In this document: in pieces, positions 1 to 64,000 of the stretch
How positions within the stretch are numbered: the stretch's first letter is position 1
How the letters are laid out: the number at the start of each line of letters is the position of its first letter
Source of the DNA: Pseudobacteriovorax antillogorgiicola
GTDB lineage: Bacteria > Bdellovibrionota_B > Oligoflexia > Oligoflexales > Oligoflexaceae
NCBI RefSeq assembly: GCF_900177345.1
Contig: NZ_FWZT01000013.1
Span: 62,001 to 126,000, forward strand
Length of the DNA: 64,000 bases
Reading direction: 5' to 3'
The notes under the pieces: generated by a model
Databases searched by the model: none
Told to the model about the DNA's origin: nothing
What the model saw: the letters and a program-made list of their open reading frames with translations, nothing else
Program-made: the position numbers and the translations under genes

Positions 1-444
1 CTTGACGTTCACCATGGCGACGGCAATGCGAGCCTCTTAAGCCACAAGTCATATACCTTCGTCTTTAGTATGCATGGGGCCAAGAATTATCCAGCCCGTA
101 AGCCAGACTCAGATCTCGATATCGCAATGGAGGATGGCACAGGGGATGACGAGTTTTGTCAGCGGCTTGAATCGAGCCTGCCACAAATTGCGAGCTTTGA
201 ACCTGACTTAATCCTCTATCAAGCTGGTGTCGACGCCTTGGAAGAGGATCGCCTCGGACGTCTGGCTCTCAGCCATCAGGGATTAATACGTCGTGACGAA
301 ATTGTCTTTGCCTTTGCCCGAGCCTTTCGAATTCCAATCGTTCATGTTTTAGGGGGCGGTTATTGCCACCCGATTGATCCTACGGTGGAAGCCTATGTGA
401 ATACCTTTAAGACTGCATTCAAGACTTTTGGCTTCTCTAAATAG
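1..444 (+). CDS. Histone deacetylase family protein (C-terminal part, cut by window edge)
   Basis: The reading frame is open from the first base, so only the last 147 residues are present. The fragment opens with the class I/II deacetylase zinc/active-site signature DVHHGDGN. It later shows AGVDALEED, matching the second zinc-binding Asp region, and the glycine-rich loop VLGGGY near the C terminus. Bacterial members of this family are zinc-dependent amidohydrolases acting on acetylated polyamines or proteins; the substrate cannot be told from the fragment. The gene ends 85 bases before the endonuclease VIII start on the same strand, so the two may be co-transcribed. Confidence 0.9.
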   Translation, partial: LDVHHGDGNASLLSHKSYTFVFSMHGAKNYPARKPDSDLDIAMEDGTGDDEFCQRLESSLPQIASFEPDLILYQAGVDALEEDRLGRLALSHQGLIRRDEIVFAFARAFRIPIVHVLGGGYCHPIDPTVEAYVNTFKTAFKTFGFSK

Positions 445-529
445 CACGCTTTAGACGAACTGCTACCGTTTGCGGCATTGGTCGCAGCAAAGACAGATCT
501 TAGTCCGATACGATGGTAAAGGAGGTGGA

Positions 530-1354
530 ATGCCCGAAGGACCAGAAATTAAGAATGCAGCCGATCGAATTGCCAAAGCACTGGTGGGTCTGGAGGTTGA
601 AAAAATCCAGTTCGCCTTCGAACACCTCAAACCTTACCAGTCTGAAATCCGTGGAAACATTGTCGAAAAAGTTGAAGCAAGGGGGAAAGCCATGCTGATT
701 GACTTCAGCTCCGGCTTGCATCTTTATAGCCACAATCAATTATACGGAGTTTGGAGGATCAGTAAGGCTGGCAACTACCCTAAGACGAAGAGACAACTTC
801 GGGTTGAGATTAGAAACCAAACGCGGTCTGCTCTTCTATATAGCGCAAGCGACATTGAAGTATTACAAAGTCATGAGCTGGCTAAGCACCCTTTTCTCAG
901 CAAGCTGGGTCCCGACGTACTATCCTCGGAGACTGATTGGAAAACAGTGAAGACACGCTTAGAATCCACCTCGTTCAGACGTCGTCGCTTGAGCACATTG
1001 CTTTTAGATCAACAGTTTCTTTGCGGCCTCGGGAACTACCTTCGATCAGAAATACTATTTCTCAGCCGACTACATCCGAATTCGAGACCCGTGGACCTGT
1101 GTAATTATCAGTTAGAGGTCCTAGCCAGCACCATATTGGAAACATCGCGCCAAGCCTACGAGCAAAAGGGCATCACCAACGACCTTCTTCGAGTGGAGCA
1201 ACTCAAAGCTGACGGACTCAAACGCTGGCAGTATCGACATCATGTTTTTTCTCGAACTGGACAGCCCTGCTACGAGTGTGGTTGCCTCATTCGAAAAGAG
1301 TCGTTTAATAATCGTCGCTGCTATTTATGCCCTCAGTGCCAGAGTCCAGGCTAA
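530..1354 (+). CDS. nei: Endonuclease VIII (DNA glycosylase/AP lyase)
   Basis: Base-excision repair enzyme that removes oxidised pyrimidines and cleaves the abasic site. The ATG at 530 is chosen because it follows a strong AAAGGAGGTG ribosome binding site and places the catalytic Pro2 and Glu3 (MPEGPEI) at the exact N terminus; a longer frame from 470 would bury them. The 274-residue protein carries the beta-hairpin lysine (RGKAM, Lys53), the block LYSHNQLYGVWR and LLYSASDIE, all very like E. coli Nei as I recall it. It ends with a Cys4 zinc finger (Cys247, 250, 267, 270; spacing C-x2-C-x16-C-x2-C). All catalytic features are present, so it should be active. Confidence 0.95.
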   Translation: MPEGPEIKNAADRIAKALVGLEVEKIQFAFEHLKPYQSEIRGNIVEKVEARGKAMLIDFSSGLHLYSHNQLYGVWRISKAGNYPKTKRQLRVEIRNQTRSALLYSASDIEVLQSHELAKHPFLSKLGPDVLSSETDWKTVKTRLESTSFRRRRLSTLLLDQQFLCGLGNYLRSEILFLSRLHPNSRPVDLCNYQLEVLASTILETSRQAYEQKGITNDLLRVEQLKADGLKRWQYRHHVFSRTGQPCYECGCLIRKESFNNRRCYLCPQCQSPG

Positions 1355-1419
1355 CTATTTTCCAACTTGCCGTAGCAGACTGAATAAGGTATAGGATCCT
1401 CTTTTGGGATTTTAATCAG

Positions 1420-2361
1420 ATGGCAAAGCCTGACACCCTATATCTGGCTCCCCTTCTGGGGATCACCGATGCCTGCTTCAGACAATGCTTTACGAAGCAT
1501 TTCAGTGGTTTCGATCGAGCCATTGCCCCGTTCGTCAAGACTTTATCAGGAGGGCGCTGGAAAGAGTCAAAAGTTCTGGACCTCGACCCGCGATTCAATC
1601 AAGCCTTACCTGTGGTGCCTCAGATCATTTCCAATAATACCGAAGACTTTATAGCCCTTGCCAACCACCTTATTACGCTGGGGTATAAAAGTATCAATCT
1701 CAATCTCGGTTGCCCCGTACCCATGGCTGCGGGGCGTGGCCGGGGCGCAGGACTCCTACCCCACCAGGATTTCCTTAGAGAATTTTTAGAGCAGATCATT
1801 GAAAGGATCTGCGTTCCTTTATCAATCAAAACCCGCATTGGCTTCCAGGAGCCCGATGAGCTGGAAGCTTTGGTGGAGATGCTCAATCAATTACCTCTCG
1901 AAACCGTTGCCATTCATCCTCGCACCGCTAAAGCATTATACAGCGGCGAAGTTGATCTTGATCGCTTCGATCGAATCGTCAACAAGCTCAATCAGCGGAT
2001 TATTTACAGCGGTGACATCACTAGCTATGAAGACTATAAAGCCCTAAAAAAGCGATATCCACAGATTCAAGACTGGATGATTGGTCGTGGCGCTGTACGC
2101 AATCCCTACCTAGTAGAAACAATTCGCCAATGTGGTCGTGACGTCTTTAGAGTGCCATTTAAACCATTTTACGAGGATCTATTCGAAGCTTACCTGATTC
2201 GTGGTTTCACTAGACAGCAGTGCCTCGACAAACTCAAGGCCATTTGGTTCTATCAGGCGAACCCAACGTTGATTCAAAGAAGCCAGTATAAGCTGGCAAA
2301 GAAGACCAGGCAGCTGGATGAATTTTTAAATTTGGTCCCACTCCTGGAAACGGGCCAATAG
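1420..2361 (+). CDS. tRNA-dihydrouridine synthase (DusC-like)
   Basis: FMN-dependent reductase that makes dihydrouridine in tRNA. The 313-residue protein begins with the typical YLAPLLGITD FMN-barrel start and carries the catalytic GCP cysteine (Cys98 in NLNLGCP). It also has the SIKTRIG lysine near 139 and an HPRT segment near 168, and ends the barrel with DWMIGRGAVRNP. Length and residue spacing fit the DusC-type branch, but assigning the exact U position modified would need phylogeny. The last 36 bases overlap the 3' end of the convergent MarR gene. Confidence 0.9.
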   Translation: MAKPDTLYLAPLLGITDACFRQCFTKHFSGFDRAIAPFVKTLSGGRWKESKVLDLDPRFNQALPVVPQIISNNTEDFIALANHLITLGYKSINLNLGCPVPMAAGRGRGAGLLPHQDFLREFLEQIIERICVPLSIKTRIGFQEPDELEALVEMLNQLPLETVAIHPRTAKALYSGEVDLDRFDRIVNKLNQRIIYSGDITSYEDYKALKKRYPQIQDWMIGRGAVRNPYLVETIRQCGRDVFRVPFKPFYEDLFEAYLIRGFTRQQCLDKLKAIWFYQANPTLIQRSQYKLAKKTRQLDEFLNLVPLLETGQ

Positions 2362-2796
2362 CTGATTGAGTAGCGCAAGCAACAACTCGTATTCTTCGCT
2401 CTTGATGATTTCTTTCAACCCTTCATCGACAGACTCCAATGCCTTGAAACCCATTTGAATCGCCCGAGGTCCTTCAGTATAAAAATGAACGAGCTTCTTC
2501 CGCTTATCATCTTCCGCATCTGACATGTATAGAATATCCATATCAATCATCTGGCCTACCAACTTACTTACTGCTTGCTTACTAACACCTTTCCGCTTCG
2601 CGATTTCTCCTACGGTGGTCCCGCAAAAATCGATGTGCGGAAAGAGCTCTAAGTGAGCGAGACTCAGCTTTGGTAGGCCAAATAATTGCCGAGCATTTTG
2701 GATTCCTTGTTCGTTGACTAGCCGCCCCAGCTTAATAAGGCTATGAGCAAGGGAACCTTGTTTTACTTTTTCAAACGCTTCATTGCTTGTCATCAT
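2326..2796 (-). CDS. MarR-family transcriptional regulator
   Basis: A 156-residue winged helix-turn-helix protein. The recognition region TTVGEIAKRKGVSKQAVSKL lies at about residues 60-79. The wing DAEDDKRKKLVHFYTEGP follows the MarR pattern of Asp-x-Asp/Arg then a basic strand and TxxG. It has two adjacent ATG codons; the second (2793) has the better spacing to AAGGA. It lies 6 bases downstream of the DUF4336 gene and must be co-transcribed with it. A perfect palindrome upstream of that gene (3537-3552) is a plausible binding site, which would make the operon autoregulated. The ligand is unknown. Confidence 0.88.
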   Translation of the reverse strand: MMTSNEAFEKVKQGSLAHSLIKLGRLVNEQGIQNARQLFGLPKLSLAHLELFPHIDFCGTTVGEIAKRKGVSKQAVSKLVGQMIDMDILYMSDAEDDKRKKLVHFYTEGPRAIQMGFKALESVDEGLKEIIKSEEYELLLALLNQLLARFQEWDQI

Positions 2797-2802
2797 TGAT
2801 CC

Positions 2803-3489
2803 TTAGTAGCTGTCACCAGAAGCGCCTATGGTTTGCCAAAACTCAGTGAGCTGACTTTGCTCAATAACGCTTCCATGGCCGACAATCACTTGTTTCGGCT
2901 CCAAGCTTTTTAGAGCGGTAACAGAGTGTCTATAGGCGCGAGGATCTTTAGTTGTTTTCTTCACAATTTTAGATTGACCAACTTTTTGATAGGCTCCCAC
3001 CATTCTTAGTAAGAGGGCCGTTAAAAAAGACATTTCTTCCCTCATATTAAAACAGAGATCGGTGACAATTAAACTTGCATTTGCCTTATGAAAAAACACT
3101 GTTTCTTGAAGAAAGGGATTGCCTTGAATGTCAAACATCTCAATCTCTGGAGCGATGATTGCTTTCAACTTCTCTAGTGGCTCTATACGATCCCTAAGAG
3201 AAGGATTTTTACTCCGAACACCTTCGGGCGCAAAATAGCGAGCTTGCGATACCGTAGACAGAAATTCTTCCACATAGGCATAATGAAGGGCGTTTGGTGA
3301 AGCAACAAAGATGTCTCGATGTTCCTTCCCAAACCCTTTTAACTGCCCAGCTAAGCCAGGGCCAGGTGATAGGACCAAAAGGTCTCCACTTGAAAGCTCA
3401 ATTACTGTGGAACGTACTGGAAACCTAATTCCAGGCATGATCTTGAAACTATAAAGGGATTCCATAATCTTGCTACTGATTTCTTTCAT
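2803..3489 (-). CDS. DUF4336 family protein (metallo-beta-lactamase-like fold)
   Basis: A 228-residue cytoplasmic protein with no signal peptide. Its early PVRSTVIELSSGDLLVLSPG strand pattern, FVASPNALHYAYV, ARYFAPEG and the final VIVGHG element match the DUF4336 family, which I recall as a degenerate metallo-beta-lactamase-like group with no agreed function. The canonical HxHxDH zinc motif is not visible, so hydrolase activity is doubtful. The start follows AAGGAGG by nine bases. First gene of the operon with the MarR regulator, so it is presumably the effector induced when MarR is released. Confidence 0.75.
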   Translation of the reverse strand: MKEISSKIMESLYSFKIMPGIRFPVRSTVIELSSGDLLVLSPGPGLAGQLKGFGKEHRDIFVASPNALHYAYVEEFLSTVSQARYFAPEGVRSKNPSLRDRIEPLEKLKAIIAPEIEMFDIQGNPFLQETVFFHKANASLIVTDLCFNMREEMSFLTALLLRMVGAYQKVGQSKIVKKTTKDPRAYRHSVTALKSLEPKQVIVGHGSVIEQSQLTEFWQTIGASGDSY

Positions 3490-3536
3490 GGTTTCAGTCC
3501 TCCTTAAGTTGCATGTTACGGCTAAAAACAGATATC

Positions 3537-3552
3537 GTCAACTTCAGTTGAC
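3537..3552. promoter_or_regulatory. Perfect palindrome, probable MarR operator
   Basis: GTCAACT-TC-AGTTGAC is a perfect inverted repeat with 7-base arms and a 2-base centre, about 48 bases upstream of the DUF4336 start. It resembles the TTGAC/GTCAA half-sites common in MarR operators, and the operon it precedes encodes a MarR protein. Binding here would cover the likely promoter. The role is inferred from position and symmetry. Confidence 0.65.
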
Positions 3553-3942
3553 TAAATGAGCAATTTCTTTTTATAGCAATAGTTACTGGACCTTGAGTGC
3601 ACTAAAAAAAACTATGTCCCCTAGTGTCCCACTCCAGCCATGGACCGCAACAAGGCCCTGTTCTAGGCTCGCTCCCTCAGGCGATCTGAACGTAAGATTC
3701 AAGCTGTATAGGAACTAGGAATCAGTGGAGACTAAGTCTAAAGACAGGCAAGAGCCCAGAATCAGGGGGACAAGTGCAGCGCACAGCCCTCTGCCACGGC
3801 GGGTGACCCATTGGCACCAAACGTACCGATCACTAATGGACCGGAGGCGGTGGCTACCAACACGCTCACAGACACCCCATACCCCCTTTCTTATGAATCG
3901 CATGGCATGGATGGCTTGCGAGCCAGCGGAAGATCGTCTCAA
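3553..3942. other. Gene-free, G+C-rich stretch of unknown content
   Basis: Between the DUF4336 operon and the phosphoesterase no convincing gene was found. From about 3650 to 3930 the DNA is clearly richer in G+C than its surroundings (58-60% in the rows at 3781-3900). Short open frames on both strands lack ribosome binding sites and family features. It could be a decayed coding segment, the trailer of the long minus-strand cluster, or a structured RNA. I could not match it to tmRNA, SRP RNA or RNase P RNA signatures. Confidence 0.5.
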
Positions 3943-4929
3943 CTAAAAAAGATCAAGTTTCTTCTGATCAATCAACTGATCGCCTATTCCGTAGCGCAGC
4001 ACTTCTACTTGCTGCTCATCAATTGAAAATTCTAGGTAAGCGCCTTTAAGACCACCGCCAGCGACAAAGGTGTGAATGCGATCAGGTCCCCCCAAGCCTT
4101 CTGGCCTTTGCCAAGGAATGTACCAGTTGTTACTTAATGGAGAAAGGTGAACATGCCCAGTGATAATAGCAGCCACATTGTATTCTGCAAGCACCTCCCA
4201 ATAAGCACGTCTTTGGCTCTCCGTCCACCATTCCTCGCCATAGGCTCCCTTTGAAAATGGATCAAAGCCATAGTGATGAACCAAAACTATCTGCTGAGTC
4301 TTATCGTGAACTTGGTCCTGTAAAACCTTTTTCAAAAAACTAAGACTCCTTTGTGGCGAGATGTTAGGAAATTGTGGAGCGGGCTCATCTGCGGGAAATA
4401 CATTTAAGTGAACCAGCTGAACAGAAGACCATAGCCAGCTATAATGGGGTTTCTGTTTTAGGTTCAGAGAGGTATTTCGAGTTTTTTCATCTAAAGTTTG
4501 AGCGATAACGTCGGGGTACACACAAGATCCCAGACCAAGACCACAGGCTAAGCGTTGACCAAAACTCGGCCTTTCAACATCGTGATTACCTAAGCCCTCG
4601 AAAACGTCCTCACGATGACTAGCAATACTACTTAGATACCATTCAAACTCGTCTTTGCGAGAATTTTGAGTGAGGTCGCCAGCAACCAAAACCCCGTGTA
4701 GGCCCGGGTCTCGATCCAAGCGCTGAAACATTCTCAAAAAAGTCTCGTTAGATGACTGCTTGCGATCCTGATTTCCATTTTCAAATTGGCAATCTGCCGT
4801 GGCTAAGAAGCGTATCTCCGCAAACCCTAAGCTACTGCCAAGCAGGATGATCAGGAGTGCTGCGATGTTCAAACCTCTTAGTTTTCTAGGACAACGTATC
4901 GATATTATCTGGAATGTTTTAGTAGTCAT
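3943..4929 (-). CDS. Secreted calcineurin-like metallophosphoesterase
   Basis: A 328-residue phosphoesterase. The start at 4929 (MTTKTFQ) is preferred over the ATG at 4941 because GGAG lies nine bases upstream of it. An N-terminal hydrophobic segment (about residues 20-36) ending near FAE suggests export. The two-metal site is visible: ATADCQ (a variant of DxH with Gln), AGDLTQNS, GLGNHD, LVHHYG and ITGHVH. It is the last gene of the minus-strand cluster; the 74-base gap to the sulfatase-like gene still allows read-through. A role in trimming a phosphate or phosphodiester from the cluster product outside the cytoplasm is inference. Confidence 0.85.
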   Translation of the reverse strand: MTTKTFQIISIRCPRKLRGLNIAALLIILLGSSLGFAEIRFLATADCQFENGNQDRKQSSNETFLRMFQRLDRDPGLHGVLVAGDLTQNSRKDEFEWYLSSIASHREDVFEGLGNHDVERPSFGQRLACGLGLGSCVYPDVIAQTLDEKTRNTSLNLKQKPHYSWLWSSVQLVHLNVFPADEPAPQFPNISPQRSLSFLKKVLQDQVHDKTQQIVLVHHYGFDPFSKGAYGEEWWTESQRRAYWEVLAEYNVAAIITGHVHLSPLSNNWYIPWQRPEGLGGPDRIHTFVAGGGLKGAYLEFSIDEQQVEVLRYGIGDQLIDQKKLDLF

Positions 4930-5003
4930 AGCAAGCTCCATAGATGGTTAATAAGGGCTCACTAGCATACCCATATAAAGCATAAAGGAAGGCTTGATTA
5001 AAA

Positions 5004-6563
5004 CTACATTCCTGATGATCGCTCACTGAGGGAACTGGTCTGCAATGGTGTTGATAAAAGTTCAATCAAGAATTGAGGAAAGCCTTCCGCTGCGAGAACA
5101 GATGACTTGGAACTAGGAATGAGGCCATCTCCTAAAAAAGTCGAGTTGCTTAGTGGAAATGGGCTAATAATATGTAAGGGGACAAAGTTACCTACCCGCT
5201 TAGATGGTATCACTCCGTGAGGCGGATGATCACCCAAGACAATCACGAGATCGTCCTGACTAAGATAGTTCTCTATCGCAAAGGAAATGACATCAAGATC
5301 GTAGATCAGGCTAGCAATATAAGCGTCATCGACCTTGCTTTCCGGCTGCCAGAAAGACTTCTTCAGCCCCGTCCCATGGTGTTCCAGGATATCAAGGCGA
5401 GTTCCAAAAAGTGGCAGGCGCCCGTTCCATGGGGTATGGGAAGCAAGCAAGAAAAACTCAACAAACCAAGGTTTCTTGTCTTCTTTTTTGGAAATGATAT
5501 GATCGAATACATATCGGATTGTGTACTCATCAGGTATCCCTCCCCACCCAAAGTAAGGGCCTCGATAGCCTAAATCTTCAGCAATGACACTTGATTGAAA
5601 CTTATAGGTTTCCTTTTCCTCTGCAAGTAGACCAAACTTAGTGCCTGGCTTGACTTCCATCGTATGATATCCATGGCGATTGAAAAGATGCGGTAGACAA
5701 AGGAGGGAAGATCGAAAGACCGCTTTAAACTTGATTTGGTTATCGACGAAAACACCACAATTAATGCTGGCAAATGCCATCCAAGATTGCCCCCCAAACA
5801 CAGGAGACGCGATCACTCCCGAGCCATAATGGTAAGCTCGATGTCTAAACTGTTCACCTAGTTGACTCCAACGTTTCTCAAGTTCCTGGCTTAAGTCAAA
5901 CGCATTCAGTCCATAAGATTCCAAAATAAAAATAAAAATCTGCGGTTTTCTGGGTAGCTGATGATTTGCCAGCAGGGGCTCAGTCTTAGCTTTCTGAACC
6001 GCTAAGGATTCAGAAAAACCCAGGAGCGTTTCTCGATGAGAAAAGCTCCGCAACGCCTTTGCCAGTTGTCGTTCAATCATGCTCTTGTTAGGATAGCAGC
6101 AGTGGTGAATTTCATGCCCTGCTATAAGAATGGCAAATGCTAAACAAGCTAACGTTGATCTTTTTAACCCAGCCAGATCATCTCTAAGGTTTCTCAAAAG
6201 AACGAAAGATCCATAAAGTAATAAACCAAGGACAATACATAACCCTAGAATGATGAGGTAGCTAGCACTCCCATAATTCATCTCTAAATATTGAAAAAAA
6301 TTTCTGATTAGCAACCAGTCAAGACCCAAGTAGAGCTTGCGATTCATGAAGTAGACAAGTAGCCCGTCTCCAATATTCAACAGCATACTTATAAAAATGA
6401 TCACGCTCGCTAGAGGAATCAGGGCAGGTATGAAACCAGCTAATAGTAGAAGCCAAGCGGTATCATAATTTGGTATAAAAAGCGTTCCCCACGACAGCTC
6501 ATCCCAGGCTAGCCCTGAGAGATGGAATAGGTATAGGACGATGATGATCCTAAGATTCTTCAT
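5004..6563 (-). CDS. Membrane-anchored sulfatase/phosphotransferase-like enzyme (alkaline phosphatase superfamily)
   Basis: A 519-residue protein with about five N-terminal membrane segments (residues 1-160) followed by an extracytoplasmic sulfatase-like domain. The domain has FIFILESYG (metal/nucleophile region), a Ser-rich loop near VFGGQSW, and VIVLGDHPPHG with the DH metal pair. This architecture is that of LTA-synthase or phosphoethanolamine-transferase relatives, which transfer phospho-alcohol head groups from phospholipids to glycans or lipids. The start overlaps the flippase-like gene by 14 bases, implying translational coupling. The acceptor is unknown; it may decorate the product of this cluster. 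Confidence 0.8.
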   Translation of the reverse strand: MKNLRIIIVLYLFHLSGLAWDELSWGTLFIPNYDTAWLLLLAGFIPALIPLASVIIFISMLLNIGDGLLVYFMNRKLYLGLDWLLIRNFFQYLEMNYGSASYLIILGLCIVLGLLLYGSFVLLRNLRDDLAGLKRSTLACLAFAILIAGHEIHHCCYPNKSMIERQLAKALRSFSHRETLLGFSESLAVQKAKTEPLLANHQLPRKPQIFIFILESYGLNAFDLSQELEKRWSQLGEQFRHRAYHYGSGVIASPVFGGQSWMAFASINCGVFVDNQIKFKAVFRSSLLCLPHLFNRHGYHTMEVKPGTKFGLLAEEKETYKFQSSVIAEDLGYRGPYFGWGGIPDEYTIRYVFDHIISKKEDKKPWFVEFFLLASHTPWNGRLPLFGTRLDILEHHGTGLKKSFWQPESKVDDAYIASLIYDLDVISFAIENYLSQDDLVIVLGDHPPHGVIPSKRVGNFVPLHIISPFPLSNSTFLGDGLIPSSKSSVLAAEGFPQFLIELLSTPLQTSSLSERSSGM

Positions 6564-7383
6564 GGGACCTCATTATAAACGTCATGGAAGATATGAGAAG
6601 AACGAAACCAACCGCCGAAGCAAATGAAACGAGGCCAAGCATCACGGCTCCTGCTAGTAGCTCCTCCTCTTGAAAACCCATGCCGTGGAACAAGGATATG
6701 GCTGCCCACTCCCGGATTCCCCAGCCATTAAAACTAATAGGCACAGCCAGACAGAAGAGAAAGATCGGCAGTACGAGAACAAAGTCCCGTGTTACAGCCA
6801 TCGAGCCACCTAAGAGCAAGATAAAAATAATCGAAGTCATGATATTTAGTAGAACTGAATAGATCACCGCACGGCCTAGGAGATGATGATGAAAACTAAG
6901 GAGTAGGACTGATAAGGCTAAACTGATAGTAGCAAATACAAGGATACTAAAATGAGTCGTCCATGTTAGGCAAAAAAGAAAGCCAATTGACAAAGGTAGA
7001 GAGAGACGGTCCACAACAACAGTCTTTAAAACTTTTCTGTATTGACTTTCTTTTCCCAGCTCTATAGTCCGCAGGGCATCTCCTGCCCAAGGGCCAGGCA
7101 GGCAATGATTCAAGAGGTGACTGCGAGCATAGACCTTTGCTGTGGGCCAAAAACTATGAGGACACTGGCTTCGAACAAGCACACTTCGCCATCGCTCAAA
7201 GCCAATCAAAACCTGAACCAAGCCCAGTACAAGTGATAAAGCAACTGCACGAAAGGGAGTTTCCTGAATTGCTGTGCCAACGGCAGACCATTCAAAAAAG
7301 TAGAAACAGCTCAGTACTAAAATGATAGAACCAAGGATTTCAAGCCAAGGTCTTACCTCCCGCGGCCTAGACCAAACACGCAT
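6550..7383 (-). CDS. Flippase-like integral membrane protein (lysylphosphatidylglycerol synthase TM region/UPF0104 type)
   Basis: A 277-residue polytopic protein with about seven or eight hydrophobic segments. FERWRSVL early on, HLLNHCLPGPWAGDALRT, VVVDRLSLPLS and SFNGWGIREW near 220-230 match the family fold seen in the membrane half of MprF and in AglD-like proteins. These are thought to move lipid-linked molecules between leaflets. It overlaps the FkbM gene by 17 bases and the sulfatase-like gene by 14, so it sits in the tightest part of the operon. Its likely job is to flip the lipid-linked product made by the upstream enzymes. Confidence 0.78.
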   Translation of the reverse strand: MRVWSRPREVRPWLEILGSIILVLSCFYFFEWSAVGTAIQETPFRAVALSLVLGLVQVLIGFERWRSVLVRSQCPHSFWPTAKVYARSHLLNHCLPGPWAGDALRTIELGKESQYRKVLKTVVVDRLSLPLSIGFLFCLTWTTHFSILVFATISLALSVLLLSFHHHLLGRAVIYSVLLNIMTSIIFILLLGGSMAVTRDFVLVLPIFLFCLAVPISFNGWGIREWAAISLFHGMGFQEEELLAGAVMLGLVSFASAVGFVLLISSMTFIMRSHEES

Positions 7384-8113
7384 AGATATCGCCAGACTTA
7401 TCCTTTAGAGGAAGCGCCTTTAAAACAGCAACCATTTCGTCCCGACTAAACCAGCGCCCTGATTGAAATCGCATGGACTCTGTCTGAGACCAATTAAAAA
7501 CATAGTCTCCTAACCCCGACAGATAGTCGATACAGCGGATCGCTCGATCCTTGGTTACAGGTATATACTCGAACGAGACCATGGGGAGTGGTTCTGTTAA
7601 ACCCTGTAAAACTTCTTCCTCGTAGCCCTCAACATCAATTTTACAAAAAGCTGGCCGACCATAAGCTTTGATAAGATGATCAAGGGTATACAGGGGTACA
7701 TTTTCTCGTCGATTCCACTTGATCTTTCCGAAGCGACGATCCCGCTGCACATCCTCAATCCAGGCCTCACTCAAAGTACTAACCGTTGGCGTTTGGTCGC
7801 TCACTAGTATGGATGCCTCTCCATTTTGTTGTCCAATGGCAGCCCTCAAGACCTCGATAGAGCGGTTATTAGAAAAGCGTTTGATAAGAAGCTGAAAGAA
7901 TTTCTGTTGGGGTTCGATAGCCACTACTTGAGCCCCGAGCTTCGCCCAGACGGCCGCTCGGCTCCCTACATGACAACCCAAATCGAAGCAAAGATCCCCC
8001 GAATCGATGAACTTACCATAGAATCGGCTTAGTCGCCGTTTACGGCCTGGAATCCACCGATAGATTGCTAACGAACGAAACATTCCCCACTGACTGCTGA
8101 AGTACTTTAGCAT
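7367..8113 (-). CDS. FkbM-family SAM-dependent methyltransferase
   Basis: A 248-residue Rossmann-fold methyltransferase. The SAM-binding loop FDLGCHVGSRAAVW lies at about residues 43-56, the acidic ribose-binding strand is VVAIEPQ, and the FkbM signature KIDVEGYEEEVLQGL is near 160-174. FkbM enzymes O-methylate sugars or polyketide hydroxyls. An AAGGG ribosome site precedes the ATG, and only three bases separate it from the glycosyltransferase gene. Methylation of the sugar added by the glycosyltransferase is a reasonable inference. Confidence 0.88.
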   Translation of the reverse strand: MLKYFSSQWGMFRSLAIYRWIPGRKRRLSRFYGKFIDSGDLCFDLGCHVGSRAAVWAKLGAQVVAIEPQQKFFQLLIKRFSNNRSIEVLRAAIGQQNGEASILVSDQTPTVSTLSEAWIEDVQRDRRFGKIKWNRRENVPLYTLDHLIKAYGRPAFCKIDVEGYEEEVLQGLTEPLPMVSFEYIPVTKDRAIRCIDYLSGLGDYVFNWSQTESMRFQSGRWFSRDEMVAVLKALPLKDKSGDIYACLV

Positions 8114-8116
8114 GAT

Positions 8117-9073
8117 TCACCCTTCCCCATCTAAGGACTCTAAGAAATTTAGCCAATCAGACCCAACATCAGCCCAAGTTCTAGAGGCCCACGATGATTG
8201 CGAGGGATCGCAATAAACACGCTCCGCTAACCATTCTTGAAGGAATCGCCGAACCACTGGTGCGCTTGCTTTCACATGCCACCCATGATGCTCTGCTAAG
8301 TAGGACCTTGGCGCGCCCTCTGCGCAGTTCATTATAGGTAGACCCACCGCCATTGCTTCTTGGATTGCAATTCCATGAGATTCATAAGGAGCGGCTGCTA
8401 TATAAAGGCCTGCCCTCCTTAACCACTGGGCAACTTGTTGCTGATCCAGCTCCCCGTGAAATTTGATCCTTGTTGTGAGTTTAAGCTGTTCGACGCGAAC
8501 TTTCAATTCGTCCGCATAGGTGGGACATAGATTTTTGTTGCCTATGATATGATAGGACCAAGGCCCAGGGAGACTCTTCATCGCCTCCAATACAATATGA
8601 TAGCCCTTCTCAGGCAATACACTTCCTACTGAAACCCAAAGGTTTCGCGGCCTGTCCAAAGGCACACCGTGAAACAAGTCATGATCAATACCTGGTGCGA
8701 TCACCTGGTGCTTTGGGATTTCACCCCTGTGCTTACGAAGATCTTCAACTAGGGAATGTCCAGGAAAAACGGAAAAGTCGTAATGCGACAAGTTTTCCCC
8801 TAAAAGAGCTTCCCCTAATGGACCATGACAGATAGCAATTCTACAACGCTGATCTTTATCAAGGTCAATCAGTGGATTCAGAATACTATCAACTAATAAG
8901 ATGCCAGCGGAGCTGCCAAAGTTCCTCGTTTTGAAAATTCGACCGCGGGGAATTGAGTGCTCACGAATATCCCACTGACAAGTTTTGCGCAAATACGTAA
9001 TTAACTTTCGATTGTAGAGGTTGCCACCTGTCATGGCTCCATGAAAGTGAGGTAGCAATATATCAATGTTCAT
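8117..9073 (-). CDS. GT4-type glycosyltransferase
   Basis: A 318-residue GT-B glycosyltransferase. The donor-binding half begins LWVSVGSVLPEKGYH (near 165), has IIGNK and KFHGELDQQQVAQWL. The family E-x7-E element is ESHGIAIQEAMAVGLPI (near 235-250). It transfers an activated sugar to an acceptor on the inner membrane face. The ATG follows the stop of the PTPS-like gene by three bases and has no clear ribosome site of its own, suggesting coupling. The substrate is unknown; neighbours suggest a pterin- or lipid-linked acceptor. Confidence 0.88.
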   Translation of the reverse strand: MNIDILLPHFHGAMTGGNLYNRKLITYLRKTCQWDIREHSIPRGRIFKTRNFGSSAGILLVDSILNPLIDLDKDQRCRIAICHGPLGEALLGENLSHYDFSVFPGHSLVEDLRKHRGEIPKHQVIAPGIDHDLFHGVPLDRPRNLWVSVGSVLPEKGYHIVLEAMKSLPGPWSYHIIGNKNLCPTYADELKVRVEQLKLTTRIKFHGELDQQQVAQWLRRAGLYIAAAPYESHGIAIQEAMAVGLPIMNCAEGAPRSYLAEHHGWHVKASAPVVRRFLQEWLAERVYCDPSQSSWASRTWADVGSDWLNFLESLDGEG

Positions 9074-9076
9074 AGA

Positions 9077-9457
9077 TCAAATAAAAGTCTCTCTGTAGGA
9101 TGCCCAGGACTGACCATCTTCCCAGACTTTGATCATGCCCTGAGAGAAGCGCCTTCGATCCAGATCTTCAAATAGCTCAGACGCTATTATTCTAGAGAAG
9201 TTTTCGATGCTTGGATTGAGACCATCAAATTCTGGAAGGTCATTCAAGAGTCGATCCCGATATTTATCAACGAGGCGCTCTAGTGCGACATTCAATTTTG
9301 AAATATCCGCAACGTAGCCATGATCGTCGAGATTGGGTGACGAAAGAATCATTTCAATGACAAAGTGATGGGAATGAGGACAATTCTCGTGTCCCCAGTC
9401 GCCGCCTATTAAATAATGCTGGCAGATAACTTCTCGCTTGATGCCTACTTCATACAT
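9077..9457 (-). CDS. Divergent 6-pyruvoyl-tetrahydropterin synthase/QueD family protein
   Basis: A 126-residue protein. The ATG at 9457 follows AGGAGG by four bases and is chosen over an upstream TTG at 9493. The C-terminal half is typical of the family: GYVADISKL, LLNDLPEFDG and LNPSIENF, the last containing the conserved substrate-binding region. The zinc site is altered: one His (14), then HSH (His28, His30), with the only nearby Cys at 26. In QueD the Cys sits four residues before HGH. A GGDW segment fills the loop. Canonical members act on dihydroneopterin triphosphate; this one probably acts on a related pteridine or pyrimidine. Confidence 0.85.
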   Translation of the reverse strand: MYEVGIKREVICQHYLIGGDWGHENCPHSHHFVIEMILSSPNLDDHGYVADISKLNVALERLVDKYRDRLLNDLPEFDGLNPSIENFSRIIASELFEDLDRRRFSQGMIKVWEDGQSWASYRETFI

Positions 9458-9489
9458 AGAGCCTCCTTCGTGTGACTTTCTTAACGGGA

Positions 9490-10479
9490 TCAATATTCAA
9501 AGCAAACCTGCAAACTCGACCCAGCTTGCTTCGAAAGCCATGGATAGGTGTCTGGACCCTCAACAAATGGGATTCGATGGCTGATCAAAGGGCTTAAATC
9601 AAGCTTTCGAAGGATATCCCAAACGATCTCAAAGCGCTTTTTCTTATCTAGAAAGCTACTAAATAAGGGATTGATTTCGCTTACCTGAGAGCTAACTAAA
9701 TCAATTCGTCGTCGATGAAAACTCGTACCTAATATAGGACCTGGCCCTTGATCACCGTACCAAGATCCAACGATTATGCGGCCATGGGTTCCACAGTGTT
9801 CGATCCCTTCCTGTAGAACTTGAGCTTGTCCGCTTAGCTCCACGAGGACATGATAATCGTGATCCATTTCAGAGATACTGGTAAAAGTCTTGGCTAATCC
9901 GGATATTTCGCAACGATTCAGATGACGGTCCAAGCCATGAATTTCAACTCCCCATTGATTAGTTAGGAGTCGACTTGTCAATTGCCCTAGCACTCCTAAA
10001 CCTAAAACAGCAACCTTCTCTCCAACTTGAACCTGAGCATCCATAGCAATGCTGAGGGCTGTTTCCAGGTTGGGAAACAGCGTCGCTAACTCGCTCGGAA
10101 CCTCATTAGGGATAAGTTGCCAATCTTCGATTCTTGCATGGAAATAGTCTTGGTGAGGAGTGAATGAGAAAACCCTGCGGCCTAGCAGGGCTGTATCTAG
10201 GCCTGAACCTACGGCCTCAATCTCACCGACGTTTGCATATGCAAAGGCACAAGGAAACGAGCTTTCCTGGGAAAGGCCTTCGATACTTTTATCCAGTGGC
10301 AAACTTGGGTTCAGGCCTCCGTGATAGACAAGTAACTCACTGCCAGCACTCACACCGCTGTAAAGGGTGCGGACTCTTGCTTGCCAGGGTTCTAGTGGCT
10401 CTAGCTGAACATCTCTAATACCAGCCTGATAAGGTGCAGGAAAGTATATTTGTCGCGCCAGCCCTTGATTCATGGGCAT
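9490..10479 (-). CDS. Medium-chain dehydrogenase/reductase without the catalytic zinc site
   Basis: A 329-residue MDR-superfamily oxidoreductase. The N-terminal domain has SGVSAGSELLVYHG where zinc alcohol dehydrogenases have the catalytic Cys. The GHE motif is replaced by FAYANVGEI, so the catalytic zinc is absent. The nucleotide-binding loop VAVLGLGVLGQL is intact near 160-171. The pattern recalls BchC-like dehydrogenases that use NAD(P) without zinc. It overlaps the RibD-like gene by ten bases. It probably oxidises or reduces an intermediate of the cluster pathway. Confidence 0.82.
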   Translation of the reverse strand: MPMNQGLARQIYFPAPYQAGIRDVQLEPLEPWQARVRTLYSGVSAGSELLVYHGGLNPSLPLDKSIEGLSQESSFPCAFAYANVGEIEAVGSGLDTALLGRRVFSFTPHQDYFHARIEDWQLIPNEVPSELATLFPNLETALSIAMDAQVQVGEKVAVLGLGVLGQLTSRLLTNQWGVEIHGLDRHLNRCEISGLAKTFTSISEMDHDYHVLVELSGQAQVLQEGIEHCGTHGRIIVGSWYGDQGPGPILGTSFHRRRIDLVSSQVSEINPLFSSFLDKKKRFEIVWDILRKLDLSPLISHRIPFVEGPDTYPWLSKQAGSSLQVCFEY

Positions 10480-11225
10480 GCTACCATCTCTGATGATGCA
10501 CGGTGATCTTGATATCTACCATAGACAATCAAATCTGGCCCTAGAATCTGATATTGAGCCTGATCAATTACACCTGACAAGGAAACCCTAAAGTTGCTGT
10601 AACGTACAGATCGCTGCGAACCTAGAAACACTGGACTCAAGGTTACCACAAAGTAGTTGACCAATGAATTTTGGAGAAAGTCATGGATTGTACGGCCTCC
10701 ACCCTCTACCATCAAGGTTTTAATCTCCAGATTTTTTAGCTTACTCATGATCTTATAGAGATAAAAAGGCTCAGAGAATGAACCGGCCAATAGATTCGCT
10801 CCTGTTGCCCCCTGAAACTCTTCCCTCTTACTCAGAGGCACAGTTTCGTCGCAGCAGATGATTGGCGTTTTACATCTAAGTTTAAAGATTCGACTGTCAG
10901 TTGGAGTATCCAGGTTTGGGTCGAGCACTACCGCAGTGGGGGACGGCCCCTCGACCAGCCGCACATTGAGCTGAGGGTCGTCAACTAATATTGTATTGAT
11001 GCCAACTAGAATTCCATCGTGAATGGCACGGATCTGGTGCGTTAAGATGTCTGCTTCATAATCTGAAATTTTTGTCGATTGATCTTTTTCAGCAGATAGG
11101 CAGGCATCCAAAGATTGAGCAAAGCTGAGAGTTACAAAAGGAGTCTCTCGGTCTTCTCTCAAACATCCCTCATGCTGCTCTATAAGTTCTGCTAGAATCT
11201 TTGCTCGTATCGTGCATGAGTCCAT
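10470..11225 (-). CDS. RibD C-terminal/dihydrofolate-reductase-fold reductase
   Basis: A 251-residue stand-alone reductase of the RibD_C family. PFVTLSFAQSLDACLS at about 29-44, GILVGINTILVDDPQLNVR near 72-90, and TLMVEGGGRTIHDFL near 180-194 are the NADPH and substrate-binding elements. In riboflavin biosynthesis this fold reduces the ribosyl side chain of a diaminopyrimidine phosphate to ribityl. No deaminase domain is attached, so it is not a full RibD. It abuts the CDP-alcohol transferase gene by one base. In this context it may reduce a ribosyl group on a pyrimidine or pteridine precursor. Confidence 0.88.
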   Translation of the reverse strand: MDSCTIRAKILAELIEQHEGCLREDRETPFVTLSFAQSLDACLSAEKDQSTKISDYEADILTHQIRAIHDGILVGINTILVDDPQLNVRLVEGPSPTAVVLDPNLDTPTDSRIFKLRCKTPIICCDETVPLSKREEFQGATGANLLAGSFSEPFYLYKIMSKLKNLEIKTLMVEGGGRTIHDFLQNSLVNYFVVTLSPVFLGSQRSVRYSNFRVSLSGVIDQAQYQILGPDLIVYGRYQDHRASSEMVACP

Positions 11226-11905
11226 TAAGTCCTCACTGGCTGCTTACTTTTGATTTGAATTCTTCTATTCTGTCTCATAAAGAAGATCAGGTCGAGACTA
11301 AATGACCAAGTAAGTAATATCCCCACAGATAGAAGTGCCCAGGTTGAGCCTGAGCTGGGAGCTACAACTTGCGCCAGAATCACGAGATAGCTCAACAAGA
11401 AGACCAGCCGCCCCCCACTGCTACGCCTTTCCTGAAGGACTGCGGGCCACAGTTGAAAGCGCAGCACAACCACAATGGAACGTAAAAGCCCCAGAAAGAT
11501 AACAGCAGCCAGAGGTTCTTGGCTCCATGCGATCAACATGGTCATTGAAAGGACTGTAAGTGAATCCAATTCAACGTCAAACATGCTGCCGACCTGGGTC
11601 TCACAGCGAAGGCGGCGAGCGATAAAGCCGTCTAAGCCATCCAAGAGTAAAGCTACAAGCAATCCAAACATGAGTGTTTGCGACGAACTACACAGCGCTG
11701 CTAGAGTTACAGCGGCCCTCAGGAGCGTCACGCCATTGGCTAGATTCCAGCTACCCTCGCCAAACCTCCAAAGTAGAATGGATATTGCAGCAAAAAAATA
11801 GAACCAGATGATCACAAGGGTTTCACTGGCATAGGCGCTAAAAGCAAGACCAAGCAGGCCCAGGTGATAAAGCTTCGTCCATGATTGATCCGCTATCGTA
11901 GGCAT
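11225..11905 (-). CDS. CDP-alcohol phosphatidyltransferase
   Basis: A 226-residue membrane enzyme with about six hydrophobic segments. It carries a perfect family signature near residues 88-113: D-G-x2-A-R-x8-G-x3-D-x3-D, beginning DGLDGFIARR. The family displaces CMP from a CDP-alcohol (for example CDP-diacylglycerol) with a second alcohol. It is the first gene of the nine-gene minus-strand cluster, with a gap of about 100 bases to the next upstream gene. It could attach a lipid or polyol phosphate to the product of the RibD, MDR and PTPS-like enzymes. It could instead be an ordinary phospholipid enzyme, but the coupling to the RibD gene argues for a pathway role. Confidence 0.88.
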   Translation of the reverse strand: MPTIADQSWTKLYHLGLLGLAFSAYASETLVIIWFYFFAAISILLWRFGEGSWNLANGVTLLRAAVTLAALCSSSQTLMFGLLVALLLDGLDGFIARRLRCETQVGSMFDVELDSLTVLSMTMLIAWSQEPLAAVIFLGLLRSIVVVLRFQLWPAVLQERRSSGGRLVFLLSYLVILAQVVAPSSGSTWALLSVGILLTWSFSLDLIFFMRQNRRIQIKSKQPVRT

Positions 11906-12005
11906 TTAGATTCCGAGGCTGTCGCATTCTAAAAAATGCTAACGAGCCACGGAAGAATGGTCAAGGTAAGTCTTTAGCTGGATTAATTTCCCTTAAAAGT
12001 CCTAA

Positions 12006-12995
12006 TCAGAAATGAGTAAGATCAGTACGCCAGCTAGGGTGGTTGAAATGCAAACGAGAATCACAGCCTTCAGACTCAAAGCTTTCTGTAAATTCCATAT
12101 AACCGATGACCTCAAAAGGCTTGTCCTCGCCTAGTTCTCCGTCTGAAGTGACAGCGATCTCGAAGCGCAATCGGCCGTCATTGTTTGCCATGATCAACTC
12201 ATCGCGAAAATCCTTATAATCCTCCCGACTTCCCGCTTCCCCTTGGATTCGAATCCATTTAGGAGTGATCGCTTGACTAGGATCAGCCTCTCCCAGTTCA
12301 GCCACCTGGTATACTTGTCTCACCGAAGGACTGCTGCCCATGATCGTCTCCGAGGCCTGCAATGTTGGGGTGACGATCGCAGCGATCAATAGCTGACCAG
12401 CGTTATCCACACCAAAGTTGACACTGCTGATGTCGTTGGTCATAGGTGTATCTCGGAAATGATCGATATAAGTTCCACCGAGATCGTCAATGACGAAGAA
12501 GTTAGCTGTCTTGAGCATGCTTTGATCTTGAGGGTCTTGACTCGGAAAGATCTTTACAGCCATTCCAAAAGAGCGCTTTTGCCCTTGCTTGACAGCGGTT
12601 AGAGCCGCCGAAGCACGAGCAATGACCAAGCCTTGACGACCAGCACGAAAGTAGCCCGAGTAAGGGCTATCCCCTTCGATATTCCAGGTTCCTACGAGGC
12701 AAATCCCATTTGGGTGAAGCAACTTTCGAAATGGGGGGAGAATATCTGAGCGATCGGAAAGAGTGCGCTCAGAGTCCTTCGCCAGCTGATTCTCAAAAAA
12801 CCGAAAAAAGCTAGCACTAGTCACTTTTCGGTAAGGCCTATCATCGTATTTTCCCTGCCGAGCCTGGCTAAGCACTTCGTTAAAAACTGAGCCGTTGTAG
12901 GCTGGTTCGTCGTCCTGGGCGATCAAGGCCTTCAATCCAAAACCTAGTGGCAAGCCCAGACCTAGACAGGCCGCTATGATTCTACTGAACTTCAT
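12006..12995 (-). CDS. Secreted catalase-like fold protein
   Basis: A 329-residue exported protein. The ATG at 12995 follows AAAGGAG and gives a clean signal peptide ending near LIAQDD. The core LHPNGICLVGTWNIEGD, SGYFRAGRQGLVIARAS and RSFGMAVKIFP resembles the beta-barrel of haem catalases and catalase-like lipid hydroperoxide enzymes, where equivalents read GxFxxG and RfSxA. I cannot place a clear distal His or proximal Tyr, so haem binding is uncertain. Function unassigned. No operon partner is evident. Confidence 0.6.
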   Translation of the reverse strand: MKFSRIIAACLGLGLPLGFGLKALIAQDDEPAYNGSVFNEVLSQARQGKYDDRPYRKVTSASFFRFFENQLAKDSERTLSDRSDILPPFRKLLHPNGICLVGTWNIEGDSPYSGYFRAGRQGLVIARASAALTAVKQGQKRSFGMAVKIFPSQDPQDQSMLKTANFFVIDDLGGTYIDHFRDTPMTNDISSVNFGVDNAGQLLIAAIVTPTLQASETIMGSSPSVRQVYQVAELGEADPSQAITPKWIRIQGEAGSREDYKDFRDELIMANNDGRLRFEIAVTSDGELGEDKPFEVIGYMEFTESFESEGCDSRLHFNHPSWRTDLTHF

Positions 12996-13137
12996 TGTCT
13001 TCTCCTTTAATTTTGTATTTAGCCACTCTTGGATAAGGAACTGCGGGCAGATGGTCAAGGAACTAATCAGACATGTCTCAATAGGTGGCGTTAGGATGAA
13101 AAATCAGTAAAATAGCCATATAGCAAATTAAGTGGAA

Positions 13138-13446
13138 ATGACTGTGGCTTTACGACCCTTAACATCTAAGGAAATTGAAGACTATATCGCTGGCGATCAG
13201 ATTGTTTGGGTTGCTTGTCGCAAGCCATCTTTCGGCCTCACGCAGGGCAAGTTCATGAGGGGCAATAAACCTCTCACTACCGGAAGTAAAGAGTACCCTT
13301 ACTCTTTTTGTCCTTTTAAACGTGGATTAAAGACTGGTTTTCTACCGGCTGAAGATTGGCTGATTGATGATAATCAAGTTAACGAAGATCATGATGCAGC
13401 TGTAGCAGAGGCTCTTAGGAGCCTCAAAGCAGCAAGGAAAAAGTAA
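13138..13446 (+). CDS. Hypothetical small cytoplasmic protein
   Basis: A 102-residue protein I do not recognise. It begins at ATG 13138 after a weak AAGTGGA site; an in-frame GTG at 13132 is also possible. No membrane segment or signal is present. It has a short basic middle containing two Cys (ACRK, FCPFKRG) and a helical, charged C-terminal end rich in Ala and Lys. It stands alone, convergent with the receiver gene, with only 12 bases between their ends. Confidence 0.6.
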   Translation: MTVALRPLTSKEIEDYIAGDQIVWVACRKPSFGLTQGKFMRGNKPLTTGSKEYPYSFCPFKRGLKTGFLPAEDWLIDDNQVNEDHDAAVAEALRSLKAARKK

Positions 13447-13458
13447 GAAAAACTGCAA

Positions 13459-13830
13459 TCAAAGATAGTGCTGTGCCTCCAACACATCTTCGAATCGAAA
13501 TGGCTTGCTAATAATCATATTAGGCTTTTGACGCAAGCGACCATCATCCCGGTCTAACAATGAATCGCCGCGATCATGCAGGCCAGTTACCGCAATCACC
13601 GGGGCGTCGACTCCCATCTGGCGAAGGTGATGAATAAATTCGAAACCATCGACTTCGGGCATCTTTACGTCAGTAAAAATGAGATCAAACTTCGAAAGAG
13701 CATCAAATCCTAGTTCCAATGCCCGCTGAGGACTATCAAGCCCCTGGCAAACGAAATTATTGGTACTTAAAATATCGCAGATCAAAATCATGATATCAAT
13801 ATCATCATCTATAACTAAAACTTCCTTCAT
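13459..13830 (-). CDS. Single-domain response regulator (receiver only)
   Basis: A 123-residue CheY-like protein. The ATG at 13830 follows AGAGGTG; the longer frame to 13965 adds non-conserved sequence. The acidic pair is in VIDDDIDI, the phosphoacceptor Asp in LIFTDVKMPEVDG, the switch Thr in VIAVTG and the Lys in IISKPFRFEDV. There is no output domain, so it acts through protein contacts. No histidine kinase lies nearby, so its partner is elsewhere. Confidence 0.88.
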   Translation of the reverse strand: MKEVLVIDDDIDIMILICDILSTNNFVCQGLDSPQRALELGFDALSKFDLIFTDVKMPEVDGFEFIHHLRQMGVDAPVIAVTGLHDRGDSLLDRDDGRLRQKPNMIISKPFRFEDVLEAQHYL

Positions 13831-14500
13831 AAACACCTCTTCATCGCATGTCTGATTGATGGAACTACGATTTGTTTCCTCTAGACATGAGTCGTGCTTA
13901 TGTTCGTGCCTAACCACAGCCATGGTTAGGGGAAGTAACCCACGATAACTCACTTGCATTACCAATCTTTTTCTCTATTTGAATCGTTATCGTCAGCGTA
14001 ACAAGAGAAGTTGAACTTTGGCCACCATTTTTCGCCCTTCGAACCACTCATAACTGAGATAGCTGTAATTTAAAGGGAAAATGAAATCTCAAGCCATGAC
14101 TTAGGCCACCCACTTGTATTAGCTAGCCAGTCATTTCTTTGATGCTGAATCCCAGAGTGTCAGCTTCTAGACCTACCTCTAGAATTTCTCTCTTCTGGAT
14201 TCATTACCATACAATTTTTCTTAACAATTCAATATACGGCAAGGGAGTCAGCTCTTTAATACGAGAGACTATTGACGTTTAGACGATAGGCATCTGGTCT
14301 GCCTGGATGAATGTAAGGCTCGGAATAAGGAACAGCAAAATCGGGCTATATTTATCCTTTTATATCAACTATTTATACTCCAAACGCCAACAGTCCACAA
14401 TAGTAAGAATTAGATGAACACATTCCAGGCAAAAGCTTAGACAAAGCCTGCATTGCAAGCTTCAGTTTTTGTTTTCGGCGAGATAATGCTGGAGCACGAC
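13831..14500. other. Long intergenic region holding a short inverted-repeat element
   Basis: No gene with a ribosome site and family features was found in these 670 bases. The main structure is the inverted repeat pair at 14267-14396. The rest is A+T-rich and probably carries the promoter of the receiver gene on the minus strand and the trailer of the RND gene. Confidence 0.5.
14267..14396. repeat. About 130-bp element bounded by imperfect inverted repeats
   Basis: The left end GACTATTGACGTTTAGA (14267-14283) and the right end (14380-14396) read on the minus strand as GACTGTTGGCGTTTGGA match at about 13-14 of 17 positions. No open frame lies between them. Size and ends suggest a MITE-like remnant, but no target duplication could be fixed. 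Related copies of the motif occur at 20859-20881 and 25862-25885. Confidence 0.4.
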
Positions 14501-17500
14501 CTACCTCTCCTTAACCTTCCGTGCAATGATGGTAAAAAATGAAATCAAACTTGGTAAAAATAGCACTGATAGTGCTGTCGCAAAAGCTAGCCCCCAACCA
14601 AGAACAAGAGAAAGTGGCTGAACGAATGGATCGACGCCTCCTACACCATAGATACTTGGCAATAGCCCGATGAGCGTCGTCAGAGTCGTGATCACAATGG
14701 GTCGCAAACGCCTTACACCGGCATTGATCACAGCTTCCTTAAGATCCATACCATCTCTTAACTCTTGCTGAATAAAACTTAGTAGGATGATGCTTACATT
14801 CACAACGACACCGGATAGCCCCACGACTCCAACCATGCCCATAAGAGACAAAGGTGTATCATGTAATGAAAGAGACCACACCACACCCACCAATCCAAAT
14901 GGAATTGCAATTAAAACCAAGAAGGGATAGATCACGGACTGAAACGACAGACTAATCACCATAAAGATTAGGATAATCGCAAGACCGTAAAGGCGAAAGG
15001 TGTCTTTCAAGGCATCAACCCGTTCCTTCTCTCCGCCACCAGTGGCAATGTTAGCGTTTGGAAAGCGATCGCGGATCTGGGAAAGTTTTGGCTGAATTTT
15101 ATCGTTTGCTTCCTTACCGGAAATAACTTTTTCATCAACCTCACCAAATAAAGTTAGCGTTTTCACCCCATCAAGTCGTTGTATTGAAGACGGCCCTTTC
15201 TCCACAACAGCTTTAGCGAACACAGCAATAGGAACTGCCTGACCAACTTTGTTTCTAACCCGTAGCTTTAGAATATCAGCGATCGTAGCCTCACCAGAGG
15301 CCTTTATCCCGACAAGGATCTCCACCTTATCATTGTTCCGCAAAATTTCGCTGGTTACGACACCTGTGGAAGCAGCAAATATCGTTCTTGAGATATTGCT
15401 GGGATTAACCCCCTCAGAAACTGCCAGGTTATTATCAATCTTAATTCGGTAGGACTTGGTATCACCATCAGCATCCGTTTCTATACTGTGAACACCCTGA
15501 ATAGTTTGAAACCCCTTCTTCAACTCATCGGCGATCAGGCGAGCTTCCGAGAAATCTCTCGATGTGATTTGAAACTGGATGGGCTTACCCACGGGGGGAC
15601 CAGGACGAGAGATTGTCACAGTGGTCGATGCTTGAAATTCTTGGCCAAATTCACGAGATACCTGGCGAATCTTCGCCAGAACGTCCTTCTCTCGATCGAT
15701 GAAGTCTGGATCGCTGGTAAATACTATGCTAATGGCAGCAAGGTGAGAGCCATTTTGTCGGCTTCCCCCGGCACCTCCAGTTGTAACCTGACCAACATTG
15801 GCATATAGACTTTCAAAATCGCCTCCAGATATTGCTTCGAGTCTTTGACTCAGAACATTCACCATACCCGCTGTCTGATCGATGGGGGTATTTCGAGCGA
15901 CTTCTACCCGAACACTTACACCTGTTAATCCAGTAGCTGGAAAAAGCGTAAACTTCGAGAATAGAATTTTTCCTTGAAACGCTGAGGCGACAAAGACTAA
16001 AAGCAAAGCTAGAATGGAAAGCCAACGATGATTGACACTCCAATTGAGGTAGCGACGATACACTGATTCAAAACCCTTGAAAAAGGACTTTTTAGCCTTC
16101 TTCGGGCGCATGATCTCATGGGCATGAATTGGTAGGATAATCAGAGCCTCGAAGAGAGATACAATGAGCATTAAAATCACCGTAAGTGGGATCACGCTTA
16201 TAAACTGCCCCATAATACCCTTCATAAGAAGAATCGGTGAAAACGCGAAAATCGTGGTCAAGACAGTAGCCACTACTGGAATCGCAATCTCGGAGACTCC
16301 TTTGATCGCCGCCTGGGTAGGAGATAAGCCTCGCTCTAGGTTTGAATAGATATTCTCACAGACGACGATCGCATCGTCGACGAGCATCCCTAAAACCACT
16401 ATCATTCCAATCAATACCAACGTGTTCATGGTCGCGCCTTGGAAATAGAGCAGGGCGATGCCTCCAAGGATCGCTACCGGTATTCCCAATGAGGTCACCA
16501 TCGCTGAACGCCAGTCTAAGTTGATAATGAGGACGATTAGAACCAGAAGCATTCCAAATCCAGCATTTTGAGCAACTGTCTTTAGCTGGCTTCTTACCCG
16601 TACCGATTCGTCGGTGTAGAGCTTGTACTTGAGGCTTGCCGGTAGGTTTTTCTCATAGGATACAAGGCTTTTCTTAATGGTCTCGACGGTGTTTACAATA
16701 TCAGCACTAGGCTTTTTAACAATCGTTATCAGAGTTGCATTTTGCCCTTCAAATGTACTAACCTGCTGCGAAGTTTCGGTATCAAACCGGACATCAGCCA
16801 CTTCTGCAAGTGAGACACCCAGATTCGAGTCGTTGGCTCGGAGTACGAAAGTTCTCAGCTTTTCAATGGTATTGTAATCCTCGCCAATCGTTATGTTGGC
16901 AGCTTCTTGATCGTTCTCAAACAACCCTCCTGGCTTCTGCCTGGACCAACTTGCCAAAGATTGGATCATTTCTAAAAGAGTCATATCGTACTGGGCCAAA
17001 CGTTGGGGATCTGCCAATATCTTCAGCTGAAGATCTGTGAGCCCCGTGTAGGAAACATTTTGCACACCAGGGAAGCGACTCAAATAATCTTTGAGCCTCT
17101 CAACCTCATATTTCATTTCAAGAGGTGGTAGATCACCATAAACGGCGAGTCGTAAGATTGGAATATTGACTGCCTTAATTTCGGTGACGAAAGGGTCTTC
17201 CACCTCATCAGGCAAGCCTTTGACCTCGCCGACTTTACGTCGAATCTCATCGATGATCTCATCTACATCTGGATAGGTATCGTCGATTTCCACAGAGATC
17301 GCGCCTGCTCCTGAGAAGGACACTGAGCGATATTCTTTCACCCCATCAACTTCAGCAATTTTTTCCTCGATAGGATCGATGATAAGCTCTTCTACGTCGC
17401 TAGGAGAGGCCCCTGGATAGGCGACTGATACTGCCACTCGATTGAAGTTCACATTGGGGCGCGCCTCCCGCTGGATTCCTAAGAGGGCCATGATTCCAAC

Positions 17501-17569
17501 GATGACAATAATGATTGTCAGGTAATGAATGAACAAGCTCTGCTTGTGCAGCCAAGTAAAAAACTTCAT
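14501..17569 (-). CDS. RND-family efflux permease (AcrB-like)
   Basis: A 1022-residue inner-membrane pump with the family layout: an N-terminal membrane helix, a large periplasmic domain, six helices, and the repeat. GASPSDVEELIIDPIEEKI near 53-71 is a hallmark. Transmembrane helix 4 holds VVLGMLVDDAIVVCENIY with the proton-relay Asp pair. The start follows AGGAGATCCC, which overlaps the stop region of the TolC gene eight bases upstream. It is coupled with TolC but no membrane-fusion adaptor is encoded beside it. Substrate unknown. Confidence 0.92.
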   Translation of the reverse strand: MKFFTWLHKQSLFIHYLTIIIVIVGIMALLGIQREARPNVNFNRVAVSVAYPGASPSDVEELIIDPIEEKIAEVDGVKEYRSVSFSGAGAISVEIDDTYPDVDEIIDEIRRKVGEVKGLPDEVEDPFVTEIKAVNIPILRLAVYGDLPPLEMKYEVERLKDYLSRFPGVQNVSYTGLTDLQLKILADPQRLAQYDMTLLEMIQSLASWSRQKPGGLFENDQEAANITIGEDYNTIEKLRTFVLRANDSNLGVSLAEVADVRFDTETSQQVSTFEGQNATLITIVKKPSADIVNTVETIKKSLVSYEKNLPASLKYKLYTDESVRVRSQLKTVAQNAGFGMLLVLIVLIINLDWRSAMVTSLGIPVAILGGIALLYFQGATMNTLVLIGMIVVLGMLVDDAIVVCENIYSNLERGLSPTQAAIKGVSEIAIPVVATVLTTIFAFSPILLMKGIMGQFISVIPLTVILMLIVSLFEALIILPIHAHEIMRPKKAKKSFFKGFESVYRRYLNWSVNHRWLSILALLLVFVASAFQGKILFSKFTLFPATGLTGVSVRVEVARNTPIDQTAGMVNVLSQRLEAISGGDFESLYANVGQVTTGGAGGSRQNGSHLAAISIVFTSDPDFIDREKDVLAKIRQVSREFGQEFQASTTVTISRPGPPVGKPIQFQITSRDFSEARLIADELKKGFQTIQGVHSIETDADGDTKSYRIKIDNNLAVSEGVNPSNISRTIFAASTGVVTSEILRNNDKVEILVGIKASGEATIADILKLRVRNKVGQAVPIAVFAKAVVEKGPSSIQRLDGVKTLTLFGEVDEKVISGKEANDKIQPKLSQIRDRFPNANIATGGGEKERVDALKDTFRLYGLAIILIFMVISLSFQSVIYPFLVLIAIPFGLVGVVWSLSLHDTPLSLMGMVGVVGLSGVVVNVSIILLSFIQQELRDGMDLKEAVINAGVRRLRPIVITTLTTLIGLLPSIYGVGGVDPFVQPLSLVLGWGLAFATALSVLFLPSLISFFTIIARKVKER

Positions 17570-17577
17570 GGGATCTC

Positions 17578-19014
17578 CTAGTAGAAGCGGTCGAAGAATT
17601 GGAAGAAGTCGACAAACTCAATGGTATTAACCACAATCTGGCTACGAATATCAGCAAGCCCCCGTTGGCTTTCTAAGAGACCTTTTTGAAACTCGGTGAG
17701 AGTATTAAAATCCAGGCGACCGATCTGAAAGTCTTTTTCAGCATCCTTCAGAATCTGCTTTGAAAGGTTCACACTCTTCTTACGATCTTCGAAGATAGAA
17801 AAGTCCCGATCTAAGGTTTGCGACAACACTCTGAGGCGACCAGCACGGCTTGCCTTCTCTATTTCAATCTCGTGATCCAACGCTTCTTGGCTATAACGTT
17901 TTGCGATGAGCTGGGAGCGATTGGCTAGCTTTTCTACTGGAAACGTATAAGTTAAGCCTGCTTCAGCGTATGGGTGATCGCCTTTGGCAAAGGATTCATG
18001 ACTGGCACCAAACTCTTCGTTGTAACCCTGAACTCCAACTCCAATTGAAAAGGTAAGATCGGGACGATTCTGAGCTTCTAACTCAGCCAGTTCGATCTCT
18101 CCCAACCGTTTCCGCTTGTACAGAGCTTGTAAACTCTCCTGCTCTTCGATCTTAACCTGACGATCTCGGCCGTCGTAGACCTTGTAGACTGCCTTGATAT
18201 CATTGTAAAAGCGGTTGATATCAAACTCATTACGGCCTTCAAACCGCACAGCATGCTTTTGGAACAGCTCTTCTTTTAAGCTAAAAGAATTCTTCTCTAG
18301 GCTTTTGATAAGACTTTTACAGCCTATCAGTTCTTTTTGGCTTAAGAGATAATCTCGTCGATTCACTGTACCTCGTTGATCTTTCATTTTGAGGAGCCGC
18401 GTCTGCCTGCTGACTTCCCGACAGATTCTCTGTTGTAAGATCATCTCATCCTCGATCTCTAGAATCGACGCTAGCAAAAGCAAGGCTTGAACCAATTGCT
18501 GCTTCTTGGCAAGCCGTGATTCTACGTCGATGACATCCCTAGTTTGTTTCAACTTTTTCTCCAAGTATCTATAACGATCCGCCATCAGATCTTGAAAAAT
18601 GCTCGTGGATGCGGTCAGCGCCAGATCAGGCACGTAGCTATGGATGCTGCCCCGAGTCCCTGCGTCCACATGGCTTTGGGTGAGGGTGTAGGACAAGCCG
18701 GTACGCCAGCCATTTGACCAAAGCTTGCTGTAGCGACTCGAAAGGCTCGTGCTCTGGCTAGAATCAAGTGAGAAATTTGCTCCAGGAGTCGGTCTAGCAG
18801 TCTGATACAGCACTCCTACGTCACCGCTACCTTCCAGGGGGGACCTCAAGCTTTCATTGGCAGCTATCCTCTGCTGCCTTTGGGCTTCCGAAAGTTTGAT
18901 ACCATGGGATTTTTTCGCTACGTCTTCGAGAAATCGTGTCAATGAGTCTTGGTTTTGGGCCATTGTCATCGAAGGAATGCTTAGAAGGATGAGCCATCGG
19001 ATCGAGCACAGCAA
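17578..19014 (-). CDS. TolC-family outer membrane efflux protein
   Basis: A 478-residue protein with a signal peptide ending near SMTMAQ, then two long alpha-helical repeats typical of TolC, including YPYAEAGLTYTFPVEKL-like barrel strands and a C-terminal LDFNTLTEFQKGLLESQRG repeat element. The best start is an unusual TTG at 19014, six bases after AAGGAG. It is the first gene of the pair with the RND pump and should form its exit duct. Confidence 0.85.
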   Translation of the reverse strand: MLCSIRWLILLSIPSMTMAQNQDSLTRFLEDVAKKSHGIKLSEAQRQQRIAANESLRSPLEGSGDVGVLYQTARPTPGANFSLDSSQSTSLSSRYSKLWSNGWRTGLSYTLTQSHVDAGTRGSIHSYVPDLALTASTSIFQDLMADRYRYLEKKLKQTRDVIDVESRLAKKQQLVQALLLLASILEIEDEMILQQRICREVSRQTRLLKMKDQRGTVNRRDYLLSQKELIGCKSLIKSLEKNSFSLKEELFQKHAVRFEGRNEFDINRFYNDIKAVYKVYDGRDRQVKIEEQESLQALYKRKRLGEIELAELEAQNRPDLTFSIGVGVQGYNEEFGASHESFAKGDHPYAEAGLTYTFPVEKLANRSQLIAKRYSQEALDHEIEIEKASRAGRLRVLSQTLDRDFSIFEDRKKSVNLSKQILKDAEKDFQIGRLDFNTLTEFQKGLLESQRGLADIRSQIVVNTIEFVDFFQFFDRFY

Positions 19015-19217
19015 GAGCGACTCCTTGTGAAAGATTGGGATCGACGCCCCTAGTCTTCTATATCTACATGGAAAGCTCTAGGAAAAATTTGACGAGCCTC
19101 AATTTGCTTCAGTTTGGGTTAGAGACATGATGGCTTTGACCAAATGTTCATAGCGGAAGTGAGGGGGCAGACCCAATCTAGGATCGGCCCTTGATAAGCT
19201 GCATGAGAGCCTAAAAT

Positions 19218-20729
19218 CTAAAGTCCCCATTTACTTTTAAGATAAGCGCGAAGGGTGTCTAGTTCGCTGCTTGAAAGTTCTTTGTCGAAGATTAAGATCT
19301 CGCCAATATAGCCAACTAGCCGATTACTGCCAGTGGTATCATCGCCAAGCACATACTGTCCTTCGCCGATAAAATCTGTATTAAAGTAGAGCGCACCATC
19401 GTACAGGATCGTTTCGTCCTCGCGAACCTTAGCCTGAGCCCCCTTGTTTTCGATCAACCAAAGTTTAAATGAACCCTTGGTAAGCGTGGGATCGTAGAAG
19501 GTATTGGCAGCATAGCGCCTGTCGATAAAAAATGCCCTGGCATTTCCACTACCATTACGGAATTCAAACAGACAGCGATCACTAACACCGTCATCAAACT
19601 GACCGACAATTGCAATCGTCAGATCGCTACCTTCAGTTCGGGTAAAGGTTCCTTCAAGACCGCGATCCTTATTGTCGAAGCGCACTGCTGGTAAACCGTT
19701 CTGGACGTCGGTCTGATATTCTGGTTGCCGATCCAGCTCGACCTCCTCTGCAGCTCCAGCCTTGCCAGTCTTATCATGCCAAGATGCGAGCAAGTCACCA
19801 TGATTTGGTGGCAAGCCATCTCCAAAGGGATCGGTAGCATCCAGCCAAGCAATGGGGTTTAAACTGAGAATATGAAATGTTTGAGCTGATGCAACTGCCG
19901 AGAACTGCCCCAGTCGATCGTTGTTAGCGGCCACGCGAATGTCATAGCTAACCCCTGCTTCCAGAGATTCGAGAGTAAAACTATTGTGGTTTGTTGATGT
20001 TGCCGACCAGACCGAACTTCCACTTCTTCGATATTGGACTAGATAGCTTTTAATGGTGCTACCATTGCCACTTGGAACCGTCCAGGTGACGGAAATCGAA
20101 CTTTCGACTAAAGCAGGGGCAACCGTTAACCCAGTAACTTGACTTGGAGCTGCTTGACTCGTATCAACCAAAACACCTGCTAGTTGGGATGTGAGACCAT
20201 CTAACTCTGGATCGACGAGGCTGTCTTCAAGAGAATGGATCTCGCCATTGGAGTAATCCAAGCCGCGAAGCTCCAGTCCATCGCTATCCATGTCGCCTAG
20301 CTCAGTTGTATAGATAAACTCAAGTGACTTCTCACCGTGGCTATCTAAGATAGCCTGTCCTTGCTTCGTCCCCACCTGCACCGAAAGCATTGGTGTACCG
20401 GAAACCGTAATAGGCTCGTTGAAAATAAATTGGAACACAAGGCGCGCACCTAAACCGTAGCTTCCCGCCGTAGGAGGAAGAAAGTTTGATGGGCTCGTGT
20501 AGCTGACAGCGACGGCAACACTTGAGCCTGGCTCAACGGCTTTAATGCTCGATGAGGGTGGCGCTTCCTCGGCCTGAGACGATAGATCCTCCGTCCCTTC
20601 TTCAGGATTTACATTGGTAGTTTCAACGCTTGCAACTTCACTATGACTTTCATCTTCAGCATCACCATCACTTTTCTTACAGGCAATAACACTAGCCCAT
20701 AGGGCTAGTAATAACATTCTTACTTTCAT
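19218..20729 (-). CDS. Surface lipoprotein with a fibronectin type III and a LamG-like domain
   Basis: A 503-residue lipoprotein: signal peptide with lipobox VIAC (Cys17), then an acidic Ser/Glu-rich linker to about 75. A beta domain of about 80-190 follows. A fibronectin type III domain sits near 197-285 (PSQVTGLTVAP, VTWTVPSGNGSTIKSYLVQY, YDIRVAANN). The C-terminal 290-503 segment resembles a concanavalin/LamG fold (IAWLDATDPFGDG, GEILIFDKELSSSELD). It probably binds polysaccharide or another cell. GAGGTG precedes the ATG. Single gene. Confidence 0.82.
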   Translation of the reverse strand: MKVRMLLLALWASVIACKKSDGDAEDESHSEVASVETTNVNPEEGTEDLSSQAEEAPPSSSIKAVEPGSSVAVAVSYTSPSNFLPPTAGSYGLGARLVFQFIFNEPITVSGTPMLSVQVGTKQGQAILDSHGEKSLEFIYTTELGDMDSDGLELRGLDYSNGEIHSLEDSLVDPELDGLTSQLAGVLVDTSQAAPSQVTGLTVAPALVESSISVTWTVPSGNGSTIKSYLVQYRRSGSSVWSATSTNHNSFTLESLEAGVSYDIRVAANNDRLGQFSAVASAQTFHILSLNPIAWLDATDPFGDGLPPNHGDLLASWHDKTGKAGAAEEVELDRQPEYQTDVQNGLPAVRFDNKDRGLEGTFTRTEGSDLTIAIVGQFDDGVSDRCLFEFRNGSGNARAFFIDRRYAANTFYDPTLTKGSFKLWLIENKGAQAKVREDETILYDGALYFNTDFIGEGQYVLGDDTTGSNRLVGYIGEILIFDKELSSSELDTLRAYLKSKWGL

Positions 20730-21049
20730 AACACCTCACATCCTTCGTCTTTCCCTTATCGGTCGATCACCTATTGGAACTAAGGGAGGGGTACTATTTC
20801 TGTGGCTTTACGGTAGCTTAAGGATGAACCATTGAAATCATTTAAATCGAATTCTCTCTTAGGGGCTGTTGACGTCTGGAACACTCGCAGCTTGTCTGAC
20901 TGAACGGTTTATCCAGGAGACCAAAACTGAATTGAATAGCGAGTGATAAAATTTCACCTTTCAGATCTGATGTAAGTTTTACGGTAGCTTTAATTAGCTT
21001 TTCCCTAAAGGTGATTATTTGAAGTAAAACAAATTAATGGAGTGTGTTT
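20730..21049. other. Divergent intergenic region with a 13-base direct repeat and a recurring motif
   Basis: This 320-base spacer separates divergent genes, so it must hold both promoters. TTTACGGTAGCTT occurs exactly at 20807-20819 and 20978-20990. Between them lies the TTAGGGGCTGTTGACG motif (20859-20881) that is related to the ends of the element at 14267-14396. No gene is seen. Confidence 0.5.
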
Positions 21050-21754
21050 ATGGGAAACATGTTACTAATGGCAACAATTATCATTTCGGCGATCATTTCT
21101 AGCTGTGGCCTTGAGGCTGAGAGACAAAGCCAGTCAGATCTACAAAGCACACGCAGCAATAAGATACTTTGTATTTTTGACTACGATTTGACCCTTTCTA
21201 GCAACAAATGTGGTGCTACCCAGGGCCGCTCTGAATTCAACTGTCGTTATAACAAGAACCCTACCTATAACTGGTACGATCAATGCCTAGGTCTCAGCGC
21301 GAGACAAGCCGTCGCAAAATGTGTCTATAATAACGCTCATATTGGAATCGCAAGCCACTCGCCACTGGGAGCTAGCTGGGAAGACAAGGTCCTTCCTATG
21401 GTCTATGAATCACAATTTCCTGAGTGGACTTATTCTGGGGCTTACCCCCAAGTGGATAACTGGGGAAACTGGAATTGCCCGACCTGCCCTTATCACATGA
21501 ACCCAGGAATATCCAAGCCTGAAGGCATCCGCCGAATTATGAGACACTACGGTTTGAATCCATACGATCCTGCTGATCAGGCTCGGGTAATATTCTGGGA
21601 TGACTCGTGGACCAACATCAATGCTGTTAGACAAGAGCTACCATCCGTTCAAGATATTAAAGTACCTCGCAACCAGAGCAGTGGTAACGACGGTGGCTGT
21701 GGAATTACTGATCGTGAGATTTCCCAAGGCTGGCAAGCTGTAGGTGGGTGGTAA
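21050..21754 (+). CDS. HAD-superfamily phosphatase-like lipoprotein
   Basis: A 234-residue protein. The ATG at 21050 follows TGGAG and gives a signal peptide with lipobox ISSC. HAD motifs are in order: motif I FDYDLTLSS, motif II IGIASHS, motif III Lys in NPGISKPEG, and motif IV VIFWDDSW with the metal-binding Asp pair. It is also rich in Cys and Trp, including NCPTCPY, suggesting disulfides in the periplasm. It probably hydrolyses a phosphate ester. It stands alone, facing away from the lipoprotein gene. Confidence 0.75.
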   Translation: MGNMLLMATIIISAIISSCGLEAERQSQSDLQSTRSNKILCIFDYDLTLSSNKCGATQGRSEFNCRYNKNPTYNWYDQCLGLSARQAVAKCVYNNAHIGIASHSPLGASWEDKVLPMVYESQFPEWTYSGAYPQVDNWGNWNCPTCPYHMNPGISKPEGIRRIMRHYGLNPYDPADQARVIFWDDSWTNINAVRQELPSVQDIKVPRNQSSGNDGGCGITDREISQGWQAVGGW

Positions 21755-22020
21755 TCGTTTAGATATTCTAAATTATCTTTTTGTCGCACCAAGCCTACGG
21801 TTTGGTCGCCCCTAAATTACTCACCTATTTTGATATCTAACTGAAATAACTTAGCTAGCTAGTTGCGCTTCCTCCTTCCATAAACACTAGCCATAGTTTA
21901 ATTACCTAGTCGTGTGCAAGGACGCTAGGCATTGACTCAAGGTTTTGCTAGTCAACTAGAGGCTGAAGTCCTTAGACCCGGCTTCAGACTTAGCTTCCAT
22001 TTAATAAAAAGGAGAAGACG

Positions 22021-22350
22021 ATGAAACGGTTATTGATGATCTCAAGCCTTGTTCTATTTACAGCCTGTGGCGGTGATTCAGGGGGTTCAGATGATACCCC
22101 CGCTACTCCAGAAACTCCAGCCAATCCTGGAGCAGGTCTTGGTGGGGATGAAGACGCGACGCTTAAGCTAGGCCAAGAACTTTACGCTCAACGCTGTTCT
22201 GCTTGCCACGGAATTCTTGCGGATTCTACAAAGAAAGGTCGAAGCTCAGAAGCTATCAAACTAGCCATTAGCAATGTACCGCAAATGTCAGGTATATCTT
22301 TGAGCGATGACGAAGTGGAAGCCATTGCTACAGCCTTAAATGAAAACTAA
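22021..22350 (+). CDS. Small c-type cytochrome lipoprotein
   Basis: A 109-residue lipoprotein with lipobox FTAC, a Gly/Pro/Thr linker, then a monohaem cytochrome c domain with CSACH as the haem site and Met in VPQMSG as the probable sixth ligand. AAGGAG lies upstream of the ATG. It is followed by an intrinsic terminator, so it is monocistronic. It is likely a periplasmic electron carrier anchored to a membrane; the partner is unknown. Confidence 0.88.
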   Translation: MKRLLMISSLVLFTACGGDSGGSDDTPATPETPANPGAGLGGDEDATLKLGQELYAQRCSACHGILADSTKKGRSSEAIKLAISNVPQMSGISLSDDEVEAIATALNEN

Positions 22351-22380
22351 ACACAAGACTTATTTCCTTGCACCGAACTA

Positions 22381-22411
22381 AAAGAGCCTGTCTTTGGACT
22401 GGCTTTTTTAG
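22381..22411 (+). terminator. Intrinsic terminator of the cytochrome c gene
   Basis: AAAGAGCC and GGCTTTTTT form a stem of about eight pairs around an eleven-base loop, ending in six T residues. It lies about 30 bases after the cytochrome stop. Confidence 0.75.
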
Positions 22412-22613
22412 TTCTTCTGAAGCCCTCCTTGCATTCTAGCAAAACACTTTTTATGAAGTACATTTTGTAAATGTCAGCCAAAAGCTCCGCGGAAAGATTT
22501 CACATAATTTTATGAGAGTCTACTGTGAATAACTGCTAGAATTCTTGAAATCGCCCAAGACTAAATCCACTGCTGAAGTTCGCCATGAACCGGCTTGCGG
22601 CTTAAAAACTTTG

Positions 22614-22645
22614 TTGAAACGATCACTGTTTGTGATCGCTATAAT
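22614..22645 (+). promoter_or_regulatory. Promoter with palindromic operator
   Basis: TTGAAA at 22614-22619 and a consensus TATAAT at 22640-22645 are separated by 20 bases, longer than the usual 17. The spacer contains a perfect inverted repeat CGATCAC-TGTTT-GTGATCG (22620-22638). Such a layout suggests a regulator bound between the two hexamers. It lies just upstream of the glycerophosphodiesterase start at 22682. Confidence 0.55.
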
Positions 22646-22681
22646 ATGACTATATCGTTTAATCCCTATCACGAGGTTATC

Positions 22682-23557
22682 ATGAGGTTCGTGACGATTC
22701 GCCATTTGAGTCTTTCATTGATTGCAACGCTCCAGATTTTCGGTGTTCTTCAGGCTCAGCCCCAGGGCTCTAGTCTACCCCCTGAAGACGACCCATACGC
22801 ACTAGGCAAGTACCTCAGGCCAAGCTCTCAACAGGGCCCGTTCGTATCAGCTCACCGCGGTGGCCTTCGCGACGATATTCCAGAAAACTCCCTTTTAGCC
22901 TTAAAAGCTACAGTTGCTCAAGGAGTCCGTATCATCGAAGTTGATGTTAGAAAAACTCGCGACAATGTACTGGTATTGTTGCATGATAGCGATTTGAGCC
23001 GAACCACCACATGCAAGGGGCAGGTTTCGCTCTATCGATTTGCGGATCTATCGAGCTGCTACTTACGCAGTTGGGATAACACTATCACCAAGGAGACCAT
23101 CCCAAGTTTAGAAACAGCGATTGATTGGACCAAGGGCAAGGCGATTTTGACCCTGGATATCAAAGGTGATCTCTACGAAGAGGTTGTCACGCTAGTTCAA
23201 ACCATCAAAGCCCGGGGTACGGTAACCATCATCACTTATGGCACAAAGCAAGCCTTGGATGTTCATAAGTTGGGAGCGGACCTTGTTATTTCTGGCTCCC
23301 TGAGCTCTGAAAGTGAACTCATAAGCCTGCCTCCTACTTTACGGGCAGCTATGCCCACCGTATGGGTTGGTGTAGGATTTCCAGATCAAGACTTGGTGGC
23401 AAGTCTCCAAGGTTACGATATCAGCCCTATCGCCGGCACATTTAATACAGCGGATCGTGGCCGAGATTACAGCTTTGAAGATTTTCTAGCCGTTGGAGTT
23501 GAGGTCTTGGCCAGCAATGTGCCTGAAAGAGCGAAAGTATCCGCTAAAAACTGGTAA
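22682..23557 (+). CDS. Secreted glycerophosphodiester phosphodiesterase
   Basis: A 291-residue GDPD-family enzyme. The ATG at 22682 is preceded by ACGAGG and opens a signal peptide ending near QAQ; the longer frame from 22595 would cross the promoter. The catalytic HRGG (SAHRGGLRDDIPENS) holds one His and the metal Glu. IIEVDVRKTRDNVLVLLHDSDL gives the Glu/Asp pair and second His. It hydrolyses glycerophosphodiesters to glycerol-3-phosphate plus an alcohol, probably in the periplasm. Confidence 0.9.
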   Translation: MRFVTIRHLSLSLIATLQIFGVLQAQPQGSSLPPEDDPYALGKYLRPSSQQGPFVSAHRGGLRDDIPENSLLALKATVAQGVRIIEVDVRKTRDNVLVLLHDSDLSRTTTCKGQVSLYRFADLSSCYLRSWDNTITKETIPSLETAIDWTKGKAILTLDIKGDLYEEVVTLVQTIKARGTVTIITYGTKQALDVHKLGADLVISGSLSSESELISLPPTLRAAMPTVWVGVGFPDQDLVASLQGYDISPIAGTFNTADRGRDYSFEDFLAVGVEVLASNVPERAKVSAKNW

Positions 23558-23578
23558 AGACCCATTTCCAATGAGGTG

Positions 23579-23649
23579 GTTGAGTCAGTGATTTTCAGCA
23601 ATTTGCTTGCGTAAACAGGATGTTTGTATCCTGACTCAACTGCTTTTTT
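23579..23649 (+). terminator. Nested hairpin terminator
   Basis: A perfect 10-base inverted repeat GTTGAGTCAG (23579) and CTGACTCAAC (23631) encloses a second hairpin CAGGAT-GTTTGT-ATCCTG (23616-23633). A run of six T residues follows at 23643-23648. It sits after the GDPD gene. Confidence 0.6.
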
Positions 23650-23768
23650 ACCAAACGCCCTTTGGCTTCCTAGAAGTCCCGCGACTTGCAAAACTGAAAA
23701 TTCCGTGGTTTTACAGCTCCAGCTCAGCTAAGCTCCAGGATCGTAACTACGGAACTGGAGGTTTATCT

Positions 23769-24407
23769 ATGTTGTATCGACTCACACTACTTGCCATTGT
23801 TTTCAGTTTTACGTCATCTTGTTCAACTGTCTACTACAACTTCTGGGAAACTTTCGGCAAGGAAAAGCGCGATTTACTTAAAGACAATATCGAAAATGCC
23901 AAGGATGATCAGGAAGATGTGAACGAACAATTCAAAGACACTTTGACTAGGATTCGCACTGAATACAAGTTCGAAGCCGGCGCTCTCGAAGACACCTACG
24001 ACCGTTTATCGAGTGATTATGAAGCTGCTAAGGCCAAGGCAGAGAATCTAAGCGAGCGAATCGATAAGGTCGAATCCATCGCCGAAGATCTGTTTAATGA
24101 ATGGAATCAAGAGGCGCAGGAGTTTTCAAATCAACGCTACCGCAATGATAGCCTCAGTAAGTTGCGGCAAACTAAAAGTAAGTTCGCAACGATGCTAACC
24201 TCTATGCGAACGGTAGAAAAAAACCTGGACCCTGTCCTCAGTAAATTTAAGGATCAGGTTATGTTTTTAAAGCACAGCCTCAACGCCAAGGCCCTTGGAA
24301 CTTTCCGTACCGAATTTAAACAAATCGAAAAAGAGATCAAGTCCCTGAGCCGCGATATTGACAACTCCACCCGTGAGGCGGAGCAGTTCATCGCAACAAT
24401 ATCTTAG
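23769..24407 (+). CDS. DUF2959 family coiled-coil lipoprotein
   Basis: A 212-residue protein. The ATG at 23769 follows CTGGAGG; it gives a signal peptide and a likely lipidated Cys in FTSSCS, although the box is not canonical (Thr/Ser before Cys). YYNFWETFGKEKRDLL after the Cys is the DUF2959 N-terminal signature. Almost all of the rest is charged alpha-helix with coiled-coil character. The function of the family is unknown. It converges with the next gene at a distance of 6 bases. Confidence 0.8.
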   Translation: MLYRLTLLAIVFSFTSSCSTVYYNFWETFGKEKRDLLKDNIENAKDDQEDVNEQFKDTLTRIRTEYKFEAGALEDTYDRLSSDYEAAKAKAENLSERIDKVESIAEDLFNEWNQEAQEFSNQRYRNDSLSKLRQTKSKFATMLTSMRTVEKNLDPVLSKFKDQVMFLKHSLNAKALGTFRTEFKQIEKEIKSLSRDIDNSTREAEQFIATIS

Positions 24408-24413
24408 GGCCTG

Positions 24414-25439
24414 CTAAAGAGGGGTGATGATAAAACTATCATTCACCTTTCTCATAGGGTTTGGACCAATCCCCTGCAGCTCGGTATTCAACTCCTTAAC
24501 GGTATCAATCGAAAGCTGCAATGGATGTTCATCCGGTTGAAACGTTGTTCGAATCGGATAATCCTGCCCCGGAGTATTGGACATTTCAATATGAGCACCA
24601 AGAACGTAGCGAACCTCTTTGTCAGCAAAGAAATTTGTCATCCTTGTGATGCTAGTCCGATAAGTTTCCCATTGATTGATATACAACCGTCCTGGGTAGA
24701 GGGAATCCCCCGTTAAAACTAATGCCGTTTTTGGATCATAGACTGCTATATGGGCATCTTCATGACCTGGAATTGCAACGATCGACAGCGGACGATTGCC
24801 GAGGTCGTAGGTGACAATCTGATTAGGCCAATCCGCGATACCGAAGAACTCTGCCACAGCTGCCTGGGAAACTCCCACAACTGTTGTTCTATCCTGGCCC
24901 TGAAACTGACCATCCCCAGCGGTGTGATCGCCGTGGGCGTGACTATGAGCGACAATAAGTTCCACATTGCCGATTTGGGGGCCATAGTGTTGGTTCATGA
25001 TATTTGAAACCATTGTCTGAATAGGAAATGTCTGAGCGTTGGCAGTGGCCCCTGAATCGAGCAAAAGAGCTTTACTCTCTCCCAAAATTAAGTAGATGAA
25101 CGGTGCCTCAAAGTTAGTACACTTATTTTGCCTCAGAATATAGACCGTCTTACTATACTGGTGAACTTGAATTGCTGGATTAGCATCGGCGTTGCAGTCC
25201 GCAGAGCCATGAATCCACTGAACCATCAGATTACCTTGTTCGATCTGTTCCCCTAAAACCTGATCCACCTCATCCTCAGGTAAGGTCTCTTCGACCTCTT
25301 CATCTGGAACAGGGGTTGCCGATCCCTGAGTATCCTGACTCACGTCTTGATTATTAACTGGCTGGCGGTACTGTGGAGCTTGGCTCGTGCATGCTCCCCA
25401 AAAAAAACTTAAAATAGCGAGTTGAATGGCCTTGGTCAT
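24414..25439 (-). CDS. Metallo-beta-lactamase-fold hydrolase, lipoprotein
   Basis: A 341-residue protein with signal peptide and candidate lipidation Cys (FFWGACTSQ), an acidic linker to about 65, then an MBL-fold domain. Zinc ligands: HSHAHGDHTAGDG (HxHxDH), His in VAIPGHEDAHI, Asp in LVLTGDSLYPGRLY and His in YVLGAHIEMSN. It could be a lactonase, thioesterase or glyoxalase-like hydrolase acting in the periplasm; the substrate is not evident. AAGGA precedes the ATG. Confidence 0.85.
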   Translation of the reverse strand: MTKAIQLAILSFFWGACTSQAPQYRQPVNNQDVSQDTQGSATPVPDEEVEETLPEDEVDQVLGEQIEQGNLMVQWIHGSADCNADANPAIQVHQYSKTVYILRQNKCTNFEAPFIYLILGESKALLLDSGATANAQTFPIQTMVSNIMNQHYGPQIGNVELIVAHSHAHGDHTAGDGQFQGQDRTTVVGVSQAAVAEFFGIADWPNQIVTYDLGNRPLSIVAIPGHEDAHIAVYDPKTALVLTGDSLYPGRLYINQWETYRTSITRMTNFFADKEVRYVLGAHIEMSNTPGQDYPIRTTFQPDEHPLQLSIDTVKELNTELQGIGPNPMRKVNDSFIITPL

Positions 25440-25718
25440 GGTGTCAATCCTTCGTCGTCGTGCAGCAATTCGCTCTTATCGGCATAAAGCTCGAAAACTT
25501 TAGTATTTTTAGCTGTTTATTTCCATGCGCCGGCCCAGCTAACCCAAGCTAAGTAGCTGATATTGAGTCTTACTCACTCACCCTCATGGGCAGCGATGAA
25601 TTTATGTGATCTCTTAAGCCTTTCTATATCAGTGCTTTAACATTCATGGATCAAAGAATTGCCATATATTAACGATAAGGAGGGGAAATAAACAGCGAAC
25701 GTGCGAGGGTTTCGACAA
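25440..25718. other. Intergenic region without a recognised gene
   Basis: About 280 bases of A+T-rich DNA lie upstream of the divergent hydrolase and small ORF. They probably hold the hydrolase promoter on the minus strand. A strong AAGGAGGGG sequence at 25679-25687 precedes the small ORF. Confidence 0.4.
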
Positions 25719-25928
25719 ATGAAGCAACCAGTCATGGGAAATGATCGTTGCAGCGAAAGCTATATGCTATGGGGAGGCTTGGTCATTGTCTCTGGGTATT
25801 TGCTGATGGCTCTACTTGTAGGTCATGAAACCAAAACTTCGAGCCTAGCCAGCTACCTGTCTTCGAAACGCCAACAGCCCCTAGGACTTAAGGCGATACC
25901 CCGTCTTGAAAATCCAAGACACGAATAA
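25719..25928 (+). CDS. Possible small single-pass membrane protein
   Basis: A 69-residue frame from ATG 25719 (an in-frame GTG at 25701 is an alternative). It contains one clear membrane segment, [20 protein letters not shown], and a basic C-terminal tail. The AAGGAGGGG site upstream fits the GTG better than the ATG. The last 48 bases run antisense to the end of the ABC permease gene. No family is recognised. It may be spurious. Confidence 0.35.
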
Positions 25929-26642
25929 GATACATACAGTGAGAATCGCAGCCACCATCCCGAGCGACACTTCCAGCGAAACATCGGCTTTCTCATAGAA
26001 ACTCCAGCGAAAACCACTGATCAGATAGACCACTGGATTCAACATGGATAGCTTCTGCCACAAGGGCGGCAACATATTGATCGAGTAAAAGCTTCCTCCT
26101 AGGAACGCTAAGGGCGTGATGATCAGAAGAGGAATAATCTGCAACTTTTCGAACCCATCGGCCCAGATACCAATAATAAAGCCAAACAAACTGAAAGTGA
26201 AAGCTGTTAGAAATAGAAAAAGCAACATGACGAAGGGGTGCTTCACCTCTAGGGGCACAAAGAAACCAGCAGTCGCTAGAATGATAAGCCCAAGAATAAT
26301 CGATTTGCTGGCAGCCGCTCCAACATAGCCTATCACTATATCCACATAGGAAACCGGTGCTGAAAGAATCTCGTAAATCGTGCCGCTGAAACGGGGAAAG
26401 TAGATTCCAAATGAAGCATTCGAGATACTTTGGGTTAAGACAGAGAGCATAATCAGACCGGGAACAATGAACGAGCCATAACTCACGCCTTCAATGCTAT
26501 CAATCCGCGAGCCAATGGCTGAGCCAAACACGATGAAGTAGAGGGCTGTTGATATTACAGGGGACGCAATACTCTGGCCGATGGTTCGCCAGGTCCTTGC
26601 CATTTCAAATTTATAGATAGCACCGATGGATTGAAAGTTCAT
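25881..26642 (-). CDS. ABC-2 type transporter permease
   Basis: A 253-residue membrane protein with six predicted helices and the ABC-2 motif region ([34 protein letters not shown]) near 182-215. It overlaps the ATPase gene by 4 bases (ATGA). With the ATPase it forms an exporter of the drug/lipid/polysaccharide type. Substrate unknown. Confidence 0.9.
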
Positions 26643-27583
26643 ATCCGTTTCTCCGCCTGTTTTCTATCTTGTACAAGTCCTACAAAAATCTCTTCTAGGG
26701 AACTCTGTTTCGTGTTCAAGTCTTTGAAGCGAATCCCCTCATTCTGTAGGTCCGTAAGTAGCTCGGGAATCTTATTGTCATCTAAGCTCTGATCGTAAGA
26801 AAAAACCAGGCTTTGATCATCGCTTCCATGGCTTAGGTCGTAAGTTGAAAGAGATGAGGGAATTTCAGATAAAGGTTTAACCAGTGAGAAGGTCAACTGT
26901 TTTGCTCCAAGCTTGCTCATCAGGGCATGTTTTTCCTCTGTCAGTATAAGCTCACCTTCACGAATCACACCGATGCGATCGGCCATTTCCTCGGCTTCTT
27001 CGATGTAATGAGTGGTTAGAATTATAGTTACACCTTGCTCACGCAGCTTCCTAACCAGCTCCCACATGGATTTCCGTAGCTCCACGTCGACCCCGGCCGT
27101 AGGCTCGTCCAGAAAAAGCACCCTAGGCTCATGAGACAAGGCCTTGGCAATCATGACCCGCCGCTTCATCCCCCCAGATAGCATCATTAATTTTGAGTCA
27201 CGTTTATCCCAAAGTGACAGATCTTTAAGGATTTGGGTAATCAAGTTATCGTCTTTCTTCTTGCCAAATAAGCCGCGGGAAAATCGAACGGTGTTCCAAA
27301 CGGTTTCAAAGGCATCAGCAGTCAACTCCTGAGGAACCAGGCCAATCAGTCTGCGAGCTTCTTTGTATCGCTCGGCGATATGATGACCGCCGACCCGAAC
27401 GGTACCGTCTGTGGCATTGACAATGCCACAGATGATACTGATTAACGTGGTTTTACCTGCGCCATTAGGCCCAAGAAGAGCAAAGATTTCACCCTGCTTA
27501 ATATTAAGATTCACCTTTTTAAGGGCTTGGAAGCCATTTTGATAGGACTTTGATAAATTTTCTATTTCAATGATGGAAGACAT
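26639..27583 (-). CDS. ABC transporter ATP-binding protein
   Basis: A 314-residue ATPase of the DrrA/CcmA type. Walker A is [13 protein letters not shown] (near 36-48), signature LSGGMKRRV, Walker [13 protein letters not shown] and switch His in TTHYIEE. The C-terminal 90 residues form the accessory domain typical of this group. It lies 137 bases downstream of the P450 gene on the same strand, so a P450 product could be the exported molecule. Confidence 0.93.
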
Positions 27584-27720
27584 TGCGCCGCAGCTCCGCG
27601 AAGAGATTATTACGACCTATAGCTTATCAAACCCAGCTTTGGAGTTCGAGGAATAGTCATGCCTTCCTGCACATTGCAACAAACAGCGGCCAATGCCGTC
27701 GGTGACTAGATGATCTGAGC

Positions 27721-29073
27721 CTAGCTTAACTGGCTGACTTTCAATTGAACATCGCCTTTAGGCCGAAGGGTGATTCCCCCTTCATAGGGCACAGGGCCCG
27801 AATGGATCGCCTCAAACTTAAAGTTTCGCAGAAGTTTGCTCAGGATAAGAGATGCCTCATAGATAGCGAAGTTATTGCCAATACAACTTGTTTTACCAGC
27901 CCCAAACGGCATGTAAGCATGCTTTGCGAAGTCTTTAGCATGAGCCATTCTCTCTGGCTTGAATTGATCGGGCTCTGGCCACAAGTCAGGCCGATGGTGA
28001 ATGTTCCACACCGACATGATCACAAGATCGTTTTGATAGATGGGATAGCTTTTAGTTCCGCAGAGTAATTGATGGTCCGAGGTCGCCATGCGAGTCAGAA
28101 ACCAAGCGCTGGGCCTAAGCCTTAAAGCCTCTTGGATAGTCCACGACAGAAGCTTCAAGCGGGGTAAGTCTTTCATAGTCGGAAAGTCATCCTCAAGACT
28201 GAGAAGCTCCTCTCTCAAGTTTTGCTGAACCTCGGGAGATTGAGCTAAGAAATCAAGGGTAAAGGCTAGTAGGTTTGCAGTGGTTTCATGACCGGCAAGG
28301 AAGTATTGTATCACTTCGTCGCGAACATCTTGAGAGGACAATCGATAACCACTCTCTTCATCAACGGCATGAATCAAGCGATCAATAAGAATCGATTCAT
28401 CATCACTTCCCGGCTTGTCCTCTACCATTCCGTCGATCACTCCATAGAGGAGTCCCATCTCTCTTTTGAATGCTACGTTGCTTGGAGTGGGAACCCAAAG
28501 TGGAGTTGCCAAAGGGTTGGTTACACGGGCTTTAACCAACTCAAATAGATTATCTAAGGCTTCTAATACCCGGGGACTCAATGTCCAAACATCTTGTTTG
28601 AGAAAGACTTTAGAAACAACCGCCAAGGTCAGCCTCTGCATGAGTTTTGCAACCGACCAGCGATGGCCATCATGGTCCTTGGCCCACTCCAGCACTGCCC
28701 GGTCTATCTGTTCAGCCATGAGTTCTCGGGTTTTAGAGATCTCTTTAGGGTGAAAAAATGGTTGTGACAAGCGCCTCTTTTTTTTCCAATCGTCATCATC
28801 GGCAGCTAGCATTGCGTTGCCAATCAATGGCTTTAGATTGCGATTATAACGTTTGTAACATGCGTCCTTAGACACAAGGACTTGATCGACTATTTCAGGC
28901 GATGATGTGACAACATAACTCTTGTGAAATATCTTGAACCGAAAAAACTCGCCCCACTTCTGATAGATATCCGAGGTAAATCCCAAGGGATCGTTTTTAA
29001 AGGAGTAGTAGTGATCCAAAGTTTTGGTAAACTGAAATCGCGGCCTTGAAATAACCATATGTCCTTGATTCAT
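27721..29073 (-). CDS. Cytochrome P450 (first of two)
   Basis: A 450-residue haem monooxygenase. The ATG at 29073 follows GGAGGGG by eight bases and is chosen over 29088. I-helix FLAGHETTANLL provides the oxygen-activating Thr. The K-helix ExxR is EALRLRP. The haem loop is PFGAGKTSCIGNNFA, where the Cys ligand is in place and Thr occupies the position usually held by Arg or His. The long-chain or CYP102/CYP4-like appearance suggests a hydrophobic substrate. It precedes the ABC transporter genes. Confidence 0.93.
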   Translation of the reverse strand: MNQGHMVISRPRFQFTKTLDHYYSFKNDPLGFTSDIYQKWGEFFRFKIFHKSYVVTSSPEIVDQVLVSKDACYKRYNRNLKPLIGNAMLAADDDDWKKKRRLSQPFFHPKEISKTRELMAEQIDRAVLEWAKDHDGHRWSVAKLMQRLTLAVVSKVFLKQDVWTLSPRVLEALDNLFELVKARVTNPLATPLWVPTPSNVAFKREMGLLYGVIDGMVEDKPGSDDESILIDRLIHAVDEESGYRLSSQDVRDEVIQYFLAGHETTANLLAFTLDFLAQSPEVQQNLREELLSLEDDFPTMKDLPRLKLLSWTIQEALRLRPSAWFLTRMATSDHQLLCGTKSYPIYQNDLVIMSVWNIHHRPDLWPEPDQFKPERMAHAKDFAKHAYMPFGAGKTSCIGNNFAIYEASLILSKLLRNFKFEAIHSGPVPYEGGITLRPKGDVQLKVSQLS

Positions 29074-29425
29074 TGGAATCCCCTCCATCGATAGTATCTG
29101 CTCTTCTTAAATCTTGCTAAGGAGTTATATCACAATTATCTGACCGAACGTGATGGGGGACCGCGGTACGAGAACAGTTTGGGTTAAGATTTATTCACTT
29201 CCCATGGGTAAGGTTATAGCAGAATGTAAGCAAGGTCTTTCCTGTGGCCCGTTAGCAAGCTCGTAGTGAATTCCTTCCCCTTAAAATAAAATAATTTTAA
29301 CAACTCAGCTTTCACTATAGAGCAAAATATGTGCCATTGAGTTTTAGGGATCCACAATCCAGGTTGAGGCATCGTCAATATTTGCTAGCTTGAGCCCTAT
29401 CTGAAACATCAGACATGGGGTTAAT
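29074..29425. other. Divergent promoter region
   Basis: About 350 bases between divergent P450 and ADP-ribosylglycohydrolase genes. A+T-rich, with no gene seen. Promoters are expected on both strands but no hexamer pair stands out enough to name. Confidence 0.4.
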
Positions 29426-31384
29426 ATGAAATATTTTTGGTATAGCTGTATCACAGCAAGTGTGCTCAGCTGGCTTTCACCATCGGTGCAAGCCACTTCT
29501 AAGGAAACGTCATCTCTCAGAATCTCGGAAGCAGAGTACCAGGAGAAGGTACTAGCCTCATGGCTGGGGCAAATTGTTGGCAACATCTACGGCTTGAGTT
29601 ACGAGTTTGCTTTCATCGATGAACCGGGCCCAGACCAGTTTCCATACGGTTATGGTTCCAGCCTAGAACGAGTACGACGCTACAACGGTGCATTCTCCGA
29701 TGATGACACCGACATTGAATACATATACCTCCTTGCTATGGAAAAGCACGGCACCACCCCTCGCTATGAGGACCTCAGTAAGTTTTGGACCTACCACATT
29801 CGAGAGAAAGTTTGGGCTGCGAATCGGATGGCTCTCAATCTGATGAAAATCGGTTACCACCCGCCTCTTACAGGCTCAGAGCAACTCAATAGCGAATGGT
29901 TCCAGATCGACCCACAATTGATCAATGAGATATGGGCTGTTACGTCTCCTGGGATGATAACCTACGCTAGCCAAAAATCGGCCTGGGCCGCACGGATAAC
30001 CAATGACAGATTTGGAATTGAACCTACAATTCACTATGGTGCCATGTATGCCGCAGCCTTCTTTGAAGACGACGTCAATCAACTCATCGAAATAGGCTTG
30101 CAAGCTCTGCCTGGAAACAGCCGCTTTCGTGAAACGGTAGAATATGCTAAGCAGCTTTACCGCCAGTATCCTGAAGATTGGCAAGAAGCCCGGCGTCGCA
30201 TTGCAGATCGCTACTATAAAAATTTCGACTACAACCCTGAATCCTGGGCTGCTCTGGATGCCAATCTCAATGGAGCCTGCGGGATTTTAGCCCTCCTTTA
30301 TGGTCAGGGAGACTTCCAAAAAACCCTAGACTATGCCAGCGGCATGGGTTTCGATGCCGATAATCAAGCTGCAACGATGAGCGGATTGCTGGGAATTATC
30401 CACGGCCTCAAGGGGATTCCCCAAGAGCTACTTTACCCCTTAGGGGAGCAGATCTGGTCTCAGCCATTCAATGACCAGTATGTAAATATCAGTCGCTACG
30501 ATTTACCAGACGCTACGATTAGCGACATGGCCCTAAGAACAGCCCAGCAGGGACTTAAAGTTATACAGAAGAGTGGCGGTCGCATCATTCAAGAAAAGGG
30601 TCAGCGGTATCTGGAAATCAACCCAGGAGCACGATTCATACCTCCTCTTGAGTTACCAGCGGTGCCACCTATTCACGTGGAGGCATTCAAAGAGTTTTCC
30701 AAGGCTATCGCCACTCATCTAGAAAATACCCCAAGTTATTTGATTCGAGGTCAGCTGCCTGCTGGCTTACGATTTGAACAAGGACGTTTGCTAGGGACCC
30801 CTACGCAATTGGGTCACTTTCAATTTACCTTAGAGGCGCGACAGGGCAAGCAAGCTGCCCAAAGGGATTATCAGATCGAGGTTCACAGCCACAACCTTGC
30901 ACCGCTAGCTTCTAGCCTAAGCATCAGTGAAAATGACCTAGAAAACCCAGGCCAAGATATTGATATTTTGCGAGATGGTAAGTTATGGAACACATTTTAC
31001 TCAACGAATCGCCAAGAGTCTCCCAAAACGGATATCTATGAGCTGCGCTGGGATCAGTCTCAAGAAATCGGTAGCTTCATGTTCCGCTATGGTCGCATTC
31101 AGGAGTGGGGCGGCTGGTTCACCAGTTTCGACCTCCAGTACCTCGGCGCCAAAGGCCAGTGGCTTTCTGTTCCAGGGGTTCAGTGGTTAACCCCTATCAA
31201 CTTCGACAATAGCCCATGGCTAAAAGGACAGTTTGTCGACCACTGGCTTAGATTTCCACTGATCAAGACCAAAGGCCTACGAATTGTTGGTCAGGCAGGA
31301 GGCTTGGAAAAAGATCCCGCCAACCAGCACCTTGGCCTTCGCTACTACACAAATCTTAGCGAGATAGCTGTTTTCAAGCATTAG
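29426..31384 (+). CDS. Secreted ADP-ribosylglycohydrolase-family protein with Ig-like and C-terminal beta domains
   Basis: A 652-residue exported protein; the signal peptide ends near SVQA. The N-terminal 370 residues are the ADP-ribosylglycohydrolase fold: LGQIVGNIYGLSYEF, FSDDDTDIEYIYLLAM (first metal acids) and GFDADNQAATMSGLLG (second). A putative Ig domain follows near 440-490 (LPAGLRFEQGRLLGTP). The C-terminal segment from about 500 looks like a discoidin/carbohydrate-binding beta-sandwich. Families of this type remove ADP-ribose or act on related nucleoside glycosides; this secreted multidomain form is poorly characterised. Single gene. Confidence 0.85.
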   Translation: MKYFWYSCITASVLSWLSPSVQATSKETSSLRISEAEYQEKVLASWLGQIVGNIYGLSYEFAFIDEPGPDQFPYGYGSSLERVRRYNGAFSDDDTDIEYIYLLAMEKHGTTPRYEDLSKFWTYHIREKVWAANRMALNLMKIGYHPPLTGSEQLNSEWFQIDPQLINEIWAVTSPGMITYASQKSAWAARITNDRFGIEPTIHYGAMYAAAFFEDDVNQLIEIGLQALPGNSRFRETVEYAKQLYRQYPEDWQEARRRIADRYYKNFDYNPESWAALDANLNGACGILALLYGQGDFQKTLDYASGMGFDADNQAATMSGLLGIIHGLKGIPQELLYPLGEQIWSQPFNDQYVNISRYDLPDATISDMALRTAQQGLKVIQKSGGRIIQEKGQRYLEINPGARFIPPLELPAVPPIHVEAFKEFSKAIATHLENTPSYLIRGQLPAGLRFEQGRLLGTPTQLGHFQFTLEARQGKQAAQRDYQIEVHSHNLAPLASSLSISENDLENPGQDIDILRDGKLWNTFYSTNRQESPKTDIYELRWDQSQEIGSFMFRYGRIQEWGGWFTSFDLQYLGAKGQWLSVPGVQWLTPINFDNSPWLKGQFVDHWLRFPLIKTKGLRIVGQAGGLEKDPANQHLGLRYYTNLSEIAVFKH

Positions 31385-31386
31385 CA

Positions 31387-31445
31387 AGTTGCCTGGACGA
31401 GTCTAAGTGAGTCCGGGCGGTTCTACGCCCGGAGCTTAGGCAACT
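31387..31445. other. Long imperfect hairpin between convergent genes
   Basis: AGTTGCCT (31387) pairs with AGGCAACT (31438), CTAAG pairs with CTTAG, and CCGGGCG-GTTCTA-CGCCCGG forms the tip (31413-31432). There is no T-run. It separates the ADP-ribosylglycohydrolase gene and the GH49 gene and may end transcription from both sides. Confidence 0.5.
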
Positions 31446-31458
31446 ATCAAGGAGGAAC

Positions 31459-33249
31459 TTAATCAAGATACCAATAGGGGCTTAGCTCAGTTTGGAACGC
31501 AAGGCGACCAATCTGGAAATATCGCCAATTGTCTCTTTCTAGAGACACTCTTTGTCCAGCCACCCAGTAATTCCTTAATTGCAAACCGATAGGTTGCATT
31601 GGGCTTCCAATACGGACAGTCTCCCCCTCTGGGTTAGTCATTGGCATTAGTAAGCTGAGTTGCGACGTATAAAGTAAGTCGTTCCAGGCATCGACGAACA
31701 GATTTTTAATAGTTAGCGATTCAAGGTTACCCAATAAATAAAGACGCAAAGCACAAAGCTGAAGGCCCTCAGCGATAACTCCATCGATCGTCACATCAGA
31801 GATCGTCTTGCTGCTATCGGCAAGGTTGTCAGACCCACTGTCCAGATAGTGTCTGGCACTATTGATGAGGCAATGGTTGTGTTTCTGATCGTTCCAATAC
31901 ATGCGATTGTGGATGACATAAATGCCATTAACCTTAATGTTACGAATCGCCCGTGGTACCCAGCCCATTTGTATAACCGGCCCATTTTCTGCCTTCCACA
32001 CAACAATATCACTGATTCGCAAGTTGCTATGATAGAGCTTGATAACATCGTCATTAGAGTGAAAGAAGCTATGCCTCATCGAACTGCCATCGAGGAGCTC
32101 AAGCCCATCCGTTTGCCAATACCAAGCACCCACCTGCTTGAAACGACTCACCGTCATAGCAAAGCTCGTTGAATCTCCATAGACGACGAAGCTGTGATAC
32201 GGTGGGTTTGCTAGCGTAATGCCTTCGAGGCGGAGCTGCTGCGGCTTCTTACTCGAAAAAAACTGTAGAAGTTTAATGCAATCCCCGTGGCACTGCCCCT
32301 GATTGCTGCGTTGATATTGATTTTTACGGTCAGCCTCATAGGGGTATATCTCACCTGAAATCACTCCTAGCCCTGACACACTATAGGATTGCTCGCGACC
32401 TTGAAATTCGAAAGAGCCTTTTACATATGCTCCTCCTTCCAAATATAGCTCAGTCACAGAGGGGGGTAAGAAAGCATGGCTCTGGGGGGCAAGATAGTAA
32501 ACCCCAGTCCGAAAGACAATCTTTCGATAGCCCTGCCACAGTTCTGGCTCTATCAATCCAGGCAAGGGAAAATATGTTTCACTGTTCTTAGCGACATCAT
32601 CGGCAGCAGGAAAACTATCGAGATCCTCGGCGAAGATGAGCAAGGCATTCCGAGGCTCTTGGTGAATCCTTGCCCCCACCCCCGCGGTATTGAGGAGTCC
32701 ACCATGAAACGATGGGTCGCTGTAGCTCCAGTAGAGGTCGTCATCGAACTCTATGGATATACGATAGCCCATCCTTCGATAAGGAACTCGAACCCGTACC
32801 GTATGAGAGTCAATCTGTTCATAGCTTAAATTTAGGAACGACGGTTTGATTGACACTAGGCTCGTAGGGCTAATAGGCTTCTGTCTCCTTATGTCTACAA
32901 ATACGTCGGCACTGTATTGAAAGCTTGTCCAATTCATCGACAGATTCGTACTTACAGCAAACTCTGCCCCATCTTGATCACCATATGGGAGCTGCTGCTC
33001 ACCGTTCCGTGGGATGCTTTTATAAACAAAGGATGGCTGACCTTTGCTATCACTTGGATTTGTAGGGCGAACAAAAACCTCGTATTCTGAAGAACTACGA
33101 ACTTGCCAAAGGCTTATAGGGCCTTTGGTTTGCACTGATTGCGAATGCCACCATGTTCTTATTGTTGAGCCAGCGCTTAAAGATTTTAGTGGAAGAAATA
33201 AAGCTATCACAAGCCAAACAAAGGCTTGCATGCCACTTGTATAACTCAT
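31459..33249 (-). CDS. GH49-family glycoside hydrolase (dextranase/isopullulanase-like)
   Basis: A 596-residue secreted enzyme with signal peptide to about Ala26. The N-terminal beta-sandwich begins TWWHSQSVQ, the GH49 hallmark (WWHD in most members). The beta-helix carries the acidic residues Asp381 (YWQTDGLEL) and Asp400/Asp401 (HSNDDVIKLYHSN), the positions of the GH49 catalytic trio. GH49 enzymes cleave alpha-1,6 bonds in dextran or alpha-1,4 next to alpha-1,6 in pullulan. GAGG precedes the ATG. It is divergent from the GH13 gene. Confidence 0.85.
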   Translation of the reverse strand: MSYTSGMQAFVWLVIALFLPLKSLSAGSTIRTWWHSQSVQTKGPISLWQVRSSSEYEVFVRPTNPSDSKGQPSFVYKSIPRNGEQQLPYGDQDGAEFAVSTNLSMNWTSFQYSADVFVDIRRQKPISPTSLVSIKPSFLNLSYEQIDSHTVRVRVPYRRMGYRISIEFDDDLYWSYSDPSFHGGLLNTAGVGARIHQEPRNALLIFAEDLDSFPAADDVAKNSETYFPLPGLIEPELWQGYRKIVFRTGVYYLAPQSHAFLPPSVTELYLEGGAYVKGSFEFQGREQSYSVSGLGVISGEIYPYEADRKNQYQRSNQGQCHGDCIKLLQFFSSKKPQQLRLEGITLANPPYHSFVVYGDSTSFAMTVSRFKQVGAWYWQTDGLELLDGSSMRHSFFHSNDDVIKLYHSNLRISDIVVWKAENGPVIQMGWVPRAIRNIKVNGIYVIHNRMYWNDQKHNHCLINSARHYLDSGSDNLADSSKTISDVTIDGVIAEGLQLCALRLYLLGNLESLTIKNLFVDAWNDLLYTSQLSLLMPMTNPEGETVRIGSPMQPIGLQLRNYWVAGQRVSLERDNWRYFQIGRLAFQTELSPYWYLD

Positions 33250-33635
33250 ATCAACCTCGATTAGTTGGCGATGATAGTGTCTATTCTATCGAGGAAGCCG
33301 GAGCGCAGGGGTCCTTCAAAATTGCCTAGAACAGCTGCAAAGTATCTTAGTTTCGTGATATTCGCTGACAGAGTTTTCCGTTAAGCCTCAAAAAAATACT
33401 TGCATCTATCCCGAAAAACCTTTTGCCTAAGAGCGACAAATATAGTTTTTTTACAACATTTTCGTGTTTATACGTGGTGAGGCTAACTTCGGTGTAACTT
33501 TGATTATGACCATAAATAGAGATATCTGTCGCAATTTATGGACTATTAACAGAAAAGTTGAGTTTGATTTATTCGTTAATTTACGAGATATGCAAGGATC
33601 TCTCGAACACTTACATTTTGATTAAGGAGACTGTA
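33250..33635. other. Shared promoter region of the GH49 and GH13 genes
   Basis: 386 bases between divergent genes. It is A+T-rich toward the GH13 side. No gene is seen; co-regulation of the two glycosidases from here is likely. No operator was identified with confidence. Confidence 0.45.
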
Positions 33636-36287
33636 GTGAAGATGATAATGAGGCTCTTACCTGCCCTACTTGTGCCCTTGTTTAGCAACTGTAGCAATGA
33701 AGAATCAGAAAAAGTGAGCCCGCAAAACGCCGAGCTTTGCGTCAACCAAAGTGCTTGTGAAGGTAATCAAGCAGTACCAACACCAAACCCCAGTGTTCCC
33801 AAAGCATTCGGCTTTCGAGATGCTAGTCGATCCTTCGTCTTAGGAGAGACCGCCCCTAAAAGTATTCCTCAAAAAGTGAACATAGGCCTGAAGGACCAGA
33901 TTAATAATTCAGCTATCGTAGAAAAGGAAGGTGTTGCAGAGATTAAAACGCTCTACGGTGTAGATCGTAGCATCGACTGGACACACTTGGCTGCGATCAA
34001 GGCTCAAACAACCAGCAATCCGCCCAAAAACCCTGACATCATTTTACAAGCCTTCAACATGAGCTACGAATACATCTTAGAAAACCTGCCTCAAATTCAT
34101 GAGGCAGGATACTCGATGATTCAAATATCGCCCCCGCAACGATCATTAGATAAATACGGCATCTGGTGGGAGGCTTACCAGCCTATTGACCATCGTAGTT
34201 TTAATAGCAAATATGGTCGTGAGGATGAGCTCCGTCAACTCATTAGGGAGGCGCACGCTCGGGGTATACGCGTGATTGCTGACACTATCCTGAATCATAT
34301 GGCTGATCCATTGCGTCTGGGGGTTGATGATGTCCTTCACTATAATGACTTATACAAGCCAGAACACTTTATCAACTATGATCTCTTTTTAGACCGTCTT
34401 GAATTTAACTTTTTAGCAGCGACAAGCTTCATTGATGAGATAGATTTCTTCCTTTCCCCCGAACGGGCTCTCAGCCGTCGTTTCGATGATTTTGTTGCGC
34501 AACAAGGGCTTCCCCGAGTGAGCCCGTACAACCTAAGATCCAGACGCTCGTTGGAAGCACTTTTTGTTCGGCAAGAGCTACCATGGCTTTACTATGACCT
34601 TAAGCGCCTCGCCGCAAGTAAAGGAACAGATATTAGGGAAATCAATGGCAACCTCTACTGCAGCACTGATGCAAACGAATACCAAGAATGTCGATTCAAT
34701 GAAGCATTTGCCAAGTCTTGGACACAGTTGTTTGGTAACAGCGCTTTGATCGTTCGTAACTACTACTTCGAACTCACAGCAGATAGCCACCCGATCTACG
34801 AAAATGAATGGGATAACAGTGAAAAAGTACTTATCAAATGGTATCCAGGACTTCCGTCTCTTAACACCTCTCATAACTTCGTAATCGAATCTCATGTAGA
34901 CCTACTAGAAAAAATGCTACGTCTTGGTATCGATGGCTTCCGACTGGATGCGGTCAAGCATATTCCAGACACATATTTCGCTGAACTGATCGAGCGTTTA
35001 GGAGAACGCCTTACGGCTGACAATCAGCAGGTTGACGGCGAATGGCTCACCGAGAAAAAGTTATATGTTTATGGTGAAATGGCTACTTCTAAGGTTGATA
35101 TTGCCAATGCCTACCGTGAACGAATGGACATCACCGACTTCTTTCTTCTCGATACCTTTATGTATCACACCGTGTTTAACGATCTAGTTGAAGAATATGG
35201 CCGTGGCCAGTTAAATGTTAGCGTACTTCGGCGGTCCTACCTGGAAGATGAAATTCGCTCGGGAGATAACCGCGGCTGGCAGAAGAAGCTATTTCCTGTT
35301 GTTGACGATACTGAACAATCATGGTTTAGCCTCGAAAATTTCGATCGCAGCATCTACCTTAATAGTCTGAAGTCACCTATCTACTTCGCCCGCATTCACG
35401 ACTCTGTTGTCGGTGATATGTTCATTCTTAAAGATTATCAACAGGCCATGCTTGGCCATGCTTACTTTTTAACAGCCACTGACGGCAGGACTCTCGTCTA
35501 CGGATCTGACGAACACGTTGGTATCAATGCTGGCGCCGACTACAAGGAAAAGATGGTCTTGGCTGCACTTCGTTTCCGCAGAGAGACCTCTGGCGAAATC
35601 TACAGTGATCGCTACCAAAGCGAAGACTACTGTACATCATGTAACCCTGAGGAAACACTATTTGTTGATCGAGGCAGCAAAGGCCTAAGCATCTTGCATT
35701 TTGGCAATAAAGACCTAGAGATTGATGCAATTCACGCAAAGTCTTTAGAAATGGGATCTTGTTATGTCGAGCTGATGAGCGGTCGTCGTTTCATGGTCAA
35801 CAGCAGAGAGCAGCTAGAAAGACTTGGAGACACTAGAATTACACTTCCTGCCCGTTCGGCAGCATTCATCCTAGAGGCCGATTGTCGTGATGATGAATTG
35901 ATCCCAGGCTCTGATTCATCAGTAAAGCCGCCTCCGTCCAGCAACCAACCCCCGGTTTTCCTTCGGACAAGCTTCAACAATTGGAGCGCTGACGATGCCT
36001 ATCGATTTAAACCCACTATGGACAGCTCGTGCCAGTCTTTAGAAACGATGATGCCGGCGGGAACCCATGCTCTTAAGATTGCTGATGAGCACTACGAACT
36101 TGATTTAGGTTTAGAGAAATCAGGCACGATCTCACTCGACAGCGACACCCCCCTAAGTTTGCATTCTTACGCGATAACAGGTGACCGACCCGCAAATATC
36201 GAACTCGACCTGATGGCTGCGACACGGCTGTCGCTAATCGTCTGTGATATTGATGCCGCACCAACCCTTACCGTTACCATACTATAA
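33636..36287 (+). CDS. GH13 alpha-amylase-family lipoprotein with starch-binding-like C-terminal domain
   Basis: An 883-residue protein. A GTG at 33636 lies six bases after AAGGAG and leads straight into a lipoprotein signal (SNC), so the upstream ATG at 33558 is rejected. GH13 regions in order: ADTILNHMAD (region I), DGFRLDAVKH with the nucleophile Asp438 (region II), YVYGEM with Glu480 as acid/base (region III) and FARIHDSV with Asp588 (region IV). Region IV usually reads NHD; here Ile replaces Asn. A final domain (FNNWSADDAYRF) from about 760 resembles CBM48/CBM20-like modules. It probably degrades alpha-glucans at the cell surface. Confidence 0.9.
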   Translation: MKMIMRLLPALLVPLFSNCSNEESEKVSPQNAELCVNQSACEGNQAVPTPNPSVPKAFGFRDASRSFVLGETAPKSIPQKVNIGLKDQINNSAIVEKEGVAEIKTLYGVDRSIDWTHLAAIKAQTTSNPPKNPDIILQAFNMSYEYILENLPQIHEAGYSMIQISPPQRSLDKYGIWWEAYQPIDHRSFNSKYGREDELRQLIREAHARGIRVIADTILNHMADPLRLGVDDVLHYNDLYKPEHFINYDLFLDRLEFNFLAATSFIDEIDFFLSPERALSRRFDDFVAQQGLPRVSPYNLRSRRSLEALFVRQELPWLYYDLKRLAASKGTDIREINGNLYCSTDANEYQECRFNEAFAKSWTQLFGNSALIVRNYYFELTADSHPIYENEWDNSEKVLIKWYPGLPSLNTSHNFVIESHVDLLEKMLRLGIDGFRLDAVKHIPDTYFAELIERLGERLTADNQQVDGEWLTEKKLYVYGEMATSKVDIANAYRERMDITDFFLLDTFMYHTVFNDLVEEYGRGQLNVSVLRRSYLEDEIRSGDNRGWQKKLFPVVDDTEQSWFSLENFDRSIYLNSLKSPIYFARIHDSVVGDMFILKDYQQAMLGHAYFLTATDGRTLVYGSDEHVGINAGADYKEKMVLAALRFRRETSGEIYSDRYQSEDYCTSCNPEETLFVDRGSKGLSILHFGNKDLEIDAIHAKSLEMGSCYVELMSGRRFMVNSREQLERLGDTRITLPARSAAFILEADCRDDELIPGSDSSVKPPPSSNQPPVFLRTSFNNWSADDAYRFKPTMDSSCQSLETMMPAGTHALKIADEHYELDLGLEKSGTISLDSDTPLSLHSYAITGDRPANIELDLMAATRLSLIVCDIDAAPTLTVTIL

Positions 36288-36292
36288 TATAC

Positions 36293-36313
36293 TGAGGAGG
36301 CTACGCCTCCTCA
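36293..36313. terminator. Bidirectional hairpin between convergent genes
   Basis: TGAGGAGGC-TAC-GCCTCCTCA is a perfect 9-base stem. The stop codon of the minus-strand gene lies within the right arm. There is no long T-run, so efficiency as a terminator is uncertain. Confidence 0.55.
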
Positions 36314-36544
36314 AAACGCTCCAATAAAATACATCAGGCTCATCCAAGTTCCATAGCTCAGCAACATCGCTGTCAGTGGAACTGCTACCAAACTAACTTT
36401 CGTGCCAGTAGATAGATCTTGCCAACGTTTGAGATCAGCAAAGCTTAGATCAGCTAGAGGGCTCCTCTTCCGCAGAAAGTTAACAAAAAACAACCACGAA
36501 ACTAGAAAATACAAGGCGATAAGAATAAACCTGAATCTTGCCAT
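36311..36544 (-). CDS. Small two-helix membrane protein, hypothetical
   Basis: A 77-residue protein with two membrane segments (about residues 5-24 and 50-73) and a charged loop between them. The ATG has an excellent AAGGAGG site five bases upstream, which supports a real gene. No family is recognised. It converges with the GH13 gene. Confidence 0.7.
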   Translation of the reverse strand: MARFRFILIALYFLVSWLFFVNFLRKRSPLADLSFADLKRWQDLSTGTKVSLVAVPLTAMLLSYGTWMSLMYFIGAF

Positions 36545-36667
36545 GAGAACCTCCTTGCCACTGCATTACTTGGCTGAGCTTAACAGAGATCTTAGGACTC
36601 AAAAACACCATTCCCCAAGTTTTATCGTCAGATCTCAGCTGATATCATCGACCTTAGATAAGCCCTA

Positions 36668-36696
36668 TTGACCAATTTCAGCCATACTTTTAGACT
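36668..36696 (+). promoter_or_regulatory. Probable sigma-70 promoter
   Basis: TTGACC (36668-36673) and TAGACT (36691-36696) are spaced by 17 bases, upstream of the lipoprotein gene starting at 36733. It matches the consensus at nine of twelve positions. Confidence 0.45.
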
Positions 36697-36732
36697 ATAT
36701 ATAGAATGCGAACCCAGTTTGGAGTATCAATC

Positions 36733-37188
36733 ATGAGCAAATTGCTTTTTCCATATCTAGCCTTTTTTATATTGTCATCAGGATGTGGCGATGACTCAAG
36801 CGACAGCAGCAGCGCTGACTCAGGTTACACCTTGCCAAACATAAGCTTCGAGTGCACAGTTGATGATAACAGTGACTGCACATCAAGCATGTCGGGAGCA
36901 ACCGTATATGCTGCTTTTTTCTCTGGTGACTGTGAAGATTTCGGCTCTAGCACGACGGTACTCAGTCGCGGTTCTGCTACGGCTAGCTGCGATGATGGCG
37001 GCTGCCGCAATGCCGACGTTGATGAGACCATAACAAGTTGGAGTGTAGCGAGCCTATCTGCTGGAACCTACTCCGTGTACGCATTTTATGATGAAGACGA
37101 CAATGAAGTGCCTAATGGAGAGCCAGCCATGTGCGAGTCAGTTACACTTCCTGTAGAGAGCAACCCTCATTTCGCCAGCTTCGAGTGA
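36733..37188 (+). CDS. Small secreted lipoprotein, hypothetical
   Basis: A 151-residue lipoprotein. The ATG at 36733 follows TTTGGAG. The signal peptide ends at a Cys in LSSGCGDD, then a Ser/Asp-rich linker. The rest is Cys-rich (about ten Cys, for example FECTVDDNSDC and SCDDGGCRNADV) with a YAFYDEDDNEVPNGEP segment, typical of small self-assembled beta domains. The function is not recognised. Confidence 0.75.
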   Translation: MSKLLFPYLAFFILSSGCGDDSSDSSSADSGYTLPNISFECTVDDNSDCTSSMSGATVYAAFFSGDCEDFGSSTTVLSRGSATASCDDGGCRNADVDETITSWSVASLSAGTYSVYAFYDEDDNEVPNGEPAMCESVTLPVESNPHFASFE

Positions 37189-37211
37189 TGGCTTTTCTGC
37201 GCCCACCAGGC

Positions 37212-37277
37212 TCTGACCTCTTGATTAGCTTTCACGAGCCTACCAGGTTTGCTGGTAGGGTGCGCGTAGAGGTCAGA
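37212..37277. other. Long imperfect hairpin, structured RNA or repeat candidate
   Basis: TCTGACCTCT (37212-37221) pairs perfectly with AGAGGTCAGA (37268-37277), and inside lies CCTACCAG-GTTTG-CTGGTAGG (37239-37259). The internal loop is asymmetric (17 and 8 bases). No T-run follows. No gene is in the spacer. Confidence 0.45.
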
Positions 37278-37448
37278 AAGATCTCCCTTACCGGATGGCG
37301 TTTCTAGAAATTGATCGCTGCTTTCTTCCCGATCGGCGCCATAGCTCTGAGACCTATCACCGATCACTTTGCGGCCACTAAGCCCGGCGTGATCACCCTA
37401 AGCTGGTTCCAAGAATAGAGTGGGCTCACAATTATGTAAGTCTAGATT

Positions 37449-38201
37449 CTAAAGAATAAAGGGTACAATCACCCTGCGATCATCGGGATAGTCTGCAAAT
37501 TTTTCATGATACCAAGCATGGGTTCTCAGCGCTCTCGCAAGCAGATAGCTACAGGTCCACACGAAAATCATGTAAGCGGCAAGATGGCGAGACATCAATG
37601 CAACGCCGAGCCATGCACTTAGCTCCATCAGGTAGTGAGGCGCTGTCACAAATTCGAACAAGCCACCCGTCGGTATCTTATAGCTATTGTCATCGGTTCT
37701 CAAGTCAGCAAGAAGCTTGTGGTGATACAAATTAGAAACCTGGCCAACCGCAAACAGCACCATTCCCAATAGAAATAGACCATCGATTCGATCGATAGAC
37801 CATTGGTTCAAATAAGCTAAGAGAAAGGCTGCCAGAGAATATGCAGCTGCAATTTGAATGACCGTGGCTATATTAATAGGTCCCGAGTACTTGTGTAAAA
37901 ACAAAACCTCTAGGCATCGCTTGATAAAGTGAATATTAATCGCAGCAATAATTATAAGCTTTACTAGATCAAAGCTCGCAACAAACCAAAACGTTGCGAT
38001 ATCTGCTGCCAAGATTGGGACAAAATATAGTAGGAACATTCCTAAGCGGCTGCTCATCCCGTGGGATGTCCGAAATTTGCTATAATTCAGAGTTAACAAC
38101 CCCTTACTCTCTAAAACTCCGAAACTAAGGCAAAGCATAGCAAAAACTGTGTATGCTACGATACTTAGTGTGTTCCACTCCGGCATAATAACAACAGGCA
38201 T
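37449..38201 (-). CDS. Steroid 5-alpha-reductase-family membrane protein
   Basis: A 250-residue polytopic protein with about six or seven helices. The ATG at 38201 follows GAGGGAG by nine bases, preferred over the upstream TTG. The C-terminal half is distinctive: YHHKLLADLR, YKIPTGGLFEFVTAPHYLME, then HAWYHEKFADYPDDR near the end. These are the conserved NADPH-binding features of SRD5A/TECR-type reductases. These reduce enone double bonds in steroids, polyprenols or fatty acyl chains. The bacterial substrate is unknown. Confidence 0.85.
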   Translation of the reverse strand: MPVVIMPEWNTLSIVAYTVFAMLCLSFGVLESKGLLTLNYSKFRTSHGMSSRLGMFLLYFVPILAADIATFWFVASFDLVKLIIIAAINIHFIKRCLEVLFLHKYSGPINIATVIQIAAAYSLAAFLLAYLNQWSIDRIDGLFLLGMVLFAVGQVSNLYHHKLLADLRTDDNSYKIPTGGLFEFVTAPHYLMELSAWLGVALMSRHLAAYMIFVWTCSYLLARALRTHAWYHEKFADYPDDRRVIVPFIL

Positions 38202-38458
38202 TAGGTAGTACTCCCTCAAAATGGATCGTTAGCTAGTTTCGATGCAAGATAGGAACCAATATAACTAGCTATAATCACTTATATATACTAACCATTGCGG
38301 TGACGAAACTGTTGACAATCCGAAGATTTTTTTCGCTTTAACAACCGGAAGGTACCATCTGGTTGCGAAGCTCAGGCACGGTAGCAGAGAGAGGTTGCCT
38401 GTGCGACCTCAAGAAGAATAAAGTGGGATCATCGAATCATAAAAAATAGAGGAACCCA

Positions 38459-39667
38459 ATGAAGCTCAATCGAGTTATTTCTCTCAGTATTATCTTGTAT
38501 AATCTGCTGCATATTCCTACACTCTACGGCCAGTCCGTGATCAAGGCCGATCTAAAACAAAAGCTCGATCAGAGCTTGTCCACTTATGTTTCTGGGGAAA
38601 GGTTAGCGGGTGTAAGCTCTCTTGTCGTAGAGTCTGGTAATGTTATATACAGAAGCGCATTTGGCTATCAGGATCGTGAGAAGCTCATCCCCATCGAAGA
38701 TAACACAATCTTTCGAATTTACTCCATGACAAAGCCAATTGTTTCCACTGCACTGATGATGCTATATGAAGAAGGTAAGTTCGGCCTTGACGAACCGATA
38801 GAAAAATATCTTCCTGAATTCGCCAACCCTCGGGTCTATATAGGGAGCAACGATGCAGGCCCAATTTTTGAAGCGGCAAAATCAGCCCCAACAATCAGAC
38901 AACTCCTTTCTCATACTGCAGGTCTCAGCTATGGCTTCAACGAAGACGACTACGTGGATCAGGAGTACCGAGATGCTGATCTTTTTGATCGTAATTTGAG
39001 TCTTGATACCTTTAGCAAGAAGCTTGCCTCATTGCCATTGGCCTACCAGCCTGGAACCAAATGGGTTTACAGCTTCTCGGTTGAAATTCAAGGTCGCTTG
39101 ATCGAGGTTCTTAGTGGAGTTCCTTTGGATAGATTTCTGGCAGAGAGAATATTTACCCCACTGGGCATGGAAGATACCGACTTCTACGCTCCTGCTACAA
39201 AGTGGCATCGCTTGGCAAAAGTCTATCGAACACAGGAAACTAACGGTATCGCTCCTGCAACCGATGACGAGATTCCATTTAGTCCCTTTACTAAAAAACC
39301 TCGGTTAATCGCAGGAGGGATGGGCCTTGTCTCCACACTCGACGACTATCGGAAGTTTTGTGAGCTGATTCTAGGTAGAGGGAGATTTGGCAAAAGACAG
39401 CTTCTCCAAAGCTCGACTATCGAATTAATGGCCGAGGAACAAACAGGACTGGCTCCATTACCGGAAAGCGCTGGAGCGGAAGGATTCGGTTTGGGGTTTG
39501 GTATTGATGAAAAGTTTGGATCGAGGCAGATTTTCTGGGCTGGTGCTGCTAGCACGATCTTTTCTATCGACCTGGAAAATCAGATCGCAGTGATCATGCT
39601 TACTCAGCTAGTGCCAGCAGAGGTGTTCACATTTCGGGACGATCTTCTTGAGGCAATTTACAAGTAG
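38459..39667 (+). CDS. Beta-lactamase-family serine hydrolase (class C/EstB-like)
   Basis: A 402-residue secreted enzyme with a signal peptide ending near LYGQS. Catalytic Ser-x-x-Lys is SMTK (about residue 91), the Tyr element is YSFSVEIQG, and LLSHTAGLSYGF is a family hallmark. It could be a D-aminopeptidase, esterase or penicillin-binding-like hydrolase rather than an antibiotic-resistance lactamase. GAGGAACCC precedes the ATG. Confidence 0.9.
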   Translation: MKLNRVISLSIILYNLLHIPTLYGQSVIKADLKQKLDQSLSTYVSGERLAGVSSLVVESGNVIYRSAFGYQDREKLIPIEDNTIFRIYSMTKPIVSTALMMLYEEGKFGLDEPIEKYLPEFANPRVYIGSNDAGPIFEAAKSAPTIRQLLSHTAGLSYGFNEDDYVDQEYRDADLFDRNLSLDTFSKKLASLPLAYQPGTKWVYSFSVEIQGRLIEVLSGVPLDRFLAERIFTPLGMEDTDFYAPATKWHRLAKVYRTQETNGIAPATDDEIPFSPFTKKPRLIAGGMGLVSTLDDYRKFCELILGRGRFGKRQLLQSSTIELMAEEQTGLAPLPESAGAEGFGLGFGIDEKFGSRQIFWAGAASTIFSIDLENQIAVIMLTQLVPAEVFTFRDDLLEAIYK

Positions 39668-39710
39668 GCCCCGATGGTGCCTTAGGGATCAAAAACCCTG
39701 GATAATAGGA

Positions 39711-40373
39711 CTAACGAAGAGGTAGAACTTGAAAGTGACACATTCCAGGTTCTACTTCCCCTTGGTTCAAAGTATCAACGACTCTATCAGAATCAATACT
39801 TCCCTCAGGGCAAACTACCACACGAAGCTCCTCTCCTTCGTTTTCTTCGGTGAGAGCAAGCCCACCTACAAAAAACTTTTTGCTATCGTGAGAGCTCACA
39901 AGATAGCTTTGTAAGATTTGCTCTCTTGTATCCAAAGCTTCTCCTCGTTGATTGTAAACTCCATACCAGGCTTCGAAAGGAGCTGGAGCTGACACCTGAA
40001 TACGAAATGCTTGCCCCTCTTCGATAGGACGATGATCGTCTTTTACATCTAAACCCTTCTCAGTTTGAACAAATATCGTAGCCTGAGCTTTCCCTTTGAT
40101 ACGCAGACCTTCGTGCCCCGACTGAAAGTTCCCTACAAAAACGGTTAGGAGGGCCATAGCTACAAGTGCCAAGATCCCCGAGCGGTACCAACGGCTCTGA
40201 TTACCTGAACCCTTTGAGGGCTGTCTAGTATTAGTAGGCAGCTCTAACGGTGGCAATGATAGAGTATTCATCCGCTCCTGTTCTCGCCGTACATCGAGAT
40301 CATCTGCGTTAGCAACATCGTAACCCAAGGCTTGCCGTTGAATCTGTAGCAGTGACTTATTTTCTTGGCTCAT
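39711..40373 (-). CDS. Membrane-anchored anti-sigma factor-like protein
   Basis: A 220-residue protein with a cytoplasmic N-terminal part, one membrane helix near 66-82 (ILALVAMALLTVFVGNF) and an extracytoplasmic beta domain with RIQVSAPAPFEAWYGVYN resembling DUF4384-type sensors. The start overlaps the sigma factor stop by 4 bases (ATGA). Position and topology are those of an anti-sigma factor. The anti-sigma function is inferred; the usual zinc anti-sigma motif is absent. Confidence 0.6.
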   Translation of the reverse strand: MSQENKSLLQIQRQALGYDVANADDLDVRREQERMNTLSLPPLELPTNTRQPSKGSGNQSRWYRSGILALVAMALLTVFVGNFQSGHEGLRIKGKAQATIFVQTEKGLDVKDDHRPIEEGQAFRIQVSAPAPFEAWYGVYNQRGEALDTREQILQSYLVSSHDSKKFFVGGLALTEENEGEELRVVVCPEGSIDSDRVVDTLNQGEVEPGMCHFQVLPLR

Positions 40374-40867
40374 CCTTCTTTCCTTTTCGCTATAAGGTTT
40401 TGGGTCGACGACAATGAGCGGGCGACTGTGGCACGAGAAATATCCATAAATTCTGCGATCTCATGCTGAGTCATCTGATCAATCGTTTGATAAACATAGA
40501 TCGCTGCATCGCGGTCTTTTAGTTGACTTAAAATTTTCTCAAAATCGTGAAGAACTTCTACCAAGATCTGCTCATTTTTCTCCTGGCAAACGGACTCCAC
40601 ATGCTCCCACGGCTCATCTCTATGTCGCCGGGACTTTCTAATTTGATCGATAGCTGCGTTATGACTGGTTCTGTAGATCCAGTTAAACGCCTGCCCTTCA
40701 AAAGCAAATGTCAGGTTCGACATCCAAAGCTTGGCGAAGGTATCTTGCAATATCTCCTCCGCAATACTTGATGACGAAATCATGCGCCCGATCTTACTGA
40801 GCACGGCTGGCCCCGTTTTTTCATAGAGGTAGCGAACATCCTCCTGATTCGAACTATCTAATTTCAT
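40370..40867 (-). CDS. ECF-type RNA polymerase sigma factor
   Basis: A 165-residue sigma-70 protein. Region 2 includes EEILQDTFAKLWM and FNWIYRTSHNAAIDQIRK near 37-78. Region 4 has the helix-turn-helix MTQHEIAEFMDISRATVARSL near 131-151. It lacks regions 1 and 3, as ECF factors do. Coupled with the membrane protein downstream, and divergent from the caspase-like gene, which is its likely target. Confidence 0.9.
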   Translation of the reverse strand: MKLDSSNQEDVRYLYEKTGPAVLSKIGRMISSSSIAEEILQDTFAKLWMSNLTFAFEGQAFNWIYRTSHNAAIDQIRKSRRHRDEPWEHVESVCQEKNEQILVEVLHDFEKILSQLKDRDAAIYVYQTIDQMTQHEIAEFMDISRATVARSLSSTQNLIAKRKEG

Positions 40868-41043
40868 TAATATTCCTTAGCCATACAACGAGACACCCAC
40901 TAAAGAAACGAGCCTCCCGCAATTTTTGTAGCAAGATTCTCGAAGATTTTAGAATTCTACTGCTGAACTAAAAAATGCTTGCAATAAAACAGAGTCAAGT
41001 TAGTCTTGCCCCCGGTTTGTACCATACGAGAGAAAAGAGACCC

Positions 41044-42630
41044 ATGACGCCACAAATATTGAGCTTATTTCTTCTAATCCTCTGGATTTTCAACACAAAT
41101 CAGATTTTTGCAGCTAAGAAAAATCTTACATTCGTGTTGGCAGTGAGTTCGCCGCGATCCTACGACAAGTCACTTCCTGCCTTACGCTATTCGGAAAAAG
41201 ATAGCGAGCGATTCCTGAGCGTCATGCGCAGTGTAGGAGGTGTTCAGCCTGAGCACATATTGCAAGTAGATGAGCCCAGCGTGGAACAATTTCGTGAAGT
41301 ATTCAAAAAAGCCCGCAGCACTCTTCAAGATTGCCCATCATGCCAGGGTAAGTTTGTATTTTACTACACCGGACACTCCGATAAAGACGGTTTGCACTTA
41401 AAAGACGGCCCCATGCCAAAAGGAGAGCTGCACCAACTTCTTGCTGATGTTGATGCCCGGTCGAGAGTCGCTATCCTAGATAGTTGTTTTGCAGCAGCCC
41501 TTTCTAAAAAGGGAGTCACTAGGTTAAGTTCAGAAGTTTTTCTACCAGTTGCGCGGTACGATGAACCAAGTGGTTATGTATTCCTAGCAGCAACTTCTGA
41601 TCGAGATTATGCCTTCGAAAGCGATCGACTCCGCGGCAGCATCTTCACTCACTACTTAAATACGGGCCTTGTGGGTCATGCTGATAGCGATGATGATGGC
41701 ATTGTAGCTGTCAATGAACTCTATTCTTATGTCTACAAACAGATGAAGTCTGAAACAAGTGTTGTCGGCTTCGATCCTGTTCAGCAGAATCCCGAGTTCG
41801 TTTCTCAGCTTGCAGGTAAGGGCGCACTAGCTATGTCCTTCCCGAAACGATCATCAGGCTATGTGCGTGTTGGCGAAGACCTAGGAGGAATGCTTAAGAT
41901 CAATCGCCAGGATGGCATCCAGCACTTTAGCATCAGTAAGAAATTAGGGGAAAGTCAAAAAGTTCAGCTCCCCATTGGAACCTACCATATAATTGTTTCA
42001 AACGGCCCCATGGTCGGTAGCAAGCAAATAGAAGTCGCCAAAGACCAAGAGCTGATGGTCTACGCAGACAATATGCATTGGCTACCGCGAAGCCGGTGGA
42101 ATAGCATGCAAAAGAAAGGTGGTAGCACTCGCGATGACAATCACCTAAGCTTCCTTTTTGCTTTGTTTAATCAGAATAGCCAGACTCTAGACCAACACAC
42201 CTACGCCTCATTCCAGGTTCCATCTGACCACCTAAGCATCGGCGGCAGAGACCATAGTCTATTTTATGACTTTTTCATCGAAAATCAGAATTTTGAAGAT
42301 TGGAAGTACAGCTCGTTTGGAATCCATTATGGAATCCAATATGAAAGTAGCTTCAATTTTTTCTACAAACCTCAGCCTTTAAGTATGAGTGCTGGCATTG
42401 GGGCCAAACTATACCGGCATGAAGAAAGAAACTCCTGGGATTGGTGGTCCGATTCAAGCTCTAAAAAAAGCCAATCCATTGCTGACAGCCTCTTTCTACG
42501 GGTAAATCCTCACTGGGTTTTAGACCAGTATTCTGTAGGTGCCTTTATCAATTTGAACCACAGCATTTCGAGCGAATCTCTGAAGGGGGTTAACGGAAAA
42601 ATCAATATAGGAATGTCATTTAGCTTCTAG
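41044..42630 (+). CDS. Secreted caspase-like peptidase (C14) with C-terminal beta-barrel-like domain
   Basis: A 528-residue protein. The ATG at 41044 is chosen over 40975 because it opens directly into a signal peptide (ending near IFAAKK). The p20-like domain has the catalytic His111 in FVFYYTGHSDKDG and Cys148 in AILDSCFAAAL. The GHS and DSC signatures are both intact. EF-hand-like DSDDDG near 220 may bind calcium. The C-terminal 180 residues are rich in alternating aromatic strands, ending in NIGMSFSF, which resembles an outer-membrane barrel terminus. It lies divergent from the sigma/anti-sigma operon. Confidence 0.88.
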   Translation: MTPQILSLFLLILWIFNTNQIFAAKKNLTFVLAVSSPRSYDKSLPALRYSEKDSERFLSVMRSVGGVQPEHILQVDEPSVEQFREVFKKARSTLQDCPSCQGKFVFYYTGHSDKDGLHLKDGPMPKGELHQLLADVDARSRVAILDSCFAAALSKKGVTRLSSEVFLPVARYDEPSGYVFLAATSDRDYAFESDRLRGSIFTHYLNTGLVGHADSDDDGIVAVNELYSYVYKQMKSETSVVGFDPVQQNPEFVSQLAGKGALAMSFPKRSSGYVRVGEDLGGMLKINRQDGIQHFSISKKLGESQKVQLPIGTYHIIVSNGPMVGSKQIEVAKDQELMVYADNMHWLPRSRWNSMQKKGGSTRDDNHLSFLFALFNQNSQTLDQHTYASFQVPSDHLSIGGRDHSLFYDFFIENQNFEDWKYSSFGIHYGIQYESSFNFFYKPQPLSMSAGIGAKLYRHEERNSWDWWSDSSSKKSQSIADSLFLRVNPHWVLDQYSVGAFINLNHSISSESLKGVNGKINIGMSFSF

Positions 42631-42721
42631 TGCTTAGAAACCTCAATAGGCTAACTATTCTTCGCTATATCTGCGCTTTTGCAATCATTTACCTGCCATA
42701 TCTACGCTCTGGTCTTAGCAC

Positions 42722-42751
42722 CTGCCTTTTCCGATTAACGGACAGGCAGTA
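42722..42751 (+). other. Imperfect hairpin after the caspase-like gene
   Basis: CTGCC and GGCAG flank TCCG-ATTAA-CGGA with small internal loops. T-rich sequence follows about 20 bases later. It could act as a weak terminator. Confidence 0.35.
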
Positions 42752-42848
42752 CTGAGTCCGACTTAATATTTTTTCTATTTTTATTGAGACAATTTTTGAA
42801 GCTCCAACGTTGGTCCTAGTGCAGACAACACAATGGAGTTTCAAAAAC

Positions 42849-43292
42849 ATGAAGATTGCAATCGGACCTATTCTAACAGCGACACTTCTCAGTACTACTA
42901 TCTCGTCACAGGCCTTCGCCCGTGATATAGCCTGCGACAGCCTCGGCGGCGGAGTACTGTTTAAAGATATGTTCTATGGTATTGGCATCGGAGGAGTGAT
43001 CGGCGGGCTTGCTTACGCTGCGGGTGACAACGACAAGAATGATGGGGGCAAAATCGCTGCTCAAGGTGCTTTGGTTGGTTCCGTGCTCGGCTTAGGCGTC
43101 GGCATATGGGAATTCTCTTCTAGAGACTGTGTAGATGCTCAACCTAGCGAACCTCAGCATCTTAACCAAGCCCCTAAAAGCTATCATTTTAGCAGTCAGA
43201 AATTTGGTTGGAGCCAACCGAAAGTAAGCTATGTTCCTGCACGTAAATCTGATCCAAGTGCTTGGCAGCTTGGATTGGACTTTAATTTCTAA
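42849..43292 (+). CDS. Small exported glycine-rich protein, hypothetical
   Basis: A 147-residue protein. The ATG at 42849 follows TGGAG at a somewhat long spacing; the frame from 42810 would add residues before the signal. A signal peptide ends near AFARD. A glycine-zipper-like hydrophobic region (YGIGIGGVIGGLAYAAG, GALVGSVLGLGVGIW) spans about 40-90. The C terminus ends LGLDFNF with a terminal Phe, like outer-membrane proteins. No family is assigned. Confidence 0.65.
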   Translation: MKIAIGPILTATLLSTTISSQAFARDIACDSLGGGVLFKDMFYGIGIGGVIGGLAYAAGDNDKNDGGKIAAQGALVGSVLGLGVGIWEFSSRDCVDAQPSEPQHLNQAPKSYHFSSQKFGWSQPKVSYVPARKSDPSAWQLGLDFNF

Positions 43293-43341
43293 TTTTTTCT
43301 AGTGGTTAAATATTGATTTACTTTAGTTTTATAGGGAGCAA

Positions 43342-44301
43342 ATGATGAAGCGGATTTTGAGATACACTTTTCCTTTAGCAATGATTTTGACAGCTGCTTG
43401 CGGTTCAGACAAAGATGATAAGAATGTTGATCCTGAAGTTGTACAGAAGTCAGTCCAGGGCTACTGGGCTAACCCCTATCATACCAGTTACTTCAACAGC
43501 ACGATCTTTCTATTTACCGATAATAAGTTAGATATCCTAAGTACTGAACCACACCTACACTGTCCAGATTCAAGACAGTTCCAAATATCAAATAACTTCA
43601 TTTCAGTTCCAAAAACAGAACGTTGCAGCGAACTCCGCTTTACCTGGACACCAGATCAAATCATTAGTCTTTGGAATTCAAGAACTAATGAAGAAGAGGG
43701 AGGCTTTATACCGACGGAAAGTAAAGTTCTATTGGAGTCTAGCGCAAACACGATTGCTAAAACTCAAGAGTCTATTGCCCCAGTCTTCGATGATCTGATT
43801 TTGAAAGATCTAGGCTCGGTGTTAGAATTCCAAAACTTCATAGATGAGTTAAAGCCTTTAGCCAACGACTTCGTTATCGAAGTAACTAAGGACATACAAA
43901 ACGACTTCGAAAGCGACGGCAGCCTTTTCCCTAGCCATTCAACAAATACATACCCTCAAGGAAAGGATAAATTTTGCCTGTTTGACTTCGTTGGAGATGT
44001 TGATTCAAAAGAAGCCATCAAAGAGATCAAAATATGGACTCCAGGCTCTTCCTTAAACCTCTGGTCAGTAAAATACCCAAACAAGAAGGAGCTACTAGAG
44101 CTCGGTGTATCTGAAACAGAAATAGAGCGAATTATTTCTGAACCTAGAGACGGGGAATACGAAATCGCTAATAAGATTGGCAATCACTGGCAGATAGAAA
44201 CAAATTCCACAAGGATCAACTGCTACAAGCGAGTTTCCTTAGCCCCCTGGACTCTCGATGAGATTAAAGAAACGCTTAGCCCAGGAATCCTATTGAAATA
44301 G
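43342..44301 (+). CDS. Lipoprotein, hypothetical
   Basis: A 319-residue lipoprotein with lipobox LTAAC and a charged linker. TAGGGAG precedes paired ATG codons (43342, 43345). The mature part is hydrophilic with several Cys and Trp; a GYWANPYHTSYF segment opens the domain. I do not recognise the family. It is A+T-richer than its neighbours. It lies 49 bases after the small glycine-rich protein and may share its transcript. Confidence 0.75.
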   Translation: MMKRILRYTFPLAMILTAACGSDKDDKNVDPEVVQKSVQGYWANPYHTSYFNSTIFLFTDNKLDILSTEPHLHCPDSRQFQISNNFISVPKTERCSELRFTWTPDQIISLWNSRTNEEEGGFIPTESKVLLESSANTIAKTQESIAPVFDDLILKDLGSVLEFQNFIDELKPLANDFVIEVTKDIQNDFESDGSLFPSHSTNTYPQGKDKFCLFDFVGDVDSKEAIKEIKIWTPGSSLNLWSVKYPNKKELLELGVSETEIERIISEPRDGEYEIANKIGNHWQIETNSTRINCYKRVSLAPWTLDEIKETLSPGILLK

Positions 44302-44403
44302 TTGCTGGAATAGGGTGGCCCAAAAAGTGTAGTCGCCTCTGCGTATGTATCTCGTATGATCGATCACTTTCTCGTCATCACCTTGTCCAACTACCTACCG
44401 TTC

Positions 44404-44430
44404 GCTTTGCGGCCTAAAAGGCCGCAAAGC
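44404..44430. terminator. Perfect 11-base hairpin
   Basis: GCTTTGCGGCC-TAAAA-GGCCGCAAAGC is a perfect 11-pair stem with a 5-base loop, about 100 bases after the preceding stop. Only a short T-rich tail follows, so its role as a terminator is probable but not certain. Confidence 0.5.
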
Positions 44431-44547
44431 CTTTCCAAGCTCAGATCCAGAACCCCACTCACGATCATAAAAACTCGGCTTCAAATAAGGCTAGAATCCT
44501 TGCACAAATTTTCATAGTCTAAGGAAAATTTTTAGGAGACAAGGGTC

Positions 44548-46023
44548 ATGGATAAGAAAGCAAGTGCTGATGGCGTCGTCTATCAGCACGTGGATAAACA
44601 GTACTTTGAAAGCAGAACTTTAAAACGCTATGCTGGCGTCTGGTCCCTTTGGGCTTTGGGTGTGGGTGCCGTTATATCTGGAGATTTCTTTGGATGGAAC
44701 TTTGGCCTTGCAGCGGGAGGTTTTGGAGGTCTTCTGATTGCTACCATCATCATCACTATCATGTACGTAGGCTTAGGTTATTCTATTGCAGAAATGACAG
44801 CAACTCTCCCTCACACTGGTGGCGCCTACTCGTTTGGAAGGACCGCCATGGGTCCTTGGGGAGGTTTTATCACGGGTCTTGCTGAAAATATGGAATATGT
44901 CTTAACACCAGCAGTCATCGTGATCGGTATCGGTGGTTACTTCGGCTCGATAGCAAACAGCCTCTTAGGTATAAACCTCCAAGAACCTGTATGGTGGACC
45001 CTAGCCTATCTGATCTTTGTGGGGCTGAATATTAGAGGGGTGGAGATGACATTTCGTTTCTCAGTAATAATCACCATGATTGCTCTTTCCATCCTATTGG
45101 TTTTCTGGATCGGTGCTATCCCCCTATTTTCTTTCGATCAAGCTCTGAATATTCCCGCAACTGAGGGACATAGTTCATTCCTACCTTTTGGCATTAGCGG
45201 AATTATGAACGCCTTACCTTTCGCCATTTGGTTCTATCTTGCCATTGAACAGTTGCCATTAGCTGCTGAAGAAAGTCATCAACCAAGTCGCGATATTCCA
45301 AAGGGTATGCTTTGGGGCTTACTGACTCTTGTCATTGCAGCATTTCTTACCCTCTTCTTGAATGCTGGTATCAGCCCTGGTGCTGCCGCTGTTGGTGCTT
45401 CAGATGAGCCCCTCTTTCTAGCATTTACGACGATCTTTGGCCCTGGAATCGCCCCATGGTTGGCCCTCATCGCTGTGGCTGGCTTGGTTGCAAGCTTCCA
45501 CACGATTATCTATGCATACGGTAGAAACATTTACTCCCTATCAAGGGCAGGTTACTTTCCACGCTGGCTATCGGTCACCGGACCTTCACAAACTCCAAAA
45601 GTCGCCCTAATTGCTGGCGCTACTGTAGGCTTTGTTATTGCTTTGATCATCAAGTACGCACCTACGGACGGGGGAATTCCTGTGGGCCCAGCTCTACTCA
45701 ACATGGCAGTTTTTGGGGCTTTGATAGCCTATGTCATGCAACTTGTGTCATTTATCATTCTGAGAAAGAAGTTTTCTCACTTGGAAAGACCTTTTAAGAG
45801 CCCACTTGGAATTGTCGGTGCTGGTATTGCCCTGCTTATCTGTGTCTTAGCCTTGGTCTTTCTTCTAATGAATGAAGAGTACAGAGTTGGCATTTGGGGC
45901 TGTGCAGCATGGATCATTGTCGGAACAATTTGGTTCGCACTACGAGGTAAAACTCAACTAGTCTTCTCTCCAGAAGAGGAATTTGCCTTCAAGGCTAGAG
46001 AATCGGCGGCACTACAAAATTGA
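44548..46023 (+). CDS. Ethanolamine permease-like APC transporter
   Basis: A 491-residue amino acid/polyamine/organocation transporter with about twelve membrane helices. SGDFFGWNFGLAAGGFGG, IAEMTATLPHTGGAYSF and GLAENMEYVLTPAVIV in the first 120 residues are highly like the ethanolamine permease subgroup as I recall it. TAGGAGAC precedes the ATG. No ethanolamine-ammonia lyase genes are in the window, so the substrate could be another amine. Confidence 0.85.
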   Translation: MDKKASADGVVYQHVDKQYFESRTLKRYAGVWSLWALGVGAVISGDFFGWNFGLAAGGFGGLLIATIIITIMYVGLGYSIAEMTATLPHTGGAYSFGRTAMGPWGGFITGLAENMEYVLTPAVIVIGIGGYFGSIANSLLGINLQEPVWWTLAYLIFVGLNIRGVEMTFRFSVIITMIALSILLVFWIGAIPLFSFDQALNIPATEGHSSFLPFGISGIMNALPFAIWFYLAIEQLPLAAEESHQPSRDIPKGMLWGLLTLVIAAFLTLFLNAGISPGAAAVGASDEPLFLAFTTIFGPGIAPWLALIAVAGLVASFHTIIYAYGRNIYSLSRAGYFPRWLSVTGPSQTPKVALIAGATVGFVIALIIKYAPTDGGIPVGPALLNMAVFGALIAYVMQLVSFIILRKKFSHLERPFKSPLGIVGAGIALLICVLALVFLLMNEEYRVGIWGCAAWIIVGTIWFALRGKTQLVFSPEEEFAFKARESAALQN

Positions 46024-46130
46024 AGATTGATACTTAGGCACCTAAAGCTTGAATTGATGGATTCGCTTCTCCTGCGGGTGGGATATACAGCTCAATGGAG
46101 AAGCAGTAGAATGGTTAAACCAGGTTCCAT

Positions 46131-46157
46131 CACAGGACGCCTTCATGGCATCCTGTG
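46131..46157. terminator. Hairpin between convergent genes
   Basis: CACAGGACGCC-TTCAT-GGCATCCTGTG forms an almost perfect 11-pair stem (one mismatch). It lies between the permease and the peroxidase ends. No T-run on either side. Confidence 0.45.
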
Positions 46158-46164
46158 AATCCAT

Positions 46165-47817
46165 TTAGCGGTCCGCAAAAAACACAGTATTATCGAAGTA
46201 GTTTCCTAAGTCTGAGTTGCGTTGCAAAACATCCGCGAGGGTGCTTCTTTCGATATACTCACGCCAGAAACCATCCTTGAAGACGTTTTCGTACCAGAAA
46301 CGATCGCCATCTCGCAATCGAATGAACTGATCTGTAAGAATGCTTGTGAAAGTTTCTCCCAGTCGGCTACCTCCTAACTTGTCTTCACTGAGGCCCCCCA
46401 CCCAAAGCTCCACGCGATCGGGGTGACCATAAGCTTCTTCTAAGTTTGCGGCGATCTCGGAATTTGAAGTGATACCCTGCTGATCTCTAGAATGACGTTT
46501 CAAGAATCTAGATTTTTTATTGTAACCTAGCTCCTGTCTCATTTCGTTATAGGTCGGGAGGAGGTGATCACGACCTCTTTGGATATTCAAAGCGGCAAGA
46601 TCTGATCCAGCAGATGGAGGGGGCCCAAACAAGAAGCTTCTGACATCTTCAACGATAGCTGTATCGATCTTCTGACTTCGGTTCATCGAAAAACCTAGAA
46701 GAATTTTTTCGGGACCTAGCTCCCTGTAGAGAGTCGGGTTAAAGAATGCATTTCTGAGCTTCAAATCCTGAGTTCTAAGCTGACCATTAACAATGTTTGC
46801 AACTTTGAGATCACTGGAAAGCATTGAGTGACCAAAGCGAAACGCCGCTGAAGCGAATACATCCTCGATATTTGGATTTATATTTGAGTTGTAGCCTTGA
46901 TAAGGGAATAAAGGTCGACCCAATAGTAGAGGTAAAAATTCATCATAGGTGATCTTCTGGACAATTCCACCAACGATCAACCTAGCAAATTCGTAAACGT
47001 CATCATCTGCCAATTGAGGGTGAAACCCTCGAATCACCTCCACCACATTGTTATGCTCACGAACAAAAATATTATGCATTGCACTCAGGCCTATGTGTTC
47101 ATTAGCCCGTACATCTCCAGCTGCATAGAAACCAGGTCGGCCGGAACCCCCATCATCATTTTCAATGCCATCAATGATTGGTAGTAGGTCGTTGGCTGAT
47201 ACGGCCAATCTAGCAGAATCATTTTGATCCCGAAGTAGCTCGGCACGCTCTGAATCGGAGCCATAGACCTGTGAACCATCGATAAACGCGGTAAGGCGAT
47301 TAAACTGCCTTTTCCCACCTTGATCCCGAACAATAGCTGACCGGTTAAATGATATCGTTACGCCACCGCGATTTTTAGGATCAAAAAACGAGTCACCTCT
47401 AGGGACTTCAATAGGCATAGACTGAGTCGGGTCTTGAGGTACTAGAGTGATATCATGATCAAGAAATTGACCCCATAGCCAAAATAGATCGCTCACTTGC
47501 TCACGACCTTGAGCTGTAGCTTGACGAGCTACGATATTACTGATGTCACGAGGGCTTCTCAAATCAGAAAAATCATCATTATCCTGGCTAGCCCTGAGAG
47601 AGAAAAATGATTTCAGTAGTAGCGTTTCCTGTCCTTCATTGCCTGCACTGCCAAAAAAGGGATTATTGCGATTGTTTCCATAGCCATCGATAGAACGGAA
47701 CTCACCGGGAACCGAGGGAAAATTAAATGGTGGTAAAAAATTATTATCCCCTGGTAACCTGATATCCCCCAGAGCCGAAGCTGAAATGGATAGTGCTATC
47801 GCCGATAAAGTTTTCAT
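46165..47817 (-). CDS. Secreted animal-type haem peroxidase
   Basis: A 550-residue protein of the myeloperoxidase/peroxinectin family. The ATG at 47817 follows AGGAGA; the signal peptide ends near SALG. Distal-side features: WLWGQFLDHDITL with the distal His. VRANEHIGLSAMHNIFVREHN follows. The proximal His is in FRFGHSM. The ND/AALNIQRGRDH block near the C terminus is conserved. It oxidises halides or phenolic substrates with hydrogen peroxide. Such proteins occur sporadically in bacteria. Single gene. Confidence 0.9.
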   Translation of the reverse strand: MKTLSAIALSISASALGDIRLPGDNNFLPPFNFPSVPGEFRSIDGYGNNRNNPFFGSAGNEGQETLLLKSFFSLRASQDNDDFSDLRSPRDISNIVARQATAQGREQVSDLFWLWGQFLDHDITLVPQDPTQSMPIEVPRGDSFFDPKNRGGVTISFNRSAIVRDQGGKRQFNRLTAFIDGSQVYGSDSERAELLRDQNDSARLAVSANDLLPIIDGIENDDGGSGRPGFYAAGDVRANEHIGLSAMHNIFVREHNNVVEVIRGFHPQLADDDVYEFARLIVGGIVQKITYDEFLPLLLGRPLFPYQGYNSNINPNIEDVFASAAFRFGHSMLSSDLKVANIVNGQLRTQDLKLRNAFFNPTLYRELGPEKILLGFSMNRSQKIDTAIVEDVRSFLFGPPPSAGSDLAALNIQRGRDHLLPTYNEMRQELGYNKKSRFLKRHSRDQQGITSNSEIAANLEEAYGHPDRVELWVGGLSEDKLGGSRLGETFTSILTDQFIRLRDGDRFWYENVFKDGFWREYIERSTLADVLQRNSDLGNYFDNTVFFADR

Positions 47818-48310
47818 AATTGATCTCCTGTTGTAGTGCACAGGAGCCTAGAGCAACTTTTGTACCAGACAAATCTGAGGGAAAGTTCCTATAAAAAACC
47901 TATTTAGTCATGTAATCTTTGTTTTTAAAGATGCCAAGATGTCCTATTCAGCTTATGCTGTCCGATAAAATCTTCTAGTAGCTCAGCTGCATTCGCAGTT
48001 TTGCAACAATAAATAAGCTAGTGGCTAGTCAAATTGAATTCTCGTCTAGGCGACAAGGAGCGAGCGAAGAGACAGTACGTGCTGGATACGGTGACGAGCG
48101 AGTGACAAAGTCAACAACGCCGAGACAGCAACTTAAAGATTACAGAGAGCAAGATGTACCAGACTATGGACAAAACTTCCTTCTATCAGAGCAGCTCAGT
48201 TGCCTAGTGGGGCAAAACTAAGGGAAGACGGTTCAAAATTCTTGGTTTTTAACTACGAGACTTAAAGAACCGAATCAGCTAAGCAGATCACAAGGTCAAA
48301 GAAAGCCAGC
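47818..48310. other. Intergenic region with a repetitive purine-rich segment
   Basis: 493 bases lie between the peroxidase promoter side and the P450 3' end. A segment at about 48050-48130 is rich in GAGCGAG, GACAG and GACAAAG words. A 66-residue frame on the plus strand (48021-48221) has low-complexity composition and no ribosome site, so I do not call it. The rest shows nothing recognisable. Confidence 0.45.
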
Positions 48311-48330
48311 CTATGACAATGGCTTTCTTT
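48298..48330 (-). terminator. Terminator overlapping the P450 stop codon
   Basis: AAAGAAAGCCA and TGGCTTTCTTT form a perfect 11-base stem. On the minus strand the last codons of the P450 are in one arm and its TAG stop is in the loop. T residues follow the arm on each strand, so it can act in both directions. Confidence 0.65.
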
Positions 48331-49531
48331 TAGCTCTTATCCGAAATTCATTGAGTGCCCGTAACCCCAAACTATCCCGATAACTGGGATTAGGAGTTTC
48401 ACATTCAAGATCCTGAAAATGGCTGAAAAATGTCTCAAAGAAAATCTGGCTCTCTAGGAGGGCAAGGTGATTCCCAGGGCATAAGTGAATACCAACTCCA
48501 AAACTAAGGCTTGGTTCTTCATTTCGGAAGATATCAAAACGATCAGGATCTTGGAAAATCGATGCATCTCGGTTTCCTGCACCCAATAAGCAAAAAACAC
48601 GCTCTCCAGCTGGTATTTTCACTCCTTCAATCACGACAGGCTCCGTTGTAACTCTGGTGACTCTTTGAACAGGAGCATCAAATCGCAAAACTTCGGCTAG
48701 AAAACTAGGAATCAGCTTAGCATCGTGAACCACAAGATCTAGAGTTTGTGGGTGATCCATGAGGCATTTCATACCATTGGCAATTAAATTACTTGTGGTC
48801 TCATGACCCGCGAAAATAAGAGCGATTGAGTTCGCGATTATGTCCTTATCGCTAACCCCTTTTTCCCGAAGCATTGCTAAAGCTTCAAGAAGGTTGGTTG
48901 ATAGAGGCGCTCTTGGTTTCCGCCAGACATCTTCGAAATATTCTTCTAGGCCTACAATTGCAGCATAGGTCTTGCGAACAGCATCGGGTTTAACCTTACC
49001 ATTGAAAAATCCTGCAATATCATCGGACCATTCTTTTATAATTTCCCTATCCTTGGGATCAGCTCCAAGAAGTTCAGAAATTACAATAACAGGAAGAGGG
49101 AACGCTAGGGCTTGAACGAAGTCAAAGCTATTAGCCTGATCATAAACACTAGTAATCAAATCGTCGACAATCGCTTGTATTCTATTCTTTAAGTCGAAAA
49201 CAGATCGGGGTTGTAGAGCTCGAAGAATAGTTCGCCTTATAGGGGTATGTTGAGGTGGATCTAAGAATATCACCCAACGCTTGAGGTTTGACAGCATTGG
49301 CTCAAGAGCCTTAATCTGTTCAGCCCCCAAACGGCTAGCCATCGCATCGACGCGATTCGAACTTATCTGAGAATGCTTTAGAACTTCCTGAATTTGTCTG
49401 TAGCCTGCAATATAGAATATATCGTCCTTTTCGCTGTAGTAGATGTTTCCATAAGTTTCAAACAACTGACGATACTTCGGGTGGGGGTTTTGAAACATGT
49501 CTGGTGAGCCTAGATCTAGCAATGTTGCCAT
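48311..49531 (-). CDS. Cytochrome P450 (second, bacterial class I type)
   Basis: A 406-residue P450. The ATG at 49531 follows GAGGAGA. I-helix LIFAGHETTSNLI, K-helix ExxR EVLRFDAP, and haem loop SFGVGIHLCPGNHLA with Cys ligand are all canonical. Short length and the GIHLCPG form fit soluble bacterial P450s that use ferredoxin partners. No redox partner gene is adjacent. Substrate unknown. Confidence 0.95.
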   Translation of the reverse strand: MATLLDLGSPDMFQNPHPKYRQLFETYGNIYYSEKDDIFYIAGYRQIQEVLKHSQISSNRVDAMASRLGAEQIKALEPMLSNLKRWVIFLDPPQHTPIRRTILRALQPRSVFDLKNRIQAIVDDLITSVYDQANSFDFVQALAFPLPVIVISELLGADPKDREIIKEWSDDIAGFFNGKVKPDAVRKTYAAIVGLEEYFEDVWRKPRAPLSTNLLEALAMLREKGVSDKDIIANSIALIFAGHETTSNLIANGMKCLMDHPQTLDLVVHDAKLIPSFLAEVLRFDAPVQRVTRVTTEPVVIEGVKIPAGERVFCLLGAGNRDASIFQDPDRFDIFRNEEPSLSFGVGIHLCPGNHLALLESQIFFETFFSHFQDLECETPNPSYRDSLGLRALNEFRIRAKRKPLS

Positions 49532-50034
49532 ATAGTCTCCTCTCATCTAACGAGTGTGCAAACAAATGTAACATGTTAACTTTTAGCTGCAACTCTTAAT
49601 ATAACAATTGCGAACAGTATAGAGTTAGTACATACAAAGCCTTGTGCCTAATCCCACGTCGCTGCTGATGTGAGACACCTTTTGCCACGACTTCAAGCCC
49701 TACTTCATCCAATACATACTCGTTGACTGAACCTACCAGCCTGGGATCAAGGCCGGGGGTTTGGCTATGTTAAAGAAATGACTCCTGAGTCCAGCACATT
49801 GACTTCATCTTTTCTGAGGGAATATACCATTCTCAAGAAGCTCCAATAAAAGCCTTTCAGGCTGGATGAAATTCAAACAGAAGGTGAAGCAAATCACCCT
49901 TTCCCACTCACGATCTAAGTATGATTGCAGAGAGCTTTACTTTCAAGTCCGATCTCACACACCCACAGCACTTGGTCAAAATTAGCCAGCGAGATCAAAT
50001 TCGACCTTGCTAGCCCTCCACTAAGTACATGCTC
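49532..50034. other. Intergenic region without a recognised gene
   Basis: About 500 bases between the P450 start and the slipin operon end. No ribosome site with a protein-like frame was found on either strand, and no strong hairpin stands out. It must hold the P450 promoter on the minus strand. Confidence 0.4.
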
Positions 50035-50958
50035 TTAACTTCGAATATCAACACCCATGTTGGATAGCCAGCTATCTGCTTTCGTAAGATCAGCAGGAAT
50101 AATGATCCTTGTCTTGTCCTTAGCCAGTCCTTGCATATGCTCAACGTAGCGCTCAGCCAATTGCAATTTTAAGGCCTCAGAACCGCCTGGCTCAGCGACG
50201 ACATCACCGATTTTCTTGATTGAATCAGCAGTAGCCATAGCCAGAGCAAGAATCTCGGCAGCCCGCCCCTCAGCCTCATTAATGAGCTGCTGCTTAGTAC
50301 CCTCGGAGAGGTTGATCATCTCTTTTTTTCTGCCCTCAGATCGATTGATCTTCGCCTGCTTATCGCCCTCGCTTTTGGCGAGAATAGCCCGGCGGTCCCG
50401 CTCTGCAGTGACCTGCTTTTCCATCGAGACACGAACAGACTCTGGAGGCCTAAGATTTTTGATCTCATAGCGGTGAACTCGAATCCCCCAGCTTTCGCCC
50501 GCTTGTTCGAGCACCTGAACAACTCTCGCAGAAATTGTATCTCTCTCTTCAAAGGTGCGATCTAGGTCTAAAGTGCCGATCACTGCTCGTGTGGTAGTCT
50601 GTGCCAGCTGAACCGCCGCATAGCGATAGTCAGTAACACCGTAGGACGCCTTTGCTGGGTCCATGACGGACAGGTAAATCACTCCATCGACGGTAACATG
50701 AACTTCATCCTTCGAGAAACACTCCTGCGGTGGTACCTCGATCGCCTCTTCCTTTAGATCCACCTTGAAGGGAACCTTATCTAAAAACGGAATCAAGGCA
50801 TGGAAACCTGGTCCTAGAGTTCGATTATAGCGACCAAGGCGCTCCACGATAAATGCCGACCTTGTGGGAACCAACTTGATGGATGAAACAAGCTTCAAAG
50901 CAAGGACTAAGAACAATACTCCCCAAAAAACCAAATTGATAATATCCAAAAGTTCCAT
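50035..50958 (-). CDS. SPFH/Band 7 protein (slipin, QmcA-like), second copy
   Basis: A 307-residue membrane-anchored stomatin-family protein. An N-terminal helix (LVFWGVLFLVLALKL) is followed by the SPFH domain (SAFIVERLGRYNRTLGPGFH; YGVTDYRYAAVQLAQTTTRAVIG). A long charged coiled coil with repeated EG motifs (ILAKSEGDKQAKINRSEG) spans about 175-240. It probably oligomerises at the inner membrane. AAGGAG precedes the ATG, ten bases after the first slipin gene. The two copies look paralogous. Confidence 0.92.
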   Translation of the reverse strand: MELLDIINLVFWGVLFLVLALKLVSSIKLVPTRSAFIVERLGRYNRTLGPGFHALIPFLDKVPFKVDLKEEAIEVPPQECFSKDEVHVTVDGVIYLSVMDPAKASYGVTDYRYAAVQLAQTTTRAVIGTLDLDRTFEERDTISARVVQVLEQAGESWGIRVHRYEIKNLRPPESVRVSMEKQVTAERDRRAILAKSEGDKQAKINRSEGRKKEMINLSEGTKQQLINEAEGRAAEILALAMATADSIKKIGDVVAEPGGSEALKLQLAERYVEHMQGLAKDKTRIIIPADLTKADSWLSNMGVDIRS

Positions 50959-50968
50959 GTATAACTCC

Positions 50969-51877
50969 TTACTTCAGTTTGTTTTGAATCTGATCAACGC
51001 CCTCGAATATGCCCTTAACTTGCGCCATCTCGCGAGGTAGGACCGAGATATCAGACTGTTTAAAGATATCACCCAACTCGTCGATATATCGTTCTACAAC
51101 CCGAAGTTGGGCGGCCTCCTGCCCACCCTTCCGTCTCATAGCCTCAGCTAGCAGCTTCATGCCATCAGCAGTAGCTTCTGCAATAATTTGGATCTTTTTA
51201 GCCCGACCTTCCGCCTCATTGATCCTCTTTTGCCGCTCGCCTTCGGAGATATTAATGGCATACTGGCGATCCCCTTCCGATAAATTGATGGTCGACTCCT
51301 TCTCGGCGGTAGCCAATAAAATCTCAGCGCGCTTTTCCCGTTCCGCCTCCATCTGCTTCTCAAGGGTATTCACCACATGATCACTGGGATCGATATTCAT
51401 AACTTCGTAGCGAAGGACCTTGATACCCCATGAGCTAGATGCCTTATCAATCTCCTGGACTATCTTTTCGTTAAGGGTATCTCTTTCCGAAAACGTCTGC
51501 CCGAGAGATAGTTTACCTATCTCAGAGCGCATTGTGGTTTGAGCAAGGTTGATCGCAGCAATGCGATAGTCTTCTATTCCATAGCTCGCAGATTTCGGAT
51601 CGATGACCTGTAAATATAGGATGCCATCCACTTCAATTTGAATATTATCTTTAGATATACAACTTTGAGGAGGAATATCCAGGACCTGCTCTCGGGTCTC
51701 GTGTCGATATGAGACTCGATCGAAGAATGGAATGAGAATATGCAAGCCAGGGTCTCCCGTCTTGAGAAACTTACCCAATCGCTCAACAACAATGGCTTCT
51801 CGCATCGGAACGATGACAAAGGTCAGATAAGCAAAGATCAGGAAGATAATCGTTATAACAGTAAAAAATGTGATCAT
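50969..51877 (-). CDS. SPFH/Band 7 protein (slipin, QmcA-like), first copy
   Basis: A 302-residue stomatin-like protein with the same layout: N-terminal membrane helix, SPFH domain (EAIVVERLGKFLKTGDPGLH; YGIEDYRIAAINLAQTTMRSEIG), then a coiled coil with NLSEGDRQYAINISEGERQ. The start overlaps the NfeD gene by 4 bases. It likely pairs with NfeD and the second slipin to form a membrane scaffold. Confidence 0.92.
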   Translation of the reverse strand: MITFFTVITIIFLIFAYLTFVIVPMREAIVVERLGKFLKTGDPGLHILIPFFDRVSYRHETREQVLDIPPQSCISKDNIQIEVDGILYLQVIDPKSASYGIEDYRIAAINLAQTTMRSEIGKLSLGQTFSERDTLNEKIVQEIDKASSSWGIKVLRYEVMNIDPSDHVVNTLEKQMEAEREKRAEILLATAEKESTINLSEGDRQYAINISEGERQKRINEAEGRAKKIQIIAEATADGMKLLAEAMRRKGGQEAAQLRVVERYIDELGDIFKQSDISVLPREMAQVKGIFEGVDQIQNKLK

Positions 51878-52326
51878 GTATGAGTTCCTTTCTCTAATGA
51901 ACTAACCACCCAGGCTACGCCTTGCCGCTTCACGATCACAGCCTGACGACCTGCTGTGAGAGTCTCGCGACTCAGTGCCTCCCAAGTGGTGTTTCGATAT
52001 TGAATTCGTCCTGAACTTTCAGGATGGATGTCTTGGGTTACCAATACCACTGCACCAATCGCATCAGCGTCTATTTCAACGTTTGCAACACGGCTTTCTC
52101 CTGGAAAAAATCTCATGCACAAAGTTCTAATAAGCAAGACATTGACCAAGGCGCAGATAAAAAACATGGTGAACGCCGTGACCCAGCTATCAATCAAACC
52201 TAGGTAAATGAGTAAACTGATCACACTAGCGGCCAGACCAATAAATACCAGCACGGCACCCGGAAGAAAAAATTCTGCAACGATACAAACTATGGCGAAA
52301 TACAGCCAAAAACGCATCATATCCAT
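51874..52326 (-). CDS. NfeD-like membrane protein
   Basis: A 150-residue short NfeD protein: about three membrane helices in residues 1-75 (WLYFAIVCIVAEFFLPG) and a C-terminal OB-fold (GAVVLVTQDIHPESSGRIQY, GRQAVIVKRQGVAWVV). It lacks the protease domain of long NfeD proteins. NfeD next to SPFH proteins is a classic pairing. AGGAGGAG precedes the ATG; 15 bases separate it from the regulator gene. Confidence 0.9.
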   Translation of the reverse strand: MDMMRFWLYFAIVCIVAEFFLPGAVLVFIGLAASVISLLIYLGLIDSWVTAFTMFFICALVNVLLIRTLCMRFFPGESRVANVEIDADAIGAVVLVTQDIHPESSGRIQYRNTTWEALSRETLTAGRQAVIVKRQGVAWVVSSLEKGTHT

Positions 52327-52341
52327 AGTAGACGTCTCCTC

Positions 52342-53151
52342 CTAAAAATCCAGTTCAGCCGGTAGCTGTATCTGTTGATGAATGTAGCGAAAGCTCTGCT
52401 CATCAAGTTTAATGTGAATAGCAACCTGTTTGATGTACTCAGTTTCTTGATAGTTAAGCTCGCCATCACTGACAGCAATGACAAACATCACCCAAATGAG
52501 AAAATGTTTGAGAGCCGGCCTTGGAAATTTTCGATCAATACTTCCACCGAGGTATCGATTGCTAAAGGCCTTCAGAAGGCTTTTCCTTTCTCTATCATCC
52601 ACCACAATAGGCGCATGTCTAAGAAGAATATCAGCAGCATCGCGCTCCACTTGATGAATTTTTCGATCCGCTGCAATAGTGGAATGCACATACCGGCACA
52701 GCTCTAGGTAGTAATCTCTTTGTTGAACCGGTGTTAATTGCGCAAGCAACAGCTGGAGCAAGGGCTTGGGAGTATTAGCACCAGCAAAACCAAGCTCTGC
52801 CACAATCATCGGGTCTTCTCGAATCAAGTTGATCACTTGAGCGATCCGGGGCGCAATCATACCAATTTCAAAGAGCGGGCCGATCTGAGGTAACAAGGGA
52901 ATGGCCTCATCACGATCTTCATCCTGGTAGTCTCCGCTGAATAATTCTGACCAATCAGCGTTATATAGCTTCAGAAGTTGCCAGCAGGCTTCTAGGCTTA
53001 GTGTCAATCTTTGTCGTTCAAGATCATAAAGCATACCAGATCGCCACGATAAACTGTCGTCAACTTGCTTACGACTCAAGCCTTTAGCTTCTCGTAGCTG
53101 GATCAGGCGCGCGCTGATTTGATCAATGGGAAATTTAAGCTGTTTTGACAT
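52342..53151 (-). CDS. XRE-type DNA-binding protein with TerB-like C-terminal domain
   Basis: A 269-residue protein. The N-terminal helix-turn-helix (ARLIQLREAKGLSRKQVDDSL) lies near 14-34, extending to about 65. The C-terminal 120 residues are all-helical; WVMFVIAVSDGELNYQETEYI near 218-238 resembles the metal-binding acidic motif of TerB/DjlA-type domains. A fusion of a repressor-like DNA binder with a TerB-like domain heading a slipin/NfeD operon is unusual. GGAG precedes the ATG. It probably senses stress and regulates the operon. Confidence 0.78.
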   Translation of the reverse strand: MSKQLKFPIDQISARLIQLREAKGLSRKQVDDSLSWRSGMLYDLERQRLTLSLEACWQLLKLYNADWSELFSGDYQDEDRDEAIPLLPQIGPLFEIGMIAPRIAQVINLIREDPMIVAELGFAGANTPKPLLQLLLAQLTPVQQRDYYLELCRYVHSTIAADRKIHQVERDAADILLRHAPIVVDDRERKSLLKAFSNRYLGGSIDRKFPRPALKHFLIWVMFVIAVSDGELNYQETEYIKQVAIHIKLDEQSFRYIHQQIQLPAELDF

Positions 53152-53203
53152 TGCATATCTCCGTTTCGTTGTATATTACGAACTATTTGAGGAAATTCTG
53201 CAA

Positions 53204-53219
53204 GTTAATTCGTATTAAC
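53204..53219. promoter_or_regulatory. Palindrome upstream of the XRE-type regulator operon
   Basis: GTTAAT-TCGT-ATTAAC is a perfect 6-base inverted repeat about 53 bases upstream of the regulator start. TTACGAA nearby (53177-53183) echoes TTCGTAT within it. It may be the regulator's own operator. Confidence 0.4.
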
Positions 53220-53399
53220 TGAATCGAATCGCAATTATTACGGATATTTAATCTACAATATTCAGCCTTACCAACAAGCAAGGGCTATGATTTGACAACC
53301 ATGATAGACATAAGATCACGCCAAAAAAACCATCTCAGGGAAAGATAGCAATCGAAGCCTTACCATTTTGAATTGCGAGTGAAAGCTCTGAGATCGGCT

Positions 53400-54278
53400 T
53401 TAGTTCGATTCAGCCGATCTAGAATTAAATGGCCAGATATGAAAGAGGCATTGATATACCTCCTGTTGACTGGGATCAGAGTTTGAATTTCCAGAGTAGC
53501 TATCTACAAGCTCTTTCAAATCCCGGCGAAGATTAGGCAATTCCTCTGGATATAAAGAGAAAGCACTGGAATTGAAAAATGTTTTTTCGCTGTGAAAGCT
53601 AGACTTCAAGCGCAGCAAAGACTCTTCAGTAATGAGCCTAACAAGTTTCTTTAGTGATACCGAGCCACTCAAGTTATCAAGTGTAATCACAACACGCTTA
53701 TTTTCACTAGTGATAACACCAATGGACTTCAAGCGCTCCAAAGTCATCCCAATATGTTCCTCAGGAATCCCAAGGAACTGAGATGCTTGCTTATAATCGA
53801 AGTCGTGAAGGCTCCTTAAATTCTGGCCTTCGATCCTAGCAACTTGGAGCAGATAGACCATAAGCCCAGGAATATACCATTCCTGATTTAGAAGTCTTGG
53901 ATTAACGGTATAGCGACGCCTCACATTCTGACTGAGAATGTTCTGTTTGCGCTTGAGATAAAACGCCTGCTCTTCTGGAGTCCCCGCCTGATTATAGAGC
54001 ACTAACGACTCAAAGTATTCATGCTCAGCACTTGAAAGTTTCAGCCGAACAGCTACCCTGTGGATGTGCTCTACCGTAAACTTCCTTCTACCATTAACAA
54101 GCATCTTGAGCAGCACATCACTAAGATCAAGTTTTTTAGAGAACGCCTTCCAGCTAGTTGCAGGATCGTTTCTCTTTTGAAACTCATAAATGGATCGAAT
54201 GAATTGCTTATGGTCTTCAAAAGTAAAGACTGAGACTGCATCGTCAAGTTCGATCGAGTTGTCGCCCCTGTGGTTCAT
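53400..54278 (-). CDS. TIGR02147-family (DUF4423-type) probable regulator
   Basis: A 292-residue protein. The N-terminal helices (HKQFIRSIYEFQKRN, SWKAFSKKLDLSDVLLKMLVNGRRKFT) and HEYFESLVLYNQA match TIGR02147, a family common in Fibrobacter, Bdellovibrio and relatives. It has a helix-turn-helix-like N-terminal domain and a C-terminal winged-helix-like segment (FLGIPEEHIGMTLERLKSIGVI). It presumably binds DNA. Its ATG abuts the end of the secreted-protein gene by 1 base, so the two are coupled. Confidence 0.82.
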   Translation of the reverse strand: MNHRGDNSIELDDAVSVFTFEDHKQFIRSIYEFQKRNDPATSWKAFSKKLDLSDVLLKMLVNGRRKFTVEHIHRVAVRLKLSSAEHEYFESLVLYNQAGTPEEQAFYLKRKQNILSQNVRRRYTVNPRLLNQEWYIPGLMVYLLQVARIEGQNLRSLHDFDYKQASQFLGIPEEHIGMTLERLKSIGVITSENKRVVITLDNLSGSVSLKKLVRLITEESLLRLKSSFHSEKTFFNSSAFSLYPEELPNLRRDLKELVDSYSGNSNSDPSQQEVYQCLFHIWPFNSRSAESN

Positions 54279-54760
54279 TATTCAATTTCCACCCAGTTTC
54301 CAACATGGACAGAATCAATAGGTCCACAATAGAAACTTGTTTCTGTTACTCTACCTCGCCTGTATTTGTATTTTCCATAGCAGGCGTTTGGCTGTTGAGG
54401 TCTCGTCGTTGAAAACCTAAGATAGTAAAGACTAGTGGTACAGGTATCCACTTTGAGTTCCTGATCTCGAATAGAAATCACTTCGTTGGGGTGATGGTTT
54501 CGAGCCCAGATACGAATGCTATTCTCAAAGTGGCTCACCACTGCTGCGGGGACCTTTTTCTTGGGTTTGCTAGGTGGTGCTTTGATATCCCCTGGGCCCC
54601 AATACTGACTTTTTAACTGCATGTTAGTTAAAGAAAGACTCAAGTCTTTTTTGTTGGGCTTGAATCCAATAGGAAGATCAGGGAGACAAATCGACAAGCC
54701 CACCTGGCTTACTGAACCGAGAACAAGGAATCCTAGTATTTTAAGGCATCGAAAACTCAT
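54278..54760 (-). CDS. Secreted protein, hypothetical
   Basis: A 160-residue protein with a signal peptide (to about VGLS) and a basic, Pro/Lys-rich middle (PPSKPKKKVPAA). The C-terminal domain has three or four Cys. The family is not recognised. It is first in the operon with the TIGR02147 protein. In TIGR02147-bearing genomes such regulators often sit beside secreted proteins, as here. Confidence 0.65.
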   Translation of the reverse strand: MSFRCLKILGFLVLGSVSQVGLSICLPDLPIGFKPNKKDLSLSLTNMQLKSQYWGPGDIKAPPSKPKKKVPAAVVSHFENSIRIWARNHHPNEVISIRDQELKVDTCTTSLYYLRFSTTRPQQPNACYGKYKYRRGRVTETSFYCGPIDSVHVGNWVEIE

Positions 54761-54962
54761 AACTCACCTCGCTTGTTAATGCTGAATGGCTGCCTTAATA
54801 TAAATCGTTGCCACCCAGGATCAAAGCTGATTCTGCCGAATCTCAAAAACAAACGGTACAATTTGTAACCATTAATAATTGAAGCGAAATGATTGGAATA
54901 GGACGCCTCACCATGTCCTTTCAACATGCAGCAAGGTTCCCGATGGTTGTTGCCTATTTTTT

Positions 54963-57900
54963 TTAGCGGTTGCGTACAAAATAGTATTCGTGATTGGCTT
55001 TAAGTGGCTGGCTGAACTTTTGTTTTTTGCCATCAGACCAAATTATATCGATTCTCTGAATCTGGCTCTCATTACCCAGGCCGAAATGGGCTTGATACCC
55101 TTCATAAGACTGAAATCCCCCTCCAGCCTTAATTTCTCTGATTTGGGAGCTTGTTTTCGTATGGACAATGATTTTACAGCCGATGCAGAATCGGTTTCCC
55201 CTGGCATCGCGAAGATGAATGCGTGCTCTATGGTTCTGGTCTTCCTGATTTCGAAACACCTTGATAAGACCATTAAGCGGCATCATAACAATATCTAGAT
55301 CTCCATCGCCGTCAAAGTCTGTATAGATATGCGAGCTAACATCCATTGTGTCGTTTAGAATGTGATCTTGTGCAGCATTCTTGAATGATTTGCCATTTTG
55401 ATTTATAAAATAGCCATTCTTATAGCGTTTCGGGGTAAGCCAGTAGCCATTCGAAACATAGAGATCCTGGTAAGTATCATTGTTGAAGTCAGCAAACTTT
55501 GCATTCCAGCTCCAGCCAGTAATATCAAGCCCTAAGTCGACAGCCTTGTCTTGGAAAGCGTCGCCATTACCCTCCCTCATCAGCAAGACATTATTTTTTT
55601 CAATCTGTGGAATGTAGGGTCGATCCTCACGTTGACGATCCCGCTCGGCCGAGAAGAAAAGGTTACACATGAATCGGTTCCGTTCGTAGGACTTAGGAAT
55701 TTTCTTGCACAGATCGGGTTTCTCTTCTTTAATCGCGACTATCGTTAGCAATTGCACCATGCAGTCTCTCCGGCGTTTGAGATCACCCAGCCTCTTACAA
55801 ACCTTCATATTACCCAGATGGGCCCGACGCCACATCAGCGGCTCTTTAAGTTCAACATTCTCCAGACACGTTTTTCGATCTTTCGGAACAGAAATACTCT
55901 TGCAATAGCTATCATCGTAATCAAAGTAGTCGTCGGATTCAGCGTCATTGAAGTGCCCGGTAATCTGGGCTAGGAATACTTCCATCTGTAGGTCATTGTT
56001 TATGTCGGCGGTGTCAATACTCATGGTATATTTTGTTGTGCGTGGAATAATGGAACCTTCGTATAGCTGCTTTAGCTCACGCCCCCCGTCTGCGCCTGTA
56101 AAGAATAAATCTGGTCTAGAGAAATCATTGCCAACAATCAGATCCATCAAACCGTCCTGATTGAAGTCGCTGAATAAAGTAGTGAGAGTTTCACCGCTAA
56201 TGCTCGGCATCTCCTTGGCCTTAAAGCCTCTTCCTGATTGATTCAAAGCTATTCTATTTCGCGAGTTCTCAGGAGGTTTTTTCGTCATAAATCCCATGTA
56301 CCAATTACCTAGAAAAACATCCAAGTCACCATCTCTATCAAAATCTGCAAAACTGGAAGAGATCGTAACAATTGCATTAGGGTTAGGGATCAATTTTGGG
56401 TGTGAGAGAAATTTCCCCTTTTTATTCTTGAGGTAGAAGACTTCCCCTTTACCGTAAGACGAGCCCAACAAATCAAGCCATCCGTCATTATCCACATCGA
56501 TAAAAGCAGCAAGCATCATATTTTGACTTTTCAATCGTTTGAGTCCTTCAACACGATGGGTCCTGTAACCGCGGCCAGATCGATTTTCAAATAACCGAAA
56601 ACCATTCTCAGTAGCGATAACAATATCTTCATGACCATCACGATTGTAATCACCAGCAGCCATGCCACGACTGAAGAAAAATGGGCTCAGAAAGTCATTG
56701 GTATTATATGCAATGGGTCGATATAGACCTAGCTTTTTACCGGGGACCAGAGCAAAATCACCTTGCCTACCCTGTGGTTCGCGGAGTGCCTTGCCATAGA
56801 TTTTAATCCCCGATGCCGCAGTTAGTAAATTGAAACCTGGAGGAGGCTCTAGACCAGCTTTGATCGGCGAGCCGAAAGCTTTGGGTACCAAAGAAAATTC
56901 TTCCTCGAAAATTTCTAGGCCTTGATTAAAGTTGTACTTAGTGTATTGGTCGGTGACCAATCCTGCGATAACACCAAGGCCTGACACTGCAACGTACATT
57001 TTTAGGGCCAGCTTGAGAGACATCCGGCGACTGATAACCAGAGCTGAATAAATACTATAGGAGCTCAGAGTTAGCATGAGGATCATGACGAATGAATCTG
57101 ATGCACCATTAGCCATAAACGTTTGAGCAAGAACGATATCCAGCCCGATGGGAGCCGGCAGGAAAGTCCCAACGAAGGCTAATAACCCCCAATTCAAAAG
57201 AGAGCCATCGTTGATCAATCGTTCGAATTCGATGAAATGGCCCATCAGTACTCCCAAAAAACCTCCCAGTAACATGAGAGGCCCCGTTGTCACAGCTATC
57301 CAACACAAGTTGTATAAGAAGCTTTTTGTTACTGATAGAATTGAAGTAAGCCAAGTCTCCGAAGAGCTTTGATCTGATGGAACTGCGCAGGCCTCTTTTT
57401 CATCATTCAATTCATGTTCATTTCGCGAGATCCAAGGAACCACCGCTAATACAAGAAGTAAGACGAAAGCAATCTTAATTAGTACAAAGTGAATGGGAAA
57501 CAGAGCAATCATCATTGTCATGACTATCACATTAAAATTAGGGGAACTTACCATCATAGCTAAACTGAAATCAGCCCTTCCAGATGATCGATATGCTCCG
57601 ATTCCAATTGGTGTTGCGCAGTTCACACAAACTCCGAGGGGTGCACCGAATAAGAGCCCTTGGAGAGCATTACTATTACGCCGACGATGTGCTGGTATCA
57701 GGTTGAGCAAGGTCAGGATCGATGCTCCAAAAAGAATCCCAAACATCATCCCCTTCTTGTTTGTGGAGGCCCAATTCGCTGTTTCAACAGCTATAAGGTG
57801 AACGGTATCAGACGATGTGGGAGACCATGTTCGTTCGAAGCTTAGAAGCTCTGACAACTCGATCTCACCAGCCATAGCCGCCTTGCCGTTGAGTTGCGGG

Positions 57901-57974
57901 TAGCGGGAACCAGTCCAAAAGGTGGTAGCTATACTGATCGTTACGAGTGCTGCGATAAAGATTTTTTTAGTCAT
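54963..57974 (-). CDS. Fusion of a permease domain with FG-GAP/VCBS repeats and an ASPIC/UnbV domain
   Basis: A 1003-residue protein of unusual build. Residues 1-335 form a polytopic membrane domain like the DUF318/UPF0718 permeases, with a CxxC at Cys116/Cys119 (VCVNCATPIG) and an SSPNFN element near 143-148. From about 380 to 900 there are FG-GAP/VCBS repeats: AGDYNRDGHEDIVIAT, DVDNDGWLDLLG, DFDRDGDLDVFLGN, DFNQDGLMDLIVGN and DFDGDGDLDIVMM. These are calcium-binding propeller blades. A six-Cys insertion lies near 690-780. The last 100 residues match ASPIC/UnbV. The blades should face the periplasm. Function unknown. Confidence 0.85.
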   Translation of the reverse strand: MTKKIFIAALVTISIATTFWTGSRYPQLNGKAAMAGEIELSELLSFERTWSPTSSDTVHLIAVETANWASTNKKGMMFGILFGASILTLLNLIPAHRRRNSNALQGLLFGAPLGVCVNCATPIGIGAYRSSGRADFSLAMMVSSPNFNVIVMTMMIALFPIHFVLIKIAFVLLLVLAVVPWISRNEHELNDEKEACAVPSDQSSSETWLTSILSVTKSFLYNLCWIAVTTGPLMLLGGFLGVLMGHFIEFERLINDGSLLNWGLLAFVGTFLPAPIGLDIVLAQTFMANGASDSFVMILMLTLSSYSIYSALVISRRMSLKLALKMYVAVSGLGVIAGLVTDQYTKYNFNQGLEIFEEEFSLVPKAFGSPIKAGLEPPPGFNLLTAASGIKIYGKALREPQGRQGDFALVPGKKLGLYRPIAYNTNDFLSPFFFSRGMAAGDYNRDGHEDIVIATENGFRLFENRSGRGYRTHRVEGLKRLKSQNMMLAAFIDVDNDGWLDLLGSSYGKGEVFYLKNKKGKFLSHPKLIPNPNAIVTISSSFADFDRDGDLDVFLGNWYMGFMTKKPPENSRNRIALNQSGRGFKAKEMPSISGETLTTLFSDFNQDGLMDLIVGNDFSRPDLFFTGADGGRELKQLYEGSIIPRTTKYTMSIDTADINNDLQMEVFLAQITGHFNDAESDDYFDYDDSYCKSISVPKDRKTCLENVELKEPLMWRRAHLGNMKVCKRLGDLKRRRDCMVQLLTIVAIKEEKPDLCKKIPKSYERNRFMCNLFFSAERDRQREDRPYIPQIEKNNVLLMREGNGDAFQDKAVDLGLDITGWSWNAKFADFNNDTYQDLYVSNGYWLTPKRYKNGYFINQNGKSFKNAAQDHILNDTMDVSSHIYTDFDGDGDLDIVMMPLNGLIKVFRNQEDQNHRARIHLRDARGNRFCIGCKIIVHTKTSSQIREIKAGGGFQSYEGYQAHFGLGNESQIQRIDIIWSDGKKQKFSQPLKANHEYYFVRNR

Positions 57975-58119
57975 GAACCTTTCGTCTTCCAAATAATTTC
58001 ATTGAAATATCGGGACATTCGAAGCGATGCTTGACCTAGAGCGGAGTTGGATTAGGCTTAACCTAATCGTAGGCTTTAGAATTGGGAAAAACTTGAGGAA
58101 TTCCATGTAAGACGCAAAA

Positions 58120-58147
58120 AAGCAGACATCAAGTCTGCTTACGAGTT
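58120..58147 (-). terminator. Intrinsic terminator of the lipoprotein gene
   Basis: AAGCAGAC and GTCTGCTT form a perfect 8-pair stem with a 5-base loop; on the minus strand it is followed by six T residues. It lies about 40 bases after the 58182 stop. Confidence 0.8.
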
Positions 58148-58181
58148 CAGTAAGATTTTGCGAGTCGCAACCTAATTCCAC

Positions 58182-59165
58182 TTAGATAAAATCAAGTATC
58201 AGGAAATTGCTGGTAACAACCTCGATGGCTGCCCCAGAGGCATTCACAGCACAAGACATCACATCCCTTGGCACCCAAGTTTCACCAAAGTAGGTTTGAC
58301 CCTGGATTGTAATCACACACCCTAAGTCACTACCGAGATCTTGATTGATCGAATAGTGATTCTCCTTGTCTAACTCCGTTAACGGAATTAGCCCGAAAAG
58401 AGACTTATATTGACCAGCTGGGTCTAAGTAAAGCTCATAGGTACTATTTTGGAAGGCATAGGGTAAAAGACCGTTACCTCGTCCCGTCGCAACTCTGCAG
58501 TTGCCATTCTCAACCCGCCCCATTCCTGAGACGCCGGTGTTAGGGTCATTTGTGCGGCAAACTGTTTCATCAAGCACCTTCAGTGCTGCCCGTTCCTCAA
58601 CTTGGTTAGCTTGTTTCCAACCCTGAAATTCGATTGGAGCCAAAAATGTAGGGTTGTCTTCTGCTATTTTTCTTGGGCTGTCTGGAGCTTCTATAATAGT
58701 GATCCACTCATCACCTTTTCTAAAATCTACCCGAAAAGATACGATTGATAGCCCTAATTGGAGACTTTGATAACTTCCTGCTTGTGCAGAATAGACTACG
58801 TGGAAGCGTTCGTCTTCAGGGCTAGTATTAATATCAATCTGAAGTTCGGCGGCATCATGAGTCCAAATAAACTCCTCACCTAGCTCGGCAAGAGCTAGCT
58901 TTCGTTTGGATTCATCAACCAAAGCACAGCCGACATCTTGCTTAACCAGACCATCATCATTGGCAAAGCTTGTATTTGTACAGGCTAGATATGCACCATG
59001 AACGTTAACTGGAGGAATCACAGACTCATCCTCGACGATCTTCGCATCCTCCTGCTGATCTTCCACTAAGATTGGATTTGATTTTCCAGGATCACTGCTT
59101 AAAGAGGTAGGATTATCACATGCAGACAATAGTATCCCCATGACGATCCACTGCGCTGGTCTCAT
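58182..59165 (-). CDS. Lipoprotein, hypothetical
   Basis: A 327-residue lipoprotein. The ATG at 59165 follows TGAGG and leads to lipobox LLSAC; the upstream frame from 59237 adds a non-signal segment. The mature part has an acidic linker (EDQQEDAKIVEDE) and a beta-rich domain with several Cys. Family not recognised. It ends at an intrinsic terminator. Confidence 0.75.
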   Translation of the reverse strand: MRPAQWIVMGILLSACDNPTSLSSDPGKSNPILVEDQQEDAKIVEDESVIPPVNVHGAYLACTNTSFANDDGLVKQDVGCALVDESKRKLALAELGEEFIWTHDAAELQIDINTSPEDERFHVVYSAQAGSYQSLQLGLSIVSFRVDFRKGDEWITIIEAPDSPRKIAEDNPTFLAPIEFQGWKQANQVEERAALKVLDETVCRTNDPNTGVSGMGRVENGNCRVATGRGNGLLPYAFQNSTYELYLDPAGQYKSLFGLIPLTELDKENHYSINQDLGSDLGCVITIQGQTYFGETWVPRDVMSCAVNASGAAIEVVTSNFLILDFI

Positions 59166-59677
59166 ATTCGCCTCACTCAAATTGTTCGCGATGTTCACCC
59201 CTAACCCTTTCGAGTCCCCCAACTCGAACACCGGCATTGCGCCGCTTCATAACGACTGTATGCAAAAGATCGTCCAATATTTTTTACCAATATAATTAGC
59301 ATTTTAAGATAACTACCATGCCCAATTCTTACCAAACCTTTGACACCCGTATGATTCTGCAAGCCATTCGAAAAGGCTAACGATCTTATTGTCGTAATAG
59401 AATCTCGTAATAAATTTTAACGGTTTTGTGATGAATTCCAATATAAATATAAATTAATTATTAATTTTAGGTGTCTTCTATATAAATAAGTTCCGGAGTG
59501 GAACTGTTTTTTGGGAAGTCATGAGAAATAGCCGTTACTTGGAATCAAATTATGGTAAGACTCCTCCCGCCGTTCTGGAAAAAACATTTCAGCATCGGCA
59601 GCCACAGTTGTTGTTGCGCCTTGGATTCCAGAAGGACCATGGCGTGTTTTTGAGTTCGTATATGAATTGGAGAATGT
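59166..59677. other. Divergent intergenic region, A+T-rich
   Basis: 512 bases upstream of two divergent genes. A very A+T-rich tract at 59395-59490 is likely to hold promoters. No gene or clear operator was found. TTGGAG at 59667-59672 is the ribosome site for the gene at 59678. Confidence 0.45.
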
Positions 59678-60268
59678 ATGAAAAAGATGATTGATAGTGC
59701 CGTAAAGCTGTCAGTTGCAAGCTTAATCCTTACGGGTCCTGCAATCGCTCAAGACAAGGCCTTTGAAACAGATAGTGATTTTTCAGCGAAGGTTAACCTA
59801 CCGGGAGAAGGTTGGAACCCCAACTCTGCTGATATGCAAATATCAGACACTACGTCTGGCTTTGGCGCTGAAAAAAGTGACTGTATCAAAGACAGCGCTG
59901 AAATAATTCTATCGTTCGGCGGCAAAGCTGGCGTCTATGATATCAGTGGATGCTCTGGTGACAATTACAACCTAGGTCACGGCCTATCCGTTGACGAACA
60001 AGGTTATGGTTGTACTTGGAGCGGCAGCGAAGTTGCGGACACCTCCATCGCCACCTTGATCGATGAGCTTGGTAAAAGTTACAATACTGGCTCGAAGGCT
60101 TGGACAAGAGTTGAGCGATCTCTGCTTGAATACTGGCTGACCGAAGCTGATGTGAGGATTCACTCAGTTGGAGGAGACTGCTATGAAGCTGCTGCTGGCG
60201 CTTTTGTCATTGTCAGTGAAAAAGAAAAAACCATGCTTAATATCGAGCGTACCTTCTGGTCAACCTGA
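59678..60268 (+). CDS. Secreted protein, hypothetical
   Basis: A 196-residue exported protein; the signal peptide ends near AIAQ. The mature part has about six Cys (DCIK, SGCSGD, GCTWSG, GDCYEAA) and a globular alpha/beta look. No family is recognised. It is preceded by TTGGAG and followed by a terminator, so it is monocistronic. Confidence 0.65.
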   Translation: MKKMIDSAVKLSVASLILTGPAIAQDKAFETDSDFSAKVNLPGEGWNPNSADMQISDTTSGFGAEKSDCIKDSAEIILSFGGKAGVYDISGCSGDNYNLGHGLSVDEQGYGCTWSGSEVADTSIATLIDELGKSYNTGSKAWTRVERSLLEYWLTEADVRIHSVGGDCYEAAAGAFVIVSEKEKTMLNIERTFWST

Positions 60269-60281
60269 TTGACACAAAGTT

Positions 60282-60303
60282 AGCGGGCCTTTGCCCGCTT
60301 CTT
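60282..60303 (+). terminator. Intrinsic terminator
   Basis: AGCGGGC-CTTT-GCCCGCT is a perfect 7-pair stem with a 4-base loop, then TCTTAT. It lies 13 bases after the preceding stop. Confidence 0.65.
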
Positions 60304-60377
60304 ATCAAGCAAGATGGCAATCTCAAGAATTGCCAAGGTTTTAAAGCTAAGATGTACGAGAAGGAAAACTAGGTCAC

Positions 60378-61442
60378 GTGGAATATAACAGTTTCAACCT
60401 CGCAAAAATTGATCGCGTGCCCAGCACTAACAGCAACATTGACATCAAGCTGGAGGCAACGCCTCAGCCCCACCCCGACTTTTCTTTGGAGTATTTTCTA
60501 TTTCGCTTTTGGTGTGGAGACAGCGCCCTTAGAGAGGATCGCTACGTCACACGAAAGCGCTTGGCCCTCCAAGCAGTGGGAGTTGATAACGGCGACCGAG
60601 ATGCTCTACGACTCAATAATCAAATCAGAGCCTATCAACAAGCCTACGAGCTTGTTCTCAATGCTGATAACGTAACGCTAGACCTCATCTGCCGAATTAA
60701 CGGTTTGGTATGCACCCAACATAAAGAGTCTGGCAGAATACGTAGCAGTCAAAATTTTGTGGGCAAAAGAGATAACCAGCCAGTCTATGTCCCTCCAAGT
60801 ACAGGCGCCCTCCCCGATCTTGTCGATGATTTGATATCGTATATAAATGACGATTCTATCGAAGCCATTCCACGCATGATAGTAGCTCATAGCCAGTTCC
60901 TGTTGATCCACCCCTTTCAGGATGGCAATGGTCGAACCGCGCGCATCATTATGGATGCAATGCTATACCGCACCTATGGGGCTTCCTATCTGAGCTTAAG
61001 CCTACAGAGGCTGGATAACAACGCTCGCTACATCGATACGATACAAAAATTCAAAACCAACATTCCAAAAGGCTTAGGGGATTCATATTGGGCAGAAGGC
61101 TTCTCATTGATAAGCTCCTTCAAAGATGAAGCCAACCAAATTATCAAGCAAGCCGATCTAGAGATTAAAGGCAAACTGGCGTTTTTTGATCACGATAAGG
61201 ATGTTCTCAGCCTGTGCAGAACTCTTTGGCAGCGCCCAATCATCTATCAACAAGATATCCCTGGCTGCGAGTTTTGGACAGAAGGTCGCCTCGCAAAAGC
61301 AGTCAATACCTTGGTTCAAGCAGGCATCCTTTCTTTGAGAAAACTTCTTAAGCCAGAAGGCGAAATGATTCTTGAGTGCCCTATCATTTTCAAAGCTTGG
61401 AAAAAAATTGACGATATGGTTCTCGGCATACAGGAATCGTGA
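60378..61442 (+). CDS. Fic-family protein (probable AMPylator)
   Basis: A 354-residue protein starting at GTG. The Fic core is complete: HPFQDGNGRTARIIMDAML near 172-190 contains the catalytic His and the nucleotide-binding GNGR. GRIRSSQNFVG and QPVYVPPS near 117-140 are the flap and target-binding regions. The C-terminal 80 residues look like a winged helix. Fic proteins transfer AMP or another nucleotide to protein hydroxyls. No antitoxin gene is beside it. It may act on a host or endogenous target. Confidence 0.9.
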   Translation: MEYNSFNLAKIDRVPSTNSNIDIKLEATPQPHPDFSLEYFLFRFWCGDSALREDRYVTRKRLALQAVGVDNGDRDALRLNNQIRAYQQAYELVLNADNVTLDLICRINGLVCTQHKESGRIRSSQNFVGKRDNQPVYVPPSTGALPDLVDDLISYINDDSIEAIPRMIVAHSQFLLIHPFQDGNGRTARIIMDAMLYRTYGASYLSLSLQRLDNNARYIDTIQKFKTNIPKGLGDSYWAEGFSLISSFKDEANQIIKQADLEIKGKLAFFDHDKDVLSLCRTLWQRPIIYQQDIPGCEFWTEGRLAKAVNTLVQAGILSLRKLLKPEGEMILECPIIFKAWKKIDDMVLGIQES

Positions 61443-61481
61443 TCTTCAGGGAGCCAAAAGCCCCCTGACAACCTTAAGCCT

Positions 61482-62951
61482 CTAAATTACGCACTGAACT
61501 CCGTCGACATCGTAGCCATCTGTAGAATGATCCAGAGGCGATGTATCTTTAATCTTGATAAACTGAGTTCCAGCAGGCAACACAAGTTCGCCATCGTGGA
61601 ATACTTCACCGATAGCCTGCCACGTTTCAGATGACCGACGACGCTGTTTGACGAAGATCTTAGCTTGCTCTTTGTATTGCTCATAGCTTCGATTAAAGGA
61701 TGTTTCGTAGATCCGAATTTTCTGGCCTTCGATACTTGGGTAGTCGAGTTGGAGAATCATAGCTCCACGGAAACCAAGGCTCACAAAGTTATAGTTTTCA
61801 CGGCTTGTACTGGGATCTAGATCGTCAAATAGCTCGTCTGATGATATCTCTAAGGCATTACTTAGAATCTGGCGTGCTTCCATCTCAGTCTCAGAAACAT
61901 TAAACTGCCCAGGCTTGTAGCGCCTCACAGCAACAGCTCCATCACAACCACAGTCACTTACCATTGGTAATACTGAGACCTTGTCCAGGTAGGCACCAAA
62001 GCTATCCGGCTTTCCAGTTTCCCAAAATTTCACTTTACGAAGGTCAGATTCGACTTCAAGTACAGCTTTGAACTCAAACCAATGGTTATCGACCTCTGTC
62101 AGATCGTAGCTGGCTAAACTTCCCTGGTAATGTCCTGTTGATGGTCCATTAAGATCGATTGAGAAGCTGTGCTCTGCGAATCTTACTTCTAGAGTTCTCT
62201 CATCTTCAGTAAGTGACAGACGACGCTTTCTAAAGAAGAATGAAAATTGGTAGCTTTGGCCTTTCACAAGATCAAGCTTCTGGGAGATTCGGATATTTGT
62301 GTGCTCGTTTCCTCTATACAGCAAACAATTTTCTGGACCTCCACAGTCGGAATCAAGTTCAACAAACTGCTTTCCAAAAGTAGCTGACGCGGTTTCATAA
62401 GCTTGAATTTCTAGTTTTGGATTCAAGCCTCCGCACACTTCTCCATCTTCATAGGAACGTTTGCTTTCCTCAGTCCAGCTGACTCGCCATCCAGGAACTT
62501 CACGAGACTCGAATATGTCCCATTTTTGACCAGCATTCAGTGGATTTCTTTCAAAGGATCCATTTCTCACAAGATCATGAGATCCATCTTCAGGGATACT
62601 TAGATTGCAAGTCTCGCCGTTATCTTCCATTTCTAGTTCTTCGTCGTCTGTAGGATTAGTTAAATCGTCAGAGCCATCGTTTTCATCTGTAGTCTCTTCG
62701 AGATCCTGGTCGTCATCGCTGTCTTCATCTGGCGATGGTGGAACGAAGTCGGAATCATCGACTTCAATTGGGCTTTCATTGAAGTCTGATATCTCGGGCA
62801 AAAGATCATTATTACTAGGAGGATTAATCGAAGGTGTCGCATCTGCATCAGCTCCGAGAGGCGCTCGATCGCCGTTAACACCTTTGAAACTCGCACTATT
62901 ACAAGAAGTAATGATACCTAGAAGCATTGTGAACATCAGTTTTTGATACAT
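61482..62951 (-). CDS. Surface lipoprotein with a carbohydrate-binding-like (DUF642/NGSFE type) domain
   Basis: A 489-residue lipoprotein with lipobox IITSC. An extremely acidic linker spans about 45-115. A beta-sandwich opens at about residue 131 with VRNGSFERNPLNAGQKWDI, typical of DUF642-like and other sugar-binding beta domains, and includes FSFFFRKRR. A C-terminal half (340-489) ends in SPLDHSTDGYDVDGVQCVI, reminiscent of DUF4114-like domains. AGAGGA precedes the ATG. It is likely exposed on the cell surface. Confidence 0.78.
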   Translation of the reverse strand: MYQKLMFTMLLGIITSCNSASFKGVNGDRAPLGADADATPSINPPSNNDLLPEISDFNESPIEVDDSDFVPPSPDEDSDDDQDLEETTDENDGSDDLTNPTDDEELEMEDNGETCNLSIPEDGSHDLVRNGSFERNPLNAGQKWDIFESREVPGWRVSWTEESKRSYEDGEVCGGLNPKLEIQAYETASATFGKQFVELDSDCGGPENCLLYRGNEHTNIRISQKLDLVKGQSYQFSFFFRKRRLSLTEDERTLEVRFAEHSFSIDLNGPSTGHYQGSLASYDLTEVDNHWFEFKAVLEVESDLRKVKFWETGKPDSFGAYLDKVSVLPMVSDCGCDGAVAVRRYKPGQFNVSETEMEARQILSNALEISSDELFDDLDPSTSRENYNFVSLGFRGAMILQLDYPSIEGQKIRIYETSFNRSYEQYKEQAKIFVKQRRRSSETWQAIGEVFHDGELVLPAGTQFIKIKDTSPLDHSTDGYDVDGVQCVI

Positions 62952-63140
62952 GGATGCGGTCCTCTAAACAGTGTCTGTAATTTATCCACCGGTTTCAGCT
63001 TTAACTAGCAGATGATTCGATTTTGAAATGGTTTTGGATAAATGGACTGCAAGCGACGTTCCATGAAGTTCTTACATCAGGTAGTAATATCAGTTATTTC
63101 GGGAAGTAATGATGGGATCAATGGTATCTGAACGAGCAGC

Positions 63141-64000
63141 TCAAGAGCTAGAATCAGAAATAATTCGCTCTAGGCAAGCTCCAAAAATATCAGTACCACC
63201 GCAGTCCTCTGAGCCATCGGTTGAATCATCCTCTGGCGGAGTGTCATCATCCTCTGGTGGAGTATCATCAGACACTCGTAACGACTCAATCCAGTCTTTA
63301 AGAACTGCAAGGCCCGCACTATCGGGCCGACTTGTCCCAAAGGCAGGCATCCTGCGTCCATCGGTCAGATTCATTCTCAGCCATATCATACTTGAATCAA
63401 CCGAGCCGGCTTTGATGAGTGCTGGTTCTTCGACGCCAAGACTTCCAAATTGTGGTGGAGCCCCGATGAGGCTATCACTTGCAACTTGCCAAGATAAGTC
63501 AAATGAAAATGAACCATCATGGCAAGAGGAACAGTTGACATGAAGCATAGCTCTAGCTTTGTCTTCTAGAGAAGCTGACTGGTGGTCCAGAGCTGGAAAA
63601 CCTTGAAGGTTCTCACTGTTTTTGTAGCCCGTAAGTTGCTGGCGAGCGCTGAGTTCATCCATGAACTCATTAGGGATGCCATCAAAACTAATCATCTGCT
63701 TGCTAGTGATTCCTAGAACAGGATTTTCAGACCTATGGCAACGGGCGCAATCTTCTGGCCCAGGTACCAACCAAGTTTTACCATCAGCAAGTTCTATGGT
63801 TTTAGCTTCACTTATCAGGGCAGCATCGGTTTGATGTTCGTTCCATATATACACGAGAGCTTGCCAACCTTGGTTCCTGTGCACGTAAAGTCGACTCTCC
63901 AAGAACCGATTTGTTCCCGGATCGACAAAATGCTTCATAAGAACCGACCCACGAGGAAACGACCAAGGACTTTCACTTTTAAAGGCAACAGTTTCATCAT
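63141..64000 (-). CDS. Diheme c-type cytochrome family protein (N-terminal part missing at window edge)
   Basis: The frame is open through the right edge, so about 286 C-terminal residues are present. Upstream of the internal ATG at 63938 the frame reads FPRGSVLMKHFVD, the GTVxxKxF element of the SO2930/HNE_0200-type repeat family, so that ATG is not the start. Two haem sites are seen: CARCHRSE and CSSCHDGS. The C-terminal tail has a two-copy DTPPEDD repeat and a final Cys-containing segment. It is probably a periplasmic or surface electron-transfer enzyme. Confidence 0.82.
   Translation of the reverse strand, partial: DETVAFKSESPWSFPRGSVLMKHFVDPGTNRFLESRLYVHRNQGWQALVYIWNEHQTDAALISEAKTIELADGKTWLVPGPEDCARCHRSENPVLGITSKQMISFDGIPNEFMDELSARQQLTGYKNSENLQGFPALDHQSASLEDKARAMLHVNCSSCHDGSFSFDLSWQVASDSLIGAPPQFGSLGVEEPALIKAGSVDSSMIWLRMNLTDGRRMPAFGTSRPDSAGLAVLKDWIESLRVSDDTPPEDDDTPPEDDSTDGSEDCGGTDIFGACLERIISDSSS
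63220..63272. repeat. Short tandem repeat in the cytochrome C-terminal tail
   Basis: A 21-base unit reading about TCATCATCCTCTGGYGGAGT occurs twice, encoding the repeated DTPPEDD. Such acidic Pro repeats can expand or contract. Confidence 0.7.

Follow-up and report, generated by a model that had tools for sequence, protein, structure and literature searches.

The window, a stretch of 64,000 nucleotides from the Pseudobacteriovorax antillogorgiicola genome, carries nine open reading frames on its minus strand at 3943–11905, and all nine from the preliminary description were recovered. The first gene encodes a CDP-alcohol phosphatidyltransferase (CDP-OH; 11225–11905; PF01066, 54 bits) with an intact motif, DGLDGFIARRLRCETQVGSMFDVELD. 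It is followed by a stand-alone RibD_C reductase (10470–11225; PF01872, 119 bits), a zinc-less MDR dehydrogenase related to BchC (9490–10479; TIGR01202 bchC, 52 bits, below cut-off), a PTPS/QueD-like T-fold protein (9077–9457; PF01242, 82 bits), a GT4 glycosyltransferase (8117–9073; PF00534, 74 bits), an FkbM methyltransferase (7367–8113; TIGR01444, 90 bits), a flippase-like membrane protein of the LPG_synthase_TM (UPF0104) family (6550–7383; PF03706, 68 bits), a membrane enzyme resembling LtaS and EptC (5004–6563) and a secreted calcineurin-like phosphoesterase (3943–4941; PF00149, 42 bits). Pfam matches above the curated cut-offs were obtained for Metallophos, LPG_synthase_TM, FkbM, GT4, PTPS, RibD_C and CDP-OH_P_transf. 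The PTPS-like protein had been assigned a TTG start at 9493; we place its start at the ATG at 9457, behind the ribosome-binding site AAGGAGG (9462–9468, minus strand), which gives a protein of 126 amino acids.

The first eight genes are spaced by -17 to +32 bases and form a tight operon, in agreement with the close packing described earlier. That description does not extend to the phosphoesterase, which lies 62 bases past the eighth gene and 453 bases from the gene that follows it. When the window's own protein was used as the only seed, a metallophosphoesterase was found in no other locus of the 90 considered below, and its inclusion as a ninth member is doubtful. The G+C content of the nine-gene region equals that of its surroundings. 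A sigma-70 promoter scan gave scores no better than those of shuffled sequences and no clear promoter, searches of the window for Rfam families and tRNAs gave no hits, and anti-phage libraries gave one marginal match to the cluster, the FkbM protein. Elsewhere in the window, 46165–47841 (minus strand) encodes a full-length animal-type haem peroxidase (PF03098, E 2e-131), a kind of enzyme uncommon among bacteria, and 54963–57992 (minus strand) encodes an FG-GAP and ASPIC/UnbV protein whose N-terminal part matches an ArsP-like permease, an odd pairing of domains.

A genome scan with the single MDR sequence gave no matches, whereas an alignment-based scan of 84,980 genomes added 80 further loci, the best 80 of 561 confirmed MDR relatives. 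The resulting set comprised 90 loci around the MDR gene from haloarchaea, Chloroflexota, Proteobacteria, Desulfobacterota, Actinomycetota and others; 57 of them had flanks of 8.5 kb or more on either side of MDR and are referred to as full. Searches with tblastn also showed MDR and PTPS genes side by side on plasmids of Haloarcula and other haloarchaea, Rhizobiaceae, Methylosinus, Rhodobacteraceae, Thiodictyon and Streptomyces. With HMMs built in this analysis, the families found near MDR in the 57 full loci were PTPS (56), GT4 (52), class I methyltransferase (51), CDP-OH (43), RibD_C (36–37), the flippase family (30), GTP cyclohydrolase (GCH) II or III (28), LtaS-like enzymes (19), FkbM (12) and cytochrome b561 (10), and all six core genes occurred together in 28. 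Because RibD_C, GCH II, PTPS and CDP-OH are each present in only 2–4 copies in the 7.3 Mb genome, chance alone predicts about 1% or less for an 18 kb region; the observed frequencies around MDR were 63%, 40%, 98% and 75%, respectively. The linkage is therefore far beyond chance, and the gene set is not a chance grouping. The preliminary description had held that families scattered singly in relatives would speak against a common pathway; instead, their linkage is conserved in bacteria and archaea, and within the window's own phylum it was seen in this genome only. A near-complete counterpart of the window set occurs in Peteryoungia, where LtaS-like, flippase, FkbM, CDP-OH, MDR, PTPS, GT4 and RibD_C genes are joined by GCH II, methyltransferase and cytochrome b561 genes.

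Distance matrices of the cluster families agreed with that of MDR to degrees that partly reflect plain relatedness (PTPS 0.81, RibD_C 0.79, GCH II 0.82, flippase 0.83, CDP-OH 0.73), and CDP-OH agreed with the flippase at 0.88. Agreement with MDR was weak for GT4 (0.29) and the methyltransferase (0.51), and the decorations therefore vary or were swapped. Alternatively, the operon could serve an ordinary glycolipid or surface polymer, with PTPS, RibD_C and MDR each working on unrelated substrates, since GT4, FkbM, flippase and LtaS-like genes are generally common in surface-polymer loci. We consider this highly improbable, because the invariant core consists of the pterin and pyrimidine genes, within which no pair is linked more tightly than MDR and PTPS (56/57), and because GCH II is added to it either as a separate gene or as a fusion to RibD_C.

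Several neighbours recurred in addition to these families. In eight loci (L017, L019, L020, L024, L028, L036, L061 and L067), seven of them gamma-proteobacterial, a YceI-family gene sits within or beside the cluster, and the ten loci with a cytochrome b561 gene are different ones; both neighbours fit a redox-active membrane product. In haloarchaeal loci such as L010, L033, L034 and L065, a large Gfo/Idh/MocA oxidoreductase gene adjoins the CDP-alcohol transferase gene. Two metagenome bins (L023 and L057) are titled Klebsiella pneumoniae, and these titles are probably wrong; the cluster form and the place in the MDR tree are those of marine gamma-proteobacteria.

The genes for lipid and glycan functions fall into recurrent pairs. 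In many clusters the CDP-OH gene stands beside the flippase gene, and GT4 and methyltransferase genes make up a second adjacent pair; at the place of this second pair the window has GT4 and FkbM, the FkbM gene standing where other clusters have a class I methyltransferase. The CDP-OH motif D-x2-DG-x2-AR...G-x3-D-x3-D is complete in 51 of 52 cluster homologues, including that of the window, which shares this full catalytic motif with PgsA and PIP synthase but scores far below all NCBIfam subfamily cut-offs. Most of the earlier family calls were borne out by Pfam and NCBIfam; the exception was the gene described as sulfatase-like. Its PF00884 match is below the cut-off, and it has no C/S-x-P-x-R signature, with GGQSWMAF at the nucleophile. 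The best PDB folds for its structural model (pLDDT 72.8) were LtaP, LtaS and EptC, with which it shares the fold and metal motifs (ESYG, GGxSW, SH, GDH) at about 13% identity, and it combines a membrane part with an alkaline-phosphatase-like domain bearing the metal motifs, as LtaS/EptA-type enzymes do. The model thus identifies it as a predicted membrane head-group transferase of the LtaS/EptC-like alkaline phosphatase superfamily. Members of this group transfer phosphoglycerol or phosphoethanolamine head groups. Its nucleophile appears to be the conserved Ser of GGxSW, at the position of the Thr nucleophile of LtaS, LtaP and EptC.

The PTPS-like protein was confirmed to be divergent, with its zinc ligands kept and its catalytic residues replaced. 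The zinc triad His26/His40/His42 (138-aa numbering) is retained, as is Glu125, which was invariant among cluster homologues when residues were compared in 81 loci and which corresponds to the Glu by which QueD and PTPS hold the 2-amino-pyrimidinone edge. The place of the catalytic Cys (CxxxHGH or CxxxxxHGH) is occupied by Glu, and alignment to QueD (4NTK) puts Arg-Asp at the place of the Asp-His pair. The AlphaFold model (pLDDT 93.8) is a T-fold; its best Foldseek match was Streptomyces coelicolor SCO6650 (3D7J, E 3e-11), followed by QueD (4NTK, E 7e-10), and aldolases were also among the matches. SCO6650 is the best match in sequence as well, at 23% identity, but it is of the FGPAQ..HGAT form and has lost one zinc His, whereas the window protein has all three and reads DWGHEN in place of the FGPAQ motif of PTPS-IV. 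The authors of the SCO6650 work are said to have described a T-fold with pterin-binding residues kept, no zinc or catalytic triad and no PTPS reaction. Across the loci the family takes two forms. The first, with three zinc His and GGDWGxENxxHSHH, is found in the window, Chloroflexota, gamma-proteobacteria, Desulfobacterota and, as a variant, haloarchaea; the second, FGPAQxxHGAT, lacks one zinc His and is found in alpha-proteobacteria, Streptomyces, Nocardiopsis and Thiodictyon. Glu125 is present in both forms, and neither has the catalytic Cys or the Asp/His pair. Since one subtype lacks a zinc His, the two are not required to share a reaction.

The adjacent MDR gene has no Pfam match but matches BchC and other MDR models. 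BchC handles a secondary alcohol. The description of this enzyme as zinc-less held up: the Cys that binds catalytic zinc is replaced by an invariant Ser44, and the zinc His is missing as well. The second Rossmann strand ends in a nearly invariant Asp184, which suggests that the enzyme uses NAD.

The RibD_C protein points to the metabolite at which the cluster may branch from riboflavin synthesis. Bacterial RibD carries out deamination and then reduction, whereas in archaea and fungi reduction comes first. Work on complexes of Bacillus subtilis RibG reportedly showed that Lys151 adapts the bacterial reductase to a substrate that is already deaminated. This position is not Lys in any of the 54 readable cluster RibD_C proteins (Ser in the window), and the genome's housekeeping RibD, aligned to RibG, retains the equivalent of Lys151. 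The window protein thus has neither a deaminase domain nor Lys151, as in the stand-alone archaeal and fungal diaminopyrimidine reductases of the Rib7/ArfC type. Its nearest solved relatives are the diamino-ribosylamino-pyrimidinone reductases of this archaeal/fungal type, although its score against TIGR01508 (97.5 bits) is below the curated cut-off of 186.45, and, in contrast to Rib7/ArfC of riboflavin synthesis, its cluster is without the later riboflavin genes. RibD_C was present in 37 of 44 full bacterial loci and in none of 13 archaeal ones (Fisher p 3e-8). Haloarchaea already produce the reduced diaminopyrimidine in their own B2 route, so the absence of RibD_C from archaeal clusters is what would be expected if that compound is the branch point. 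From the loss of Lys151 and the lack of RibD_C in haloarchaeal loci, we infer that the branch metabolite is likely 2,5-diamino-6-ribitylamino-pyrimidinone phosphate.

Cyclohydrolase genes are consistent with this assignment. The genome's RibA, used as a seed, gave 34 matches in the 90 loci; GCH II occurred in 34 bacterial loci and GCH III in five archaeal loci (5/20 haloarchaeal). The cluster cyclohydrolases retain their active-site Tyr and, but for one odd frame (L021), the zinc Cys motif, and GCH II is fused to RibD_C in three loci (L043, L044 and L059; Pfam was run on L044). In haloarchaea, where clusters are without RibD_C and only 5 of 20 have GCH III, the housekeeping pathway must therefore supply the precursor. 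This counts against the pathway proposed below, as do the absence of RibD_C and the flippase family from haloarchaeal clusters and the lack of both GCH II and a class I methyltransferase in the window cluster. Beside ribA and near the cluster, Streptomyces fungicidicus (L012, 16759–18252) has a creatininase-family gene; formamidases of this family act after GTP cyclohydrolases that leave a formamide.

Single-seed searches with the genome's own proteins, which a very distant copy could escape, found no relative of RibB, RibH, FolE or the RibD deaminase in the 90 loci. The lack of RibB, RibH and the deaminase speaks against another reading, in which the product is a soluble cofactor or a compound resembling riboflavin, such as a relative of F420 or of flavins, and the lipid genes are neighbours with a separate job. 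A review does place PTPS-IV in F420 synthesis, citing unpublished data (PMC5041015). We nevertheless regard a soluble product as improbable, since no radical SAM protein of the CofG/CofH kind was among the recurrent unassigned neighbours, and CDP-OH is present in 43 of the 57 full loci with distances that follow those of MDR (0.73) and the flippase (0.88).

The cluster was probably gained horizontally by this organism, since only 1 of 58 genomes examined from its phylum, that of P. antillogorgiicola, has the MDR gene. The window gene formed a very long branch in the MDR tree, which therefore placed neither it nor a donor; the window operon is a divergent member of a widespread cluster. The host has its own RibBA, stand-alone RibA, RibD, RibH and two FolE genes, and the cluster copies are therefore extra. 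We considered the intact stand-alone RibA on contig 7 as a GCH II dedicated to the window cluster. It is more likely the housekeeping enzyme, because the RibBA on contig 25 (L101, 844–1998) has lost the zinc Cys motif from its GCH II half.

Part of this neighbourhood was known before. A 2017 network study of 561 PTPS-IV sequences (COG0720) noted GTP cyclohydrolase PF00925 and RibD_C nearby (PMC5445326). This arrangement matches the wider cluster; the window has only the RibD_C. That study treats PF00925 as GTP cyclohydrolase I/FolE2, although in Pfam this accession stands for GTP cyclohydrolase II, and the label may have hidden the link to riboflavin. The accessible parts of the two PTPS-IV accounts (PMC5445326, PMC5041015) describe no MDR, CDP-OH, GT4, methyltransferase, flippase, haloarchaeal form or product. 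In line with the preliminary description, which knew of no product, our search found no literature on the full gene set, a pterin lipid or a product of the cluster, and as it mostly did not reach subscription papers this absence is no proof.

Taken together, the gene set, its linkage, the fusions, the state of the motifs and the folds lead us to propose, with a probability of about 0.6, that the cluster makes a membrane lipid with a 2-amino-4-oxopyrimidine or pterin-type head group in six steps. First, GCH II, in many relatives encoded within the cluster and in the window's case probably the cell's stand-alone RibA, would convert GTP to 2,5-diamino-6-ribosylamino-pyrimidinone phosphate. Second, RibD_C would reduce the ribose ahead of any deamination, giving a ribityl compound that retains its 2-amino group. 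Third, the zinc-less, NAD-type MDR enzyme would oxidise the ribityl chain, most simply at C2', to a 1-deoxy-2-keto compound, the same as the one that GTP cyclohydrolase I forms by Amadori rearrangement. Fourth, the PTPS-like T-fold protein may aid closure of the 5-amino group onto the ketone, yielding a dihydroneopterin-type pterin phosphate; because C1' reduction and C2' oxidation would give an Amadori-type ketone, the kind that GTP cyclohydrolase I turns into its pterin ring, the T-fold protein is a natural candidate for this role. Fifth, the CDP-alcohol transferase would join the pterin phosphate to the phosphatidyl group of CDP-diacylglycerol, in the way that PgsA and PIP synthase use phosphorylated polyols. 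Sixth, GT4 and the methyltransferase would decorate the lipid, the LPG_synthase_TM protein would flip it, and the LtaS/EptC-like enzyme would move a phospho-head-group on the outer face. Steps one and two are best supported and steps three and four least; the C2' position and the ring closure derive from pathway logic. This pathway preserves the earlier idea of a pyrimidine- or pterin-derived head group that is linked to lipid, given sugar and methyl groups, flipped and completed on the outside, which fits all findings apart from the ninth gene and the type of the supposed sulfatase.

The enzymes might instead stop at the pyrimidine. In that case the lipid would carry an open diamino-ribitylamino-pyrimidine or a product with a shortened side chain, the PTPS-like protein would be an aldolase or epimerase, MDR would act on a later intermediate, and no new pterin ring would form. 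PTPS and dihydroneopterin aldolase share the T-fold, aldolases were among the fold matches, and in the zinc-keeping subtype Glu replaces the catalytic Cys; PTPS-III, according to PMC5041015, uses a nearby Glu. This explanation is the strongest of the rivals but still rather unlikely, as it leaves the loss of the zinc site in one PTPS subtype unexplained and gives the tightest pair, MDR and PTPS, no joint role.

A pterin head group made by the six steps would imply a second route from GTP to pterin without GTP cyclohydrolase I, in which C1' reduction by RibD_C and NAD-linked C2' oxidation by MDR replace the Amadori step, the T-fold protein closes the ring, and the pterin ends up on a membrane lipid that may work as a membrane redox carrier or an antioxidant (cytochrome b561 in 10 loci, YceI in 8). 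We offer this full scheme only tentatively. The cluster occurs in culturable Haloarcula, Methylosinus, Rhizobium relatives and Streptomyces, among them Haloarcula marismortui ATCC 43049, Methylosinus trichosporium OB3b and Streptomyces fungicidicus. If the lipid proposal is true, the PTPS-IV family, since 2008 just a structure without an activity, would gain a function, and a lipid class spanning archaea and many bacterial phyla would come to light; should the proposed route hold as well, it would be a new way of building the pterin ring.
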